Positions 1 to 47,640 of a stretch of DNA of 47,640 bases are shown one piece after another (the stretch's first letter is position 1; the number at the start of each line of letters is the position of its first letter). The notes below the pieces were generated by a model. That model was not told the origin of the DNA. It saw only the letters and a program-made list of their open reading frames with translations, and ran no database searches. The position numbers were made by a program, and so were the translations under genes. The stretch is from Saprospiraceae bacterium. GTDB lineage: Bacteria; Bacteroidota; Bacteroidia; Chitinophagales; Saprospiraceae. The stretch lies in the NCBI GenBank assembly GCA_029263015.1, contig JAJCYI010000106.1:1-47640 (forward strand), written 5' to 3'.

Positions 1-460
1 GGCAAAACAGGGATACGAATTGAACAAGATTAAAGCTAAGTTAAAGGATACTTCAGAATGCTGGATAGGAGCCGTCCTTTTTATCACTAACCTGGTCAGA
101 TTCGCTGAAATCCAAAACTTCCTTTTCTGAGGAAACCCTACCTACTTCAAAAATCTCGAAAGAGACCCACAATTTCAAGTCAAGCCAATAGTCCGAAGCC
201 CAGAACCTCTTGCTGGGCCAATGCTCGAAAGCTAAAATGTTGAGGAAATATACCAGATTGAAACCTATACAATGCAGGTGTCGTAAAAGGGTGGGAGCGA
301 GAATTGAAATTATTTTTCAAAAAAAAATTATCTCTATTTGGAAATACAAAGCAAAAATCTACCTTTGCGCTCGCTTTTAAAAAATGAGTCATGGCTTAAA
401 GTTTTTGATTGAAGATTTTTTCAAAACTTTAAGAGTATTACTCTAAACTATTTAAAAGGC
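1..460. other. Non-coding lead-in upstream of rpsJ
   Basis: No complete gene is seen here. A reading frame open at the window edge (2-130, +) encodes about 42 residues ending ...GYELNKIKAKLKD...ITNLVRFAE..., followed by TGA at 128-130. It could be the tail of a transposase-like or other protein, but it is too short to identify. The minus-strand ORF at 180-392 has no recognisable features and overlaps the rpsJ promoter. From 290 onward the region is A/T-rich and holds the S10 promoter. Confidence 0.5.
337..367 (+). promoter_or_regulatory. Consensus Bacteroidota promoter for the S10 operon
   Basis: TTTG at 337-340 and TACCTTTG at 360-367 are separated by 19 bp, matching the Bacteroidota housekeeping pattern TTTG-N19-TAnnTTTG. 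Transcription would start near 373, giving an rpsJ leader of roughly 88 nt. This is the best-matching promoter in the window and supports rpsJ as the first gene of its transcript. Confidence 0.8.
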
Positions 461-769
461 ATGAATCAAAAAATTCGAATCAAACTCCGTTCCTACGATC
501 ACAACCTTGTGGACAAGAGCACGGAGAAAATAGTTAAGACGGTCCGTGCAAGTGGAGCTGTTGTAACTGGTCCGATTCCGCTGCCCACCAAAAAGGAGAT
601 TTTTACCGTCTTGCGCTCGCCGCACGTCAACAAAAAATCCAGGGAGCAGTTTCAGTTACGCACTCACAAGCGACTGATCGAAATTTATACGCCTACCCAA
701 AAGACGGTCGATGCGTTGTCAAAGTTGGAACTGCCAAGTGGTGTGGATATTCAGGTCAAGTTGACGTAA
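461..769 (+). CDS. rpsJ: 30S ribosomal protein S10
   Basis: S10 sits in the head of the 30S subunit and, in other bacteria, pairs with NusB in antitermination. The 102-aa product has full family length, the N-terminal [10 protein letters not shown] segment and the [20 protein letters not shown] block typical of S10. It is the first gene of the superoperon, behind a consensus promoter. The 185-nt gap to rplC is the longest gap inside the S10 segment and contains predicted hairpins. The ATG at 461 agrees with the normal S10 N-terminus. Confidence 0.97.
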
Positions 770-954
770 GTTCCTATTGACTAAACTTGTTTTATTGATT
801 CAAATTGGTTGCACCTAAGTGACGGCTTATCGTTTTAAGCGAAAAACTGTCCAGCAATCATTTATTGTTAAACGATCATGTTCGTTCTGCCTCGGAGGCT
901 TTCAATGTATTGAAAGGCAGCGAGTGTAGAGCTGTTGAATAAAATTCCTGCCAG
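770..954 (+). promoter_or_regulatory. Structured 185-nt spacer between rpsJ and rplC
   Basis: Several stem-loops can be drawn. GCTTA/TAAGC spans about 826-841. AACGA (871-875) pairs with TCGTT (882-886). A longer one pairs CTGC (887-890) with GCAG (917-920) and CTTTCAAT (899-906) with ATTGAAAG (909-916), leaving an 8-nt internal bulge. The neighbouring spacers in the S10 half are mostly 28-75 nt, so this could be an autoregulatory leader for the rplC-rplD block. That role is inferred; no known r-protein leader motif was recognised. Confidence 0.4.
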
Positions 955-1581
955 ATGAACGGCATTATTGGAAAGAAAATCGGTATGACCAGCGTCTTTG
1001 ATGAAGCTGGTCGAAACGTCCCTTGCACAATTGTAGAAGCAGGGCCATGTGTGGTTACACAGGTAAAAGACGAAGATTCCGACGGTTACTCTTCCCTCCA
1101 GTTGGGCTTTGGCGATGCCAAAGTGAAGAATACTACAAATGCGTTGATGGGCCATTTTGATAAAGCCAAAACTGGACCGAAGCGCAAATTAGTAGAGTTC
1201 AAGGACTTTGACGCCATTGCCAAAGAACTTGGCGACCTAATCCGTGTTGAGGAAATCTTTGAAGAAGGGGATGCTGTCAATGCAGTAGGCACTTCTAAAG
1301 GTAAAGGGTTTCAGGGAGTTGTAAAACGCCACGGCTTCAAAGGTGTGGGTCAGGCTACGCACGGCCAACACAACCGGGAAAGAGCACCTGGGTCAATTGG
1401 AGCAGCTTCATACCCAGCTCGTGTTTTCAAAGGTATGCGCATGGCAGGCCGGATGGGCACAGATAGGGTGAAAGTCCAAAATTTGAAAGTAGTCAAGGTT
1501 TTCCCTGAGAAAAACCTGATCCTTATAAAAGGAGCTATTCCAGGGCACAATGGTTCTTTCGTGGTGATCGAAAGAAGGTGA
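955..1581 (+). CDS. rplC: 50S ribosomal protein L3
   Basis: L3 is an early assembly protein whose long loop reaches the peptidyl transferase centre. The 208-aa product begins [15 protein letters not shown] and carries the signature region [19 protein letters not shown] followed by [13 protein letters not shown] (about residues 130-165), diagnostic for bacterial L3. The length is normal. It follows a structured spacer and precedes rplD by 51 nt, the canonical S10-operon order. Confidence 0.97.
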
Positions 1582-1632
1582 CCATTAAGTAAGAGAATTT
1601 AATTTTTTAATGACAACAATGACTTCATAGTT

Positions 1633-2256
1633 ATGAAACTCGAAGTTTTAAATATTCAAGGTGCTTCAACAGGCAAGTCCATCGACCTGCCAGATGAAGT
1701 TTTCGGTTTTGAACCGAATAAACACGCAGTATGGTTGGCTGTGAAAGCATACCTCGCCAACCAGCGTCAAGGTACGCATAAATCAAAAGAGCGCAGCGAA
1801 TTATCTGGTTCTACTCGGAAGCTGGTCAGGCAAAAAGGTACAGGAGGTGCTCGTAAAGGAGATATCAAAAGTCCCATCTTGAGAGGTGGCGCCAGGGTCT
1901 TTGGCCCTAAGCCACGGGATTATAGCCAAAAATTGAATAAGAAGCATAAACGCTTGGCTCGGAAATCTGCGCTTTCTTCAAAAGCTGCAAGTGGTAGTGT
2001 GATCGTTTTGGAAGACTTTTCTTTCGATGCTCCACAAACAAAAGCTTACTTGGACATTTTGAATTCTTTGAATCTGGCAAATGAGAAATCACTGCTGGTG
2101 ACAACCGATCATGAAAAGAATGTGTACCTCTCCTGCCGCAATTTGAAAAAAGCTGTTGTGACAAGGGCTCAAGATCTGAACACCTACGATATTCTTCATG
2201 CAAATACTTTGATTTTGTCTGAAGCTGCTGTAGAAAAGATAGTTTCAAATATATAA
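1633..2256 (+). CDS. rplD: 50S ribosomal protein L4
   Basis: L4 binds 23S rRNA domain I, and its extended loop lines the exit tunnel. In Escherichia coli it also represses the S10 operon. The 207-aa product shows the loop signature RKLVRQKGTGGARKGD...GGARVFGPKPRDYSQKL (about residues 59-105) and the C-terminal Rossmann-like part. Whether it autoregulates here is unknown; the structured spacer upstream of rplC is one place to look. A heptad-repeat hairpin separates it from rplW. Confidence 0.97.
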   Translation: MKLEVLNIQGASTGKSIDLPDEVFGFEPNKHAVWLAVKAYLANQRQGTHKSKERSELSGSTRKLVRQKGTGGARKGDIKSPILRGGARVFGPKPRDYSQKLNKKHKRLARKSALSSKAASGSVIVLEDFSFDAPQTKAYLDILNSLNLANEKSLLVTTDHEKNVYLSCRNLKKAVVTRAQDLNTYDILHANTLILSEAAVEKIVSNI

Positions 2257-2258
2257 CT

Positions 2259-2326
2259 GTGGTTGATGATTGGCGAATGGCGGTTGTTTAACCGTCCACC
2301 GTCCACCGTCCACCGTCACCTATAGA
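2259..2326. repeat. Heptad-repeat hairpin, rplD-rplW spacer
   Basis: The right arm is a near-perfect tandem array of the 7-mer ACCGTCC, about four copies between 2290 and 2320. The left arm is a degenerate G/T-rich counterpart (GGTTGATGATTGGCGAATGG). The centre CGGTT-GTTT-AACCG closes a stem-loop. It belongs to the set of periodic hairpins described in the findings. Confidence 0.7.
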
Positions 2327-2329
2327 AAA

Positions 2330-2626
2330 ATGGCAAAACAAATTTTAATAAAACCTGTCATCACGGAAAAAGCAGATGCGTTGTCTGAAAAATTAGGCAA
2401 ATACACATTTGTGGTGAACAGGGATGCCAATAAGATCGAAATCAAGAAAGCAATAGCTGAACTCTACAATGTAGAAGTTGCTAAAGTGAACACGATGATC
2501 ATGCCATCCAAGGAAAAAAACCGTAACACCAGAAACGGCGTAATTAAAGGCCGTGTATCTGCCTTTAAAAAGGCGGTGATTACCTTGGCGCCTGGCGAGA
2601 CCATTAACTTCTTCGGCGATATTTAA
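2330..2626 (+). CDS. rplW: 50S ribosomal protein L23
   Basis: L23 lies at the tunnel exit and docks trigger factor and SRP. The start is set at the ATG at 2330 (MAKQILIKPVITEKAD), which gives 98 aa and the standard N-terminus. The longer frame from 2270 would read through the heptad repeat (NGGCLTVHRPPSTV) and is not credible as protein. The motif KPVITEKAD near the N-terminus and the internal NKIEIKKAIAELYNVEVAKV segment are typical of the family. Confidence 0.96.
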   Translation: MAKQILIKPVITEKADALSEKLGKYTFVVNRDANKIEIKKAIAELYNVEVAKVNTMIMPSKEKNRNTRNGVIKGRVSAFKKAVITLAPGETINFFGDI

Positions 2627-2698
2627 AGCATTTAGTAATTGGCGGTCATCCTTTAGCCTTAGGCCATTGGTTGACACAGATTAACAAAATAAACAGTC

Positions 2699-3523
2699 AT
2701 GGCACTGAAAAAATATAACCCGATTACACCGGGAATGCGATTTAAGGTAGGGGTAGCCCGGACGGAGATTACGGCAGATGAGCCGGAAAAGAGCTTATTG
2801 GCTCCTTTGAACAAAACAGGCGGCAGGAATAATACCGGTAAAATGACTGTTCGCCAAAAAGGTGGAGGGCACAAACGCCGCTATCGGATAATTGATTTCA
2901 AAAGAAATAAAGATGGTATTCCTGGTAATGTGAAGACTATCGAATACGATCCAAACCGTACAGCATATATCGCCCTGATTGTATATGCAGATGGTGAGAA
3001 GAAATACATTTTAGCGCCATTCGGTTTGAAAGTTGGTGACCAAATCATGTCTGGGGAAAAAGCTACTCCAACTATTGGTAATACCCTTTTTCTTAGCGAC
3101 ATCCCACTCGGTACATCCATCCACGCTGTGGAAATGACTCCTGGTAGGGGAGCAGCATTGGTCCGTTCAGCTGGTACTTCTGCGACTATGATGGGACGAG
3201 AAGATCGTTACGCCATAATCAAATTACCTTCTGGTGAGACCCGGCGCATATTGGTAACTTGTAAGGCTACTATGGGCACTTGTTCCAATCCTGATCACGG
3301 ACTTACCACACTGGGTAAAGCAGGGGCCAAACGTTGGTTGGGCAGACGTCCACGTGTAAGGGGTGTAGCCATGAACCCAGTAGATCACCCGATGGGTGGT
3401 GGTGAAGGGCGTGCTTCTGGAGGTCACCCTCGTTCCCGCAATGGTATTTTTGCAAAAGGTCAAAAAACAAGGAATAAAAAGAAGTATTCCACTAAGTTGA
3501 TTATTTCTAAAAAGAAAAAATAA
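2699..3523 (+). CDS. rplB: 50S ribosomal protein L2
   Basis: L2 is needed for subunit association and peptidyl transferase activity. The 274-aa product has full length. It contains the RNA-binding core [20 protein letters not shown] and the conserved C-terminal region [19 protein letters not shown] (about residues 225-243), which includes the invariant histidine equivalent to E. coli His229. The C-terminus is lysine-rich ([19 protein letters not shown]). The order rplW-rplB-rpsS is canonical. Confidence 0.98.
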
Positions 3524-3533
3524 AAATATGCCT

Positions 3534-3583
3534 GTTGGTTGTTGATTGTTTTTTGCGACCAACAACCAATACTAACAACCAAT
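3534..3583. repeat. Heptad-repeat hairpin, rplB-rpsS spacer
   Basis: The left arm GTTGGTTGTTGATTGTT is a degenerate GTTGRTT repeat. The right arm CCAACAACCAATACTAACAA is its complement in the same 7-bp period. The arms pair around TTTTTGCGA. The whole element fills the spacer and stops just before the rpsS start codon. Confidence 0.7.
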
Positions 3584-3587
3584 TAAT

Positions 3588-3857
3588 ATGCCTCGTTCGA
3601 TTAAAAAAGGGCCATACATCCACCATAAGCTGATGAAAAAGCTTGAAGCTATGCAAGGAAGCAAGCGCAAGCAAGTGATCAAAACGTGGTCACGTGCTTC
3701 AATGATTGTTCCTGACATGGTTGGCCAAACCATTGCTGTTCACAACGGGAAGAATTTTATTCCTGTGTTTATTACAGAGAACATGGTCGGACATAAATTG
3801 GGTGAATTTTCTCCAACCCGGACATATAGAGGCCATGCTGGCCACAGGAAAGGCTAA
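3588..3857 (+). CDS. rpsS: 30S ribosomal protein S19
   Basis: S19 forms a complex with S13 at the 30S head and contacts the A-site finger. The 89-aa product starts [15 protein letters not shown] and holds the signature region [20 protein letters not shown] at its C-terminus. Length and motif are normal. It sits between rplB and rplV with spacers of about 65 nt. Confidence 0.97.
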
Positions 3858-3922
3858 TCATGAATAGGGCACTTGTCCTGTTTGTTTTTAACAAAATTGA
3901 AAATTGATTTAAAATCAGAATA

Positions 3923-4345
3923 ATGGAAGCAGTTGCTAAGATCAAGAATTGCCCCATGTCCCCCCGCAAGATGAGGATCGTGGTCGATAACATCAGGGGA
4001 GAGAAGGTAGATAAAGCGTTAAACATCCTGCGTTTCACCAAAAATGAAGCTGCAGAATGGTTAGAAAAGCTGTTACTTTCAGCTATTGCCAACTGGGAAT
4101 ATAAGTTGGACGGGGTAGAAAGTGCAGATGATTACAGTCTTTATATCAAAGAAATATTTGTTGATGGCGGCACTATGTTGAGGCGGTTTCGCCCAGCACC
4201 ACAAGGTCGTGCTCAACGTATCCGTAAGAGACGTAACCACGTTACACTAGTGGTAGAAAATAAAATCCCACTTGAAAAGGATTTGCATTCTGATACTGAA
4301 GATGAGGTGGAAGTAGAAGAGATTGAAGACACAACCGAAGCATAA
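3923..4345 (+). CDS. rplV: 50S ribosomal protein L22 with acidic C-terminal tail
   Basis: L22 has a beta-hairpin that reaches the nascent-chain tunnel. The 140-aa product matches bacterial L22 over about residues 1-115, including the hairpin region GGTMLRRFRPAPQGRAQRIR. It then continues into an acidic tail of about 17 residues (DTEDEVEVEEIEDTTEA), which makes it somewhat longer than the usual form of about 110 residues. The tail is probably disordered and solvent-exposed; its function is unknown. rpsC follows after a repeat-filled spacer. Confidence 0.96.
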   Translation: MEAVAKIKNCPMSPRKMRIVVDNIRGEKVDKALNILRFTKNEAAEWLEKLLLSAIANWEYKLDGVESADDYSLYIKEIFVDGGTMLRRFRPAPQGRAQRIRKRRNHVTLVVENKIPLEKDLHSDTEDEVEVEEIEDTTEA

Positions 4346-4353
4346 GCATTTAT

Positions 4354-4408
4354 TATTTGTGATTGTCGGTTGAACACCACAAATCAACAACCACAAATCA
4401 ACATCATT
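4354..4408. repeat. 14-bp tandem repeat hairpin, rplV-rpsC spacer
   Basis: The right arm contains two exact copies of the 14-mer ACCACAAATCAACA (a double heptad). The left arm has the degenerate complement TTTGTGATTGTCGGTTG. The arms can fold into a stem-loop that ends just before the rpsC start codon at 4414. Confidence 0.7.
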
Positions 4409-4413
4409 CATAA

Positions 4414-5202
4414 ATGGGTCAAAAGACTAATCCAATCGGGAATCGCTTAGGCATTATCAGGGGATGGGAATCCAACTGGTTTGCTGATCGTGACTATGCT
4501 GACAAAGTAGTGGAAGATGAACGCATCCGCATTTATTTGAAAGCTCGTATCTCTAAAGGGGGCATTGCCAAAGTCATTATCGAGCGTGCTCTAAAACGCA
4601 TTACCGTGACGATCCACACTTCCCGTCCGGGTATTGTGATCGGAAAAGGTGGATCTGAAGTTGACAAGATCAGAGAGGAGTTGCGGAAATTGACGGGTAA
4701 AGATGTACAGATTAATATAGTTGAAATCCGTAGACCTGAAATGGATGCTGCCATCGTTGGCGAGTCCATAGCAAAACAGATTGAGGCAAGGATCAATTAT
4801 CGCCGTGCCATCAAAATGTCTATTCAATCTACTATGCGTGCAGGTGCTGAAGGTATCAAAGTACGTATTTCGGGTAGAGTAGGAGGAGCGGAGATGGCTC
4901 GTTCAGAAGAATATAAACAAGGCAGGACGCCTTTGCATACCTTCCGTTCAGATATTGACTATGTATTGACCGAAGCCATGACAGTATATGGAATCGTTGG
5001 CATTAAGGTTTGGATTTGCAAAGGAGAAATTTTCGGCAAGCCTGACCTTAATCTGAATGCAGGACTTGAGAAGAAAGAAAGAGGCGGTGGAGGCGGCAGA
5101 GGCGGCAGACGGGACGGTGGTGGTGGTCGTCGTGATGGAGGCCGTGGAGGACGACGGGACAACCGAGGCGGCGGTGGTGGTGGAGGCCGTAGAGGACGTT
5201 AA
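4414..5202 (+). CDS. rpsC: 30S ribosomal protein S3 with Gly/Arg-rich tail
   Basis: S3 lies at the mRNA entry channel and contributes to helicase activity. The 262-aa product has the N-terminal [13 protein letters not shown], a KH domain whose GXXG loop is GKGG at residues 77-80, and the S3 C-terminal domain. From about residue 223 it runs into a low-complexity tail made almost only of Gly, Arg and Asp ([14 protein letters not shown]), resembling RGG RNA-binding tails. Frame-shifted ORFs over the tail are shadows of this repetitive stretch. The 140-nt gap to rplP is unusually long and carries a promoter-like box. Confidence 0.97.
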
Positions 5203-5242
5203 TTCAATTTCAATAATCAAGGAAAATCTGGGAAATTCGGTG

Positions 5243-5250
5243 TACTTTTG
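5243..5250 (+). promoter_or_regulatory. Internal TAnnTTTG promoter box before rplP
   Basis: TACTTTTG at 5243-5250, followed by CAGCCG, matches the Bacteroidota -7 element exactly. No clear TTTG lies 19-21 bp upstream, so the -33 half is missing or weak. The box sits in the only long gap (140 nt) between rpsJ-rpsC and rplP-rplO and could let the second half be expressed independently. Transcription would start near 5257. Confidence 0.5.
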
Positions 5251-5342
5251 CAGCCGTTTTCAAAGAGCCTAAATTTTGAATAGATTTTTAAGAAATTTTC
5301 CTTACTGTGTTTTATTAAAATGCAGTCAAAATACAGGTTAAA

Positions 5343-5765
5343 ATGTTACAGCCTAAAAGAATTAAATACAGGAAGCCCCATCGGATCAAACATAAGAAAC
5401 AGACCATCAAAGGCAGTACTGTATGTTTTGGAGCGTATGCGTTAAAATCGCTTGATGCAGGGCGCATCACCAACCGCCAGATCGAATCTGCCCGTATTGC
5501 AATGACACGGCACATGAAAAGGGAAGGTCAGGTTTGGATAAGGATTTTCCCAGACAGGCCCATCACCCGTAAACCATTAGAAGTAAGGATGGGTAAAGGT
5601 AAAGGGGCACTCGATCATTATGTGGCGATGGTAGAACCTGGACGCATCATGTTTGAAATAGATGGAGTGGACAAGGAGGTAGCGGTTGAAGCCCTCAGGT
5701 TAGCAGCACAGAAATTACCTGTGCTCACCAAGGTGACGGTCAGACCAGATATGATAAAATTTTAA
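5343..5765 (+). CDS. rplP: 50S ribosomal protein L16
   Basis: L16 helps position tRNA at the A site. The 140-aa product begins [19 protein letters not shown] and carries [20 protein letters not shown] and [19 protein letters not shown], both diagnostic of L16. The length is normal. It is the first gene after the long rpsC spacer with its promoter-like box, and rpmC follows after 32 nt. Confidence 0.97.
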
Positions 5766-5797
5766 TCACCCTTTTACAGTATATATAAACAAGTAAA

Positions 5798-6058
5798 ATG
5801 GCAAGCAAGAAATATCTTGAACTTCAGGAATTCTCAGACGCAGACTTGGTAGTGGAGTTGGAAGGGATCGAAAGTGAATACCACAAAATGCGATTTGACC
5901 ACAATGTACAAGGGTTGGACAACCCCTTGGAACTAAGAGAATTGCGCAGGGACGTTGCTCGTCTCAAAACTGAAATACGCCACCGTGAAATCGCCAATAT
6001 GACCGAAGATCAGTTGGCAAAACGGAGCAAGATCAGGGCAAGGCGCAGAAGAAATTAA
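5798..6058 (+). CDS. rpmC: 50S ribosomal protein L29
   Basis: L29 sits beside L23 at the tunnel exit. The 86-aa product is a short helical-hairpin protein with the family core NPLELRELRRDVARLKTEI (about residues 47-66). An N-terminal extension (MASKKYLELQEFSDADLVVE) and a basic C-terminus (RSKIRARRRRN) make it longer than the E. coli form of 63 residues; such lengths occur in Bacteroidota. It is flanked by rplP and rpsQ at about 30 nt. Confidence 0.95.
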   Translation: MASKKYLELQEFSDADLVVELEGIESEYHKMRFDHNVQGLDNPLELRELRRDVARLKTEIRHREIANMTEDQLAKRSKIRARRRRN

Positions 6059-6086
6059 TAGCTATCAACCATTTTAAATTCCATTC

Positions 6087-6347
6087 ATGGAAAATAGTAG
6101 AAATCTTAGAAAAACAAAAGTTGGAGTGGTCGTCAGTGACAAGATGGACAAGTCCATCAATGTAAAGGTAGAGCGCCGTCTTGCGCACCCTATTTATGGA
6201 AAATCCGTGAAACTTTCGAAAAAGTTCATGGCACACGACGAAAAAAACGAATGCACCATAGGGGACAAAGTGAAGATCATGGAAGTCCGGCCACTCAGCA
6301 AGCGCAAACGATGGCGCTTGGTCGAGGTTCTTGAAAAAGCTAAGTAA
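6087..6347 (+). CDS. rpsQ: 30S ribosomal protein S17
   Basis: S17 is a primary 16S rRNA-binding OB-fold protein needed for early 30S assembly. The 86-aa product contains [20 protein letters not shown] and the C-terminal block [20 protein letters not shown], both characteristic. The length is normal, and the place between rpmC and rplN is canonical for the spc segment. Confidence 0.97.
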
Positions 6348-6403
6348 TCCAGGATATATGATCCTGTTTTTGCTGCAAACGAAACTTTTAAAATTAGAAT
6401 AAA

Positions 6404-6769
6404 ATGATCCAGCAGGAATCGAGACTCAAGGTTGCGGATAACAGCGGTGCGAAAGAAGTGCTATGTATTCGTGTGCTCGGTGGCTCTCGCCGCCGCTATG
6501 CATCAATTGGCGATGTAATAGTTGTTACTGTCAAAGATGCCTCTCCGGGAGGTGTGAAAAAAGGTACGGTCTCGAAAGCAGTCGTGGTGCGCACCAAAAA
6601 AGAAATCCGCCGGAAGGATGGATCTTATATTCGTTTCGACGACAATGCATGTGTATTGTTGACAGCTACTGACGAACCAAGGGGTACACGGATATTCGGA
6701 CCAGTTGCAAGGGAGTTGAGGGATAAGGACTACATGCGTATCGTATCATTGGCACCGGAAGTGCTTTAA
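6404..6769 (+). CDS. rplN: 50S ribosomal protein L14
   Basis: L14 contributes to bridge B8 and is the docking site for the silencing factor RsfS. The 121-aa product begins [20 protein letters not shown], nearly invariant in bacteria, and ends [18 protein letters not shown]. Length and motifs are normal. The + frame ORF at 6463-6672 is a shadow of this gene. Confidence 0.98.
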
Positions 6770-6815
6770 GCAATTTTTTAAACAAAGAAATTAACACGGT
6801 AATTCACTGATTATC

Positions 6816-7160
6816 ATGGCAAAAAATAATAAACAGAACAGGTTCGCACCAAAATTTCACGTAAAAAAAGGCGACAAGGTGATGGTCATCGCTGGCAATG
6901 ATAAAGGCGAGACTGGTGAAATACTTGAAGTATTTCCAGCTAAGAACAGGGCCATTGTTGAAAACCTGAACATGGTAACGAAGCACCAAAAGCCAACGCA
7001 GGACAACCCAGGTGGGATCACTGAAATACCATCTCCTATCCACTTGTCAAACCTTATGCTGATAGACCCTAAAACTGGAGAACCTACCCGTATAGGCCGC
7101 AAGCTGGTTGATGGTAGATTGGTTCGGTATGCCAAGAAATCGGGCGAATTGATTAACTAA
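6816..7160 (+). CDS. rplX: 50S ribosomal protein L24
   Basis: L24 is an assembly initiator for the 50S subunit. The 114-aa product has the KOW motif [20 protein letters not shown] (about residues 18-37) and the following [13 protein letters not shown] block. A basic N-terminal extension ([16 protein letters not shown]) precedes the KOW domain. rplE starts 28 nt downstream. Confidence 0.97.
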
Positions 7161-7188
7161 ATTTCCTGAAAGAATAACTGTTTTAGAA

Positions 7189-7749
7189 ATGAAAAATACA
7201 CCCAGGTTCCTGGAAAAATATAAGTCAGTGGCAGTCCCTGCCTTAAAGGAGCAATTCCAGTACAAAAATGTAATGGAAGTACCTCAACTTGTCAAAATCT
7301 GCATAAACCAAGCAGTAGGTCAAGCTACGCAAGACAAGAAACTTGTTGACATTGCACAAAAAGAAATCTCTCAGATAGCTGGTCAGAATGCAGTCGTGGT
7401 GAAAGCCAAGAAGTCTGTTTCCAACTTTAAATTGAGGGAAGGTATGCCCATCGCAGTTCGGGTCACCCTTCGCAACGAAAGGATGTGGGAATTCATGGAT
7501 CGTCTTATTACTGTTTCTCTACCTCGTGTACGTGACTTTAGGGGCATCGCAACCAAGAGCTTTGATGGCCGCGGTAATTATACGATGGGTGTTACTGAGC
7601 ATATCATCTTCCCTGAGATTGACCTGGACAAGGTGAACAAGATCACAGGAATGGATATTTCTTTTGTGACAACTGCAAAGACAGATGCCGAAGGCATGGC
7701 ACTTTTGAAGGGTCTTGGGATGCCTTTCAAAAACCAAAATAATAACTAA
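7189..7749 (+). CDS. rplE: 50S ribosomal protein L5
   Basis: L5 binds 5S rRNA in the central protuberance and contacts S13. The 186-aa product has the L5 core segments MRER-type [20 protein letters not shown] and [20 protein letters not shown], and ends in an asparagine-rich tail (FKNQNNN). Length and place after rplX are normal. Confidence 0.97.
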
Positions 7750-7784
7750 GGAAACCTCCTTATTCATAAAAGAATAATTTTAAA

Positions 7785-8054
7785 ATGGCAAGAAAATCAC
7801 TCATAGCAAGAGAAACGAAGCGGAGGAAAATGGTCGCCAAATATGCTGACTTGCGCAAAAAGCTAAAGGAAGCTGGAGATTACGAAGCACTTGACAAATT
7901 GCCCCGTAACGCTTCTCCTGTCCGTTTGCATAACCGTTGCAGGCTCACAGGCCGACCAAAAGGTTTCATGCGCAAATTCGGATTGTGTCGTGTGAAATTC
8001 CGTCAAATGGCCCTCAATGGTAAAATTCCGGGCATAACCAAAGCAAGTTGGTAA
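7785..8054 (+). CDS. rpsN: 30S ribosomal protein S14, zinc-independent form
   Basis: S14 is a late-assembling protein of the 30S head. The 89-aa product is the long form without zinc-binding CxxC pairs: its C-terminal region reads [20 protein letters not shown] with only isolated cysteines. The N-terminus [20 protein letters not shown] is typical of this form. The S8 gene follows after a 78-nt spacer filled by a heptad-repeat hairpin. Confidence 0.97.
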
Positions 8055-8057
8055 TTC

Positions 8058-8126
8058 CAGTTGGTAGTCAACAGTCAGCAGCCTTTGATTTCTATTGCTC
8101 ACTGCCTACTGCCCACTGAAAACTGA
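8058..8126. repeat. Heptad-repeat hairpin, rpsN-rpsH spacer
   Basis: The right arm reads GCTCACT-GCCTACT-GCCCACT-GAAAACT, four degenerate heptads. The left arm CAGTTGG-TAGTCAA-CAGTCAG has the same period and is roughly complementary to it. The stem can be closed across about 20 nt of A/T-rich sequence. Confidence 0.7.
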
Positions 8127-8132
8127 TATTCA

Positions 8133-8537
8133 ATGATAGTAACTGATCCAATAGCAGATTTTTTGACCCGCATCCGTAATGCACAGCAAGCGGGGCACAG
8201 GATTGTTGACATCCCTACCTCTAAGGAAAAAAGGGCAATGACTGAAATCCTTTATGATAGTGGTTATATCCTGAAGTACAAATTTGATGAAGATGCAGGT
8301 GATACGGGTATGATCAAAATTGCCTTGAAGTACGACAAGATAACTCGTCTGCCGGTCATTCGGGAACTGAAAAGAGTGAGCCGCCCAGGGTTGCGCCAGT
8401 ACCGCAAGGCCAACGACCTCCCTCGCGTTATCAATGGCTTGGGCATAGCGATCATATCTACATCCCATGGGATCATGACTGATAAGAAAGCAAGGGACGA
8501 GAATGTCGGAGGAGAGGTGCTTTGTTTTATTTCCTGA
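8133..8537 (+). CDS. rpsH: 30S ribosomal protein S8
   Basis: S8 binds helix 21 of 16S rRNA and in E. coli represses the spc operon by binding near rplE. The 134-aa product starts MIVTDPIADFLTRIRNAQQA and ends with the family signature STSHGIMTDKKARDENVGGE. The length is normal. No S8 operator copy was recognised by eye. Confidence 0.97.
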   Translation: MIVTDPIADFLTRIRNAQQAGHRIVDIPTSKEKRAMTEILYDSGYILKYKFDEDAGDTGMIKIALKYDKITRLPVIRELKRVSRPGLRQYRKANDLPRVINGLGIAIISTSHGIMTDKKARDENVGGEVLCFIS

Positions 8538-8601
8538 TAAATGTTAGACTTTATTCTCTTTTTGAATAAACATTTATTGTTCAACTTTCAATCAATTTAA
8601 A

Positions 8602-9153
8602 ATGTCTCGGATAGGAAAAATGCCGATCACCATTCCTTCAGGAGTGGAAATCAAAATAAGCGATTCTAACACAGTAAGCGTAAAAGGGCCTAAAGGCGAA
8701 CTGATCCAACAGGTTGACCCTGATATTAAGGTTGGAATCGACGATGGTGTTCTGACGGTGACTCGCCCGACAGACCAAAAACGCCACCGTTCCCTGCATG
8801 GCCTTTATCGTTCCCTCATCAATAATATGATTATCGGGGTCTCAGAAGGATACGTTAAAGAATTGGAAGTAATTGGTGTAGGTTATCGTGCATCCAATAC
8901 TGGTCAATTGTTGCAGTTAACTTTGGGTTTTTCACACCCTGTCATGTTTGCCATACCAGATGATATAAAAATCACTGCTGGCCAAGAAAAAGGTAAGAAC
9001 CCAATTATCCGATTGGAAAGTGCCGATAAAGAGTTGATTGGACAGACTGCTGCCAAGATTCGGTCCTTCCGCAAGCCAGAACCGTATAAAGGAAAAGGTA
9101 TCCGTTATGTTGGGGAGGAAATCCGCCGCAAGACTGGAAAAACGGCAGGGTAA
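8602..9153 (+). CDS. rplF: 50S ribosomal protein L6
   Basis: L6 lies near the sarcin-ricin loop and the factor-binding site. The 183-aa product begins MSRIGKMPITIPSGVEIKI and has the C-terminal signature RSFRKPEPYKGKGIRYVGEE. It contains the usual two tandem alpha/beta domains by length. The rpsH-rplF spacer (8538-8601) holds a weak A/T stem (ATAAATGTT and TTTATTC with their complements). Confidence 0.97.
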   Translation: MSRIGKMPITIPSGVEIKISDSNTVSVKGPKGELIQQVDPDIKVGIDDGVLTVTRPTDQKRHRSLHGLYRSLINNMIIGVSEGYVKELEVIGVGYRASNTGQLLQLTLGFSHPVMFAIPDDIKITAGQEKGKNPIIRLESADKELIGQTAAKIRSFRKPEPYKGKGIRYVGEEIRRKTGKTAG

Positions 9154-9197
9154 TAGTTTTGATCATTAGATTTTTATCTATAAATGTCAATTGACAA

Positions 9198-9554
9198 ATG
9201 AAATTTAAAAAAGAAAATAGAAGGAAAAAAATCCACTACCGGATTCGCAAAAAGGTCAAGGGTACTGTCGAGCGTCCGAGGCTCAGTGTTTTCCGCAGCA
9301 ATAACGAAATATACTGCCAATTGGTGGACGACGTGGCCAGCCACACATTAGTAACAGCTACATCAACTGATAGTGGTATTGATACCAGTGGCAAAACAAA
9401 GGTCGAGCAGGCCAAGTTGGTAGGGATGGCATTGGCAGAAAAAGCCAAAGCAGCTAATATTTCAGTTGCTTTGTTTGACCGAAGTGGTTATCTCTATCAC
9501 GGAAGGGTAAAAGCATTAGCTGAAGGCGCACGTGAAGGTGGCCTTCAATTTTAA
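9198..9554 (+). CDS. rplR: 50S ribosomal protein L18
   Basis: L18 binds 5S rRNA together with L5. The 118-aa product has a basic N-terminus ([19 protein letters not shown]), the conserved [20 protein letters not shown] strand pair, and the C-terminal [20 protein letters not shown] block. Length and position before rpsE are normal. Confidence 0.97.
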
Positions 9555-9592
9555 AATATCAAACTCAGCTTAGAGTCCATAAAAAAAAAACA

Positions 9593-10111
9593 ATGGCAAA
9601 AAGCAACGTTCAAAAGGTTAAAGTCGTAGACTCAGAAATAAAAGAAAAACTGGTTAGCCTCAACCGGGTGGCAAAAGTGACCAAAGGTGGGCGTACATTC
9701 AGTTTTGCTGCGGTTGTAGTTGTTGGCGATGGAAATGGTAGAGTAGGTCAGGGTCTTGGTAAGGCCAGGGATGTTACAGAAGCAATTACAAAAGGAATTT
9801 CTGATGCCAAAAAGAACATGGTCACGGTACCGATCATCAATGGTACTATCCCACATACGCAGAAAGGAAAATTTGGAGCAGGCAAGGTGCTTATCCGCCC
9901 AGCTTCTGATGGAACTGGAGTGATTGCTGGAGGCCCTATGCGAGCTGTACTTGAAATTGCGGGGGTTCACAATGTTCTTTCAAAATCAATGGGCTCTTCA
10001 AATCCTAACAATGTGGTAAAAGCAACTATTGATGCTTTATCCAAATTGCGAAGCCCATATGATGTTGCTCGTCATCGGGGCATTTCAACGGAAAAAGTAT
10101 TTAACGGATAA
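9593..10111 (+). CDS. rpsE: 30S ribosomal protein S5
   Basis: S5 helps form the mRNA entry tunnel and affects decoding accuracy. The 172-aa product has the double-stranded-RNA-binding-like N-terminal domain with [20 protein letters not shown], and the C-terminal domain with [20 protein letters not shown]. The length is normal. It starts after a run of ten A residues that ends at the start codon. Confidence 0.98.
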
Positions 10112-10144
10112 AATATACCCGACTCTGGGTCAACCATAAGAATA

Positions 10145-10324
10145 ATGGGCAAAGTAAAAATAACACAAGTAAGGAGCATCATTGGTCGCCCGAAGCGGCA
10201 AAAGATGACCATGAAATCTTTGGGTTTCCGCAGAATGAACCACACGGTGGAATGCGAAGCAACTCCTCAGATTATGGGAATGATTGCAAAAGTAAAACAC
10301 CTGTTAAGGGTGGAACAAGATTAA
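10145..10324 (+). CDS. rpmD: 50S ribosomal protein L30
   Basis: L30 is a small surface protein of the 50S subunit. The frame from ATG 10145 to TAA 10322-10324 encodes 59 aa beginning MGKVKITQVRSIIGRPKRQK and containing LGFRRMNHTVECEATPQIMG, the usual L30 core. The length matches the short bacterial form. The place between rpsE and rplO is canonical. The rplO spacer downstream contains a heptad-repeat hairpin. Confidence 0.95.
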   Translation: MGKVKITQVRSIIGRPKRQKMTMKSLGFRRMNHTVECEATPQIMGMIAKVKHLLRVEQD

Positions 10325-10326
10325 AA

Positions 10327-10378
10327 CCGAGCAGTTAGCTGTTTGCCATTTGCTTTAGCCAATAGCCAACCGCCAATA
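10327..10378. repeat. Heptad-repeat hairpin, rpmD-rplO spacer
   Basis: The right arm AGCCAAT-AGCCAAC-CGCCAAT is a clear degenerate heptad array. The left arm CAGTTAG-CTGTTTG-CCATTTG runs with the same period and partial complementarity. It fills most of the 66-nt spacer. Confidence 0.65.
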
Positions 10379-10390
10379 GTAAAATAAGAG

Positions 10391-10843
10391 ATGGAACTTC
10401 ATAATCTTAAACCTGCACAAGGAGCTACTCACAAGAGAAAACGAATTGCCAGAGGGCAAGGGTCTGGATATGGTGGTACAGCTGGACGTGGCCATAAAGG
10501 TGCAAAATCACGATCAGGGCACAAAATTAAAGCAGGGTTTGAAGGTGGTCAAACACCATTGCAACGACGCTTGCCAAAGCGTGGCTTCAAAAGCCCAAAC
10601 AGGGTTGAATATGTAGCCCTGAACCTTGACCGAATTCAGGAGATAGTTGACAAATATAGTATGACTGAAATCAATCCTGAATCACTGCATTCAAAAGGGA
10701 TTGTTGGGAAAAGAGATTTAATAAAGATTTTGGGTAGAGGTGAACTTAGTGCTTCTGTGCAAGTTACATCTCATGCCGCTTCATCTACTGCTAAACAAGC
10801 TATTGAGGAAAAAGGCGGGAGTGTTAACATACTTGGAGCTTAA
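10391..10843 (+). CDS. rplO: 50S ribosomal protein L15
   Basis: L15 is a late-assembly 50S protein with a long basic N-terminal arm. The 150-aa product shows the glycine/arginine-rich arm RGQGSGYGGTAGRGHKGAKS and FEGGQTPLQRRLPKRGFKSP. The globular C-terminal half ends VTSHAASSTAKQAIEEKGGS. The length is normal. A small CCGG-GGTTT-CCGG stem with six T residues lies at 10854-10872, just after the stop, and could act as a partial terminator before secY. Confidence 0.97.
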   Translation: MELHNLKPAQGATHKRKRIARGQGSGYGGTAGRGHKGAKSRSGHKIKAGFEGGQTPLQRRLPKRGFKSPNRVEYVALNLDRIQEIVDKYSMTEINPESLHSKGIVGKRDLIKILGRGELSASVQVTSHAASSTAKQAIEEKGGSVNILGA

Positions 10844-10979
10844 GGGTCAGTGGCCGGGGTTTCCGGTTTTTTAATTAGCTACTACACACACGTATCATTC
10901 ACTGAATTTGAGCATCAGACATCATCGTTTGGGACAGCAGAATCTTCGCTGGCAAACGTAATAGCTTTAAGAATTTCCG

Positions 10980-12347
10980 ATGAAAAAATTTATTACGACT
11001 CTCCAGAATATCTGGAAAATCAAAGAACTGAGAGAAAGGATAGGGTGGACTCTTTTAATGTTGTTCATTTTCAGGCTTGGTTCTTTTGTCGTTTTGCCAG
11101 GTGTTATTCCGGCCTCTTTGAGCAAAGCAGGTGCCGGTGGATCCGCTAACGATTTGCTTGGATTGGTGAACCTTTTCACTGGAGGGGCATTCCAAAACGC
11201 TTCTATCATGGCGTTGGGTATCATGCCTTACATCACTGCATCTATCATTGTGCAGTTGTTGGGTTTTGCCATGCCATATTTCCAAAGGTTACAGCAGAAG
11301 GAAGGAGAAAGCGGCCGCAAAAAACTTCAACAAATTACTCGATTATTGACTGTTGCTATTACCCTCGTACAGGGTGGTGGTTATTTGACGTATATCAACT
11401 CAATCCCAGGTGCTATTGATCCAGCAATGCCAACAGGTATTTTCTGGTTGGCCAGTACCATTATCCTTTCCGCAGGTACTGTGTTTGCCATGTGGTTGGG
11501 TGAAAAAATTACCGATAAAGGTATCGGAAACGGAGCCTCTTTATTGATTACGATAGGAATCATTGCTGCCTTGCCTCAAGCCTTGGCTGGTGAGATTGCC
11601 TTGCAAATCAGTACCAACGGGTTCTTTATGCTGATTCTTGAACTTGCTTTGTTCTTCTTGATAATCATGGCAACTGTTCTTGTCGTTCAAGGTGTGAGGA
11701 AAGTGCCGATCCAATTTGCCAAGCACATGGTGCAGCGGGGATCGAGCCAAATGCCTTCAACTGGCGGCAGAGATCACATTCCGATCAAAGTAAATGCTGC
11801 TGGTGTAATGCCGATCATATTTGCTCAGGCACTGATGTTTGTTCCTGCCACAGTAGCACAATTTGCTGGCTCGGGCGGTGCTGCCCCTACTGGTATTATG
11901 CGTCAATTGATTGATCCCTTCTCAGCTATTTCATCAGTGATTGTATTCTTACTGGTTGTTGGTTTCACTTATGTTTATACGGCGCTCATCGTTAACCCAA
12001 CTCAATATGCTGAATATTTGAAAAGGCAGAATGCATTTATCCCAGGTATCAAACCTGGAAAAGCAACTGCTGATTTTATCGATACCATTACGACTCGTGT
12101 TACGCTTCCTGGTTCGATCTTCCTTGGGCTCATCGCCATTTTACCAGCTTTCGCCAGAGGATTTGGTGTAAACCCTGCCTTTGCAATTTTCTTTGGTGGG
12201 ACTTCCTTGCTGATCGGTGTAGCTGTGGTATTGGATACTTTACAACAGATCGAAAGCCACCTGTTGATGCGCCGTTACGATGGGCTTGTCAAATCAGGTA
12301 AACTTCAAGGACGTTCTCGGATGCAGAGCATTGGTTCTAATATGTAA
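10980..12347 (+). CDS. secY: Preprotein translocase subunit SecY
   Basis: SecY is the channel of the Sec translocon and moves proteins across and into the inner membrane with SecE and SecA. The 455-aa product has the expected ten membrane segments, beginning around RIGWTLLMLFIFRLGSFVVL. It contains the N-terminal family region GIMPYITASIIVQLLGFAMP and the C-terminal tail HLLMRRYDGLVKSGKLQGR. No adk gene follows, unlike in many bacteria; the next gene is map. An intrinsic terminator lies 49 nt after the stop codon. Confidence 0.98.
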   Translation: MKKFITTLQNIWKIKELRERIGWTLLMLFIFRLGSFVVLPGVIPASLSKAGAGGSANDLLGLVNLFTGGAFQNASIMALGIMPYITASIIVQLLGFAMPYFQRLQQKEGESGRKKLQQITRLLTVAITLVQGGGYLTYINSIPGAIDPAMPTGIFWLASTIILSAGTVFAMWLGEKITDKGIGNGASLLITIGIIAALPQALAGEIALQISTNGFFMLILELALFFLIIMATVLVVQGVRKVPIQFAKHMVQRGSSQMPSTGGRDHIPIKVNAAGVMPIIFAQALMFVPATVAQFAGSGGAAPTGIMRQLIDPFSAISSVIVFLLVVGFTYVYTALIVNPTQYAEYLKRQNAFIPGIKPGKATADFIDTITTRVTLPGSIFLGLIAILPAFARGFGVNPAFAIFFGGTSLLIGVAVVLDTLQQIESHLLMRRYDGLVKSGKLQGRSRMQSIGSNM

Positions 12348-12395
12348 ACTGTTGGATGGAATTTCTTTGGAGTTATATACAGTAGAAAACATAAG

Positions 12396-12460
12396 TCGTG
12401 CTATGGGGTAGGCCAGTTTTCAAAAATGAATTGGTTTTTCTCCGCAGCACGATTTTTTTT
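12396..12460 (+). terminator. Intrinsic terminator after secY
   Basis: TCGTGCT (12396-12402) pairs with AGCACGA (12446-12452), enclosing a smaller CCAGTT/AATTGG stem, and is followed by eight T residues (12453-12460). It separates the spc segment from map-infA, so the downstream genes would need readthrough or their own promoter. Confidence 0.65.
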
Positions 12461-12514
12461 TGAATAGGATTAATACCAAAAGAAGCAAGTAATCATAATC
12501 AAATTTATTGACCA

Positions 12515-13378
12515 GTGAGAGGTTTAATTGCACGGCCCAAGTCTAACAACATCATTTACAAAACAGATGAGGAGATTGAATATCTCCGGGAAGCATGTCT
12601 GCTGGTTTGTAAGGTTTTGACGTATGTCGGCGCAAATATTCGCCCAGGCATGACTGGGACGCAGTTAGATCTTGAAGCGGAACAAATCATCCGGGACCAT
12701 GGAGCAGAACCTGCATTTAAAGGGTATCGTGGCTTTCCATCTACCCTTTGTATTTCGGTCAATGAAGTGATCGTGCATGGCATTCCTGCTGAGCAAGAGT
12801 TCAAGGATGGGGATATTGTTTCAGTGGATTGTGGGACCTTGATGAAAAGTGGGTTTCATGGCGATGCAGCTTATACTTTCCCAATTGGCGAGGTAGATGA
12901 AAAAGTGATGCAGCTTTGCAGTGTTACAAAAGCATCGTTATACAGAGGGATAGAACAGGCAGTATCGGGCCATCGGTTGGGAGATATCAGCTATGCTATC
13001 CAGCATTATACTGAAAGGGAAAATGGCTATTCAGTAGTGAGGGAATTGGTTGGTCACGGTGTTGGCAAATCATTGCACGAAGACCCAGAAGTAGCCAATT
13101 ATGGGAGAAGGGGCAATGGTTTGAAACTGCAGGATGGACTCGTGATCGCCATTGAACCGATGATAAACCTGGGGAGGAAAGATGTGCAGCAGGCCAAAGA
13201 TGGTTGGACAATATTTGCACAAGACCTTTTGCCTTCCGCTCATTACGAGCATACCATAGCCGTGAGGAAAGGCAAGGCCGATATTCTGTCAAACCATCTC
13301 CCAGTGGAAAAGGCGATCGCTAATAATCCAAATGTAATGGAAGTCATATCCGCTGATGAGCAAGTGGAAGTGTCGTAA
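12515..13378 (+). CDS. map: Type I methionine aminopeptidase
   Basis: The enzyme removes the initiator methionine from nascent proteins. The 287-aa product has the pita-bread fold ligands in order: Asp in VSVDCGT, Asp in GFHGDAAYTF, His in GHGVGKSLHEDPEV, Glu in AIEPMINLG and Glu in YEHTIAV. It starts at GTG 12515; an in-frame TGA at 12509-12511 excludes a longer form. The first 12 residues precede the usual MAP N-terminus (IIYKTDEEIE). A C-terminal extension of about 30 residues is present. It sits between secY and infA as in many bacteria. Confidence 0.95.
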   Translation: MRGLIARPKSNNIIYKTDEEIEYLREACLLVCKVLTYVGANIRPGMTGTQLDLEAEQIIRDHGAEPAFKGYRGFPSTLCISVNEVIVHGIPAEQEFKDGDIVSVDCGTLMKSGFHGDAAYTFPIGEVDEKVMQLCSVTKASLYRGIEQAVSGHRLGDISYAIQHYTERENGYSVVRELVGHGVGKSLHEDPEVANYGRRGNGLKLQDGLVIAIEPMINLGRKDVQQAKDGWTIFAQDLLPSAHYEHTIAVRKGKADILSNHLPVEKAIANNPNVMEVISADEQVEVS

Positions 13379-13508
13379 ATCTGGAGTAAATCCTTTGTTT
13401 TTGAACATCCAGAAAGTTTTTAAAAAGTTTAAGTCCGATTGAATCGGAGCTAAAAGAGTCAAGCCAAAATTGAACAAATATTTGTTCCTTATTCCTGTAT
13501 GATTTTTG

Positions 13509-13516
13509 TATCTTTG
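13509..13516 (+). promoter_or_regulatory. TAnnTTTG promoter box before infA
   Basis: TATCTTTG at 13509-13516 followed by CGCTCCG matches the -7 consensus exactly. A TTTG at 13481-13484 lies 24 bp upstream, longer than the usual 19-21. Initiation would occur about 13 nt before the infA start codon. It would drive infA-rpmJ-rpsM-rpsK-rpsD independently of the terminator behind secY. Confidence 0.6.
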
Positions 13517-13535
13517 CGCTCCGAAAATTTTAAGC

Positions 13536-13754
13536 ATGGCCAAAAAGAATTTAATCAAGCAAGATGGTATCATTTCAGAATCACTTTCGAACGCTATGTT
13601 CAGGGTGAAACTTGAAAATGACCACACGATTGTGGCAACGATATCAGGTAAAATGCGGATGCATTACATCCGAATTCTCCCTGGTGACAAAGTATCCGTT
13701 GAAATGTCACCCTATGACCTAACAAGGGGTAGGATTACCTACAGGTATAAATAA
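13536..13754 (+). CDS. infA: Translation initiation factor IF-1
   Basis: IF-1 binds the A site of the 30S subunit during initiation. The start is set at ATG 13536 ([20 protein letters not shown]), which gives 72 aa, the standard length; the longer frame from 13506 would extend into the promoter. The OB-fold signature [20 protein letters not shown] and the C-terminal [15 protein letters not shown] are typical. rpmJ follows after 24 nt. Confidence 0.97.
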
Positions 13755-13778
13755 TTTTTAACTAATAATATAAGCAAC

Positions 13779-13895
13779 ATGAAAGTCAGAGCCTCGGTCA
13801 AAAAGCGTTCAGTAGACTGCAAGATTGTGAGGAGAAAAGGAAGGGTGTATGTCATCAACAAGAAAAACCCAAGATTCAAACAACGTCAAGGATAA
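13779..13895 (+). CDS. rpmJ: 50S ribosomal protein L36, zinc-free form
   Basis: L36 stabilises 23S rRNA near the factor-binding region. The frame encodes 38 aa beginning [20 protein letters not shown] and ending [12 protein letters not shown]. The zinc-ribbon form carries CxxC...C....H. Here only Cys14 remains; the other ligand positions are Ser, Asn and Phe-type residues, so zinc binding is lost. Such C- forms are known from Bacteroidota. It lies in the canonical infA-rpmJ-rpsM order. Confidence 0.95.
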
Positions 13896-13968
13896 AACTT
13901 TGCAGGGCTTTAGTTTGAACAGCAAGTTCGATCAAAAGCCATTCAGAAGTTGCTGAAACAGTATATTT

Positions 13969-14346
13969 ATGGCACGAATTGCAGGTATAGATTTACCAAG
14001 AAATAAAAGAGGCGTCATTGGCTTGACGTATATTTTTGGCATTGGCTCCACCAGGTCGTCTCAAATCCTCGCCAAAGCTGGGATTGATGAAAATGTCAAA
14101 GTGACCGATTGGTCGGACGACCATATCCGCACCATATCGCAGATTATCCAGGATGATTATAAAGTAGAAGGTGAATTGAGGTCGGATGTTCAAATGAGTA
14201 TCAAACGCCTCATGGACATTGCCTGCTACCGTGGTCTGCGTCACCGTAAGGGATTGCCGCTCAGGGGACAACGTACCCGAACCAATGCCCGGACACGGAA
14301 GGGTCGCAAGAAGACAGTTGCTAACAAGAAAATGGTTACTAAGTAA
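13969..14346 (+). CDS. rpsM: 30S ribosomal protein S13
   Basis: S13 contacts the P-site tRNA and bridges to L5. The 125-aa product begins [20 protein letters not shown] and carries the C-terminal basic tail [20 protein letters not shown], both diagnostic. The length is normal. A heptad-repeat hairpin fills the spacer to rpsK. Confidence 0.97.
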
Positions 14347-14350
14347 TAAA

Positions 14351-14415
14351 GATGCTATTGGTTATTTATTATTAGTTGTTGGTGATAAACCAATGGCCAA
14401 TTACTAAAACCACCA
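14351..14415. repeat. Heptad-repeat hairpin, rpsM-rpsK spacer
   Basis: The left arm TATTGGT-TATTTAT-TATTAGT-TGTTGGT is a four-unit degenerate heptad array. The right arm AACCAAT-GGCCAAT-TACTAAA is the complementary set. The arms meet around TGATAA. Confidence 0.7.
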
Positions 14416-14430
14416 GCAAACAAAGTTCAA

Positions 14431-14823
14431 ATGGCAAAAATTAGATCAAAAGTTAGGGCCAAACGTAAAGTAAAAGTAGATCCAGAAGGCTTTGCTTACA
14501 TCCAGGCCTCATTCAACAATATAATCGTAACCTTGACCAATAGGAAAGGGGATGTGATTAGTTGGGGGACAGCTGGTAAGGCAGGCTTCAGGGGGTCGAA
14601 GAAAAACACACCTTATGCTGCCCAAGTGGCTGCTACTGACGCTGCAAAAACAGCTTATGATGCAGGGTTGCGTACAGTGATTGTATATGTGAAAGGCCCT
14701 GGTTCCGGTAGGGAAGCAGCTATCCGTTCGATTGACCAAGCAGGTGTCAAGGTTTCAAAAATACAAGATGTGACTCCGATTCCGCACAATGGTTGTCGTC
14801 CTCCTAAGCGCAGAAGGGTATAA
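14431..14823 (+). CDS. rpsK: 30S ribosomal protein S11
   Basis: S11 lies in the 30S platform near the mRNA exit. The 130-aa product contains [40 protein letters not shown] and the invariant C-terminal block [18 protein letters not shown]. The length is normal. rpsD follows after 36 nt. Confidence 0.98.
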
Positions 14824-14859
14824 TTTATTCATTGGCATCGAAAATAGTAATTTCTAATA

Positions 14860-15471
14860 ATGGCAAGATATAACGGACCTAAGCAAAAGAAAGCCAGGGC
14901 ATTTGGAGAACCGATTTACGGTTTTAGTAAAGCGTTTGAGAAGAAAAAATACCGCCCGGGCCAACATGGTAACTCCCGCCGCCGCCGTCAGACTTCTGAC
15001 TATGCGTTGCAATTGATGGAGAAGCAAAAAGCAAAATACACATATGGTGTCTTGGAACGTCAGTTCCGCAACCTCTTTGAGAAAGCCAGTGGCAAGCACG
15101 GAGTTACAGGTGTCAACTTGCTCCAGTTTTTGGAAGCTCGTTTGGACAATACTGTTTTCCGAATGGGAATTTCCCCGACAAGAAGAGCTGCCCGTCAATT
15201 AGTGAACCATCGTCACATAGTGGTGAACGGCGTGTTAACCAACATTCCTTCTGTTCAATTACGCCCTGGTGACGTTGTGGAAGTACGTGGACAATCAAGG
15301 GATCTCAATATTGTTGTTGAACAAATAGGCAAAAAGACTGACGTCAAGAAATTCGGTTGGTTGGAATTCAACCCAGATAAAATGAGAGGTGTATTCCTTT
15401 CACTTCCTGAAAGGGAACAAATACCAGAAAAGATCAATGAGCAATTGATCGTCGAACTTTACTCTAAGTAA
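14860..15471 (+). CDS. rpsD: 30S ribosomal protein S4, zinc-free form
   Basis: S4 nucleates 30S assembly and, in E. coli, represses the alpha operon. The 203-aa product has the N-terminal [20 protein letters not shown] and the S4 RNA-binding domain [20 protein letters not shown]...[20 protein letters not shown]. The N-terminal domain has no cysteines, so the zinc site of the C+ form is absent. A terminator-like hairpin starts 9 nt after the stop codon, before rpoA. Confidence 0.97.
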
Positions 15472-15480
15472 TGATGATGG

Positions 15481-15515
15481 AAGGATTGGCAGGCTTAAAA
15501 CCTGCCCATCCTTTT
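15481..15515 (+). terminator. Terminator or attenuator between rpsD and rpoA
   Basis: AAGGAT-T-GGCAGG (15481-15493) pairs with CCTGCC-C-ATCCTT (15501-15513) with one internal mismatch and the loop CTTAAAA. Only four T residues (15512-15515) end the structure, so termination may be partial. The remaining spacer to 15629 is A/T-rich. A box TACTTTTC at about 15584-15591 is one base off the TAnnTTTG consensus, but no -33 match was found. Confidence 0.5.
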
Positions 15516-15629
15516 GCCATTTCGGGACAAGCTGATTTTCCCATATGAAAAAGGGCTTGGCTTTCAAGTGTAGAAAATTTTATTGGAGATCTACTTTTCC
15601 TTCATCCTATCTAAAGTTTTCATTATAAT

Positions 15630-16628
15630 ATGAGCATTCTAAATTTCCAGAAACCTGACAAAATCATCATGCAGAAGGCAAATGATTTTGAAGGTACTTT
15701 TGATTTCATGCCATTGGAACCAGGTTTTGGTCAAACAATCGGCAATTCACTCAGAAGGATTTTGCTTTCTTCTTTGGATGGTTTTGCGATTTCTGCTGTC
15801 CGTATTGCTGGTGTGGATCATGAATTTGCAACCATTAAAGGCGTTGTTCAGGATGTCTTGGACATTGTACTGAACCTCAAGCAGGTACGCATCAAGCAAC
15901 TGATCCAAGGAGAAGATATTAATAGCGAAAAAGTATATTTGACCATCAGTGGTAAAGAGGAATTTCGGGCTGGTGATATTGAAGAGCATACCAATGTTTT
16001 CAAAGTAATGAACCCAGAATTGGTGATTTGCAGCATGGAACCATTTGTCAACCTCGAAATGGAACTGACCATTACCAATGGACGGGGATATGTCCCTGCT
16101 GGTGAAAACCTCCCAAAAGATGCCCCAATTGGTGTAATTCCACTTGATGCCATTTATACACCAATAAAAAATGTTGCTTACAAGGTGCAAAATACCCGTG
16201 TGGGTCAGCGTACTGATTATGAGCAACTGACGATTGATGTAAAAACAGATGGTACCATACATCCAGAAGATGCCATCAAAGAAGCATCAAGGATCATGAT
16301 CCACCACCTGATGCTCATTACCGATGAGTATATCAGCATGCCTGATGAAAGTAGCCGTCGCGATGATGTGGTAGATGAACATGTACTGCACATGCGCAAA
16401 TTGCTAAAAACTTCATTGGAAGACCTTGACCTTTCTGTACGTGCATACAATTGCCTCAAGGCAGCTAAGATCAATTCTCTTTCTGAATTGGTGAAATACG
16501 ATACCCACGAACTATTGAAATTTCGGAATTTCGGTAAAAAATCGTTGGTAGAGATTGAAGAACTCTTGCAAGAAAAGGGCTTGACTTTCGGAATGGACTT
16601 ATCGAAATATAAGCTTGACGAAGAATAA
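15630..16628 (+). CDS. rpoA: DNA-directed RNA polymerase subunit alpha
   Basis: Alpha dimerises to seed RNA polymerase assembly, and its C-terminal domain contacts upstream DNA and activators. The 332-aa product has the N-terminal domain with PLEPGFGQTIGNSLRRILLS and the helix-hairpin-helix C-terminal domain (about residues 250-325) with RAYNCLKAAKINSLSELVKY and FRNFGKKSLVEIEELLQEKG. Length and order (rpsD-rpoA-rplQ) are standard. Confidence 0.98.
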   Translation: MSILNFQKPDKIIMQKANDFEGTFDFMPLEPGFGQTIGNSLRRILLSSLDGFAISAVRIAGVDHEFATIKGVVQDVLDIVLNLKQVRIKQLIQGEDINSEKVYLTISGKEEFRAGDIEEHTNVFKVMNPELVICSMEPFVNLEMELTITNGRGYVPAGENLPKDAPIGVIPLDAIYTPIKNVAYKVQNTRVGQRTDYEQLTIDVKTDGTIHPEDAIKEASRIMIHHLMLITDEYISMPDESSRRDDVVDEHVLHMRKLLKTSLEDLDLSVRAYNCLKAAKINSLSELVKYDTHELLKFRNFGKKSLVEIEELLQEKGLTFGMDLSKYKLDEE

Positions 16629-16631
16629 TAT

Positions 16632-16662
16632 TTACTGATAGATTATTTTAAAGTATCAGTAA
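16632..16662 (+). promoter_or_regulatory. Stem-loop in rpoA-rplQ spacer
   Basis: TTACTGATA (16632-16640) and TATCAGTAA (16654-16662) form a perfect 9-bp A/T-rich stem with a 13-nt loop. There is no T tract, so it is not a classical terminator. It may protect or process the mRNA between rpoA and rplQ. Confidence 0.4.
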
Positions 16663-16743
16663 TCATCGCATAATACAATTACCTGTTGAGGTCAATTTAT
16701 TGAAATCCAGGTGTTGTGAAGATAACCTAAATTTTAACTTAAA

Positions 16744-17244
16744 ATGAGGCACGGTAAAAAATTCAACCACCTTGGTAGGAAGGCAGGGCACCGCAAGGCT
16801 TTGTTAAAAAATCTATCTATTTCGCTGTTCGAGCACAAGCGGATTCAAACTACGTTGCCTAAAGCGAAAGCTTTGCGCCGTCATGTGGAGCCTATTATTA
16901 CTAAGGCAAAGACTAATTCTACACACAGTCGCCGTGTGGTTTTTAGCTATTTGCAAAACAAAGAAGCAGTGAAAGAATTGTTTGGCCCAATTGCTTCGAC
17001 AATAGGAGATCGCCCAGGTGGATATGTCCGTGTCATTCGTACAGGATTTAGAAAAGGAGATGGTGCCGAGATGGCATTGATTGAACTGGTTGATTTTAAC
17101 CCAGATTACACAGGTAAGAAGACTGGTGAGGAATCAACTGGAGGTGTCAAGAAACGTCGTCGCCGTAGAGGTGGAAAGGGTGGAGGATCTGCCGAAACTA
17201 GCGCTGTTGCAGCTACGGTAACAGCAAACGAGGAAGAAGAATAA
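16744..17244 (+). CDS. rplQ: 50S ribosomal protein L17 with charged tail
   Basis: L17 surrounds the tunnel exit on the 50S surface. The 166-aa product starts [20 protein letters not shown] and matches L17 to about residue 118 ([15 protein letters not shown]). It then has a tail of about 45 residues with an arginine/glycine-rich stretch ([13 protein letters not shown]) and an Ala/Glu-rich end. Similar extensions are common in Bacteroidota L17. It is the last gene of the superoperon, 24 nt ahead of a strong terminator. Confidence 0.97.
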
Positions 17245-17268
17245 GTTTTCAAGATATAAGATGAAGAT

Positions 17269-17309
17269 AACGGGCCGTGCAATTCGATTTGCACGGCCCG
17301 TTTTTTTTT
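17269..17309 (+). terminator. Strong terminator at the end of the superoperon
   Basis: A perfect 14-bp stem, AACGGGCCGTGCAA (17269-17282) with TTGCACGGCCCGTT (17289-17302), has a 6-nt loop TTCGAT and runs into a T tract to 17309. It ends transcription after rplQ and may also serve the convergent transglycosylase gene. Confidence 0.9.
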
Positions 17310-17356
17310 GATTGCGGGTAATACCCCAAATTAAATTTCTAATTTCTAATTTCTTG

Positions 17357-18304
17357 CTACGGCCTTGCGGCAATAATTCGAGAATGATTGTTCCTCGAGT
17401 CCAGATAATCGTACCATGAATCCCTCGGCAAAACCAAGTATATTCCATTTGACCGAGCAGGTGTGAAGTCTGATTTGAAAGCAGGGTTTAGTTTCCTCAG
17501 GGTTGACATATCCAACCCAGTGGCGGTTGAAACATCAAAGAGCGATACTGAAGTATAAATCCTTGCAGCCATAGGCTGTAGTTGAAATGCATCAGGTGTT
17601 TTTGGATGTATGCCATGGAGGTTGTGAAAAGTTCCAGCATAACAGGCTGCAATGTACCGGCTGATGTACTTCTGTGTCTCCCTTGGCAAGCCATTTTTGA
17701 TAACCCAAAAATCTCTGCTGCCATATGCACGGATGGTTCGGTTCAATCGGCCAGGTCCACAATTGTATGCAGCTAAGGCCAATTCCCAGCTGTCAAATCG
17801 GTTGTACAATTTTTTCAAATACTTCACAGCAGCTTGAGTTGACTTATATGGGTCTTTTCGTTCGTCGAGGTGCTTGTCGATAATGAGCCCCATATACCTA
17901 CCAGTAGCAGGCATAAACTGCCAAAGGCCAGCAGCCCCAGCATAGGATACTGCGTAAGGCACCATTGATGATTCGATCATTGGTAAATATTTGAGCTGCT
18001 TGGGCATTCCGTGCATCTCAAGATAATGTTCAAAAATTGGGAATAGGATTTTCCCTTCTCCAAGCATTCGTTCGGTACCCTTATATCCATAAGTCAGGTA
18101 ACTTCTAAGATAAGCAGATACATCATTGTCGAAAACTGGAGTGACGGGGCAATCCATCATTTCAAGTCTTAGCTTAATAATGTTTAGATCCAGTTTATTG
18201 CTTGGTGGCTTTGAAGGAAGGGGTGTACCGTTGTTGGCAGACAAGGTGATGTTTGCCAGGCTCAATAGCGCGGCAAGGATAAATGTACATGGGTTGAGTC
18301 TCAT
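17357..18304 (-). CDS. Secreted lytic transglycosylase (SLT family, MltD-like)
   Basis: This enzyme should cleave peptidoglycan glycan strands non-hydrolytically in the periplasm. The 315-aa product has a signal peptide (about residues 1-22, FILAALLSLANITLSA), then an SLT goose-lysozyme domain (about 100-215). Its motifs are YLPMIESSMVPYAVS with catalytic Glu111, AGLWQFMPATGRYMGL, and LALAAYNCGPGRLNR. The C-terminal part (about 255-300, YTSVSLFDVSTATGLDMSTL) resembles a single LysM unit. It is convergent with rplQ and monocistronic by spacing. MltD is the closest named type, but the exact subfamily is not certain. Confidence 0.9.
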   Translation of the reverse strand: MRLNPCTFILAALLSLANITLSANNGTPLPSKPPSNKLDLNIIKLRLEMMDCPVTPVFDNDVSAYLRSYLTYGYKGTERMLGEGKILFPIFEHYLEMHGMPKQLKYLPMIESSMVPYAVSYAGAAGLWQFMPATGRYMGLIIDKHLDERKDPYKSTQAAVKYLKKLYNRFDSWELALAAYNCGPGRLNRTIRAYGSRDFWVIKNGLPRETQKYISRYIAACYAGTFHNLHGIHPKTPDAFQLQPMAARIYTSVSLFDVSTATGLDMSTLRKLNPAFKSDFTPARSNGIYLVLPRDSWYDYLDSRNNHSRIIAARP

Positions 18305-18696
18305 AGTCGTTAGGTTGTGTTCATGGTTGTTTTCCTGCCATCAAAGGGGGATGGTTGATGGTCAGTTCTAATAAAATGGAGGCATTCGCTTAAACATCAC
18401 AGCTTCAAAGCTGTGGTCAGATACGTTTTATAAAATTGTTGTGTGGTTCTCATTTGACTTAAAAAAGTGCTTGTAAAAGCACATTCAAATGCCAAGGAAA
18501 ACTTTATTGTTAAAAAATGATGTTGGGTAGATAGAGACAGGATATTTGCGTAACTGTCTAAAAATCAGGAAATTATGAGGTGGGAAGGTGGTGTTTATGT
18601 TAAATTAATAATACCCGTTGACAGGCATTAGGAGTAAACAATGAAAAAATATTGCCAAAAATGACTGGAGGAGAGTAAGAAGCAAGGGTTTTAGTA
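18305..18696. other. Gene-free interval with small hairpins
   Basis: No credible gene is present. Three small stems are visible: CACAGCTT-CA-AAGCTGTG at 18398-18415, GTGCTT-GTAA-AAGCAC at 18467-18482, and AGACAG/CTGTCT at 18535-18559. The interval should hold the promoter of the minus-strand transglycosylase, but no TAnnTTTG match was found on that strand. The minus-strand ORF 18600-18857 runs into the neighbouring palindrome and is judged spurious. Confidence 0.5.
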
Positions 18697-18872
18697 CCTA
18701 AGGTAAGTAGGTGTGCATATATAATTGACACTTTGAACGGACTCTTTTTCCGATACTCCTCGTTAAAAAATATTTCAATAACTTGGCTATTCAAATATTT
18801 TTTGCCTCCATTATCGAAAAAATAGCCTCGTTCAAAGTGTCGATTATATACACTCACCTACTTACAATTAGG
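18697..18872. mobile_element. Long imperfect palindrome (MITE-like)
   Basis: Two arms of about 80 bp face each other. The left outer part from 18703, GTAAGTAGGTGTGCATATA, matches the reverse complement of the right end (GTAAGTAGGTGAGTGTATA) with few differences. The match continues through GACACTTTGAACG and through AAAAAATATTT nearer the centre. With CCTAA at both ends, the repeat reaches the stop codon of the cyclase gene. No target duplication was seen. It could be an ancient non-autonomous transposon and could also act as a terminator. Confidence 0.6.
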
Positions 18873-21800
18873 CGTCGATGAAATACATATCGACTTCTCC
18901 CTGATGTTTGGCTTGTATTTTCCCGCGATGGATACAGTTGAAATGGTCTTTTATCATCTCAAACGTGGATTTTGAGATATTGACTTTGCCCACCTCTCCA
19001 TTGGCCTGGAGTCTTTCGGAGATATTGACAGTATCACCCCAAATGTCGTAAGCGAATTTTTTAAGGCCAACGATCCCGCCTACAACTGGCCCAGAATGGA
19101 TACCAATTCGCGCCTCAAAGCAAGGACGGTTTTGCCCTTTTCGTTCTTCTGCAAGGTCAAAAAGGAATGCTTGTATCTTGAGGGATGCATTCACTACCCG
19201 GATTGCGGCGACGGTTTTATTTTCTTCATTAAGGCCACCGCTACATAAGTAAGCATCTCCTATTGTTTTTATTTTTTCAAGTTCAAATTCATCAATGATT
19301 TCATCAAAAGCCCTGTAGCAATAGTCAATTTCAGCAACCAAGACTTCAGGCTCCATTTTTCGAGCGATAAATGAGAAACCCTTGAAATCGGTGAACATAA
19401 CCGTGGCGTCATTGAATCGACGCGCCTTTACCGAACCAAATTGCTTTAATTCTTCGGCAGTCTCGGCGGGTAGGATATTGAGGAGCAGTTTATCACTTTT
19501 GGCTTTTTCCGATGCTAATTCCTGCGTTCGTTCCTGCACCAATAATTCCAATTCTTGTTCATGTTTTTTGACCACATAAAAACGGTATTGCATAAATCCG
19601 TAAAACAATAGAATAGCCAACCCAATGGCCAGAATGCGAAACCAGGTGGTTTTGTAAAACGCCTGTTCGATGGTTATGGGTATCCTAAGTTCATTGTTGA
19701 CCCACTCACTTCCTCCCCTAGAGGCTTTTACCCTGAGTGTATATTTACCCGCGGGGATATTGAAAAAACGTACAAAATTGAGAGGAGAAGGGATTGACCA
19801 TTTCAGTTCGTAGCCTTCAAGGATGTGGCTATATAAATGGGTCTTTGGATCATCAAAATCAGCGAGAGAATAAGTAAACGTAAAAGCGTGGTCATGGGCA
19901 GAAATAGTGACCGGTTGATTGTTTTCGAGACCAGTAACAGTACCGATGTCATTATACCCGTCAAATTTTGAAAATTCAGTGAACAACAGTTGGCTGTTCA
20001 TCTTGTTTTGGCGGTCACCATATCTGGCATTAGGGTAAAAAGCGTTGATACCATCTATACCACCAAAATACATGCGTCCATCTTTGGCCTTGTGAAACGA
20101 CATCCGGTTGAATTCGTTTTTGGTCAACCCATCAGAATGGAAGAAATTGGAGAAAACCCCATTTAGTGAGTTCATTCGTGACAGCCCATTGTCAGTACTT
20201 ACCCACAAAGCTGAATCTCCCTCGGTCAACAGCCCGTTGATGAAGTTGTTGGCAAGTCCATTTTTTGTATTGAAAACAGTGAGACTATCTGTTCCAATAT
20301 CCAAACGTACAAGGCCAGCAGCAGAAGCGATCCATAAAAATCCACTGTTTTCCTGGAGTGCTAATATACGGTTGTGAGGCAGGGCCGGATCTGATTCAAC
20401 GTGGTAATGGCCTACCACACCCTTCCCTTTAGCTATCTTAAAAATACCATTTTCACGTGTGGCCATCCAAATGAAATCACCTATCTGACCTTGTAAAAGA
20501 TAGGTGATATAGTTGAAACCTACTTGTTCCAATACGCCAGAAGGATCTTTGAAATCCGTTTGTTTTTGCGTGTTGGGATTGAATTTAGTAAGTTTATTTT
20601 GGCAACCAAACCAGAATTCGCCATCCTTATCTTTTATGACAATTCCTTCCGCGCATATCAATCCTTGTACAACTGTATCTATTTCGGAGCTGTTGACATG
20701 GATGCGAATGCCGTTGCCTGTCCAGATATAGCCCTGGTCGTATAATATGCAAAAGGGGTTCTCCAACTGTTTTGAAAAAAGAGGAAAAAGAGAGCCATTG
20801 CGGGGATTAAGGACATGCAACGAATTGTAGTATGAAAAATAAATATTCCCTTGCTCGTCCTCAGTCATTCCCCTCATACTACACACCCCATCTTTGCAGC
20901 AGTCATTTCCCTCCGACATATACCGTTCAAAGAGGTCATTTTCGACGATATGTACCAGCCCAAATGGAGTAGCCAGCCAAATGACTCCACTCTGGTCCTG
21001 GAAAATCTGCCTTGGTGCTTCTGCATAAGGTAAAACTTGTTTCAGGAAATAACTTTGGTCTTCAGTCCGGTTGGTTGTGGCATTGAAATGGAGCAATGAG
21101 ACCCCAGGTTGAACACTGCTACAGGGTGAATCTTCCTCATCGTGTTCGGCGTGATGTGCAGCAGATACAAGTCCACCCATCCACACATCGCCATTGGTAC
21201 AGATGAGTACGGCCGAAGTGTGGAAGTGATCGTCGGATTTTTCGCTGATAGGGTGACGGATAAACGAATTTCCATCTGGAGGTAAATGATAGAGTTGCCC
21301 GTGGTCAAGCAAGGCCCAGACGCCACCTTTTTGGTCAGTTTGCAATTGAATGACTCGGGAGTAACTTATTCCGCTCGGTGGAGCTGGAAATTCAAACTGT
21401 CTGATTTGTTTGCCATCTAAGTCGTACACCCATATTTCATTCTCATAAGCACCAAAATAGAGGAAGCCATTTGCTCTGGTTATTGGTCTTTTTAAATAAT
21501 TGCCCCTTAACTTTACGATGTCGTTTGAACGGCCATCTGTATCAACCCATTGTAGCCAAATTGATGAATCTGCCACGCTGTAACGTGTGCTCCAAGCCCT
21601 CCCCAAACCATCAATGCACAAATCCCCTAGCCATTGGGAGTGGTCGGAAGAATAATCCAGAATGGTGTCGGTTTTATTTTCCGAAGGGTCAAATTTCATT
21701 AAAACGTCCCCCCTCGACAGCCACATGTTTTGGTCTATCCCAATTTCCAGGTCGTAGTCGATGCCGACAGGCAAATAATTTTTTTGATCTCCCGTGTACC

Positions 21801-22014
21801 AGTTAAAAAAAGAGTGGCCATCAAACCGGTCCATACCATTTCTAGTTGAAATCCAAAGAAACCCGGTTTCGTCTTGTTGTATTTTGAAAATGTCCCTTTG
21901 CGAAAGGCCATCCTTGATTCCATAATTTTGGACACGCAACACGTCATTCTGGGCAAAAAGCATCCCTGAAGCGAGTAACAATAAAATTATGGTGATATTA
22001 TATTTGTTTTCCAA
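18868..22014 (-). CDS. Periplasmic propeller sensor fused to adenylate cyclase
   Basis: The product (1048 aa) is predicted to make cAMP in response to an extracytoplasmic signal. Domains: signal peptide or anchor 1-21; two-component-regulator propeller (Reg_prop) repeats to about 690, with motifs such as TGFLWISTRNGMDRFDG; a Y_Y_Y domain about 705-775; one membrane helix about 785-806; a coiled coil; and a class III cyclase about 855-1045. Metal-binding Asp is in FTDFKGF (about 873). Lys in EKIKTIGDAY and Asp in YDIWGDTVN favour ATP over GTP, and Asn/Arg in NISERL are present. The start is TTG after an in-frame TAG; a palindromic element with a 10-bp duplication begins 6 nt upstream and may have cut the original leader. 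Confidence 0.88.
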   Translation of the reverse strand: MENKYNITIILLLLASGMLFAQNDVLRVQNYGIKDGLSQRDIFKIQQDETGFLWISTRNGMDRFDGHSFFNWYTGDQKNYLPVGIDYDLEIGIDQNMWLSRGDVLMKFDPSENKTDTILDYSSDHSQWLGDLCIDGLGRAWSTRYSVADSSIWLQWVDTDGRSNDIVKLRGNYLKRPITRANGFLYFGAYENEIWVYDLDGKQIRQFEFPAPPSGISYSRVIQLQTDQKGGVWALLDHGQLYHLPPDGNSFIRHPISEKSDDHFHTSAVLICTNGDVWMGGLVSAAHHAEHDEEDSPCSSVQPGVSLLHFNATTNRTEDQSYFLKQVLPYAEAPRQIFQDQSGVIWLATPFGLVHIVENDLFERYMSEGNDCCKDGVCSMRGMTEDEQGNIYFSYYNSLHVLNPRNGSLFPLFSKQLENPFCILYDQGYIWTGNGIRIHVNSSEIDTVVQGLICAEGIVIKDKDGEFWFGCQNKLTKFNPNTQKQTDFKDPSGVLEQVGFNYITYLLQGQIGDFIWMATRENGIFKIAKGKGVVGHYHVESDPALPHNRILALQENSGFLWIASAAGLVRLDIGTDSLTVFNTKNGLANNFINGLLTEGDSALWVSTDNGLSRMNSLNGVFSNFFHSDGLTKNEFNRMSFHKAKDGRMYFGGIDGINAFYPNARYGDRQNKMNSQLLFTEFSKFDGYNDIGTVTGLENNQPVTISAHDHAFTFTYSLADFDDPKTHLYSHILEGYELKWSIPSPLNFVRFFNIPAGKYTLRVKASRGGSEWVNNELRIPITIEQAFYKTTWFRILAIGLAILLFYGFMQYRFYVVKKHEQELELLVQERTQELASEKAKSDKLLLNILPAETAEELKQFGSVKARRFNDATVMFTDFKGFSFIARKMEPEVLVAEIDYCYRAFDEIIDEFELEKIKTIGDAYLCSGGLNEENKTVAAIRVVNASLKIQAFLFDLAEERKGQNRPCFEARIGIHSGPVVGGIVGLKKFAYDIWGDTVNISERLQANGEVGKVNISKSTFEMIKDHFNCIHRGKIQAKHQGEVDMYFIDA

Positions 22015-22019
22015 ATCCT

Positions 22020-22231
22020 AAACTTGGTTTTTCCACCGTACACTTTTTTACACTGACCCCAGAGGGGTCAAACATAGGTAGCTAAATATTGAAATATATG
22101 GAATTCGTGCCGTCAGGTACGTAACGTTACGTACCTGACGGCACGAAACAACTGCTTGTTTCATTTTCCTTACCCATGTTAGACCTCTAACGAGGTCAGA
22201 AAAAAAAGTGTCCGGTAGAGAAAACTTGGTT
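22020..22231. mobile_element. Nested-palindrome element with 10-bp duplication
   Basis: The 10-mer AAACTTGGTT occurs at both ends in direct orientation (22020-22029 and 22222-22231), as expected for a target-site duplication. Inside, terminal inverted repeats read CCACCGTACACTTTTTT on the left and CTACCGGACACTTTTTT on the right complement. Next come GACCCC-AGA-GGGGTC-type and GACCTCGTTAGAGGTC hairpins and AACATRGGTA. At the centre is a perfect 44-bp palindrome (22104-22147) with core GTGCCGTCAGGTACG. No transposase is encoded. It lies just upstream of the cyclase start codon. Confidence 0.75.
22104..22147. repeat. Perfect 44-bp palindrome
   Basis: The first 22 bases (TTCGTGCCGTCAGGTACG then TAAC) are the exact reverse complement of the last 22. 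The same CGTGCCGT-AGGTACG core recurs at the centre of the element near 47.4 kb. Confidence 0.95.
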
Positions 22232-22243
22232 ACACATTGACGT

Positions 22244-22293
22244 GAGTTTTGAGTTAGAGCGTCATTTACTCAATACTCAAATCCTCAAATCCC
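22244..22293. repeat. GAGTT/AACTC periodic hairpin
   Basis: The left arm GAGTTTTGAGTTAGAG and the right arm ACTCAATACTCAAATCCTCA are complementary degenerate repeats of 7-9 bp. They are the same style of element as at 24377-24421. The rest of the spacer to 22403 has a TAACTTTG box at 22369-22376, which could be the promoter -7 element of the next gene, but no -33 match is visible. Confidence 0.6.
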
Positions 22294-22403
22294 ATCCTCC
22301 TCAGGCGGCAAATTACAAAATTACCGGAACTGGATATATTAAAAGGTAAGCGTCAGTTCCAGAATCCTTAACTTTGTGCCCTCGATTTCAAATGAATTGA
22401 AAA

Positions 22404-23180
22404 ATGCCAAATCCTAAGATTGCCTTGTTGACTTTTTTTATGCTATCGACCTGCTGGGCAGTTGCCCAAGATACGCTTATTTTCGAAAACAAAGTCATTA
22501 TGCTGGTTGAGGTATTGGAAGAGAGTGAGACAAAGGTCATCTATAGAAAATACCCGCCAGAACTCGGCAACCTCGCCCATACCATCAAAAAACGGTTTAT
22601 CACCGACATCCTGTACCTTGACAAAGAGACAAGTATTTCCAAGTTCAAATCAGATGCTTTGCAGTTGGACAAGAAATTAGATATTTGGGTAACACGCATC
22701 GGGCAGGAAAATGTGGTCAGTGGCCTTTTGCTCGATATGAACGACACTACTTTGATCCTGAAAAAAAAATCTGTTCTGTTTGATGGAAAAGGGAAAAATG
22801 CCCCAGAAATAGTCCATATATTCCCATACCAGCAGATCAATTATATTAAGGTGAGGCAACAAAACCGCATTGTCAATAATGTCTTGTTTGGAGCAGCCAT
22901 AGGGATGGCGGTAGGAACAATTACAGGATTGGCTATTTTTAAAGATTCTGAGCCATGCGATCCAATCCTTGCCGAAGGGTGCGACCCAAGCCTATCGACG
23001 CCAATCAGCCAGTGGAGTAAAGCGTGGACTCTTGGTTTTGCAGGTACAGGCGTTGGAATGTTCACTGGTGGGATTGTTGGCGGTGTAAAAGTGAAAATAC
23101 CTGTTGGGGGTAAAAAAAACCAGTTCAATACGATTATTCCGCAGTTGGATAGGTTGGAACGGGCTTTGCGAAAACGCTAA
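22404..23180 (+). CDS. Signal-peptide protein with glycine-rich helices, unknown function
   Basis: I do not recognise this family. The 258-aa product has an N-terminal signal peptide (LLTFFMLSTCWAVAQ, about residues 1-21). A beta-rich domain of about 140 residues follows, with conserved-looking strands (VSGLLLDMNDTTLILKKKS). Two glycine-rich hydrophobic helices come next (NNVLFGAAIGMAVGTITGLA and TLGFAGTGVGMFTGGIVGG), separated by a cysteine pair region (CDPILAEGCDP). The helices resemble glycine-zipper membrane segments. It is likely an envelope protein. It precedes the flippase-like gene by 64 nt and may share its transcript. Confidence 0.7.
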   Translation: MPNPKIALLTFFMLSTCWAVAQDTLIFENKVIMLVEVLEESETKVIYRKYPPELGNLAHTIKKRFITDILYLDKETSISKFKSDALQLDKKLDIWVTRIGQENVVSGLLLDMNDTTLILKKKSVLFDGKGKNAPEIVHIFPYQQINYIKVRQQNRIVNNVLFGAAIGMAVGTITGLAIFKDSEPCDPILAEGCDPSLSTPISQWSKAWTLGFAGTGVGMFTGGIVGGVKVKIPVGGKKNQFNTIIPQLDRLERALRKR

Positions 23181-23244
23181 TTTATTCTACACGTTCCTAA
23201 ATCATCAGACATATTAATTCAGTTTCAAGTTTCCTTCTATTTTA

Positions 23245-24378
23245 ATGAAAAAAATCCTGCTTAACCTACTTCAGTTCCTGCTCTTTCTGGGCATTGGCGC
23301 ATTTATCCTTTTCCTCGTATACCGTTCGCAAAATGAGGCTTATAAAAATGAATGCTGCATCAGCAACATCCCTCAGTGGGAATCTGTTGAATCAGAGGCT
23401 GAACAGCAGCAATTGCTTGCAGATTGCAGGGCTTCAGGTACAGCCGAGACTGCTTGTACTCCCTTGATAGACAAACTGGTAAACGACTTTAAGAAGGTCC
23501 GGTACGGATGGATTGCGCTGGTATTGATCGCTTTTGTACTAAGCAACGTTAGCCGCACTTATAAATGGAAAATGCTCTTAAAACCAATGGGGTACAACCC
23601 ACGGTTCATCAATGGTTTTTTTGCCATCCTGGTCAGTTATTTTGCCAATCTCGGTTTACCAAGAATCGGTGAGGTCGTGCGTGCGGGGGTTTTGTCGAAA
23701 TATGAAAAGATTCCAGCAGAGAAGGTCATGGGCACCATCGTCGTGGATAGGATAGTGGATGTGTTGTGCCTCCTTTTGGCTTTCGCGGTGGCTTTGGCGT
23801 TTGAATCGGATAAGATTTTGGGTTTCCTTGCTGAAAACACGAAAAGAGAATCAGGAAAAGCGGCCGGGTTGGATTGGAAAATAATGGTATTGGGGGGTCT
23901 GGTCATAGGGGCAATCTTGCTTTATTTATTCAGGAAAAAACTATCTAATTCTGCCTTGTACAAAAAATTGACAAGCATCATACAAGGCTTTTGGGAAGGT
24001 ATTCAGACGGTGAGTAAGCTGGATAAACCAGGGTTATTTGTTTTTCATAGCCTCAATATTTGGATATTGTATTTCATAATGACCTGGTTGGGGTTCCAGG
24101 CGTTCGGGCCCACCGACCACCTCGATTTGCGGGCAGCCCTACTGGTTTTTGTATTTGGTACTTTGGGTATGGTAATCCCGTCACCTGGAGGTATGGGGAC
24201 GTTTCATTTTTTGGTCATTACCGCACTTACCTTGTTTTATGGGATCAAAGGGGACGATGCATTTTCAGTCGCCAATATTATTTTCTTTTGTGTGCAAATA
24301 GGATTCAATTCGCTTTTGGGGATACTCGCATTGGTACTCCTCCCAGTCATCAATCGGCAACCAAAATTTAGTTCTTGA
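23245..24378 (+). CDS. Flippase-like integral membrane protein (UPF0104/LPG synthase TM family)
   Basis: The 377-aa protein has about eight membrane segments and the family motifs NVSRTYKWKMLLKPMGY, FANLGLPRIGEVVRAGVLSK, and near the C-terminus VIPSPGGMGTFHFLVITALT. These place it in the lysylphosphatidylglycerol-synthetase transmembrane/UPF0104 group, whose members are proposed lipid or polyprenyl-linked-sugar transporters. It lacks the aminoacyl-transferase domain of MprF. A periplasmic loop of about 60 residues with four cysteines follows the first helix. The downstream neighbour rfaE2 suggests an envelope-glycoconjugate context (inference). Confidence 0.85.
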   Translation: MKKILLNLLQFLLFLGIGAFILFLVYRSQNEAYKNECCISNIPQWESVESEAEQQQLLADCRASGTAETACTPLIDKLVNDFKKVRYGWIALVLIAFVLSNVSRTYKWKMLLKPMGYNPRFINGFFAILVSYFANLGLPRIGEVVRAGVLSKYEKIPAEKVMGTIVVDRIVDVLCLLLAFAVALAFESDKILGFLAENTKRESGKAAGLDWKIMVLGGLVIGAILLYLFRKKLSNSALYKKLTSIIQGFWEGIQTVSKLDKPGLFVFHSLNIWILYFIMTWLGFQAFGPTDHLDLRAALLVFVFGTLGMVIPSPGGMGTFHFLVITALTLFYGIKGDDAFSVANIIFFCVQIGFNSLLGILALVLLPVINRQPKFSS

Positions 24379-24421
24379 GAGTTATGAGTTACTGAGTTTT
24401 TGAGTAACTCATAACTCAAAA
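24377..24421. repeat. GAGTTAT periodic hairpin
   Basis: GAGTTATGAGTTACT and AGTAACTCATAACTC are perfect 15-bp complements around GAGTTTTTG. Each arm is itself built of 7-8-bp GAGTTnn units. It fills the gap between the flippase-like gene and rfaE2, starting right after the stop codon, and may work as a weak terminator or stabilising stem. Confidence 0.75.
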
Positions 24422-24439
24422 CTTACCAACTCCATCATT

Positions 24440-24928
24440 ATGCTTTTCCAAAAAATACAATCGAAAATTCAGGACTGGAGACAGATCGAAGAAACAGTAG
24501 CTCATTGGCGCAGCTTAGAAGAAAAGGTAGTATTTACCAATGGGTGTTTTGACCTGTTGCATTATGGGCATATCCATTATTTGGCGACGGCCAAAGACTT
24601 GGGGCATCGGCTTGTGATCGGTGTCAATTCAGATAAATCGGTCAGTAGGTTAAAAGGTCCGAACCGGCCTATCAAAGATGAAATCACTCGCTTACATTTG
24701 TTGGCTGCACTTGTTTGTGTAGATGCTGTTGTATTGTTTGAAGAAGATACGCCGATCAATTTGATCAAATTAATTCGTCCTGATGTAATTGTAAAGGGTG
24801 GGGATTGGTCGCCAGATCAAATCGTGGGCGCTGACATTGTTCTTGAGGAGGGTGGGGAGGTGCATAGTTTGCCTTTTGTGGAAGGATTTTCCACGACCAA
24901 TTATGAAAATAAAATCAAGGAAGGGTGA
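24440..24928 (+). CDS. rfaE2: D-glycero-beta-D-manno-heptose 1-phosphate adenylyltransferase
   Basis: This enzyme adenylylates heptose 1-phosphate to ADP-heptose, the donor for LPS core or glycoproteins. The 162-aa product is the stand-alone second domain of RfaE/HldE. It has the nucleotidyltransferase HxGH motif (HYGH at residues 41-44, within NGCFDLLHYGHIHYL), VIGVNSDKSVSRLKGPNRPI, and the end VIVKGGDWSPDQIVGAD...GFSTTNYENKIKEG. The kinase half is not in this window. It is 9 nt from the convergent Crp-type gene. Confidence 0.93.
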   Translation: MLFQKIQSKIQDWRQIEETVAHWRSLEEKVVFTNGCFDLLHYGHIHYLATAKDLGHRLVIGVNSDKSVSRLKGPNRPIKDEITRLHLLAALVCVDAVVLFEEDTPINLIKLIRPDVIVKGGDWSPDQIVGADIVLEEGGEVHSLPFVEGFSTTNYENKIKEG

Positions 24929-24937
24929 TTGTGGGTT

Positions 24938-25633
24938 TTACATTATCTTAATTTCCCCTGTCAATGCTTCCAGATCACGGACCAGCAATCTTCTGCGATT
25001 GTAAGTGATAATGTTTTTACCTTCCAACTCATTGAGTACAGTAGTTACGGTTTGCCGGGAAGTAGCGGTAAGGTTGGCAATCTCCTGATGCGTAAGAAAT
25101 TTTCGGACGACCCACTCATAGCCTACCCTTTGGCCCCGAGTGTTGCAAAGGTCTTTTAGATATTCGACTACCCTCGTACGGGAATCTTTAAAAACAAGGG
25201 ATTCTAGACGTTTTTCCATTTCAAGCATCCTGTTGCCCATTATTTTCATAAAAAATATATTGAGGGTGCTGTGCTCTCGAAGCAGGTTTTTCATTTGAGC
25301 TACAGAAAGGACACATGTTGTCGTTGTTTCCATGGCCATGGAAAAATTACGTCGTTGGTCTTCACCTGCCAGCGGGAGTTCTCCAAACACTTCCCCTTGG
25401 CCAAGTATTGCCTTGGTGATTTCTTTTCCGTTTTCACTAAATGCACCTATTTTGACGCGGCCTTCCATGATAAAAAATATTTTGTCCGCATACTCGCCAG
25501 GTAGGAAAATGTAATCTCCTTTGCGGAATGACTTGTGTTCTAATTGATCTTTTGTCGTCCCCAGTTTGGTTGGGCATAGGATATCGGTCATGTCCACGTT
25601 TTCCAGATACCAATACGATTGTTGATGTTCCAT
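24938..25633 (-). CDS. Crp/Fnr family transcriptional regulator
   Basis: The 231-aa product has an N-terminal cyclic-nucleotide-binding domain (about 20-140) and a C-terminal winged helix (about 155-225). The phosphate-binding cassette GEVFGELPLAGEDQRRNFSM keeps the Gly-Glu and Arg that contact cyclic nucleotides in Crp. The recognition region reads LTHQEIANLTATSRQTVTTVLNELE, as in HTH_Crp proteins. There are no cysteine ligands of the Fnr iron-sulfur type. A class III cyclase is encoded 3 kb away. A start at MTDILCPTK (residue 15) is possible. An imperfect dyad at 25646-25679 just upstream may be an operator. Confidence 0.92.
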   Translation of the reverse strand: MEHQQSYWYLENVDMTDILCPTKLGTTKDQLEHKSFRKGDYIFLPGEYADKIFFIMEGRVKIGAFSENGKEITKAILGQGEVFGELPLAGEDQRRNFSMAMETTTTCVLSVAQMKNLLREHSTLNIFFMKIMGNRMLEMEKRLESLVFKDSRTRVVEYLKDLCNTRGQRVGYEWVVRKFLTHQEIANLTATSRQTVTTVLNELEGKNIITYNRRRLLVRDLEALTGEIKIM

Positions 25634-26025
25634 GTATGCAAATTAGATGGTAATGCATGTTTAAACACGTGATTGCATCAAAGGGTTTTTGTTGCGACAT
25701 TTTATCTCTTGCGAATTGTCTTGGCTGGAACAAAAAAGAGTACGAGGATGAAAAACAGATCTATCTTGAGATCCAAAGTGGATGAAAAATAAAAAAAATT
25801 AGGAATGACAGGACTAGGTGCACATCCATGATTAGTTCGAATCCATGCACCTGCTAAAACCCTGAATTGCAGCTTATTATTGGTTAGTTTTCTTGATATA
25901 AACTTGTTTTCGTTGGCAAAATCCCATGAAAATAATTTTTGAAGATTTGTTATGATTTTCGGGTTTTAAAAACTAAATTTGCTCTTGCAGCGTTTTTGAC
26001 AAATATAAACAAAATTAAATCGCCT
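25634..26025. other. Divergent promoter region
   Basis: The region separates the minus-strand Crp-type gene from a plus-strand small protein. An imperfect dyad (GATGGTAATGCATG, spacer TTTAAA, CACGTGATTGCATC) lies at 25646-25679, 13 nt upstream of the Crp-type start codon. It contains GTGATTGCATCA, reminiscent of Crp/Fnr half-sites. A TAAATTTG box at 25974-25981 fits the -7 element for the plus-strand gene, with TTTG 24 bp upstream. No coding sequence is seen between. Confidence 0.4.
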
Positions 26026-26268
26026 ATGTCGAAACAATCTCAAGCGTCAGTGCCTACCCTTTTCCAAAGGTTTCTAAACGCAAAAAACGCCCTCACAGAA
26101 ACAATTCAAAAAATCCTCGACCTTAACAAATCTCTCCGCAGAACAAAAAAAGAACCTGATAATTTGGCCATAAAAAAAGAACTCAAGCTGCTCAACAAAA
26201 TGGCAGATCACCAGGCTAAGATTGTTCAGCTCTACGAGATAAGGTTGCAAAAGGTTAGTAATCAATAA
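26026..26268 (+). CDS. Small charged coiled-coil protein, unknown
   Basis: I do not recognise this family. The likely start is ATG 26026 (MSKQSQASVPTLFQRFLNAK), giving 80 aa; the longer frame from 25939 would run over the promoter box. The sequence is nearly all predicted helix with heptad character (TETIQKILDLNKSLRRTKKE and IKKELKLLNKMADHQAKIVQ) and is rich in Lys, Leu and Asn. No signal peptide is present, so it should be cytoplasmic. It has its own promoter-like box and a terminator. Confidence 0.65.
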   Translation: MSKQSQASVPTLFQRFLNAKNALTETIQKILDLNKSLRRTKKEPDNLAIKKELKLLNKMADHQAKIVQLYEIRLQKVSNQ

Positions 26269-26283
26269 CCTTCCACCCAGGTC

Positions 26284-26322
26284 GCAGTGGGCTGCAAATT
26301 ATCCGCCCACTGCTTTCTTCTT
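26284..26322 (+). terminator. Terminator after the small coiled-coil gene
   Basis: GCAGTGGGC (26284-26292) pairs perfectly with GCCCACTGC (26305-26313) across a 12-nt loop and is followed by the T/C-rich run TTTCTTCTTT. Confidence 0.75.
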
Positions 26323-26580
26323 TCATAATTTTTTTCCACCGTTGGCAATGGTTTTTATCATCTCTACGTTTTGGGGATAACTTTTGCATTAGTTTAACAA
26401 CAGTATCTTACTAGCTATCGTCTTACTGATGTAATTTCGTTTTTGTAAATTTTAAAGGTCAGAAGTAAGGGGTTCGAATGCCGAAATTTAATGATCCGGC
26501 AGTCTTTTTGAAAAGGATACTGACTTCTCCTTTGATTGTTTTTTGACCCCTGATTCCTCCTAACTTAATTATCCAAAACG
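26323..26580. other. Intergenic region with degenerate periodic repeats
   Basis: No gene is seen. From about 26455 to 26566 the sequence has loosely repeated 7-bp units on the complementary strand (GTTAGGA, GGAATCA, GGGGTCA, AAAAACA) facing GGTCAGAAGTAAGGGG on the left. This gives a weaker version of the periodic hairpins seen elsewhere. Confidence 0.45.
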
Positions 26581-27204
26581 ATGAAGAAATACATTCCGAT
26601 CATATTCCTGTTTAGTTTGTTTGTGGTACAAATGGATGCCCAGACAAATTTGGGGAAGACGACATTGAATGGCCAGTTGGTCACTTTGATGTTGGATGAT
26701 AACGGGGACACAATTTTGGTTGCTGATGACCTTATGACCGTTTCCCTTACCTCACCCCGTAGGTTCAAAAGCCGGGAAGAATATCTCCGTTACCGAAAAT
26801 ATTTGCGCTACGCTTCCATTGTTTACCCATATGCCAAAGATGCGATAATGGTGTTCCGTCAATTGGAAGAAGAAACCGCCGAACTGAAAAAAGGCAAAAG
26901 AAAAAAGAGGGCCAAGAAACTGCAAAAGGAGTTGGATGACAAGTTTGAAACTCCATTGAAGAAACTGACCAAAACGCAGGGTAAAATCTTGGTCAAAATG
27001 GTTGAAAAAGAATTAAACGAACCTTTGCATAGTCTGATTAAAACCTACCGTGGAAGCTTTACCGCAACTTATTGGAATACCATGAGCAAATTTTGGGGGT
27101 ATGACCTCAAAGAAGGGTATATTGAAGGAAAAGACCCGATACTGGATGCGGTGCTTCAAGATTTCAATATTTCCTATAAAATGAATGGATATCAAAACAA
27201 TTGA
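26581..27204 (+). CDS. DUF4294 domain-containing exported protein
   Basis: The 207-aa product has a signal peptide (IIFLFSLFVVQMDAQ, about 1-20) and a DUF4294-like domain, a family found mostly in Bacteroidota and without known function. Recognisable parts are YRKYLRYASIVYPYAKDAIM, the basic helix KKGKRKKRAKKLQKELDDKF, LTKTQGKILVKMVEKELNEP and FTATYWNTMSKFWGYDLKEG. The stop codon lies just before a second gene for pterin-carbinolamine dehydratase, so the pair is probably cotranscribed. The family assignment rests on these motifs and was not searched. Confidence 0.8.
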   Translation: MKKYIPIIFLFSLFVVQMDAQTNLGKTTLNGQLVTLMLDDNGDTILVADDLMTVSLTSPRRFKSREEYLRYRKYLRYASIVYPYAKDAIMVFRQLEEETAELKKGKRKKRAKKLQKELDDKFETPLKKLTKTQGKILVKMVEKELNEPLHSLIKTYRGSFTATYWNTMSKFWGYDLKEGYIEGKDPILDAVLQDFNISYKMNGYQNN

Positions 27205-27215
27205 ATCGATCAATC

Positions 27216-27461
27216 ATGTGGAATGAAAAAGACGATGCCCTCCAGGCAACTTTCAAATTTAAGGACTTCACCGAAGCTTTTGCTTTTATGACCGAGGTTG
27301 CCTTCCTCGCCGAAAAAGAGGATCACCATCCAGATTGGTCAAATGTGTGGAACACCGTACATTTCAAATTGAATACCCACTCTGCGGGTGGGGTCGTCAC
27401 CGAAAAGGACTACAAACTTGCCAAATCAATAGACCGGGTGGCTGGGAAGTATATAAAATAG
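27216..27461 (+). CDS. 4a-hydroxytetrahydrobiopterin dehydratase
   Basis: Pterin-4a-carbinolamine dehydratase recycles the pterin cofactor of aromatic amino acid hydroxylases. The 81-aa product (start ATG 27216, MWNEKDDALQATFKFKDF) has the family motif EDHHPDWSNVWNTVHFKLNT with the two histidines at 37-38 and a third at 55 (THSAGG). It ends VTEKDYKLAKSIDRVAGKY. A TTG start at 27201 would overlap the upstream stop and add six residues not seen in the family. No hydroxylase gene is in this window. Confidence 0.92.
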   Translation: MWNEKDDALQATFKFKDFTEAFAFMTEVAFLAEKEDHHPDWSNVWNTVHFKLNTHSAGGVVTEKDYKLAKSIDRVAGKYIK

Positions 27462-27489
27462 ATTCATTTATTTTTTACTCCCATGTATC

Positions 27490-30048
27490 TTAAACCTTCA
27501 CCAACTTAGTTGTGAAAATGCCTACCTCTGTTGTAATCCTTACCAGATAAGTTCCTGCGTTATATTCAGTAAAGTCAATAATGTTCTCATTCCTTCCTAT
27601 TGAAAAATGTTGGCTGCCCAATTTTTTCAATAAGCGCCCATTCAAGCTCAATATTTGGATTTCACCGTAACTTGGAGATGGAAGGGTGAAAGCAACATTG
27701 GCTATTTGGCGCACAGGGTTTGGATAGACTTTGAGTGATTGCCGGATAGCTAGTTCTTCTTTGGTAGGGGTGGGGTCGAGCTGGCTGATGTCGAGCTTCA
27801 ACATGGATCGCCCAAATGTGGCGGCAATAAGGAAAGCTTCTTCTGCGTGCAAGTCGAGGTCGTTGACGACTGTGAAAGGCATATTGGTGCCGAGTATTTC
27901 CCAAACTGCACCTGAGGAGGTGGAGTACCAGACCCCCATGTCATTAGCTATAAATAAGAGATTTGGAAAATCGGGGTGGACGATGATGTCGTTAATAGGA
28001 ATCTCAGGCAAGTTGGATGAAATATCTTCCCAGTTATCACCTCCATCTACTGTTGTCAATATATGTGGTTGGTAATCAACAGAGCGGTATCCAGAAAGTG
28101 TGACATAAGCGGTCAAAGGCTCTTGTGGATGAATTGCAACGCCAGTAACGTACCGATTTGGAATACCACTCGAAATATTTGTCCAATTATCACCGCCATT
28201 GAATGTGACATTTACATTACCATCGTCGCTACCAGTATAAATAGTTTCAGGATTATTTAGTGAAACAGCAATAGTGGTAATAGTGCCATAAGAAAGGCTT
28301 CCACTGGGGTGCAGGCCATCGGTAAGGTCATCACTTATTATTTCAAAATTATCACCTCGGTCGATGCTCTTCCACAATCTGTTCCCACCATAGTAAATGG
28401 TCAAGGGGTCAGTAGGGTCCATTACGATAGGGGTGTTCCAATTGGTTCGGTCATCTTCCCCGTTGAATTTAAATTGCATGTTTGGCCCACCAACGTCTGA
28501 GCGGTGGAGGTTGCCAAACTGGAATTCAGCATAAACATAACTCGGGTCAACAGGATCAACAATGATGTGAAAACCATCTCCTCCCAAAATCCTTTCAAAA
28601 TCATCGACATTACCTGTGACAGTCCTGACCGAGCCTTGGTCTTGTGCCCCAGCGTAAATCCGTTCAGGCTGCGAATGGTCAATTTCACAGTTGTAAAACA
28701 TGTTGTTCGGAATAGACTTCACATGTTCCCAGTCGCTACCACCATTATTGGAAATATATACTCCACCATCATTTCCAGCTACTACTAAATCGGGGTTTTG
28801 AGGATGAATTTCCAAAGCATGGAAATCGACGTGCATGTTGTTCGTAGCGTTGGTCCAAGTCTGAGCACCATCAAACGAACGCACTAATTGAACGCCAAGC
28901 ACCCAAAGGTCATCGCTGTTTCCGGGGTTTAACCTTAAATTGCCAAAGAACCATCCAAAAGAAGAAAACACGAAGTTGATGGTGCTGCCATCGTCCACCT
29001 GTGTCCAAGAGGTGCCAGCATCTTCCGATTTGTATATCCCATCAAAAGTATTGGTGATGAAATTAGTTGTGTAACTAGTGTACAAGACATTTGGTTCGGA
29101 AGGCGAAATGGCCAGTCCGATTCGGCCTGTCTGTTCATCATCGGCAGGGAGGCCATTGGTCAGTTGTTCCCAGCTTTCCCCACCATCAAATGAGCGGTAA
29201 ATGCGGGAAGTCAGCCCTCCGTACCTGCGTTGCCAGGGCTGACGGATGCGCTCCCAGGTGGCAGCATAGACAAGATCAGCATTTTCAGGGTTGATGACTA
29301 CATCAATACAAGCGGTGGAATCTGAGATGAATAAGACATTTTCCCAACTATCTCCACCATCAAGCGTTCGGTAAAGTCCCCTTTCGTTGTTTTTTCCATA
29401 TAAAACGCCAGCTGCTGCCACAAAAACCCGGTCAGCATTTTCAGGATCAACGACAATGCGGCCAATATGCTGGGTGTTTTCCAAGCCCATAAACTCCCAG
29501 TTATCTCCACCATCTGATGTTTTATAAATACCGTCGCCGAAAAACGCACCTGATGTGGCAGAACCATTAGCTTCCCCCGAACCAACATACAAGATATTTG
29601 GGTCTGATGGGGCAATCGCCAAATTGCCGATAGAAAGGGCTCCTTCATCTTCGAAAACAACTTCCCAATTTTCGCCCCCATCGCTGGTTTTGAATATGCC
29701 GCCCACTGCGGTACCTACATAAATGATATTCTGATCGGTAGGGTGGAGAGCAATATCGGTAATGCGCCCGCCAATATTGACAGGGCCTGCAAGTTCCCAT
29801 TCTTCTTCAAATCGTTCCTGCGCTTTTTGCTTGGCAAGTTTTGTGATGCGATAACCATTTTTTATGGCTTCTTTGTCAATGTGGTTGTCTGGGAATGCAC
29901 GCTGGGCATACATCCATTCATGCGGCAACATTTTAGAAGACGACTCTTCTTCTTCATTAGGAATAACAGGAGAAGGTGTGCAGTTCCAGAAAAAAAGGGA
30001 CAGGAATACGGAAACCAGGATCAGTTGATAGGGTAGTTCTTTTTTCAT
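27490..30048 (-). CDS. BNR/Sortilin-like propeller protein with T9SS sorting domain
   Basis: The 852-aa product is a predicted secreted or surface protein. It has a signal sequence ending near LFFWNC; Cys23 could be lipidated, but the preceding residues fit a lipobox poorly. It then has many Asp-box repeats of beta-propeller exosialidase/VPS10 type (TSDGGENWE, TSDGGDNWEFM, FDGGESWEQL, NGGDNWTNI) over about residues 70-750. The last 80 residues (LKVYPNPVRQIANVAF ... GTYLVRITTEVGIFTTKLVK) form a type A type IX secretion sorting domain. Function could be glycan or protein binding; no catalytic residues can be assigned. It is convergent with the dehydratase gene, 28 bp away. Confidence 0.85.
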   Translation of the reverse strand: MKKELPYQLILVSVFLSLFFWNCTPSPVIPNEEEESSSKMLPHEWMYAQRAFPDNHIDKEAIKNGYRITKLAKQKAQERFEEEWELAGPVNIGGRITDIALHPTDQNIIYVGTAVGGIFKTSDGGENWEVVFEDEGALSIGNLAIAPSDPNILYVGSGEANGSATSGAFFGDGIYKTSDGGDNWEFMGLENTQHIGRIVVDPENADRVFVAAAGVLYGKNNERGLYRTLDGGDSWENVLFISDSTACIDVVINPENADLVYAATWERIRQPWQRRYGGLTSRIYRSFDGGESWEQLTNGLPADDEQTGRIGLAISPSEPNVLYTSYTTNFITNTFDGIYKSEDAGTSWTQVDDGSTINFVFSSFGWFFGNLRLNPGNSDDLWVLGVQLVRSFDGAQTWTNATNNMHVDFHALEIHPQNPDLVVAGNDGGVYISNNGGSDWEHVKSIPNNMFYNCEIDHSQPERIYAGAQDQGSVRTVTGNVDDFERILGGDGFHIIVDPVDPSYVYAEFQFGNLHRSDVGGPNMQFKFNGEDDRTNWNTPIVMDPTDPLTIYYGGNRLWKSIDRGDNFEIISDDLTDGLHPSGSLSYGTITTIAVSLNNPETIYTGSDDGNVNVTFNGGDNWTNISSGIPNRYVTGVAIHPQEPLTAYVTLSGYRSVDYQPHILTTVDGGDNWEDISSNLPEIPINDIIVHPDFPNLLFIANDMGVWYSTSSGAVWEILGTNMPFTVVNDLDLHAEEAFLIAATFGRSMLKLDISQLDPTPTKEELAIRQSLKVYPNPVRQIANVAFTLPSPSYGEIQILSLNGRLLKKLGSQHFSIGRNENIIDFTEYNAGTYLVRITTEVGIFTTKLVKV

Positions 30049-30353
30049 TACTATTCAATAAATAATATTCTGAAATGGAAAACTGGGAAATTATTTATAC
30101 GAAGGTACTTAATACACTGTGTACTTAATTCCCAATTTTCAATTTCATTTTTTTGCTTGGAGCCAATTTATGTAGCGCAATGTATGTATTGTAATCGAAA
30201 GTACAATAGCTAGGTTTTCCTTCTTAGCAGATAAGTAGTTTTCTTGACCAAAATTAAATAGGGAAAACATTTTCCACAGGGCGGGCTGTTTAGGACCGAA
30301 GATAAAATAATCCACCCAAGAATGTTAATTGATTTTGTCACCGTTCCTTATCC
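30049..30353. other. Intergenic region upstream of the propeller gene
   Basis: No gene is seen. A small perfect stem GGAAAA-CA-TTTTCC lies at 30262-30275. On the minus strand the octamer TAATTTTG (30256 down to 30249) fits the TAnnTTTG pattern about 200 nt before the start codon, but without a matching -33 element. The near-palindrome TTAATACACTGTGTACTTAA lies at about 30109-30128. Confidence 0.35.
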
Positions 30354-31043
30354 TTACTTCACCTTGTCCAAGTTCAAACCGATACGCAAGCCAAAAGTGT
30401 AGTGCCTCCAGTCAACTTTGTCGTATTCGTCAGTGAAAGCACCATCTGAAATAGTTTCAGTAAAACCCTCCCATTCCAAGTTTGGAAAATATCGGATGCC
30501 AGCGTGCGGGGACAAGGTGAGCAATTGGGTCAATTTTATTTCAAACAGAACATTTAAACCAATATTAAAAGCTAATTTTTTATCCGTCAATATAAAACGA
30601 TCAACGGGATTTCCATCTTCTGAAACGGTTTTGATGTACCGCTGGCGCACGTAACCAAGACCTGGTGAAAACTGGAGGTATAGAATCGACTTAGCCGAAT
30701 TGAGTTTCTCTTCGTTTTTAATAAATGGTGCAAAATTCATATTGCCTAAAACACCAATGGAATAAACCTCAAAATCGTGGTTTTGAAAAATCGTATGTGA
30801 ACGTGCAGCGTGAAGGGCAGGCTGGAACCGCCAAGCAGGAGCATCCAATTGAAAGATATAATCAATGGTGGCAGTATTGCTGTATTTGAGGAAATCAACA
30901 TGCCGACCAGTAACGTAATTCTCTACCATTACTTGCCATTCTTTTGCAAATCCCTGTGTTGGAGCCACGGTCAAACCAAGTTGGGCAGGCAACTTGAGAG
31001 CAGTCAAGATGAAGAGCAAACTTAATAGCACGCATTTTTTCAT
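30354..31043 (-). CDS. Outer-membrane beta-barrel-like protein, unknown role
   Basis: The 229-aa product has a signal peptide (CVLLSLLFILTALKLPAQ, about 1-21). Alternating hydrophobic beta strands follow (LGLTVAPTQGF, ILYLQFSPGLGYVRQRYIK, LAFNIGLNVLFEIKLTQLLT), and it ends with a strand HYTFGLRIGLNLDKVK. This fits the PorT-like/outer membrane beta-barrel group of Bacteroidota; the specific function is unknown. It lies upstream of and in the same direction as the propeller gene, with 305 bp between them, so cotranscription is doubtful. Confidence 0.65.
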   Translation of the reverse strand: MKKCVLLSLLFILTALKLPAQLGLTVAPTQGFAKEWQVMVENYVTGRHVDFLKYSNTATIDYIFQLDAPAWRFQPALHAARSHTIFQNHDFEVYSIGVLGNMNFAPFIKNEEKLNSAKSILYLQFSPGLGYVRQRYIKTVSEDGNPVDRFILTDKKLAFNIGLNVLFEIKLTQLLTLSPHAGIRYFPNLEWEGFTETISDGAFTDEYDKVDWRHYTFGLRIGLNLDKVK

Positions 31044-31110
31044 ACAACGGAATTATCGGTTTACGGGGGTTTAACGGAACTTTCTGCGCCGGCGTACATT
31101 ATTTCTTTTC

Positions 31111-31692
31111 TTAACGCTTGTTCTTTACCAAACTAACTTTTCCTAGCCCCTTCTCCCATTCCCTCTTGAGCAATGCATATTGGTACTCGCTGCCCCACTT
31201 GCCGTTGAACCAAATGTTTTCAATAAAATGGCCTTCTTGCCGGAACCCCAAACTCTTTAGCATTTGAATTGAAGCAATATTTTCTGCATCGGTCGTTTCT
31301 TGAATGCGTTGTATTTCTTTTTCAGAAAACAACCATTTAATAATCCCGCTCATCGCTTCTTTTGCAAAGCCTTTTTTTTGATGTTCCGTTGATATGGTCA
31401 TCCCAATTTCAACAATTCGAGAGTCTGGTTGCTGGAGTTTTATGGCACAATCACCAATGAGTTCGTTTTCGGATTTTAGCGCAACGGCATATTGAACCCA
31501 TTCTCCCGGCTTGCCAAATAGTTTTCCTTTTTGATCTACAATAAATGCCTCGCATGCTTTTTTATCCATCACATCAAATCCTTGATATAAGGTTATGGAA
31601 GGGTCGGAACGGTATGCATGGAACGCAGAAATATCCTCCGGTATTAAATTTCTGATAATCAAGCGGTCCGTGGTAATCTGAAGTTTTTCCAT
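31111..31692 (-). CDS. GNAT family N-acetyltransferase (RimJ/RimL-like)
   Basis: The 193-aa product matches the Acetyltransf_3 group: the N-terminal TDRLIIRNLIPEDISAFHAY, the acetyl-CoA binding region IGMTISTEHQKKGFAKEAMS with the Q-K-K-G-F-A version of the pyrophosphate loop, and the C-terminal LKSLGFRQEGHFIENIWFNG. The substrate is unknown; family members acetylate protein N-termini or small molecules. A perfect 23-bp inverted repeat lies 20 bp upstream of its start codon. Confidence 0.9.
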   Translation of the reverse strand: MEKLQITTDRLIIRNLIPEDISAFHAYRSDPSITLYQGFDVMDKKACEAFIVDQKGKLFGKPGEWVQYAVALKSENELIGDCAIKLQQPDSRIVEIGMTISTEHQKKGFAKEAMSGIIKWLFSEKEIQRIQETTDAENIASIQMLKSLGFRQEGHFIENIWFNGKWGSEYQYALLKREWEKGLGKVSLVKNKR

Positions 31693-31712
31693 TTGTTTGA
31701 AAATTGAATAAT

Positions 31713-31763
31713 CCTTTCTTCCAAAAGGGTGGGAATTTAATTCCCACCCTTTTGGAAGAAAGG
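31713..31763 (-). terminator. Perfect 23-bp inverted repeat between two genes
   Basis: CCTTTCTTCCAAAAGGGTGG then GAA (31713-31735) is the exact complement of 31741-31763, with the loop TTTAA. On the minus strand it follows the stop codon of the upstream gene (31784-32485) by 20 nt and precedes the acetyltransferase. It probably terminates the former or attenuates the latter; there is no long T tract on either side. Confidence 0.6.
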
Positions 31764-31783
31764 CGGGCGCAGAGCCAATTTTT

Positions 31784-32485
31784 TTATTCCAGAATATCCG
31801 CGCCTAAAAATTTATCGTCCGAATTGACATACCATTTTCGGGTTTTGGGAAAGCGTATTCCTTTGATGGTCTTTTCTCCTTCCAGTGTGATATATTCTCC
31901 GTCATTTTTGCTTTCATCGTGATAAAACCGGTAGCCGATCAATGCATAAGTTTTTGGGTTGAAATAAAAATACCAGATGTCGTTACCCACGGCCTCGTCG
32001 TATATGACTTTGATGGCCAAGCATTCTTGTCCCTGGAAATTGATTTTATTTACTTTATCAACAATATGGGTTCCATTATCGGTCAATTTCATGGGCAGCC
32101 CCCAGAGGTAGAGGTAATAGTTGCGGAGGAATTTTGTCCGTTCGCAATTGAGATTGTGCTTCGTGCGGTCTTCGTCGCTTATGGTGGGAGAGCCATCTAA
32201 TTTGTGGGAACAGGAATGTCTTTCAAAAGTATGTACCAGCTCGTGCCCGTTTCTTTTTTGGATTAGTTCAAAAAAAGAAGTTTCATTGTTGATGTGGAGA
32301 TGGGTTTTTCGGTCGGGGCCGTTTGGCCGGGTTTCGGTGAGGTGGAGGCCGCCCTTGAAATACCGCCAGTCGCCGTTTGGATCGTGGTATTCGATGCTTT
32401 TTTTGAGGACTTCTTTTCCAGTCATGTTTTGGGAAAAAAGTGGAACGACCGAAAACAAAAAAAGAAACAGCAATAGGTTTTTCAT
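31784..32485 (-). CDS. Exported protein, DUF6503-like, unknown function
   Basis: The 233-aa product has a clear signal peptide (LLLFLFLFSVVPLFSQ, about 1-19). The mature part starts GKEVLKKSIEYHDPNGDW and includes LHLTETRPNGPDRKTHLHIN and DIWYFYFNPKTYALIGYRFY. The pattern resembles DUF6503 proteins of Bacteroidota, possibly a lipoprotein-carrier-like fold, but I cannot confirm the family by search. Function is unknown. Both neighbours are on the same strand. Confidence 0.65.
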   Translation of the reverse strand: MKNLLLFLFLFSVVPLFSQNMTGKEVLKKSIEYHDPNGDWRYFKGGLHLTETRPNGPDRKTHLHINNETSFFELIQKRNGHELVHTFERHSCSHKLDGSPTISDEDRTKHNLNCERTKFLRNYYLYLWGLPMKLTDNGTHIVDKVNKINFQGQECLAIKVIYDEAVGNDIWYFYFNPKTYALIGYRFYHDESKNDGEYITLEGEKTIKGIRFPKTRKWYVNSDDKFLGADILE

Positions 32486-32524
32486 ATTTGTCTTGTTTTT
32501 TGAAATGGTGATATGGATGGGTGT

Positions 32525-32815
32525 TCACCTCAGGATCGAATCGAGATAAACTAACAAAAGGCCAGACAAAACTATGATAATAAATAAAGTGATTGCGATT
32601 GATTGGTTCTTATTTGAAGTATATCTCTGAATAGGGTTGTTCCGCGTGCCATTGGTTTTCTTGGATACTGATAACGAATTCTTTTTTGACCCATTTTTAA
32701 TATCGCCCCATTTTGCTTTATAGGCCTTGTTTTTGAAAAAGCTTTTCTTTTTCAATAATGCACGATTGGCTTTTAAACTTTTATTCATTGCTGATGCTGC
32801 GCCACCGAAAGACAT
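32525..32815 (-). CDS. Small tail-anchored basic protein, unknown
   Basis: The likely start is the ATG at 32815 (MSFGGAASAMNKSLKANRAL), giving 96 aa; the longer frame from 32896 adds an unlikely serine/lysine-rich leader. The N-terminal part is lysine-rich (LLKKKSFFKNKAYKAKWGD) and the C-terminus is a single hydrophobic helix (IAITLFIIIVLSGLLLVYLD), a tail-anchored arrangement. Short proteins that begin MSFGG and are rich in Lys and Asn are recurrent in Bacteroidota, but I know no function. Confidence 0.6.
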   Translation of the reverse strand: MSFGGAASAMNKSLKANRALLKKKSFFKNKAYKAKWGDIKNGSKKNSLSVSKKTNGTRNNPIQRYTSNKNQSIAITLFIIIVLSGLLLVYLDSILR

Positions 32816-33035
32816 ATTTGTAGATTTAAAGGTGAAAAATGATTTCCTAATATGCTTCTGAATTAGCCGGCAAGAAGATTTCTTAGATAATTTCAAGGAA
32901 TAGTTCGGCGAATGTGAAGTGTATATGATTGCTCCACCTGTACATTTCGTCTAAAAAATGATCTCGTTCGCCAACGGATAGCTATCCTTGCGACACTTTC
33001 TTTGAAAATATTTACAACGAAAACATCAACATTAC

Positions 33036-33902
33036 ATGGAACTTACCATCCGCAACCTTTCCAAGACCTATCCCAATGGTGTAAAAGCCCTCGACGACGT
33101 TTCCCTCGATATACCAACTGGCATGTATGGCCTACTTGGCCCGAATGGGGCTGGCAAAAGCACCTTGATGCGCACGGTTGCTACCTTGCAGGAAGCAGAT
33201 ACAGGTACAGCGACTTTAGACGGCATCAATGTATTGGAACAAAAAGACGAAGTGCGCCGATTGCTTGGTTACCTCCCGCAGGAATTCGGTGTGTATGCCC
33301 GCATTTCTGCTCAAAAGATGCTCGATCACCTGGCCGTACTAAAAGGCATTACCAACAAGAGTAATAGAAAAGAAGCGGTGGAGGCTTTGCTGCAAAGAGT
33401 TAATTTATGGGATCATCGAAAGAAAGCCGTTTCTTCTTATTCAGGTGGTATGAGGCAACGGTTTGGTATTGCTCAAGCACTGCTCGGCGACCCCCAGCTT
33501 ATCATAGTGGATGAACCTACTGCAGGTCTGGACCCAGGTGAGCGCAATCGTTTTTACAACTTGCTTTCAGAAATCGGGGAAAATGTAATCGTCATCCTCA
33601 GCACCCATATCGTGGAGGATGTGAAAGAACTTTGTTCCAAAATGGCCATCATCCACGAAGGTCAAGTCCATTATGAAGGGCAACCGAGTGCTGCAATGTC
33701 TGAGTTGAATGGAAAAGTTTGGGAGAAGGCCATCACGAAAGCGGAAATCGGGGATTACGAAAACCGCTTTCAAATCATTTCCAGTAAACTGGTTGCAGGT
33801 AAACCAATTATCCACATCCTGAACGAGGAAAACCCTGGCGACGGATTTGTCTCTTCCTCTCCAGACCTGGAGGATGTTTTCTTCTCTAAAATTATGGCTT
33901 GA
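33036..33902 (+). CDS. ABC transporter ATP-binding protein
   Basis: This 288-aa ATPase should power the permease encoded next to it. It shows Walker A GPNGAGKST (residues 35-43), the Q-loop at 81-82 (PQEFG), the signature SSYSGGMRQ (133-141) and Walker B LIIVDE (155-160) followed by PTAGLDPGER. The last 70 residues are a C-terminal extension typical of ABC-2 type (CcmA-like) exporters. A box TATCCTTG at 32983-32990, one base off the -7 consensus, overlaps the perfect palindrome GGATAGCTATCC (32976-32987) and may be its promoter. Confidence 0.95.
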   Translation: MELTIRNLSKTYPNGVKALDDVSLDIPTGMYGLLGPNGAGKSTLMRTVATLQEADTGTATLDGINVLEQKDEVRRLLGYLPQEFGVYARISAQKMLDHLAVLKGITNKSNRKEAVEALLQRVNLWDHRKKAVSSYSGGMRQRFGIAQALLGDPQLIIVDEPTAGLDPGERNRFYNLLSEIGENVIVILSTHIVEDVKELCSKMAIIHEGQVHYEGQPSAAMSELNGKVWEKAITKAEIGDYENRFQIISSKLVAGKPIIHILNEENPGDGFVSSSPDLEDVFFSKIMA

Positions 33903-33905
33903 AAC

Positions 33906-33994
33906 TAATGTTTCATTGCTCCATTGTTTCATGGTTCCATTGTCTTTTGGAGCACCGAAAGAATGAGACGATGAAACAGTGAAACAATGAAGCA
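33906..33994. repeat. 8-bp periodic hairpin between ABC genes
   Basis: The left arm is built of GTTTCATT, GCTCCATT, GTTTCATG and GTTCCATT. The right arm has the complementary units AATGAGAC, GATGAAAC, AGTGAAAC and AATGAAGC. Together they form a hairpin of about 35-bp arms centred near 33950. The right arm ends where the permease start codon begins. Confidence 0.75.
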
Positions 33995-36900
33995 ATGTTC
34001 AAAACCTTCTTCAACTTCGAAATAAAGTCTTGGCTCAAAGCTCCAATGCCTTGGATTTTCTTAATTGTCATTGGGTTGTTGTGTGGGATGGCAGTAGTAA
34101 GTGACAGCATATCTATCGGGGGTAGCTTTGGCAACATTTATAAGAATGCACCATACGTGGTCATGAACTGGTATGTTGTATTTTCAGTAATCACCGTATT
34201 GTTGGTTGCATCTTTTGTGAATACTGCAGCCATCCGGGATTTTGAGAAAAAAACTGACCAGATTGTTTTTTCCAAGCCTATCAGTAAGGGTGGCTATTAT
34301 TTTGGCCATTTTTGGGGAGGTGTGTTGATTTCAATGTTGCCTGTTCTGGGTGTATCATTGGGCATGTGGGCAGGGATCGGGTTGAACGGTATTTTTGAAT
34401 GGACGGACGCAGTGAGGTATGGGCCTTTTGAAATCAAGAGCCATCTGATGGCTTGGGTGATTTTTGTGATTCCCAACACTATTTTCATTGGAGGGGTATT
34501 ATATGCAGTAGCAGTCAAAACGAGGAGCACGATTTATCCCTTTGTTGCAGCAGCAGCTTTATTGGTGGGGTGGGGTGTTTCGCAGAGTTTACTGTCCGAC
34601 ATCGAATATGAATCAATCGCAGCCATGATCGATCCCTTCGGTGCACAGACCTTTGGTATTTCTACAAAATATTGGACTGTCAATGATAAGAATACGATGG
34701 TGCATGGACTGACTGGGATATTATTGATCAACCGGATCATTTGGGTGAGTATCGGAATTATTGCATTGCTTATCGGCTATTGGTCATTCAGTTTTGAAGA
34801 GAAAAAAAGGAAAAAACAGAAGAAAGAAGTCGCTCTAACAGGCGCAGGATTGGCAATCAAACATTTGGGTGAATTACCAAGGTTTGCACCCTCAAGGGGT
34901 TTTGGAGTTCAACTTATCCAACTTTGGAGTCAGTATAAAACGGAGACAATTGGCATCATAAAAAGTGTAGCATTTATTATCCTTACCTTTCTTGGGCTGC
35001 TCAATACTGTGCCTAATCTGTTTTTGGCCAATGATGCTTATGGCACACACGAGTTGCCGACGACCTATACCATGATCCAGATTATTAAGGGTGCATTTTA
35101 TTTGTTCTCGATCATCATTATGGTTTATTTCAGTGGATTCCTGGTCTGGAAAGAACGCAATGCCAAAATGGACGAAATCTATGATGCATTGCCAGTGAAA
35201 AACTGGACGATATATTTAGGTAAATACCTCTCCATATTGACTTTGATGATTTTGCTTTCAGCAGTGATGATTGTCGCTGCGGTAATTGCTCAAAAAACGA
35301 TGGATTACAACCAGCACAACCTCGGTGTTTATATTCGGGAATTGCTGGTGGTCGATATGTTGGGTTTTGCGTCTATCATAGCCATTTCCATGTTGATTCA
35401 TTCTCTTTCGAAAAACATGTACTTGGGTTTTGGCATCGTCATCGGTTTCTTGTTTATTTCGGACATTGCCCTTTCTGCTTTAAAGGTATCGACCAATATG
35501 CTCGACTTTGGCGCTACCCCAAATTATACCCTTTCTGACTTTTATGGGTATGAGCCTTTTTTCAGTGGGTTGACTTGGTTCAATGCTTATTGGCTGGTTT
35601 TCAGCCTGTTACTTGCCCTTTGCGCATTTCTTTTCTGGAACAGGGGCCGGGAAACGGGTTTCAAAATACGCTATTCCATTGCTAAACAGGAATGGCACTC
35701 ATACCGTTTTTTTGGAGTTGGAGCCTTTGTCGTGTTTACCCTCATCGCAGGTTGGGTGTATCATAATACGTTCAATATCAATTCTTTCAAGAACAGTAAA
35801 GAATCGGAATTGCTGACGGTGCGGTATGAAGAGGATTATAAAAAACTCACGGACACCCCCCAGCCGAGGATTTATGATGTAAAATACGACATTGACCTTT
35901 TTCCAGAAAATAGGGCAATGACTGCCGATGGCCAATATTGGGTTCGAAATTTAACAGGCAAACCGATTGATACCTTGCTGGTAAATGTACCGCGAAACGG
36001 CAACCTGGAGGTGGCAAGCGGCCGGTTGAGCCTTTTGAAAAATGACTCCGCCGTGTATTTCAGAATCTTTGCTGTTAGCCCTGTCCTCCAACCAGGTGAT
36101 TCCATGCAGTTGGATTTTTCGACTCAATTTGCTCCAAAAGGATTTGAAAATGAAGTTAGCTTTTCAAAGTATGTCCAGAACGGAGCGTTTTTCAACAATT
36201 TTGACATAGCACCATCGCTCGGCTATCAGGCAGGCAATGAAATGAGCGACAAACAAACCCGCAAAAAATACGGGTTGCCTGAGCGAACCCGTTTTCCCGA
36301 ACTCAACCGTACCGACACGCTTGCACGCATGAATTCTTACCTCGGTACTGATTCAGATTGGGTAATGGTAGAAACCACCATTCGCACAGTGCCCGACCAG
36401 ATTGCAATAGCGCCAGGTTCATTGCAAAAGGAATGGGAAGAGGATGGCCGCCGCTGTTTTTTATACAAGCTCGACCAGAAAGCTTGGAATTTTTACAGTT
36501 TTATGTCAGCAAGGTACAAGGTGGCCCGAAAAGAATGGAACGGGGTTAAGTTGGAGGTGTACCACCATCCTACCCACACATATAATGTGGAACGGATGCT
36601 TTATGCAATGGAAAAATCTCTTGAGTATTACACCACTAATTTTGGGCCTTACTATCACAAGCAATGCCGCATCATTGAGTTCCCCCGTTTTGCCAGTTTT
36701 GCGCAAGCATTCCCAGGCACCATGCCTTATTCTGAGAGTGTCGGATTCATTCAGGATTTTAAAGAAGGAGAGGACGACCTGGATATCATGTTTTATGTAG
36801 CAGCACACGAAATTGGCCATCAATGGTGGGCACATCAAGAGTGCGGCGCGGCCATGCAAGGTGCAGAGATGACAACGGAGACGTTCGCCCAATACAGTGC

Positions 36901-37585
36901 GATCATGGTCATGGAAAAAGAATACGGACGTGACCAAATGCGGAAATTCATGAAATATGAAATGGATAAATACCTCAAGGGCCGTGGTCGTGAATCAGAA
37001 CAGGAAATGCCACTGTCACGCTGTGAAGGTCAAGGTTATACCCATTATAATAAAGGCTCGGTAGTTATGTATTATTTAAAAGAAATGATTACCGAGGATA
37101 GTGTGAATTTGGCTTTGCGAAACTTTCTTGAAAAATTCAAATATAAAAATTCGCCTTTCCCGGTGAGTTTGGATGTGATTGATGAGTTCTATGCTGTCAC
37201 ACCCGATTCGCTTGATTATCTTGTGAAAGACCTATTTGAAGAAATTACCCTTTTTGAAAATCGGTGCGAAACTGTGGAGGTAGAAGAATTGGCAGATGGC
37301 AAGTTCCAAGTCACCATTAAAGTGTTGTGCAAAAAATATAAGTCAAATGAATTGGGCAAGGAATCGGAAGTTCCTGTAAATGATTACATCGAAATAGGTG
37401 CGTTTGCAAAACCAGAAGGAGACAAAAGTTATGGGAAAACACTTTACCGGAAAATGGTGAAAATTGATTCGCCAGAAAACACTTTCACTTTTGTGGTGGA
37501 TGAAAAACCACAATTGGCAGGTATTGATCCATTTCTATTGCTCATCGACCGGAGTCCTAAGGATAATATGAAGGATGTGAAATAG
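33995..37585 (+). CDS. ABC permease fused to M1-family aminopeptidase
   Basis: The 1196-aa protein joins an ABC-2 type membrane part (about residues 1-600, at least 12 hydrophobic segments) with a zinc aminopeptidase of family M1 (about 620-1190). The peptidase has HEIGH at 938-942 in AAHEIGHQWWAHQECG, and the third ligand Glu in TTETFAQYS, 19 residues after the second His. The exopeptidase motif GxMEN is not obvious; the corresponding region reads FPGTMPYSESVGF. Such fusions are known in Bacteroidota and annotated as permease/M1 aminopeptidase. The ATPase gene is directly upstream, so the two form one transporter. The substrate is unknown; coupling of peptide hydrolysis to transport is plausible but unproven. 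Confidence 0.9.
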   Translation: MFKTFFNFEIKSWLKAPMPWIFLIVIGLLCGMAVVSDSISIGGSFGNIYKNAPYVVMNWYVVFSVITVLLVASFVNTAAIRDFEKKTDQIVFSKPISKGGYYFGHFWGGVLISMLPVLGVSLGMWAGIGLNGIFEWTDAVRYGPFEIKSHLMAWVIFVIPNTIFIGGVLYAVAVKTRSTIYPFVAAAALLVGWGVSQSLLSDIEYESIAAMIDPFGAQTFGISTKYWTVNDKNTMVHGLTGILLINRIIWVSIGIIALLIGYWSFSFEEKKRKKQKKEVALTGAGLAIKHLGELPRFAPSRGFGVQLIQLWSQYKTETIGIIKSVAFIILTFLGLLNTVPNLFLANDAYGTHELPTTYTMIQIIKGAFYLFSIIIMVYFSGFLVWKERNAKMDEIYDALPVKNWTIYLGKYLSILTLMILLSAVMIVAAVIAQKTMDYNQHNLGVYIRELLVVDMLGFASIIAISMLIHSLSKNMYLGFGIVIGFLFISDIALSALKVSTNMLDFGATPNYTLSDFYGYEPFFSGLTWFNAYWLVFSLLLALCAFLFWNRGRETGFKIRYSIAKQEWHSYRFFGVGAFVVFTLIAGWVYHNTFNINSFKNSKESELLTVRYEEDYKKLTDTPQPRIYDVKYDIDLFPENRAMTADGQYWVRNLTGKPIDTLLVNVPRNGNLEVASGRLSLLKNDSAVYFRIFAVSPVLQPGDSMQLDFSTQFAPKGFENEVSFSKYVQNGAFFNNFDIAPSLGYQAGNEMSDKQTRKKYGLPERTRFPELNRTDTLARMNSYLGTDSDWVMVETTIRTVPDQIAIAPGSLQKEWEEDGRRCFLYKLDQKAWNFYSFMSARYKVARKEWNGVKLEVYHHPTHTYNVERMLYAMEKSLEYYTTNFGPYYHKQCRIIEFPRFASFAQAFPGTMPYSESVGFIQDFKEGEDDLDIMFYVAAHEIGHQWWAHQECGAAMQGAEMTTETFAQYSAIMVMEKEYGRDQMRKFMKYEMDKYLKGRGRESEQEMPLSRCEGQGYTHYNKGSVVMYYLKEMITEDSVNLALRNFLEKFKYKNSPFPVSLDVIDEFYAVTPDSLDYLVKDLFEEITLFENRCETVEVEELADGKFQVTIKVLCKKYKSNELGKESEVPVNDYIEIGAFAKPEGDKSYGKTLYRKMVKIDSPENTFTFVVDEKPQLAGIDPFLLLIDRSPKDNMKDVK

Positions 37586-37607
37586 ATGTTATTTTAAAAG
37601 GGCTTTC

Positions 37608-37692
37608 TTGTAAAACCACAAAAGGAATCATAAGGAACTGCAATTAATTCGATATTCATTTTTGGCTTCTTCTTTTGTGTCTTATGTGGTTC
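37608..37692. repeat. Periodic inverted repeat overlapping a gene start
   Basis: The left side ACCACAAAAGGAATCATAAG and the right side TTTTGTGTCTTATGTGGTT are degenerate complementary 7-8-bp repeats. The right arm overlaps the first codons of the YecM-like frame. That makes the TTG at 37662 a doubtful start. Confidence 0.55.
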
Positions 37693-38213
37693 AGAAGAAA
37701 CGAATATCAAATTCTTTTGATAATTTGAACAAGATATTAGGCGAGCCAGATATTTTTCTAAAATCAATTTTCCGGTTATTGGGAATTGACAAAATTGATG
37801 TTGATAATTATGAACTCGATCACATTTGCTATCGCACCGAAAGCGTTCAGCAATATTTTGAATTGAGAAATAAATTAAATAAGGTCGGCGAAATACTCGC
37901 TGAAAATGAAATCAATGGCAGAACAATTACTACCTTTCAATTGTACCAACCTATAGTTTTTGAATCTCGGAAAATATTGCTCCTGGAGTTACCGTCTCCA
38001 AAATTTGGGAGCTATTATTCATCAGGTTTTGAGCATGTTGAATTTGTGATTGATGAAAGATTGGATCAATTTATTTCAAATTACCCACATGTAAGATTTG
38101 ATAAAAATGGAATGTCAAAGAATATAAATCCTGATGTACGAGTGAAATATGGTGACCTGTCAGTAAAGTTTCATTTAAATAATTTAAAACATGTAATTCA
38201 GGATATGGGCTGA
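37662..38213 (+). CDS. YecM-like protein of the VOC superfamily
   Basis: The product resembles E. coli YecM: LDHICYRTESVQQYFELRNK, GEILAENEINGRTITTFQLY, LLLELPSPKFGSYYSSGFEH and VKFHLNNLKHVI align with its core. YecM has a VOC-type metal-site fold but no established reaction; His in LDHI and Glu in the GFEHVEF strand are candidate ligands. The open frame gives 183 aa from TTG, but the first 15 or so residues lie inside an inverted repeat, so GTG 37677, GTG 37686 or TTG 37725 may be the true start. Base composition is more A/T-rich than its neighbours. Confidence 0.75.
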   Translation: MASSFVSYVVQKKRISNSFDNLNKILGEPDIFLKSIFRLLGIDKIDVDNYELDHICYRTESVQQYFELRNKLNKVGEILAENEINGRTITTFQLYQPIVFESRKILLLELPSPKFGSYYSSGFEHVEFVIDERLDQFISNYPHVRFDKNGMSKNINPDVRVKYGDLSVKFHLNNLKHVIQDMG

Positions 38214-38234
38214 GGGATTTTACAAATATCGATT

Positions 38235-39773
38235 ATGATACGATTAAAAAATTTTAAAATCCCGATTCTATTTGCCGGCACTAAACTCCTTCTTCATTTA
38301 TTTACTAATACTCATTACGGCTTCCACCGCGACGAATTTTTGTACTTAGCACTTGGAAAGCACTTAGATTGGGGTTATTGGTCAAACCCACCATTCATTG
38401 GTTTTATAAGTTTTTTAAGTCAAAATATTTTAGGGGATGGATTATTTGCTACCAGGTTGGCTCCTGCTTTTTTTGGTTCCGCTACCTTATTTTTGATTTG
38501 TGTAATGGCGAGGGATTTGGGCGGAAAAAAATATGCCCAAATATTGGCAGGCATTGCTGGGTTTACCTCCCTGGCTTATTTACGTTCCAGCCATATGTTC
38601 ATGCCGGTTGTGATCGATATTTTCTTTTGGGCACTGGCCAGTAGTTTGGTCATACGTTATCTAAAAACGGATAATAATAAATGGTTGGTTTGGTTGGGAG
38701 TGGCTATTGGAGTCGGTTTCATGAACAAATATTCGGTGGCTTTTTTAATTGCTGCTTTAGCCGGTTCTTTTCTGATTTCTTCCCAACGAACAATTTTTCT
38801 AAAAAAACAAACTTGGATTGCCGCCGGCATCGCATTGTTGATTGTTCTTCCCAATTTGTTATGGCAATGGGAAAACAATTTTCCTGTTGTGTTTCACATG
38901 CAAAACTTAACTGAGAGCCAATTATCCACGGTGAATCCTTTTATATTTTTATTGGATCAATTGCTCATGCACTTTATGGGTTTCTTGGTTTGGGTGCCAG
39001 GATTGTTTTTTCTTTTATTGAGTAATAAAATTAAAAAATACCGGGTCGTTGGTTGGACGTATGTTTTTACTTTATTGCTCTTTTTGGCAATGGGTGGAAA
39101 AAATTATTACACCCTCGGTGCCTATCCGATGCTCATTGCTGCTGGCGGTGTATTTTGGGAAAATATATTACGGGAAAACTGGAAACGCTGGGCACTCGCA
39201 CTTTTTGTGTTTATTGGAAATATACCTTTATTGCCATCAGGATTGCCAATTCTACCACTCGAAAAATCCCTTGCTTATTTTGATAGTATAGCCAATGATT
39301 TTGGAATTAAATCCCTAACCCGTTGGGAACGGGGAAATATTGAAGCGCTCCCCCAGGATTATGCAGATATGTTTGGCTGGGAAGAATTGGCTGAGTTGGC
39401 AGACAAAGCCTTGGGGCTTGTAGGAAATCCAAATGCCTGTCTTGTATATGCTGAAAATTATGGTCAGGCAGGAGCAGTCGAGCGATTCGCAAAACATCCT
39501 TTCTTGCACCAAGTCGTTAGTTTTGCAGACACTTACCGTTTATGGGCACCTGATGAATTGTCATCAGAAGTTAATGCACTGATTTATATTAATGATGAAT
39601 TAGGAGAAGACATTGAGGCATTATTTAATAATATTAAATTGGTGGGTGAGGTGGAACATCCTTATGCACGAGAGAGGGGTACAAGGGTTTATTTATGTAG
39701 CGAACCAAAGTCGAATTTTAATGAATTTTGGATGGAGCGGGTAGCGTTTGTGAGAAGTGGGGGTCAGGATTGA
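38235..39773 (+). CDS. GT39-like glycosyltransferase (ArnT/PMT type)
   Basis: The 512-aa integral membrane protein has about ten hydrophobic segments. Its first periplasmic loop carries the acidic motif of polyprenol-phosphate-dependent glycosyltransferases (FHRDEFLYLALGKHLDWGYW, with D-E about residues 35-36), followed by SNPPFIGFISFLSQNIL. It should transfer a sugar from a lipid-phosphate donor to a lipid or protein on the outer face of the inner membrane. The soluble C-terminal part (about 400-512) is also typical. It follows the YecM-like gene by 21 nt. Confidence 0.85.
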   Translation: MIRLKNFKIPILFAGTKLLLHLFTNTHYGFHRDEFLYLALGKHLDWGYWSNPPFIGFISFLSQNILGDGLFATRLAPAFFGSATLFLICVMARDLGGKKYAQILAGIAGFTSLAYLRSSHMFMPVVIDIFFWALASSLVIRYLKTDNNKWLVWLGVAIGVGFMNKYSVAFLIAALAGSFLISSQRTIFLKKQTWIAAGIALLIVLPNLLWQWENNFPVVFHMQNLTESQLSTVNPFIFLLDQLLMHFMGFLVWVPGLFFLLLSNKIKKYRVVGWTYVFTLLLFLAMGGKNYYTLGAYPMLIAAGGVFWENILRENWKRWALALFVFIGNIPLLPSGLPILPLEKSLAYFDSIANDFGIKSLTRWERGNIEALPQDYADMFGWEELAELADKALGLVGNPNACLVYAENYGQAGAVERFAKHPFLHQVVSFADTYRLWAPDELSSEVNALIYINDELGEDIEALFNNIKLVGEVEHPYARERGTRVYLCSEPKSNFNEFWMERVAFVRSGGQD

Positions 39774-39807
39774 GCCGGGAAACTATTAAGAAAAATATAA
39801 TATCAGG

Positions 39808-40173
39808 TTACAGCCTTTTTACATTTACTGACTTTTTATCATCCCTTGCAAAAAAAGGATATAGTAAAAATAAACCACACATTGCTATCGGAACAATAGC
39901 ATTAATTATTCTTTCGTAATACCCTGTTATGAACAATTGAATATTCATAAGAATAAGGCAAATGAATAGACCGAAATAAGAGATCAGGAATATACTTTTG
40001 AAAAAAGTATATTTTTTTAATAGAAAAAATGAAGCTACAGAAACTAATCCCAAGAAAAGCATTAAGTTTCTGTACCCTATTGTTTTATGTCCAAAAAACA
40101 AACTAACAAGATGTAATGCTAGTATAAAACCTACTGCGGAAAGCATCGTATAGTCAATTTTTAAATTCTTCAT
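39808..40173 (-). CDS. Four-helix membrane protein, unknown
   Basis: I do not recognise a family. The 121-aa product starts MKNLKIDYTMLSAVGFILAL and has four predicted membrane helices (SAVGFILALHLVSLFF; NLMLFLGLVSVASFFLL; SIFLISYFGLFICLILMNIQ; INAIVPIAMCGLFLLYPFF) with short loops and a basic C-terminus. The gene is A/T-rich, lies between two well-identified genes, and is convergent with the glycosyltransferase gene. Confidence 0.55.
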   Translation of the reverse strand: MKNLKIDYTMLSAVGFILALHLVSLFFGHKTIGYRNLMLFLGLVSVASFFLLKKYTFFKSIFLISYFGLFICLILMNIQLFITGYYERIINAIVPIAMCGLFLLYPFFARDDKKSVNVKRL

Positions 40174-40217
40174 GACTGCTTCTTTTTATGGTTTCTGTTG
40201 TAGTTCATTTGCCCCTA

Positions 40218-42188
40218 TCATTTCAGAATCACGGTCCCCAACTCTTTGGCCAGTCCATTTCTCAAATCATTTAATTTGGCCTGTACTTTTAAAAGGCGCA
40301 TTATTTTATTGGAATCATTCTCGGCTTTTAGATCGACTAATTGTTGTTGGTTTTTTTCGCAGAGCCGGATTATTTTTTTCAATTTAAAACGCATTAAAGC
40401 ACTGGTTGAATCTTTCGAAAAATTTTCTTCCGGCATTTTTTGGGAATGCAGATATAGTTCACGTTCTCCCCAGCCGTCGCTGTATTCATAGGGTGAATGC
40501 AACAGGTCAATGGAGAGGGCACTCAATGTATGATCGGTATGGCCGATAAAGTATTGGGCAGATAAGGTTTGTTTTGAAACAACCCTATCAAGGCATTTTT
40601 TAACAATGTCTTGATATTCTTTGTTGTCAAAATCGTCGAGCACTTCTTCGATGTTACTGAGAATGTATTCAGCTACTGTGATCTCCTCTTCTTCGTCGAA
40701 TATTTCACCACCAAAAGCAATCAATAAGCGGGCGATGTCACGTTCTTGAAATTCATCACGCCCCATTTCTTTATTGGGGGATTCGATGGGCGGTACGATC
40801 TCCACCTTTGATTTTCCTCCATCAGTGGGGCTTCCTTCCGGCACGATATTGACCTGTGGCCCCCGTTTTCGATTGCGATCAAATTCCCTTTTTTGCAGGA
40901 TCTTTTTTACCACTTTGTTGGTCTCGGAAATAAGTACTTCTTCCTCCAATTCCATAACCCGGGCACATTCTTTCACATAGAATGCACGTTTGAAAGGATC
41001 TGGGACGCGTGCGATGCTATCAACAATGTCCCGTACCAAACCTGCCCGTTTAACAGGATCATTCCCAACTTCTGAAAGCAAAAGGTCGGTTTTGAAAAGG
41101 ATAAAATCCTTGGCCTGTTGGTCAATGTATTCTTTGAAGGCAGTTGCCCCGGCATTTTGCAGGTAACTGTCAGGGTCTTCTCCATCAGGCAACAATACGA
41201 CCTTTACATTCATGTCCTTTTCCAGCACCAGGTCAAGCCCGCGGAGAGCTGCCTTGATACCTGCGGCATCGCCGTCGTAAAGGATTTTTATGTTGGGGGT
41301 AAATCGTTTTATCAATAAAATCTGACCTTCCGTGAGGGAAGTGCCAGAAGAAGCTACGACATTCTCAATGCCTGCTTGGTGCAGTGAAATGACGTCGGTA
41401 TAGCCTTCCACCAAAATGCATTCGTCTTGTTTCCTTATATCCCTTTTGGCAAAATAAGCGCCATACAGGATTTTGCTCTTGGAGTAAATGTCTGTTTCAG
41501 GGGAATTAATGTATTTAGGGGCTTTGACATCTTTTTGGAGTATGCGGCCAGCGAAAGCGATGGGTTTCCCAGATAAATTGTGGATCGTGAACATGACCCT
41601 GTTCCAGAAAAAATCCCTTCCATTTTTGGTCAGTCCAAGTTTTTCAAGGTACTCTGGTTTGTAACCCATTTGAGTGGCCTTGGTGGTAAATTCACCTCGT
41701 TGGTTTGGAGCGAAGCCTAGGCCAAATTTTTTAATGGTTTCTTCTCTAAACCCTCTTTCTTTGAAATAACTAAGTCCCACGCTTTTGCCAATGTCCGTAT
41801 TTAGCAATTGGTCTTGATAAAACGTTTTTGCGAATTCATTGACAATAAAAAGACTTTCCCGTTCTTGCTGTTCGGCAGCAAATTCCGGCGTCATTTCCTT
41901 CTCTTCAATTTCGATGCGGTATTTTCCGGCCAGTTGCTTCAGCGCATCTGGAAACCCCAGGTGCTCATGTTCCATGATGAAACGGGCTGGGTCGCCACCT
42001 TTGCCGCACCCAAAACATTTGAACAGGTTTTTGGTAGGTGAAACAGTGAAGGAAGGAGTCTTCTCATTGTGAAAAGGGCAGAGTCCAATCATGTTGGAGC
42101 CCCGGCGTTTGAGGTTCACGTAATCCTGGACGACTTCTTCAATTTTGGCAGTCTCCAGTATTTCCTGTACTGTTTTTTGTGGAATCAA
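40218..42188 (-). CDS. dnaG: DNA primase
   Basis: DnaG makes the RNA primers for replication. The 656-aa product has the CHC2 zinc ribbon (Cys37, His40, Cys58, Cys61 in LCPFHNEKTPSF...FKCFGCGKGGD), the TOPRIM catalytic core from about residue 255 (CILVEGYTDVISLHQAGI; DGDAAGIKAALRG near 307), and a C-terminal helicase-interacting region. The length is normal for Bacteroidota. Upstream (42189 onward) is a long gene-free interval with the terminator array. Confidence 0.97.
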   Translation of the reverse strand: MIPQKTVQEILETAKIEEVVQDYVNLKRRGSNMIGLCPFHNEKTPSFTVSPTKNLFKCFGCGKGGDPARFIMEHEHLGFPDALKQLAGKYRIEIEEKEMTPEFAAEQQERESLFIVNEFAKTFYQDQLLNTDIGKSVGLSYFKERGFREETIKKFGLGFAPNQRGEFTTKATQMGYKPEYLEKLGLTKNGRDFFWNRVMFTIHNLSGKPIAFAGRILQKDVKAPKYINSPETDIYSKSKILYGAYFAKRDIRKQDECILVEGYTDVISLHQAGIENVVASSGTSLTEGQILLIKRFTPNIKILYDGDAAGIKAALRGLDLVLEKDMNVKVVLLPDGEDPDSYLQNAGATAFKEYIDQQAKDFILFKTDLLLSEVGNDPVKRAGLVRDIVDSIARVPDPFKRAFYVKECARVMELEEEVLISETNKVVKKILQKREFDRNRKRGPQVNIVPEGSPTDGGKSKVEIVPPIESPNKEMGRDEFQERDIARLLIAFGGEIFDEEEEITVAEYILSNIEEVLDDFDNKEYQDIVKKCLDRVVSKQTLSAQYFIGHTDHTLSALSIDLLHSPYEYSDGWGERELYLHSQKMPEENFSKDSTSALMRFKLKKIIRLCEKNQQQLVDLKAENDSNKIMRLLKVQAKLNDLRNGLAKELGTVILK

Positions 42189-42769
42189 ACCTGTATTTTG
42201 TTATCTTTGGAAATATTTTACGTAAGAAAGTATCATACGAACAACTAATTAGCTTTCGCTTTCGTTATTTTTCCTGAATTTTTGAGCTAAATTAATAAAT
42301 CCAAAAATAGCTTTTTTACCTAAATCATTGACCACCTAGCCCACACGATCAGGTTTTATTTATTATTTGAGCAAGACAAAACCTAATAACCTACCACACA
42401 AGAGAGAACTTACCACTTGATACACAAGTCTTTACGCACCCAATTATTTTTGTCAGGGATGATGAATCATTGTGATATGATTGTATATTATATTGATCGA
42501 CCATCCATGAAAATGCTTTTACAATTTTTTCTTGTGCAATTTTTTGGGCGCTTGCCTCTTACAGGTGTCTTTTGACGAGGAAAAGATAAAAACAAAAAAC
42601 AAGTACTAAACACTGAAATCTGGATGCGGCCAAAGAAGGGATATTAGTAAGAGAATTTGGCTGCGATCAAGGGTGACAAAACAAAAACTGATGTACATGA
42701 ACACAATGGGGAAACTTACCACTAACCTCGTGATCTTTATTAATTACCGATCTAAATTTACCAAAAGAT
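42189..42769. other. Non-coding leader region of the terminator array
   Basis: No protein-coding frame is credible. A plus-strand TATCTTTG box (42202-42209) with TTTG at 42176-42179 could launch a transcript rightwards. Possible stems are AGGTTTT/AAAACCT (42351-42384) and GGATG...CATCC with inner ATCA/TGAT (about 42458-42508). The 11-mer AACTTACCACT occurs twice, near 42408 and 42713. The minus-strand dnaG promoter must also lie here but was not identified. Confidence 0.45.
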
Positions 42770-42840
42770 ATAATTGGGTGTTCTCATAGTGTGTGGGCTG
42801 CCCCGTCCTGAATTGTTCGGGACGAGGGCAGTTTTTTTTT
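42770..42840 (+). ncRNA. Putative small RNA unit 1 (conserved 24-mer plus terminator)
   Basis: The conserved block GGGTGTTCTCATAGTGTGTG occupies most of 42774-42797. A terminator follows with no gap: CTGCCC (42798-42803) pairs with GGGCAG (42826-42831), CGTCC with GGACG, and GAA with TTC around a TTG loop, ending in nine T residues (42832-42840). Promoter evidence is weak: TATAATTG at 42769-42776 is one base off the -7 consensus. The plus-strand ORF beginning in this unit runs through the terminator and is not believed. Confidence 0.5.
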
Positions 42841-42965
42841 GTTTTACTGTGAGTATGGTGAGTAGTACAGTTAAGGGTCCTTTGATCAAAATGTTATGTG
42901 AAATGTCTTCCGGTATCCATTTTCAACACAGTAAAGACTGTGGCTATGAAACTGCTGGAACTAAA

Positions 42966-43033
42966 AATATTGGGTGTTCTCATAGTGTGTGGGACCAGCC
43001 TGAACCCTTCGGGTAAGTAAGGCTGGTTTTTTT
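42966..43033 (+). ncRNA. Putative small RNA unit 2
   Basis: The same 24-nt block as in unit 1 is present without change (42970-42993). The hairpin that follows is ACCAGCC (42994-43000) with GGCTGGT (43021-43027), an inner ACCC-TTC-GGGT and seven T residues. The stem differs from unit 1 but still pairs, as expected for a conserved RNA structure. An overlapping 24-codon frame (42946-43020, MKLLELKILGVLIVCG...) uses the block in one reading frame. It has no equivalent stop in units 1 and 3. Confidence 0.5.
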
Positions 43034-43084
43034 AAATATTGAGAAGGTAAGGTGGTGTGAGAAGGGTATTAATCAAGTTGTCTA

Positions 43085-43152
43085 AATAGTGGGTGTTCTA
43101 ATAGTGTGTGGGACTACCCTGAAGCCCAGATGGGTGTGTAGGGGTAGTTTTT
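43085..43152 (+). ncRNA. Putative small RNA unit 3
   Basis: The 24-nt block (43089-43112) differs from units 1 and 2 at two positions. It is followed by ACTACCC (43113-43119) pairing with GGGTAGT (43142-43148), inner CCCA/TGGG, and five T residues. The outer stem has changed sequence on both sides relative to units 1 and 2. Confidence 0.5.
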
Positions 43153-43220
43153 CACTCAACTTCGATCACCTCTGACAAGATAGGATACAGATTGCTCAAA
43201 ACCAGAAGTGTTTTCCCAAA

Positions 43221-43256
43221 GCCTGATTTAGGCCGGGCGGGGTTATTCCTGCCCGG
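43221..43256. promoter_or_regulatory. Adjacent GC-rich stem-loops in the array
   Basis: GCCT-GATTT-AGGC (43221-43233) is followed by CCGGGC...GCCCGG (43233-43238 with 43251-43256), sharing one base so that the two stems compete at the junction. No T tract of note follows. The role is unknown. Confidence 0.4.
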
Positions 43257-43299
43257 TTACCTATTCAAATGAGATTGTAAGCATCAATATTTTAAGTGA

Positions 43300-43345
43300 G
43301 AGCGTAAATTGCCTCGTGACCTTCGGGTGGCGGGGCAGTTTTTTT
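43300..43345 (+). terminator. Fourth terminator in the array
   Basis: TGCCTCG (43310-43316) pairs with CGGGGCA (43331-43337), with inner ACC/GGT around TTCG (shared with unit 2), followed by seven T residues (43339-43345). The conserved 24-mer is absent upstream, so this may be a diverged unit or an independent terminator. Confidence 0.6.
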
Positions 43346-43506
43346 GGAATGAGTTTTACTCGATCAATTAAGGTTTTGGGTATTTGCAAAATCAAGTTGA
43401 GAACGCTGAGTTTGTTTGGGGGGGTGAGAGCTAAACCTACTCCACTAACTCAACGGTACCAACCGTTAACAGGATTTGCACATAAACTTATTTAAAGGGC
43501 AGTACT

Positions 43507-46500
43507 CTATTTTGAATCTAAAGTTGGCAGGGTCGGATCGAAGGAATTAAATGCATCGTATGCAACCTCGTGAATACGTCGACGAACACGTTCGGTGAAT
43601 ATTTTTTTGTTGCGGGCAGAAGGGTGGATGCGGTTGGAGAGGAAAACATAGACCAAATCGTTCTCAGGATCTATCCAAACACAAGTTCCTGTAAAGCCAG
43701 TATGACCATATGCCGAGGAAGGGGTTTTATCAGAATAAGTTGGGTATTTTCGGTTGATTGGCTTGTCGAAACCAAGTCCTCGGCGGGCACCATGTTTTGC
43801 ATTGGTAAAAGTTTGGATGGTTTTCGGTTCAAAATATTGAATTCCTCCATAGATGCCTTTATTCGCCATCATCTGGAATAGTACAGCCATGTCTTCTGCA
43901 TTGGCAAAAAGCCCAGCATTGCCTCCAACTCCACCCATTAGGGCTGCCGATGGGTCGTGTACAAAACCATGTATGAGTGACTTGCGCCACATCCGATCCT
44001 GTTCGGTCGGCACTATATTATTCAGATCAAATTTATCCAAGGGGTTGTAAAGCATTCTTCTCAATCCAAGTGTGTGGTAAATATTATTTTGAACATAATT
44101 GTCCAATTTAACATGACCGATGTTCTCTACCGCTTTTTGCAACAGATAGAAATTGACATCGCTATACCGGAAAGCCCTTCTTTGTGAAACAGACAGGTTG
44201 AAAACCCGCTTCCAAATTGTGTCCCGATAATCTTCTCGGAAATACAGTTCCGGTCCGACTTGGATATTAAATGCCCCTTCTTCATCATGGCAAAAGATGT
44301 CATTGCATCCCTTCGGCGGCACACTTCGGTAGTTGTAAAACTTGCTGATCGGCATAGGTGCTTGCAAACCAGATTGATGGATCAGAAGGTCTTTGATTTT
44401 TATATTTCCAACCCTCGCACCTTCCTCTAAATTTACATATTGGCCAATGCTTTCGTCCAGGGCGATCTTGTTCCGTTCGTGTAGCCTCATAACTGAGAGG
44501 GTGGTCGCAGCAATTTTGGAAACTGAAGCAATGTCGTATAGATCAGTTGGGCTCGTAGCTTGTTCTTTTGTATAGGTGTGATACCCAAAAGCCTTTGAGT
44601 AAATCATTTGTCCATCTTTGACCAAAGCAACTTGGCAACCTGGGAAAACACGATTTTGAATAGCTGTCCTGGCAATAGCATCAATGCCAACTAAACGCTC
44701 TGGAGCAATGCCTGCTTTCTCAGGCCTACTAAAGCCGATCCGCTCCTTTCGGATGAATTCAGAAGCAGCAAAAGGTAGGTTGTCGTTTACAATAATAGGT
44801 AGTTTTCCGTTGACGCTCACGCCTCCGAACAAGGCTTGTGCAGCATGGCTTTCTGTCCATTTGTTGCGTTCGTAAATTTGCAGGAAAGTGATTGATTTTT
44901 CAAAAAAACCAAGATTGAGCGGATTGCCAAAATTGACCAGGATCACGTTCATCTTATTACTCAATCCATTCACACTTTGGATGAAATGTTTGTCCTGTTC
45001 CTGTGAAATGGCAATGGAATCAATTAAAATAACGGCAACAGGCTGATCACCAAGGTTTTCGAAATTAACAACTGGGAGGCCTCCTTCTGGGAAAAGGCGC
45101 AGTTGCACGGAACGGAAATCCGCATATTTTGAAAAATAGTATTTGAACTGCCGGAAATTGCTGTTGCCAAATTCAAAAACCTGGAAATCCTTTTCGAGGA
45201 TATTATTAAAAGGCAACATCTTGTTCACGTCGCTTGCCAAGGTCACTGATTTTTCAAAAAGTCCCCGGACGAAAACCTTCCACGCCGGGTGGTTGAAATA
45301 AGCCTGTATGTTTTCGGAATTTTTATAAAAATTTTTGGCACTGGGTTTATATTTCCTGACAATCTGCGGTGGTTGCTTACTGGCAAAAGAAACCAATTTT
45401 ACTACCTTCTTGATTGAATCTCTTGGCATAACGGATAGCTCAACTGGCAATTCCCCACCGGTCACCCAAGCTTTTGCGGTCAATATGCGGCGTACTCGCT
45501 TGTCCAAACCTTCTTCGGTCAAACGGCCTTCCCGCAACAACAACATTGCATAATGATAGAAGTTATCAATATTGGGAGCGAGCAGTAAGTCTGCACCTTG
45601 CAATAGTTTCAATTCTGGTGATTCTCCATCGAGCAGTTTCACCATCGAAAGCCCATGGAAATCTACCTTATCCGATAAATAATGTTGAAGTGATCTTGGC
45701 TGGCTGGCTTTCAATCCTTCATTTTCAAAAATTTCATCTTGTAAGACAAGGCCCTGTAATCCATTGCTTGCAAAACGGAGCATATCGTGCAAATGAACTG
45801 CCCGCAAAGAGTCGTTCGATTCAATATGCAGAGAGGAAAAGCCTGAAGCGAAGGCAAGTATTTTATTTTGAGCAAGCTGGGCAATCATTCTTTCAGATCG
45901 CTCTTTGAGTGCCCGTGGCTCGTATTCAAAATGATTTATATTAAAGGTTTTTCCAGCATTCAATGGAGCGGGAAGGGTTGGGAGGATGGAAAAATTGATG
46001 CCTAAAGATTTGCACTGTTCCAAGTATTCCTCCTCTAAAAACTGTTGAACTTCAAACGAGTCAATAGCGCTGATACTGAATGGTTTAGGAAATCGCTGCA
46101 AATCTTCAAATTGATTGTGCAAGGATACTTTTTGATCGGTTCCCAGAATTAGGGGTATGGCTGCAGCGCGTTTGAGGCTATCCATCCAAACAAGGTAGTC
46201 TCCAACTTTCATTTGTTGGGGCAACAAACCTCCTGCCCTTCCCCTTTTAATTTGCTTGAGGGCAGACTTTTGGATTTCAAAATCATCAAGATCAGGTGTC
46301 CAAATGATGAGCTGACCGATTTTCTCCTCCAATGTCATCGCCTGGAGAATGGATTCGACCTGCGATTCATTTACTTCTGGAAAGGGTTCCAAAGCAGGTG
46401 TTTTTCTCAATTCTGCTACTTGTTGGACAGGTAGGGAAGGATTATCTTTTTGGCATGAGTACAGCCCAGCCACCAAGAGTATGGCGGCAGTAATTAATCT

Positions 46501-46527
46501 TAATGGGATGTACAATTGAATCTTCAC
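43507..46527 (-). CDS. Lipoprotein with degenerate GH3 domain fused to serine hydrolase
   Basis: The 1006-aa product has a lipoprotein signal (LLVAGLYSC, Cys25). A GH3 N-terminal-like barrel follows (about 50-365), starting MTLEEKIGQLIIWTPDLDDF and ending VRRILTAKAW. The NagZ His-Asp loop (KHFPGHG...DSH) is replaced by LAFASGFSSLHIESND. The nucleophile strand survives as GLVLQDEIFENEG (Asp about 263), so hydrolase activity is doubtful. After a linker domain comes a beta-lactamase/AmpC-like domain (about 610-1000) with SVSK (about 667), YSD (about 786) and HTG in YGHTGFTGT (about 938). Such fusions occur in Bacteroidota. A role in cell-wall turnover or muropeptide handling is inferred. Confidence 0.88.
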   Translation of the reverse strand: MKIQLYIPLRLITAAILLVAGLYSCQKDNPSLPVQQVAELRKTPALEPFPEVNESQVESILQAMTLEEKIGQLIIWTPDLDDFEIQKSALKQIKRGRAGGLLPQQMKVGDYLVWMDSLKRAAAIPLILGTDQKVSLHNQFEDLQRFPKPFSISAIDSFEVQQFLEEEYLEQCKSLGINFSILPTLPAPLNAGKTFNINHFEYEPRALKERSERMIAQLAQNKILAFASGFSSLHIESNDSLRAVHLHDMLRFASNGLQGLVLQDEIFENEGLKASQPRSLQHYLSDKVDFHGLSMVKLLDGESPELKLLQGADLLLAPNIDNFYHYAMLLLREGRLTEEGLDKRVRRILTAKAWVTGGELPVELSVMPRDSIKKVVKLVSFASKQPPQIVRKYKPSAKNFYKNSENIQAYFNHPAWKVFVRGLFEKSVTLASDVNKMLPFNNILEKDFQVFEFGNSNFRQFKYYFSKYADFRSVQLRLFPEGGLPVVNFENLGDQPVAVILIDSIAISQEQDKHFIQSVNGLSNKMNVILVNFGNPLNLGFFEKSITFLQIYERNKWTESHAAQALFGGVSVNGKLPIIVNDNLPFAASEFIRKERIGFSRPEKAGIAPERLVGIDAIARTAIQNRVFPGCQVALVKDGQMIYSKAFGYHTYTKEQATSPTDLYDIASVSKIAATTLSVMRLHERNKIALDESIGQYVNLEEGARVGNIKIKDLLIHQSGLQAPMPISKFYNYRSVPPKGCNDIFCHDEEGAFNIQVGPELYFREDYRDTIWKRVFNLSVSQRRAFRYSDVNFYLLQKAVENIGHVKLDNYVQNNIYHTLGLRRMLYNPLDKFDLNNIVPTEQDRMWRKSLIHGFVHDPSAALMGGVGGNAGLFANAEDMAVLFQMMANKGIYGGIQYFEPKTIQTFTNAKHGARRGLGFDKPINRKYPTYSDKTPSSAYGHTGFTGTCVWIDPENDLVYVFLSNRIHPSARNKKIFTERVRRRIHEVAYDAFNSFDPTLPTLDSK

Positions 46528-46630
46528 TAGGCTAATCTGTATTCAGTAAGTTTAGAGCGCTTGTCTTTGTTTTACCTACACATTGTTACTAAATTTAATA
46601 CCAAAAAATAAAAGTGGGCGAAAAAGGGTC

Positions 46631-47254
46631 TTATTCCCGTGCATAGAAGTAGGATTGCTTGGCCTGTACGTCGTCAAAAGTTAGTAGCTCTTTGCAGTGT
46701 TTGTGTTTCTCATAGAATCCAAGCATGGCAAAATCGCCAGCACATGCTGTTGTGTGAAAAAACAAAATACCCAACAGGACCCATTTTAAATATAAAGGGA
46801 CAAAAGAAACAGGGACGATGACAAAAAGGTTGATCGCTACAAAGGGAAGTAGGGCAATAAATGTAAAGGAGGTTTTGCTGGCGACAAATTTATCAGCAGC
46901 TGCGAAAAAATAGAATTTACGCCAATTGGCGCCATAAGATATTTTGGGAGCGCCGCTCAACTTATATGCCAATCCGTGGAGACCTTCGTGTACTGGAATT
47001 CCCACAGTGAAAACTAATAACGCCCCAATGCCAATGTATTTTAGAATAGAAAGACCACCGATGAGTCCATTAGAAAAATCATTCTCACCAAGAAAGACCA
47101 GCAACACAAATAATAAGATATTCAGGCCGATATAAGCTTTGATAACGGTAGACTTGTTCCTGAACTGTTCTTCCACAAAAGGCATTATCTCATCATGTGA
47201 CAGCATGAGGAGTAAATGATAAGACGAATTGTTTTGTAGTTCAGGTGCTGTCAT
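46631..47254 (-). CDS. DUF3267 zincin-like membrane protein
   Basis: The 207-aa protein (start ATG 47254, MTAPELQNNSSYHLLLMLSH) has four or so membrane helices. An HEGLH motif in GIPVHEGLHGLAYKLSGAPK follows the second helix, then SYGANWRKFYFFAAADKFVA. This matches DUF3267, a putative intramembrane zinc-peptidase family without known substrates. The longer frame from 47296 would start inside an upstream hairpin. The stop codon is 103 bp from the GH3 fusion gene. Confidence 0.85.
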   Translation of the reverse strand: MTAPELQNNSSYHLLLMLSHDEIMPFVEEQFRNKSTVIKAYIGLNILLFVLLVFLGENDFSNGLIGGLSILKYIGIGALLVFTVGIPVHEGLHGLAYKLSGAPKISYGANWRKFYFFAAADKFVASKTSFTFIALLPFVAINLFVIVPVSFVPLYLKWVLLGILFFHTTACAGDFAMLGFYEKHKHCKELLTFDDVQAKQSYFYARE

Positions 47255-47271
47255 CTTTGAAAAATAGAGAA

Positions 47272-47306
47272 ATAAGATCGGGTGGCCTGAAGCCACCCGA
47301 TCTTAT
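47272..47306 (-). terminator. Perfect 15-bp stem upstream of the DUF3267 gene
   Basis: ATAAGATCGGGTGGC (47272-47286) and GCCACCCGATCTTAT (47292-47306) pair perfectly around CTGAA. Read on the minus strand it ends 18 nt before the DUF3267 start codon and is followed by TTCTCTATTTTTC. It could terminate an upstream minus-strand gene outside the window or attenuate DUF3267. Confidence 0.6.
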
Positions 47307-47314
47307 ACAGCTTA

Positions 47315-47567
47315 TTAGTTTAACGTGAGTTCTGGAGCAATCTTATTGTCCCGTTAGGGACGGAACATGGGTAGCCAAGCATTTGCAGGGGTTTTCACCG
47401 TGCCGTAGGTACGCAACGTGGAAAATGTTACGTACCTACGGCACGAAAAATACCGTTGGTTTGGCATTGCTACCAATGTTCCGTCCCTAACGGGACAATC
47501 AAAGGACAGAAACCGCCATAAGCTCTTGATTGTCAAGGATTGTTATCCAGAATTCACGTTAGTTTAA
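47315..47567. mobile_element. Nested-palindrome element with 9-bp duplication
   Basis: The 9-mer TTAGTTTAA flanks the element in direct orientation (47315-47323 and 47559-47567). Inside are terminal inverted repeats CGTGAGTTCTGGA and, on the complement of the right end, CGTGAATTCTGGA. A perfect 24-bp inverted pair follows (47345-47368 with 47476-47499, containing GTCCCGTTAGGGAC and GGAACAT). A central palindrome (47398-47446) has the core GTGCCGTAGGTACG. The architecture and core match the element at 22.0-22.2 kb. No transposase is encoded; it would need one in trans. Confidence 0.75.
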
Positions 47568-47640
47568 TATGCCTAAAACAGGGCCTAGTCTTGCAAATTT
47601 CCTCTGATGTTCCAGTTGACTAGTTCGGTGGTGGTTACAT
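47568..47640. other. Unassigned right edge of the window
   Basis: Two minus-strand frames are open at the edge; for example, one reads VTTTELVNWNIRGNLQD before a stop near 47586. Either could be the tail of a gene outside the window. Nothing can be identified. Confidence 0.3.

Follow-up and report, generated by a model that had tools for sequence, protein, structure and literature searches.

A predicted family of terminator-ended small RNAs with a near-invariant core, usually located beside dnaG in the Saprospiraceae

We describe three tandem units, each consisting of a near-invariant core followed by an intrinsic terminator, in a 47,640-nt stretch of Saprospiraceae DNA (the window), and these units belong to what is, as judged by sequence comparison, a real and orthologous RNA family of the Saprospiraceae for which no earlier description was found. 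The kind to which it belongs, namely sibling small RNAs (sRNAs) having a conserved segment plus a terminator, is already known. The comparison supports the family itself, the constancy of its core, the covariation of its stem, its synteny with dnaG and its copies in viral contigs. The explanation that we prefer, and to which we give about even chances, is that the units are sibling sRNAs with their own promoters, which would act in trans through the core, the latter most likely being an mRNA seed. As RNA, the core reads GUGUUCU-NA-UAGUGUG and is preceded by an A/U-rich stretch and GG.

The three units lie on the forward strand between dnaG (DNA primase; 40218-42188, reverse strand; Pfam PF01807, PF08275 and Toprim), which is a divergent neighbour kept in many loci, and a gene with a beta-lactamase domain (43507-46527, reverse strand; Pfam). 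Unit A (42764-42840; 73.8 bits with our covariance model R1) comprises an A-rich stretch, the core, a hairpin with the outer stem CTGCCC/GGGCAG and a T-run at 42832-42840. Unit B (42960-43033; 72 bits) has the core, a hairpin with ACCAGCC/GGCTGGT and a GAA/GTA internal loop, and a T-run, and unit C (43079-43153; 60.8 bits) has a variant core, a hairpin with ACTACCC/GGGTAGT and again a GAA/GTA internal loop, and a T-run. The core is GTGTTCTCATAGTGTG at 42778-42793 and 42974-42989 and GTGTTCTAATAGTGTG at 43093-43108, so that the window form, which starts at 42778, 42974 and 43093 and is each time followed by an intrinsic terminator, can be written as GTGTTCT-C/A-ATAGTGTG. The sequence-only reading had reported a shared 24-mer, TTGGGTGTTCTCATAGTGTGTGGG, and this is indeed the same in the first two units and has two changes in the third; with up to 3 mismatches the core occurs 3 times in the window versus a mean of 0.33 and a maximum of 2 in 100 shuffles. 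The terminators with the outer stems just given, which it had also named, are recovered by folding, with a hairpin and T-run after each core and folding z values of -4.93, -2.87 and -1.95 for units A, B and C. The fourth terminator without the 24-mer is present as well (about 43309-43345, forward strand; 15.1 bits, E 0.027, folding z -3.90); it matches model positions 35-72 only, is not conserved in the genus alignment (11 rows) and is probably no family member. Just before it, the hairpin at 43228-43308 gives a sub-threshold match to Termite-leu (26.8 versus 51 bits), and this identity was rejected, the score being under the threshold and the hairpin not conserved in the genus alignment. A further full copy of the unit exists elsewhere in the same genome (G000:C160:82890). 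The claim that units ending in a terminator, with a conserved segment 5' of the hairpin, form a tandem family is borne out, and beyond this local array the units occupy orthologous positions across the bacterial family.

The covariation claimed for the outer stems holds far beyond the window. In 31 diverse units picked by the analyst, all seven of the seven modelled stem pairs have changes on both sides, with 95.4% of the cells paired, and 19 double-change cells occur versus 5.0 in shuffles. On each of five measures all 500 shuffles stayed below the observed value, and covariation in slid controls of the same set was far lower. For 116 distinct model-fitted rows, 96.7% of the cells are paired and 176 double-change cells occur versus 33.3 in shuffles, the number of pairs with a double change (7) being matched by 406 of the 500 shuffles. 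The idea of an unpaired 5' segment stands in part: a conserved stretch does precede the terminator, but it is not strictly unpaired, because weak small helices touch the core in some minimum-energy folds. RNAalifold also proposes a 3-pair helix in the core, without covariation. In the hairpins of units B and C (42994-43027 and 43113-43148), GAA is present in 25 of 25 rows and faces GTA in 21 of 25 by manual count. This internal loop, which we take to resemble the loop E or bulged-G motif, may form a structured motif that does more than terminate transcription.

Sequence information sets in sharply 13 nt before the core in the aligned units. A fuzzy search in the model-derived loci gave 118 core matches, some of them spurious, where 82 are exactly GTGTTCTCATAGTGTG, 7 have a final T and 5 have T or A at position 8; it is noted that both types of search, by pattern and by model, are biased toward conserved cores. 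The core consists of two halves, GTGTTCT and TAGTGTG, around a variable middle that tolerates insertions, as seen in rare long cores with 5 extra nt (L224, L248) or 2 extra nt (L240) in the middle; another rare form is GTGTTTTC (L241, L246). Next to dnaG, whose branches exceed one change per column, this 16-nt sequence stays nearly fixed, which points to a partner under strong constraint.

Among 60 relatives, a 20-letter core pattern with at most 2 mismatches is found in 22, and in the window's genus the core is present in 14 of 14 genomes, the own genome included. In 11 of the 14 genus genomes, one contig holds unit A, of the CTGCCC type, unit B, with ACCAGCC, and unit C, with the CTAATAG core and ACTACCC. 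An orphan unit D, in which a second hairpin follows the first one, is likewise present in 11 of the 14; both counts were made by reading the matches, and the assemblies of this genus are fragmentary. The exact 16-letter core occurs in at least 115 stretches of the genome contig collection. Of the distinct core matches (at most 2 mismatches) in the collected loci, 131 are followed by a terminator by our rule versus 58 that are not, the latter including D units, units containing N and coding sequence of other phyla. Named records with core and terminator are mostly Saprospiraceae, Lewinella, Neolewinella, Phaeodactylibacter and Aureispira, and by these records the family was identified as Saprospiraceae.

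The search for the core plus a terminator that the sequence-only reading had suggested was run with the covariance model, and it extends the units over the family: of the 199 genomes and 112 genera in the Saprospiraceae sample, model R1 finds them in 96 and 58, respectively. In the class sample R1 matches 11 of 395 genomes (3 of these in the family), and model R2 matches 45 of 298 in the order sample (40 in the family) and 5 of 395 in the phylum sample (3 in the family); stricter filters were applied to samples of more than 40 genomes, which may have cost some weak members. No convincing homologue was found outside the family in these samples, with weak matches in 8 class, 5 order and 2 phylum genomes; those inspected (the flanks of the class matches, and G702, G754, G358, G646, G679, G691, G896) look like chance or gene-end terminators, except that the match of G358 (L341), GTTTTCTCATAGTGTT plus a hairpin after a gene end, may or may not be of this sort. 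Core matches in other phyla were likewise set aside, the matches listed having no terminator by the rule and about 480 chance matches being expected by estimate. On a dnaG tree with 87 carriers and 21 non-carriers, 12 label changes are needed versus 19.3 in shuffles, with 0 of 500 as low; the tree is a quick one of a non-random sample, in which long branches leave the details unsure. The carrier distribution, clustered yet across the depth of the family, would be compatible with early presence followed by losses. In the dnaG loci of non-carriers the best upstream core site has 4 mismatches, the absence being weaker for loci near contig ends (e.g. L363, L369, L374, L376, L378), where the slice is short or misplaced.

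In 90 non-identical loci the element is divergent from dnaG, at about 81 to 1370 nt from the dnaG start. In 54 loci the ORF next to the element is a dnaG homologue. In one of these (L061) it is on the other side, and this is the one dnaG-containing locus that does not fit the divergent arrangement; the far-side neighbours form several small clusters. The upstream ORF is on the opposite strand for 130 of the 147 units having one, and so usually no gene precedes the element. Away from dnaG are unit D, adjoined by a phosphoribosyltransferase gene in L021 and L025 (Pfam), six loci of one genus (L346-L351) and two of the three copies in one further genome (G017). We considered conserved antisense control of dnaG and rejected it. 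The core is complementary to the zinc-finger codons of the window's dnaG at 12 of 16 positions, but over the dnaG sequences compared the number varies from 8 to 12 with the codons used. Moreover, pairing with 90 dnaG start regions is weaker than that of shuffled cores (mean -15.24 versus -15.92), 52 of 60 shuffled cores being at least as strong.

The family also extends to viral contigs. Two scans of IMG/VR gave 28 candidate loci, and model R2 is strong in three independent contigs, namely L390 (2118-2185; E 1.4e-13), L388 (5716-5790), which is identical over 7629 bases to L392 (11928-12002; both E 2.6e-11), and L394 (4293-4358; E 2.9e-9). A further ten viral matches reach E 2.7e-5 at best, and the stem is wholly or almost wholly missing from the alignments of the four that were inspected. 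L388 and L392 encode tail sheath, tape measure, baseplate and helicase families. Their core starts 9 nt past the end of an ORF that weakly matches tail-fibre and tail-fibre-assembly families; a search of the annotated phage collection with the DNA around the L388 element gave no match. In L394 there are transposase and Mu-type transposition families. L390 is less surely viral, its 5.2 kb matching a methyltransferase and an unknown family.

A promoter-like sequence, TGTGnAnTTT ... TCTTA, lies upstream of the window's units at 42533-42561 (forward strand) as a conserved block of the 14-row genus alignment, with a predicted RNA start at about 42570. This would give a leader of about 200 nt before the first unit, in which case the RNA length of about 65 nt proposed by the sequence-only reading would not hold for the window. 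The genus pattern, a motif chosen after looking, occurs in 10 of the 90 loci versus 0.03 in shuffles and is absent from the opposite strand; its CGTCT form is in 7 of 14 genus rows, the window itself reading CCTCTTA. A promoter at a fixed spacing from the core was not found, the best-promoter scores being like those of shuffles. On listing by locus, clade-specific upstream motifs emerged, which were also chosen after looking: on the sRNA strand, a sigma-54-like motif is present in 10 of 90 loci (0.12 in shuffles, 0 on the opposite strand), CGTCTWWA in 20 of 90 (0.77 and 0) and TAnnTTTG in 19 of 90 (6.57 in shuffles and 16 of 90 on the opposite strand, where the matches are probably dnaG's own promoter). 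We name these motifs after the sigma-54 and Bacteroidota consensus forms. A CATAC/ATAAC-TTTT block, which we liken to ECF-type promoters, precedes GTCT in 25 GTCT-aligned loci of 27 picked by the analyst. A search for ATAC-N-CGTCTATAATA in 14 genomes, one of them (G199) of another family, found two sRNA promoters and one other site, and no regulon emerged from these sites. In four of the six copies of one genus (L346-L349, two genomes; absent in L350 and L351), TAnnTTTG stands nine nt before the core, which would then sit at the RNA 5' end. Leader length ranges from almost none to about 200 nt between loci, and by manual reading no separate promoter is evident for either of the tandem units B and C. 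Two side observations concern the same upstream regions. A GTTAAAAACNATAACATT-like block, possibly a regulator site, lies about 20 nt before the CGTCT-box motif in nine loci (L002, L003, L078, L086, L122, L146, L200, L204, L207), and in L010 and L020 the last 85 nt before the first core, in the leader of unit A, resemble a small reading frame in which the two species differ mostly at third positions.

It had been suggested that the core might be a target-pairing seed and that its complements should be sought near start codons, and the tests made here lend this no support: long complements show no enrichment, the core pairs with start regions no more strongly than shuffled cores do, and some naturally occurring cores carry insertions of 2 or 5 nt. 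In the own genome, a 14-letter complement with at most 2 mismatches occurs 27 times versus 20 for the reversed pattern, 4 of the 27 being units and 1 dnaG; in 60 genomes (15 fixed letters, at most 1 mismatch), 7 non-unit matches stand against 9 controls by reading. Pairing is no better than with shuffled cores at 21 SusC-like start regions from 30 loci (of the 48 matches in the genome, 7 pass the family cut-off) and at 400 of 824 other start regions, whose ORFs were called by a simple rule. Note that the complement and start-region tests have little power for short seeds, which would escape them. Where the locus has full length, most of the own-genome complement sites fall within ORFs. The site in L173, which has 2 mismatches, is 3 nt away from where a 503-aa ORF starts, and 20 such loci contain no Rfam family.

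The Rfam search called for by the sequence-only reading, which had recognised no named family, gave 0 matches above the gathering score in the window with Rfam 15, and 0 at E up to 0.5 in seven loci with other clade forms. Among sRNA-type families of Bacteroides, a permissive scan with unit A scores MasB (BTnc201, RF04177) highest, with 23.6 bits versus a gathering score of 105 (E 0.098), well short of membership. MasB of B. thetaiotaomicron shares a GU-rich segment before the terminator, is described as narrowly conserved and has a 5' hairpin of its own (PMC10994844). The closer likeness is with FopS, a paralogous sRNA family of B. thetaiotaomicron described as conserved in Bacteroidaceae, with 14 members in B. 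theta and a 41-nt motif, with experimentally shown binding by the RRM protein RbpB and SusC targets, with one copy reported in a phage and with one member derived from a 3'-UTR (PMC11697453). Like FopS, the present units are multi-copy paralogues of Bacteroidota with a conserved 5' stretch, an intrinsic terminator and viral copies, whereas they belong to the Saprospiraceae, come in one to six copies, have different putative promoters, usually stand by dnaG and are predicted from sequence; the comparison is one of descriptions (PMC11697453). The FopS-type architecture, a single-stranded conserved 5' stretch plus a terminator, is seen here with weak helices touching the core in some folds. No FopS-named match appeared in the Rfam scans, and Rfam 15 may not contain a FopS model. 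In open-licence PMC papers, neither the core letters nor any sRNA or RNA motif described for Saprospiraceae was found. The parallel with FopS, which extends to the viral copies, suggests that multi-copy RNAs made of a segment plus a terminator are a recurrent type in Bacteroidota.

In the explanation that we prefer, each sRNA would comprise the A/U-rich stretch, GG, the core and its own intrinsic terminator, with the core at or near the RNA 5' end in compact forms and after a leader in others, the window included. The sRNAs would be transcribed from their own promoters, of a type that differs by clade, and would act in trans through the core, which by analogy with FopS would most likely be a seed pairing with several mRNAs; tandem copies may serve dose or division of labour. 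The sibling sRNAs LhrC, Qrr and OmrA/B and the sRNA RybB have a multi-copy or 5'-end-seed architecture in other phyla, and control by an alternative sigma factor, known for some of them, would be an analogy only. The L388 element, directly after a gene like a gene-end terminator, speaks against this explanation. If the units were rather 3'-end elements, in which core and hairpin stabilise or terminate the preceding transcript with no trans role, this position 9 nt after a tail-fibre-type ORF, the variable leader length and the lack of an evident own promoter before units B and C would be expected; we consider that quite unlikely, for 130 of 147 upstream ORFs are on the opposite strand, promoter-like motifs of their own are present and ordinary terminators need no fixed 16-nt core.

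A rival to which we give more weight, as a tentative possibility, is that the core is the binding site of a conserved protein, e.g. one with an RRM domain, and the RNAs are decoys or scaffolds, so that copy number sets titration and phages reach the same protein. A near-fixed core across deep divergence without enriched complements argues for it, as do the two halves with a variable middle: with cores that carry 2 or 5 extra nt, a protein site fits at least as well as a seed. Four RRM_1 proteins are above the cut-off in the genome, and FopS is bound by an RRM protein, RbpB (PMC11697453). By contrast, the complement tests are weak for short seeds, and the binding is putative. Multi-target seeds can moreover be equally conserved, as in RybB. 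A bolder form of this idea, which we hold a little more doubtful still, is that the core would be a fixed bipartite site (GUGUUCU plus UAGUGUG) for a conserved Saprospiraceae protein or RNP, with the RNAs as decoys that set its free level, promoter classes swapped and phages capturing the same partner. A DNA element, i.e. a cis-regulatory site of dnaG, an integration site or a dispersed repeat, would account for the position beside dnaG and the identical core in viral contigs; it is very improbable, since copies also stand away from dnaG, each genome has few of them, the orientation, with hairpin and T-run, is one-sided and the arms covary; the transposase and transposition proteins of L394 would need no fixed site. 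Least probable of all, and hardly to be expected, is a small protein-coding gene with its 3' end running into the core (e.g. ...NWVFS-stop in the window's genus). An open frame does enter the core in some species, the three frames being open over -45 to +20 in 0, 37 and 28 of 90 loci, but no frame is consistently open across them, in agreement with the earlier claim that no coding frame is shared. The frame GTG-TTC-TCA-TAG is closed in 90 of 90 by the core's own TAG, a stop stands two codons before the core in 35 of 90, the core has no wobble-position freedom, and its spacing to the A-rich flank shifts the reading frame between clades. We set aside repeats of type III toxin-antitoxin systems, given the terminator at the end of each unit. 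Carriers include Lewinella cohaerens, Phaeodactylibacter xiamenensis, Neolewinella and Flavilitoribacter, and these named-strain records make the family testable.

Finally, we note that near position 1500 of L182 and L184, two genomes of another family (f77) share a different element, with a hairpin and a CTGCCCCG terminator (TCCTAATCCTCACAGCTTACAAAACATT..GGATTAGTGTTTAGACTGCCCCG), which is perhaps another small RNA.
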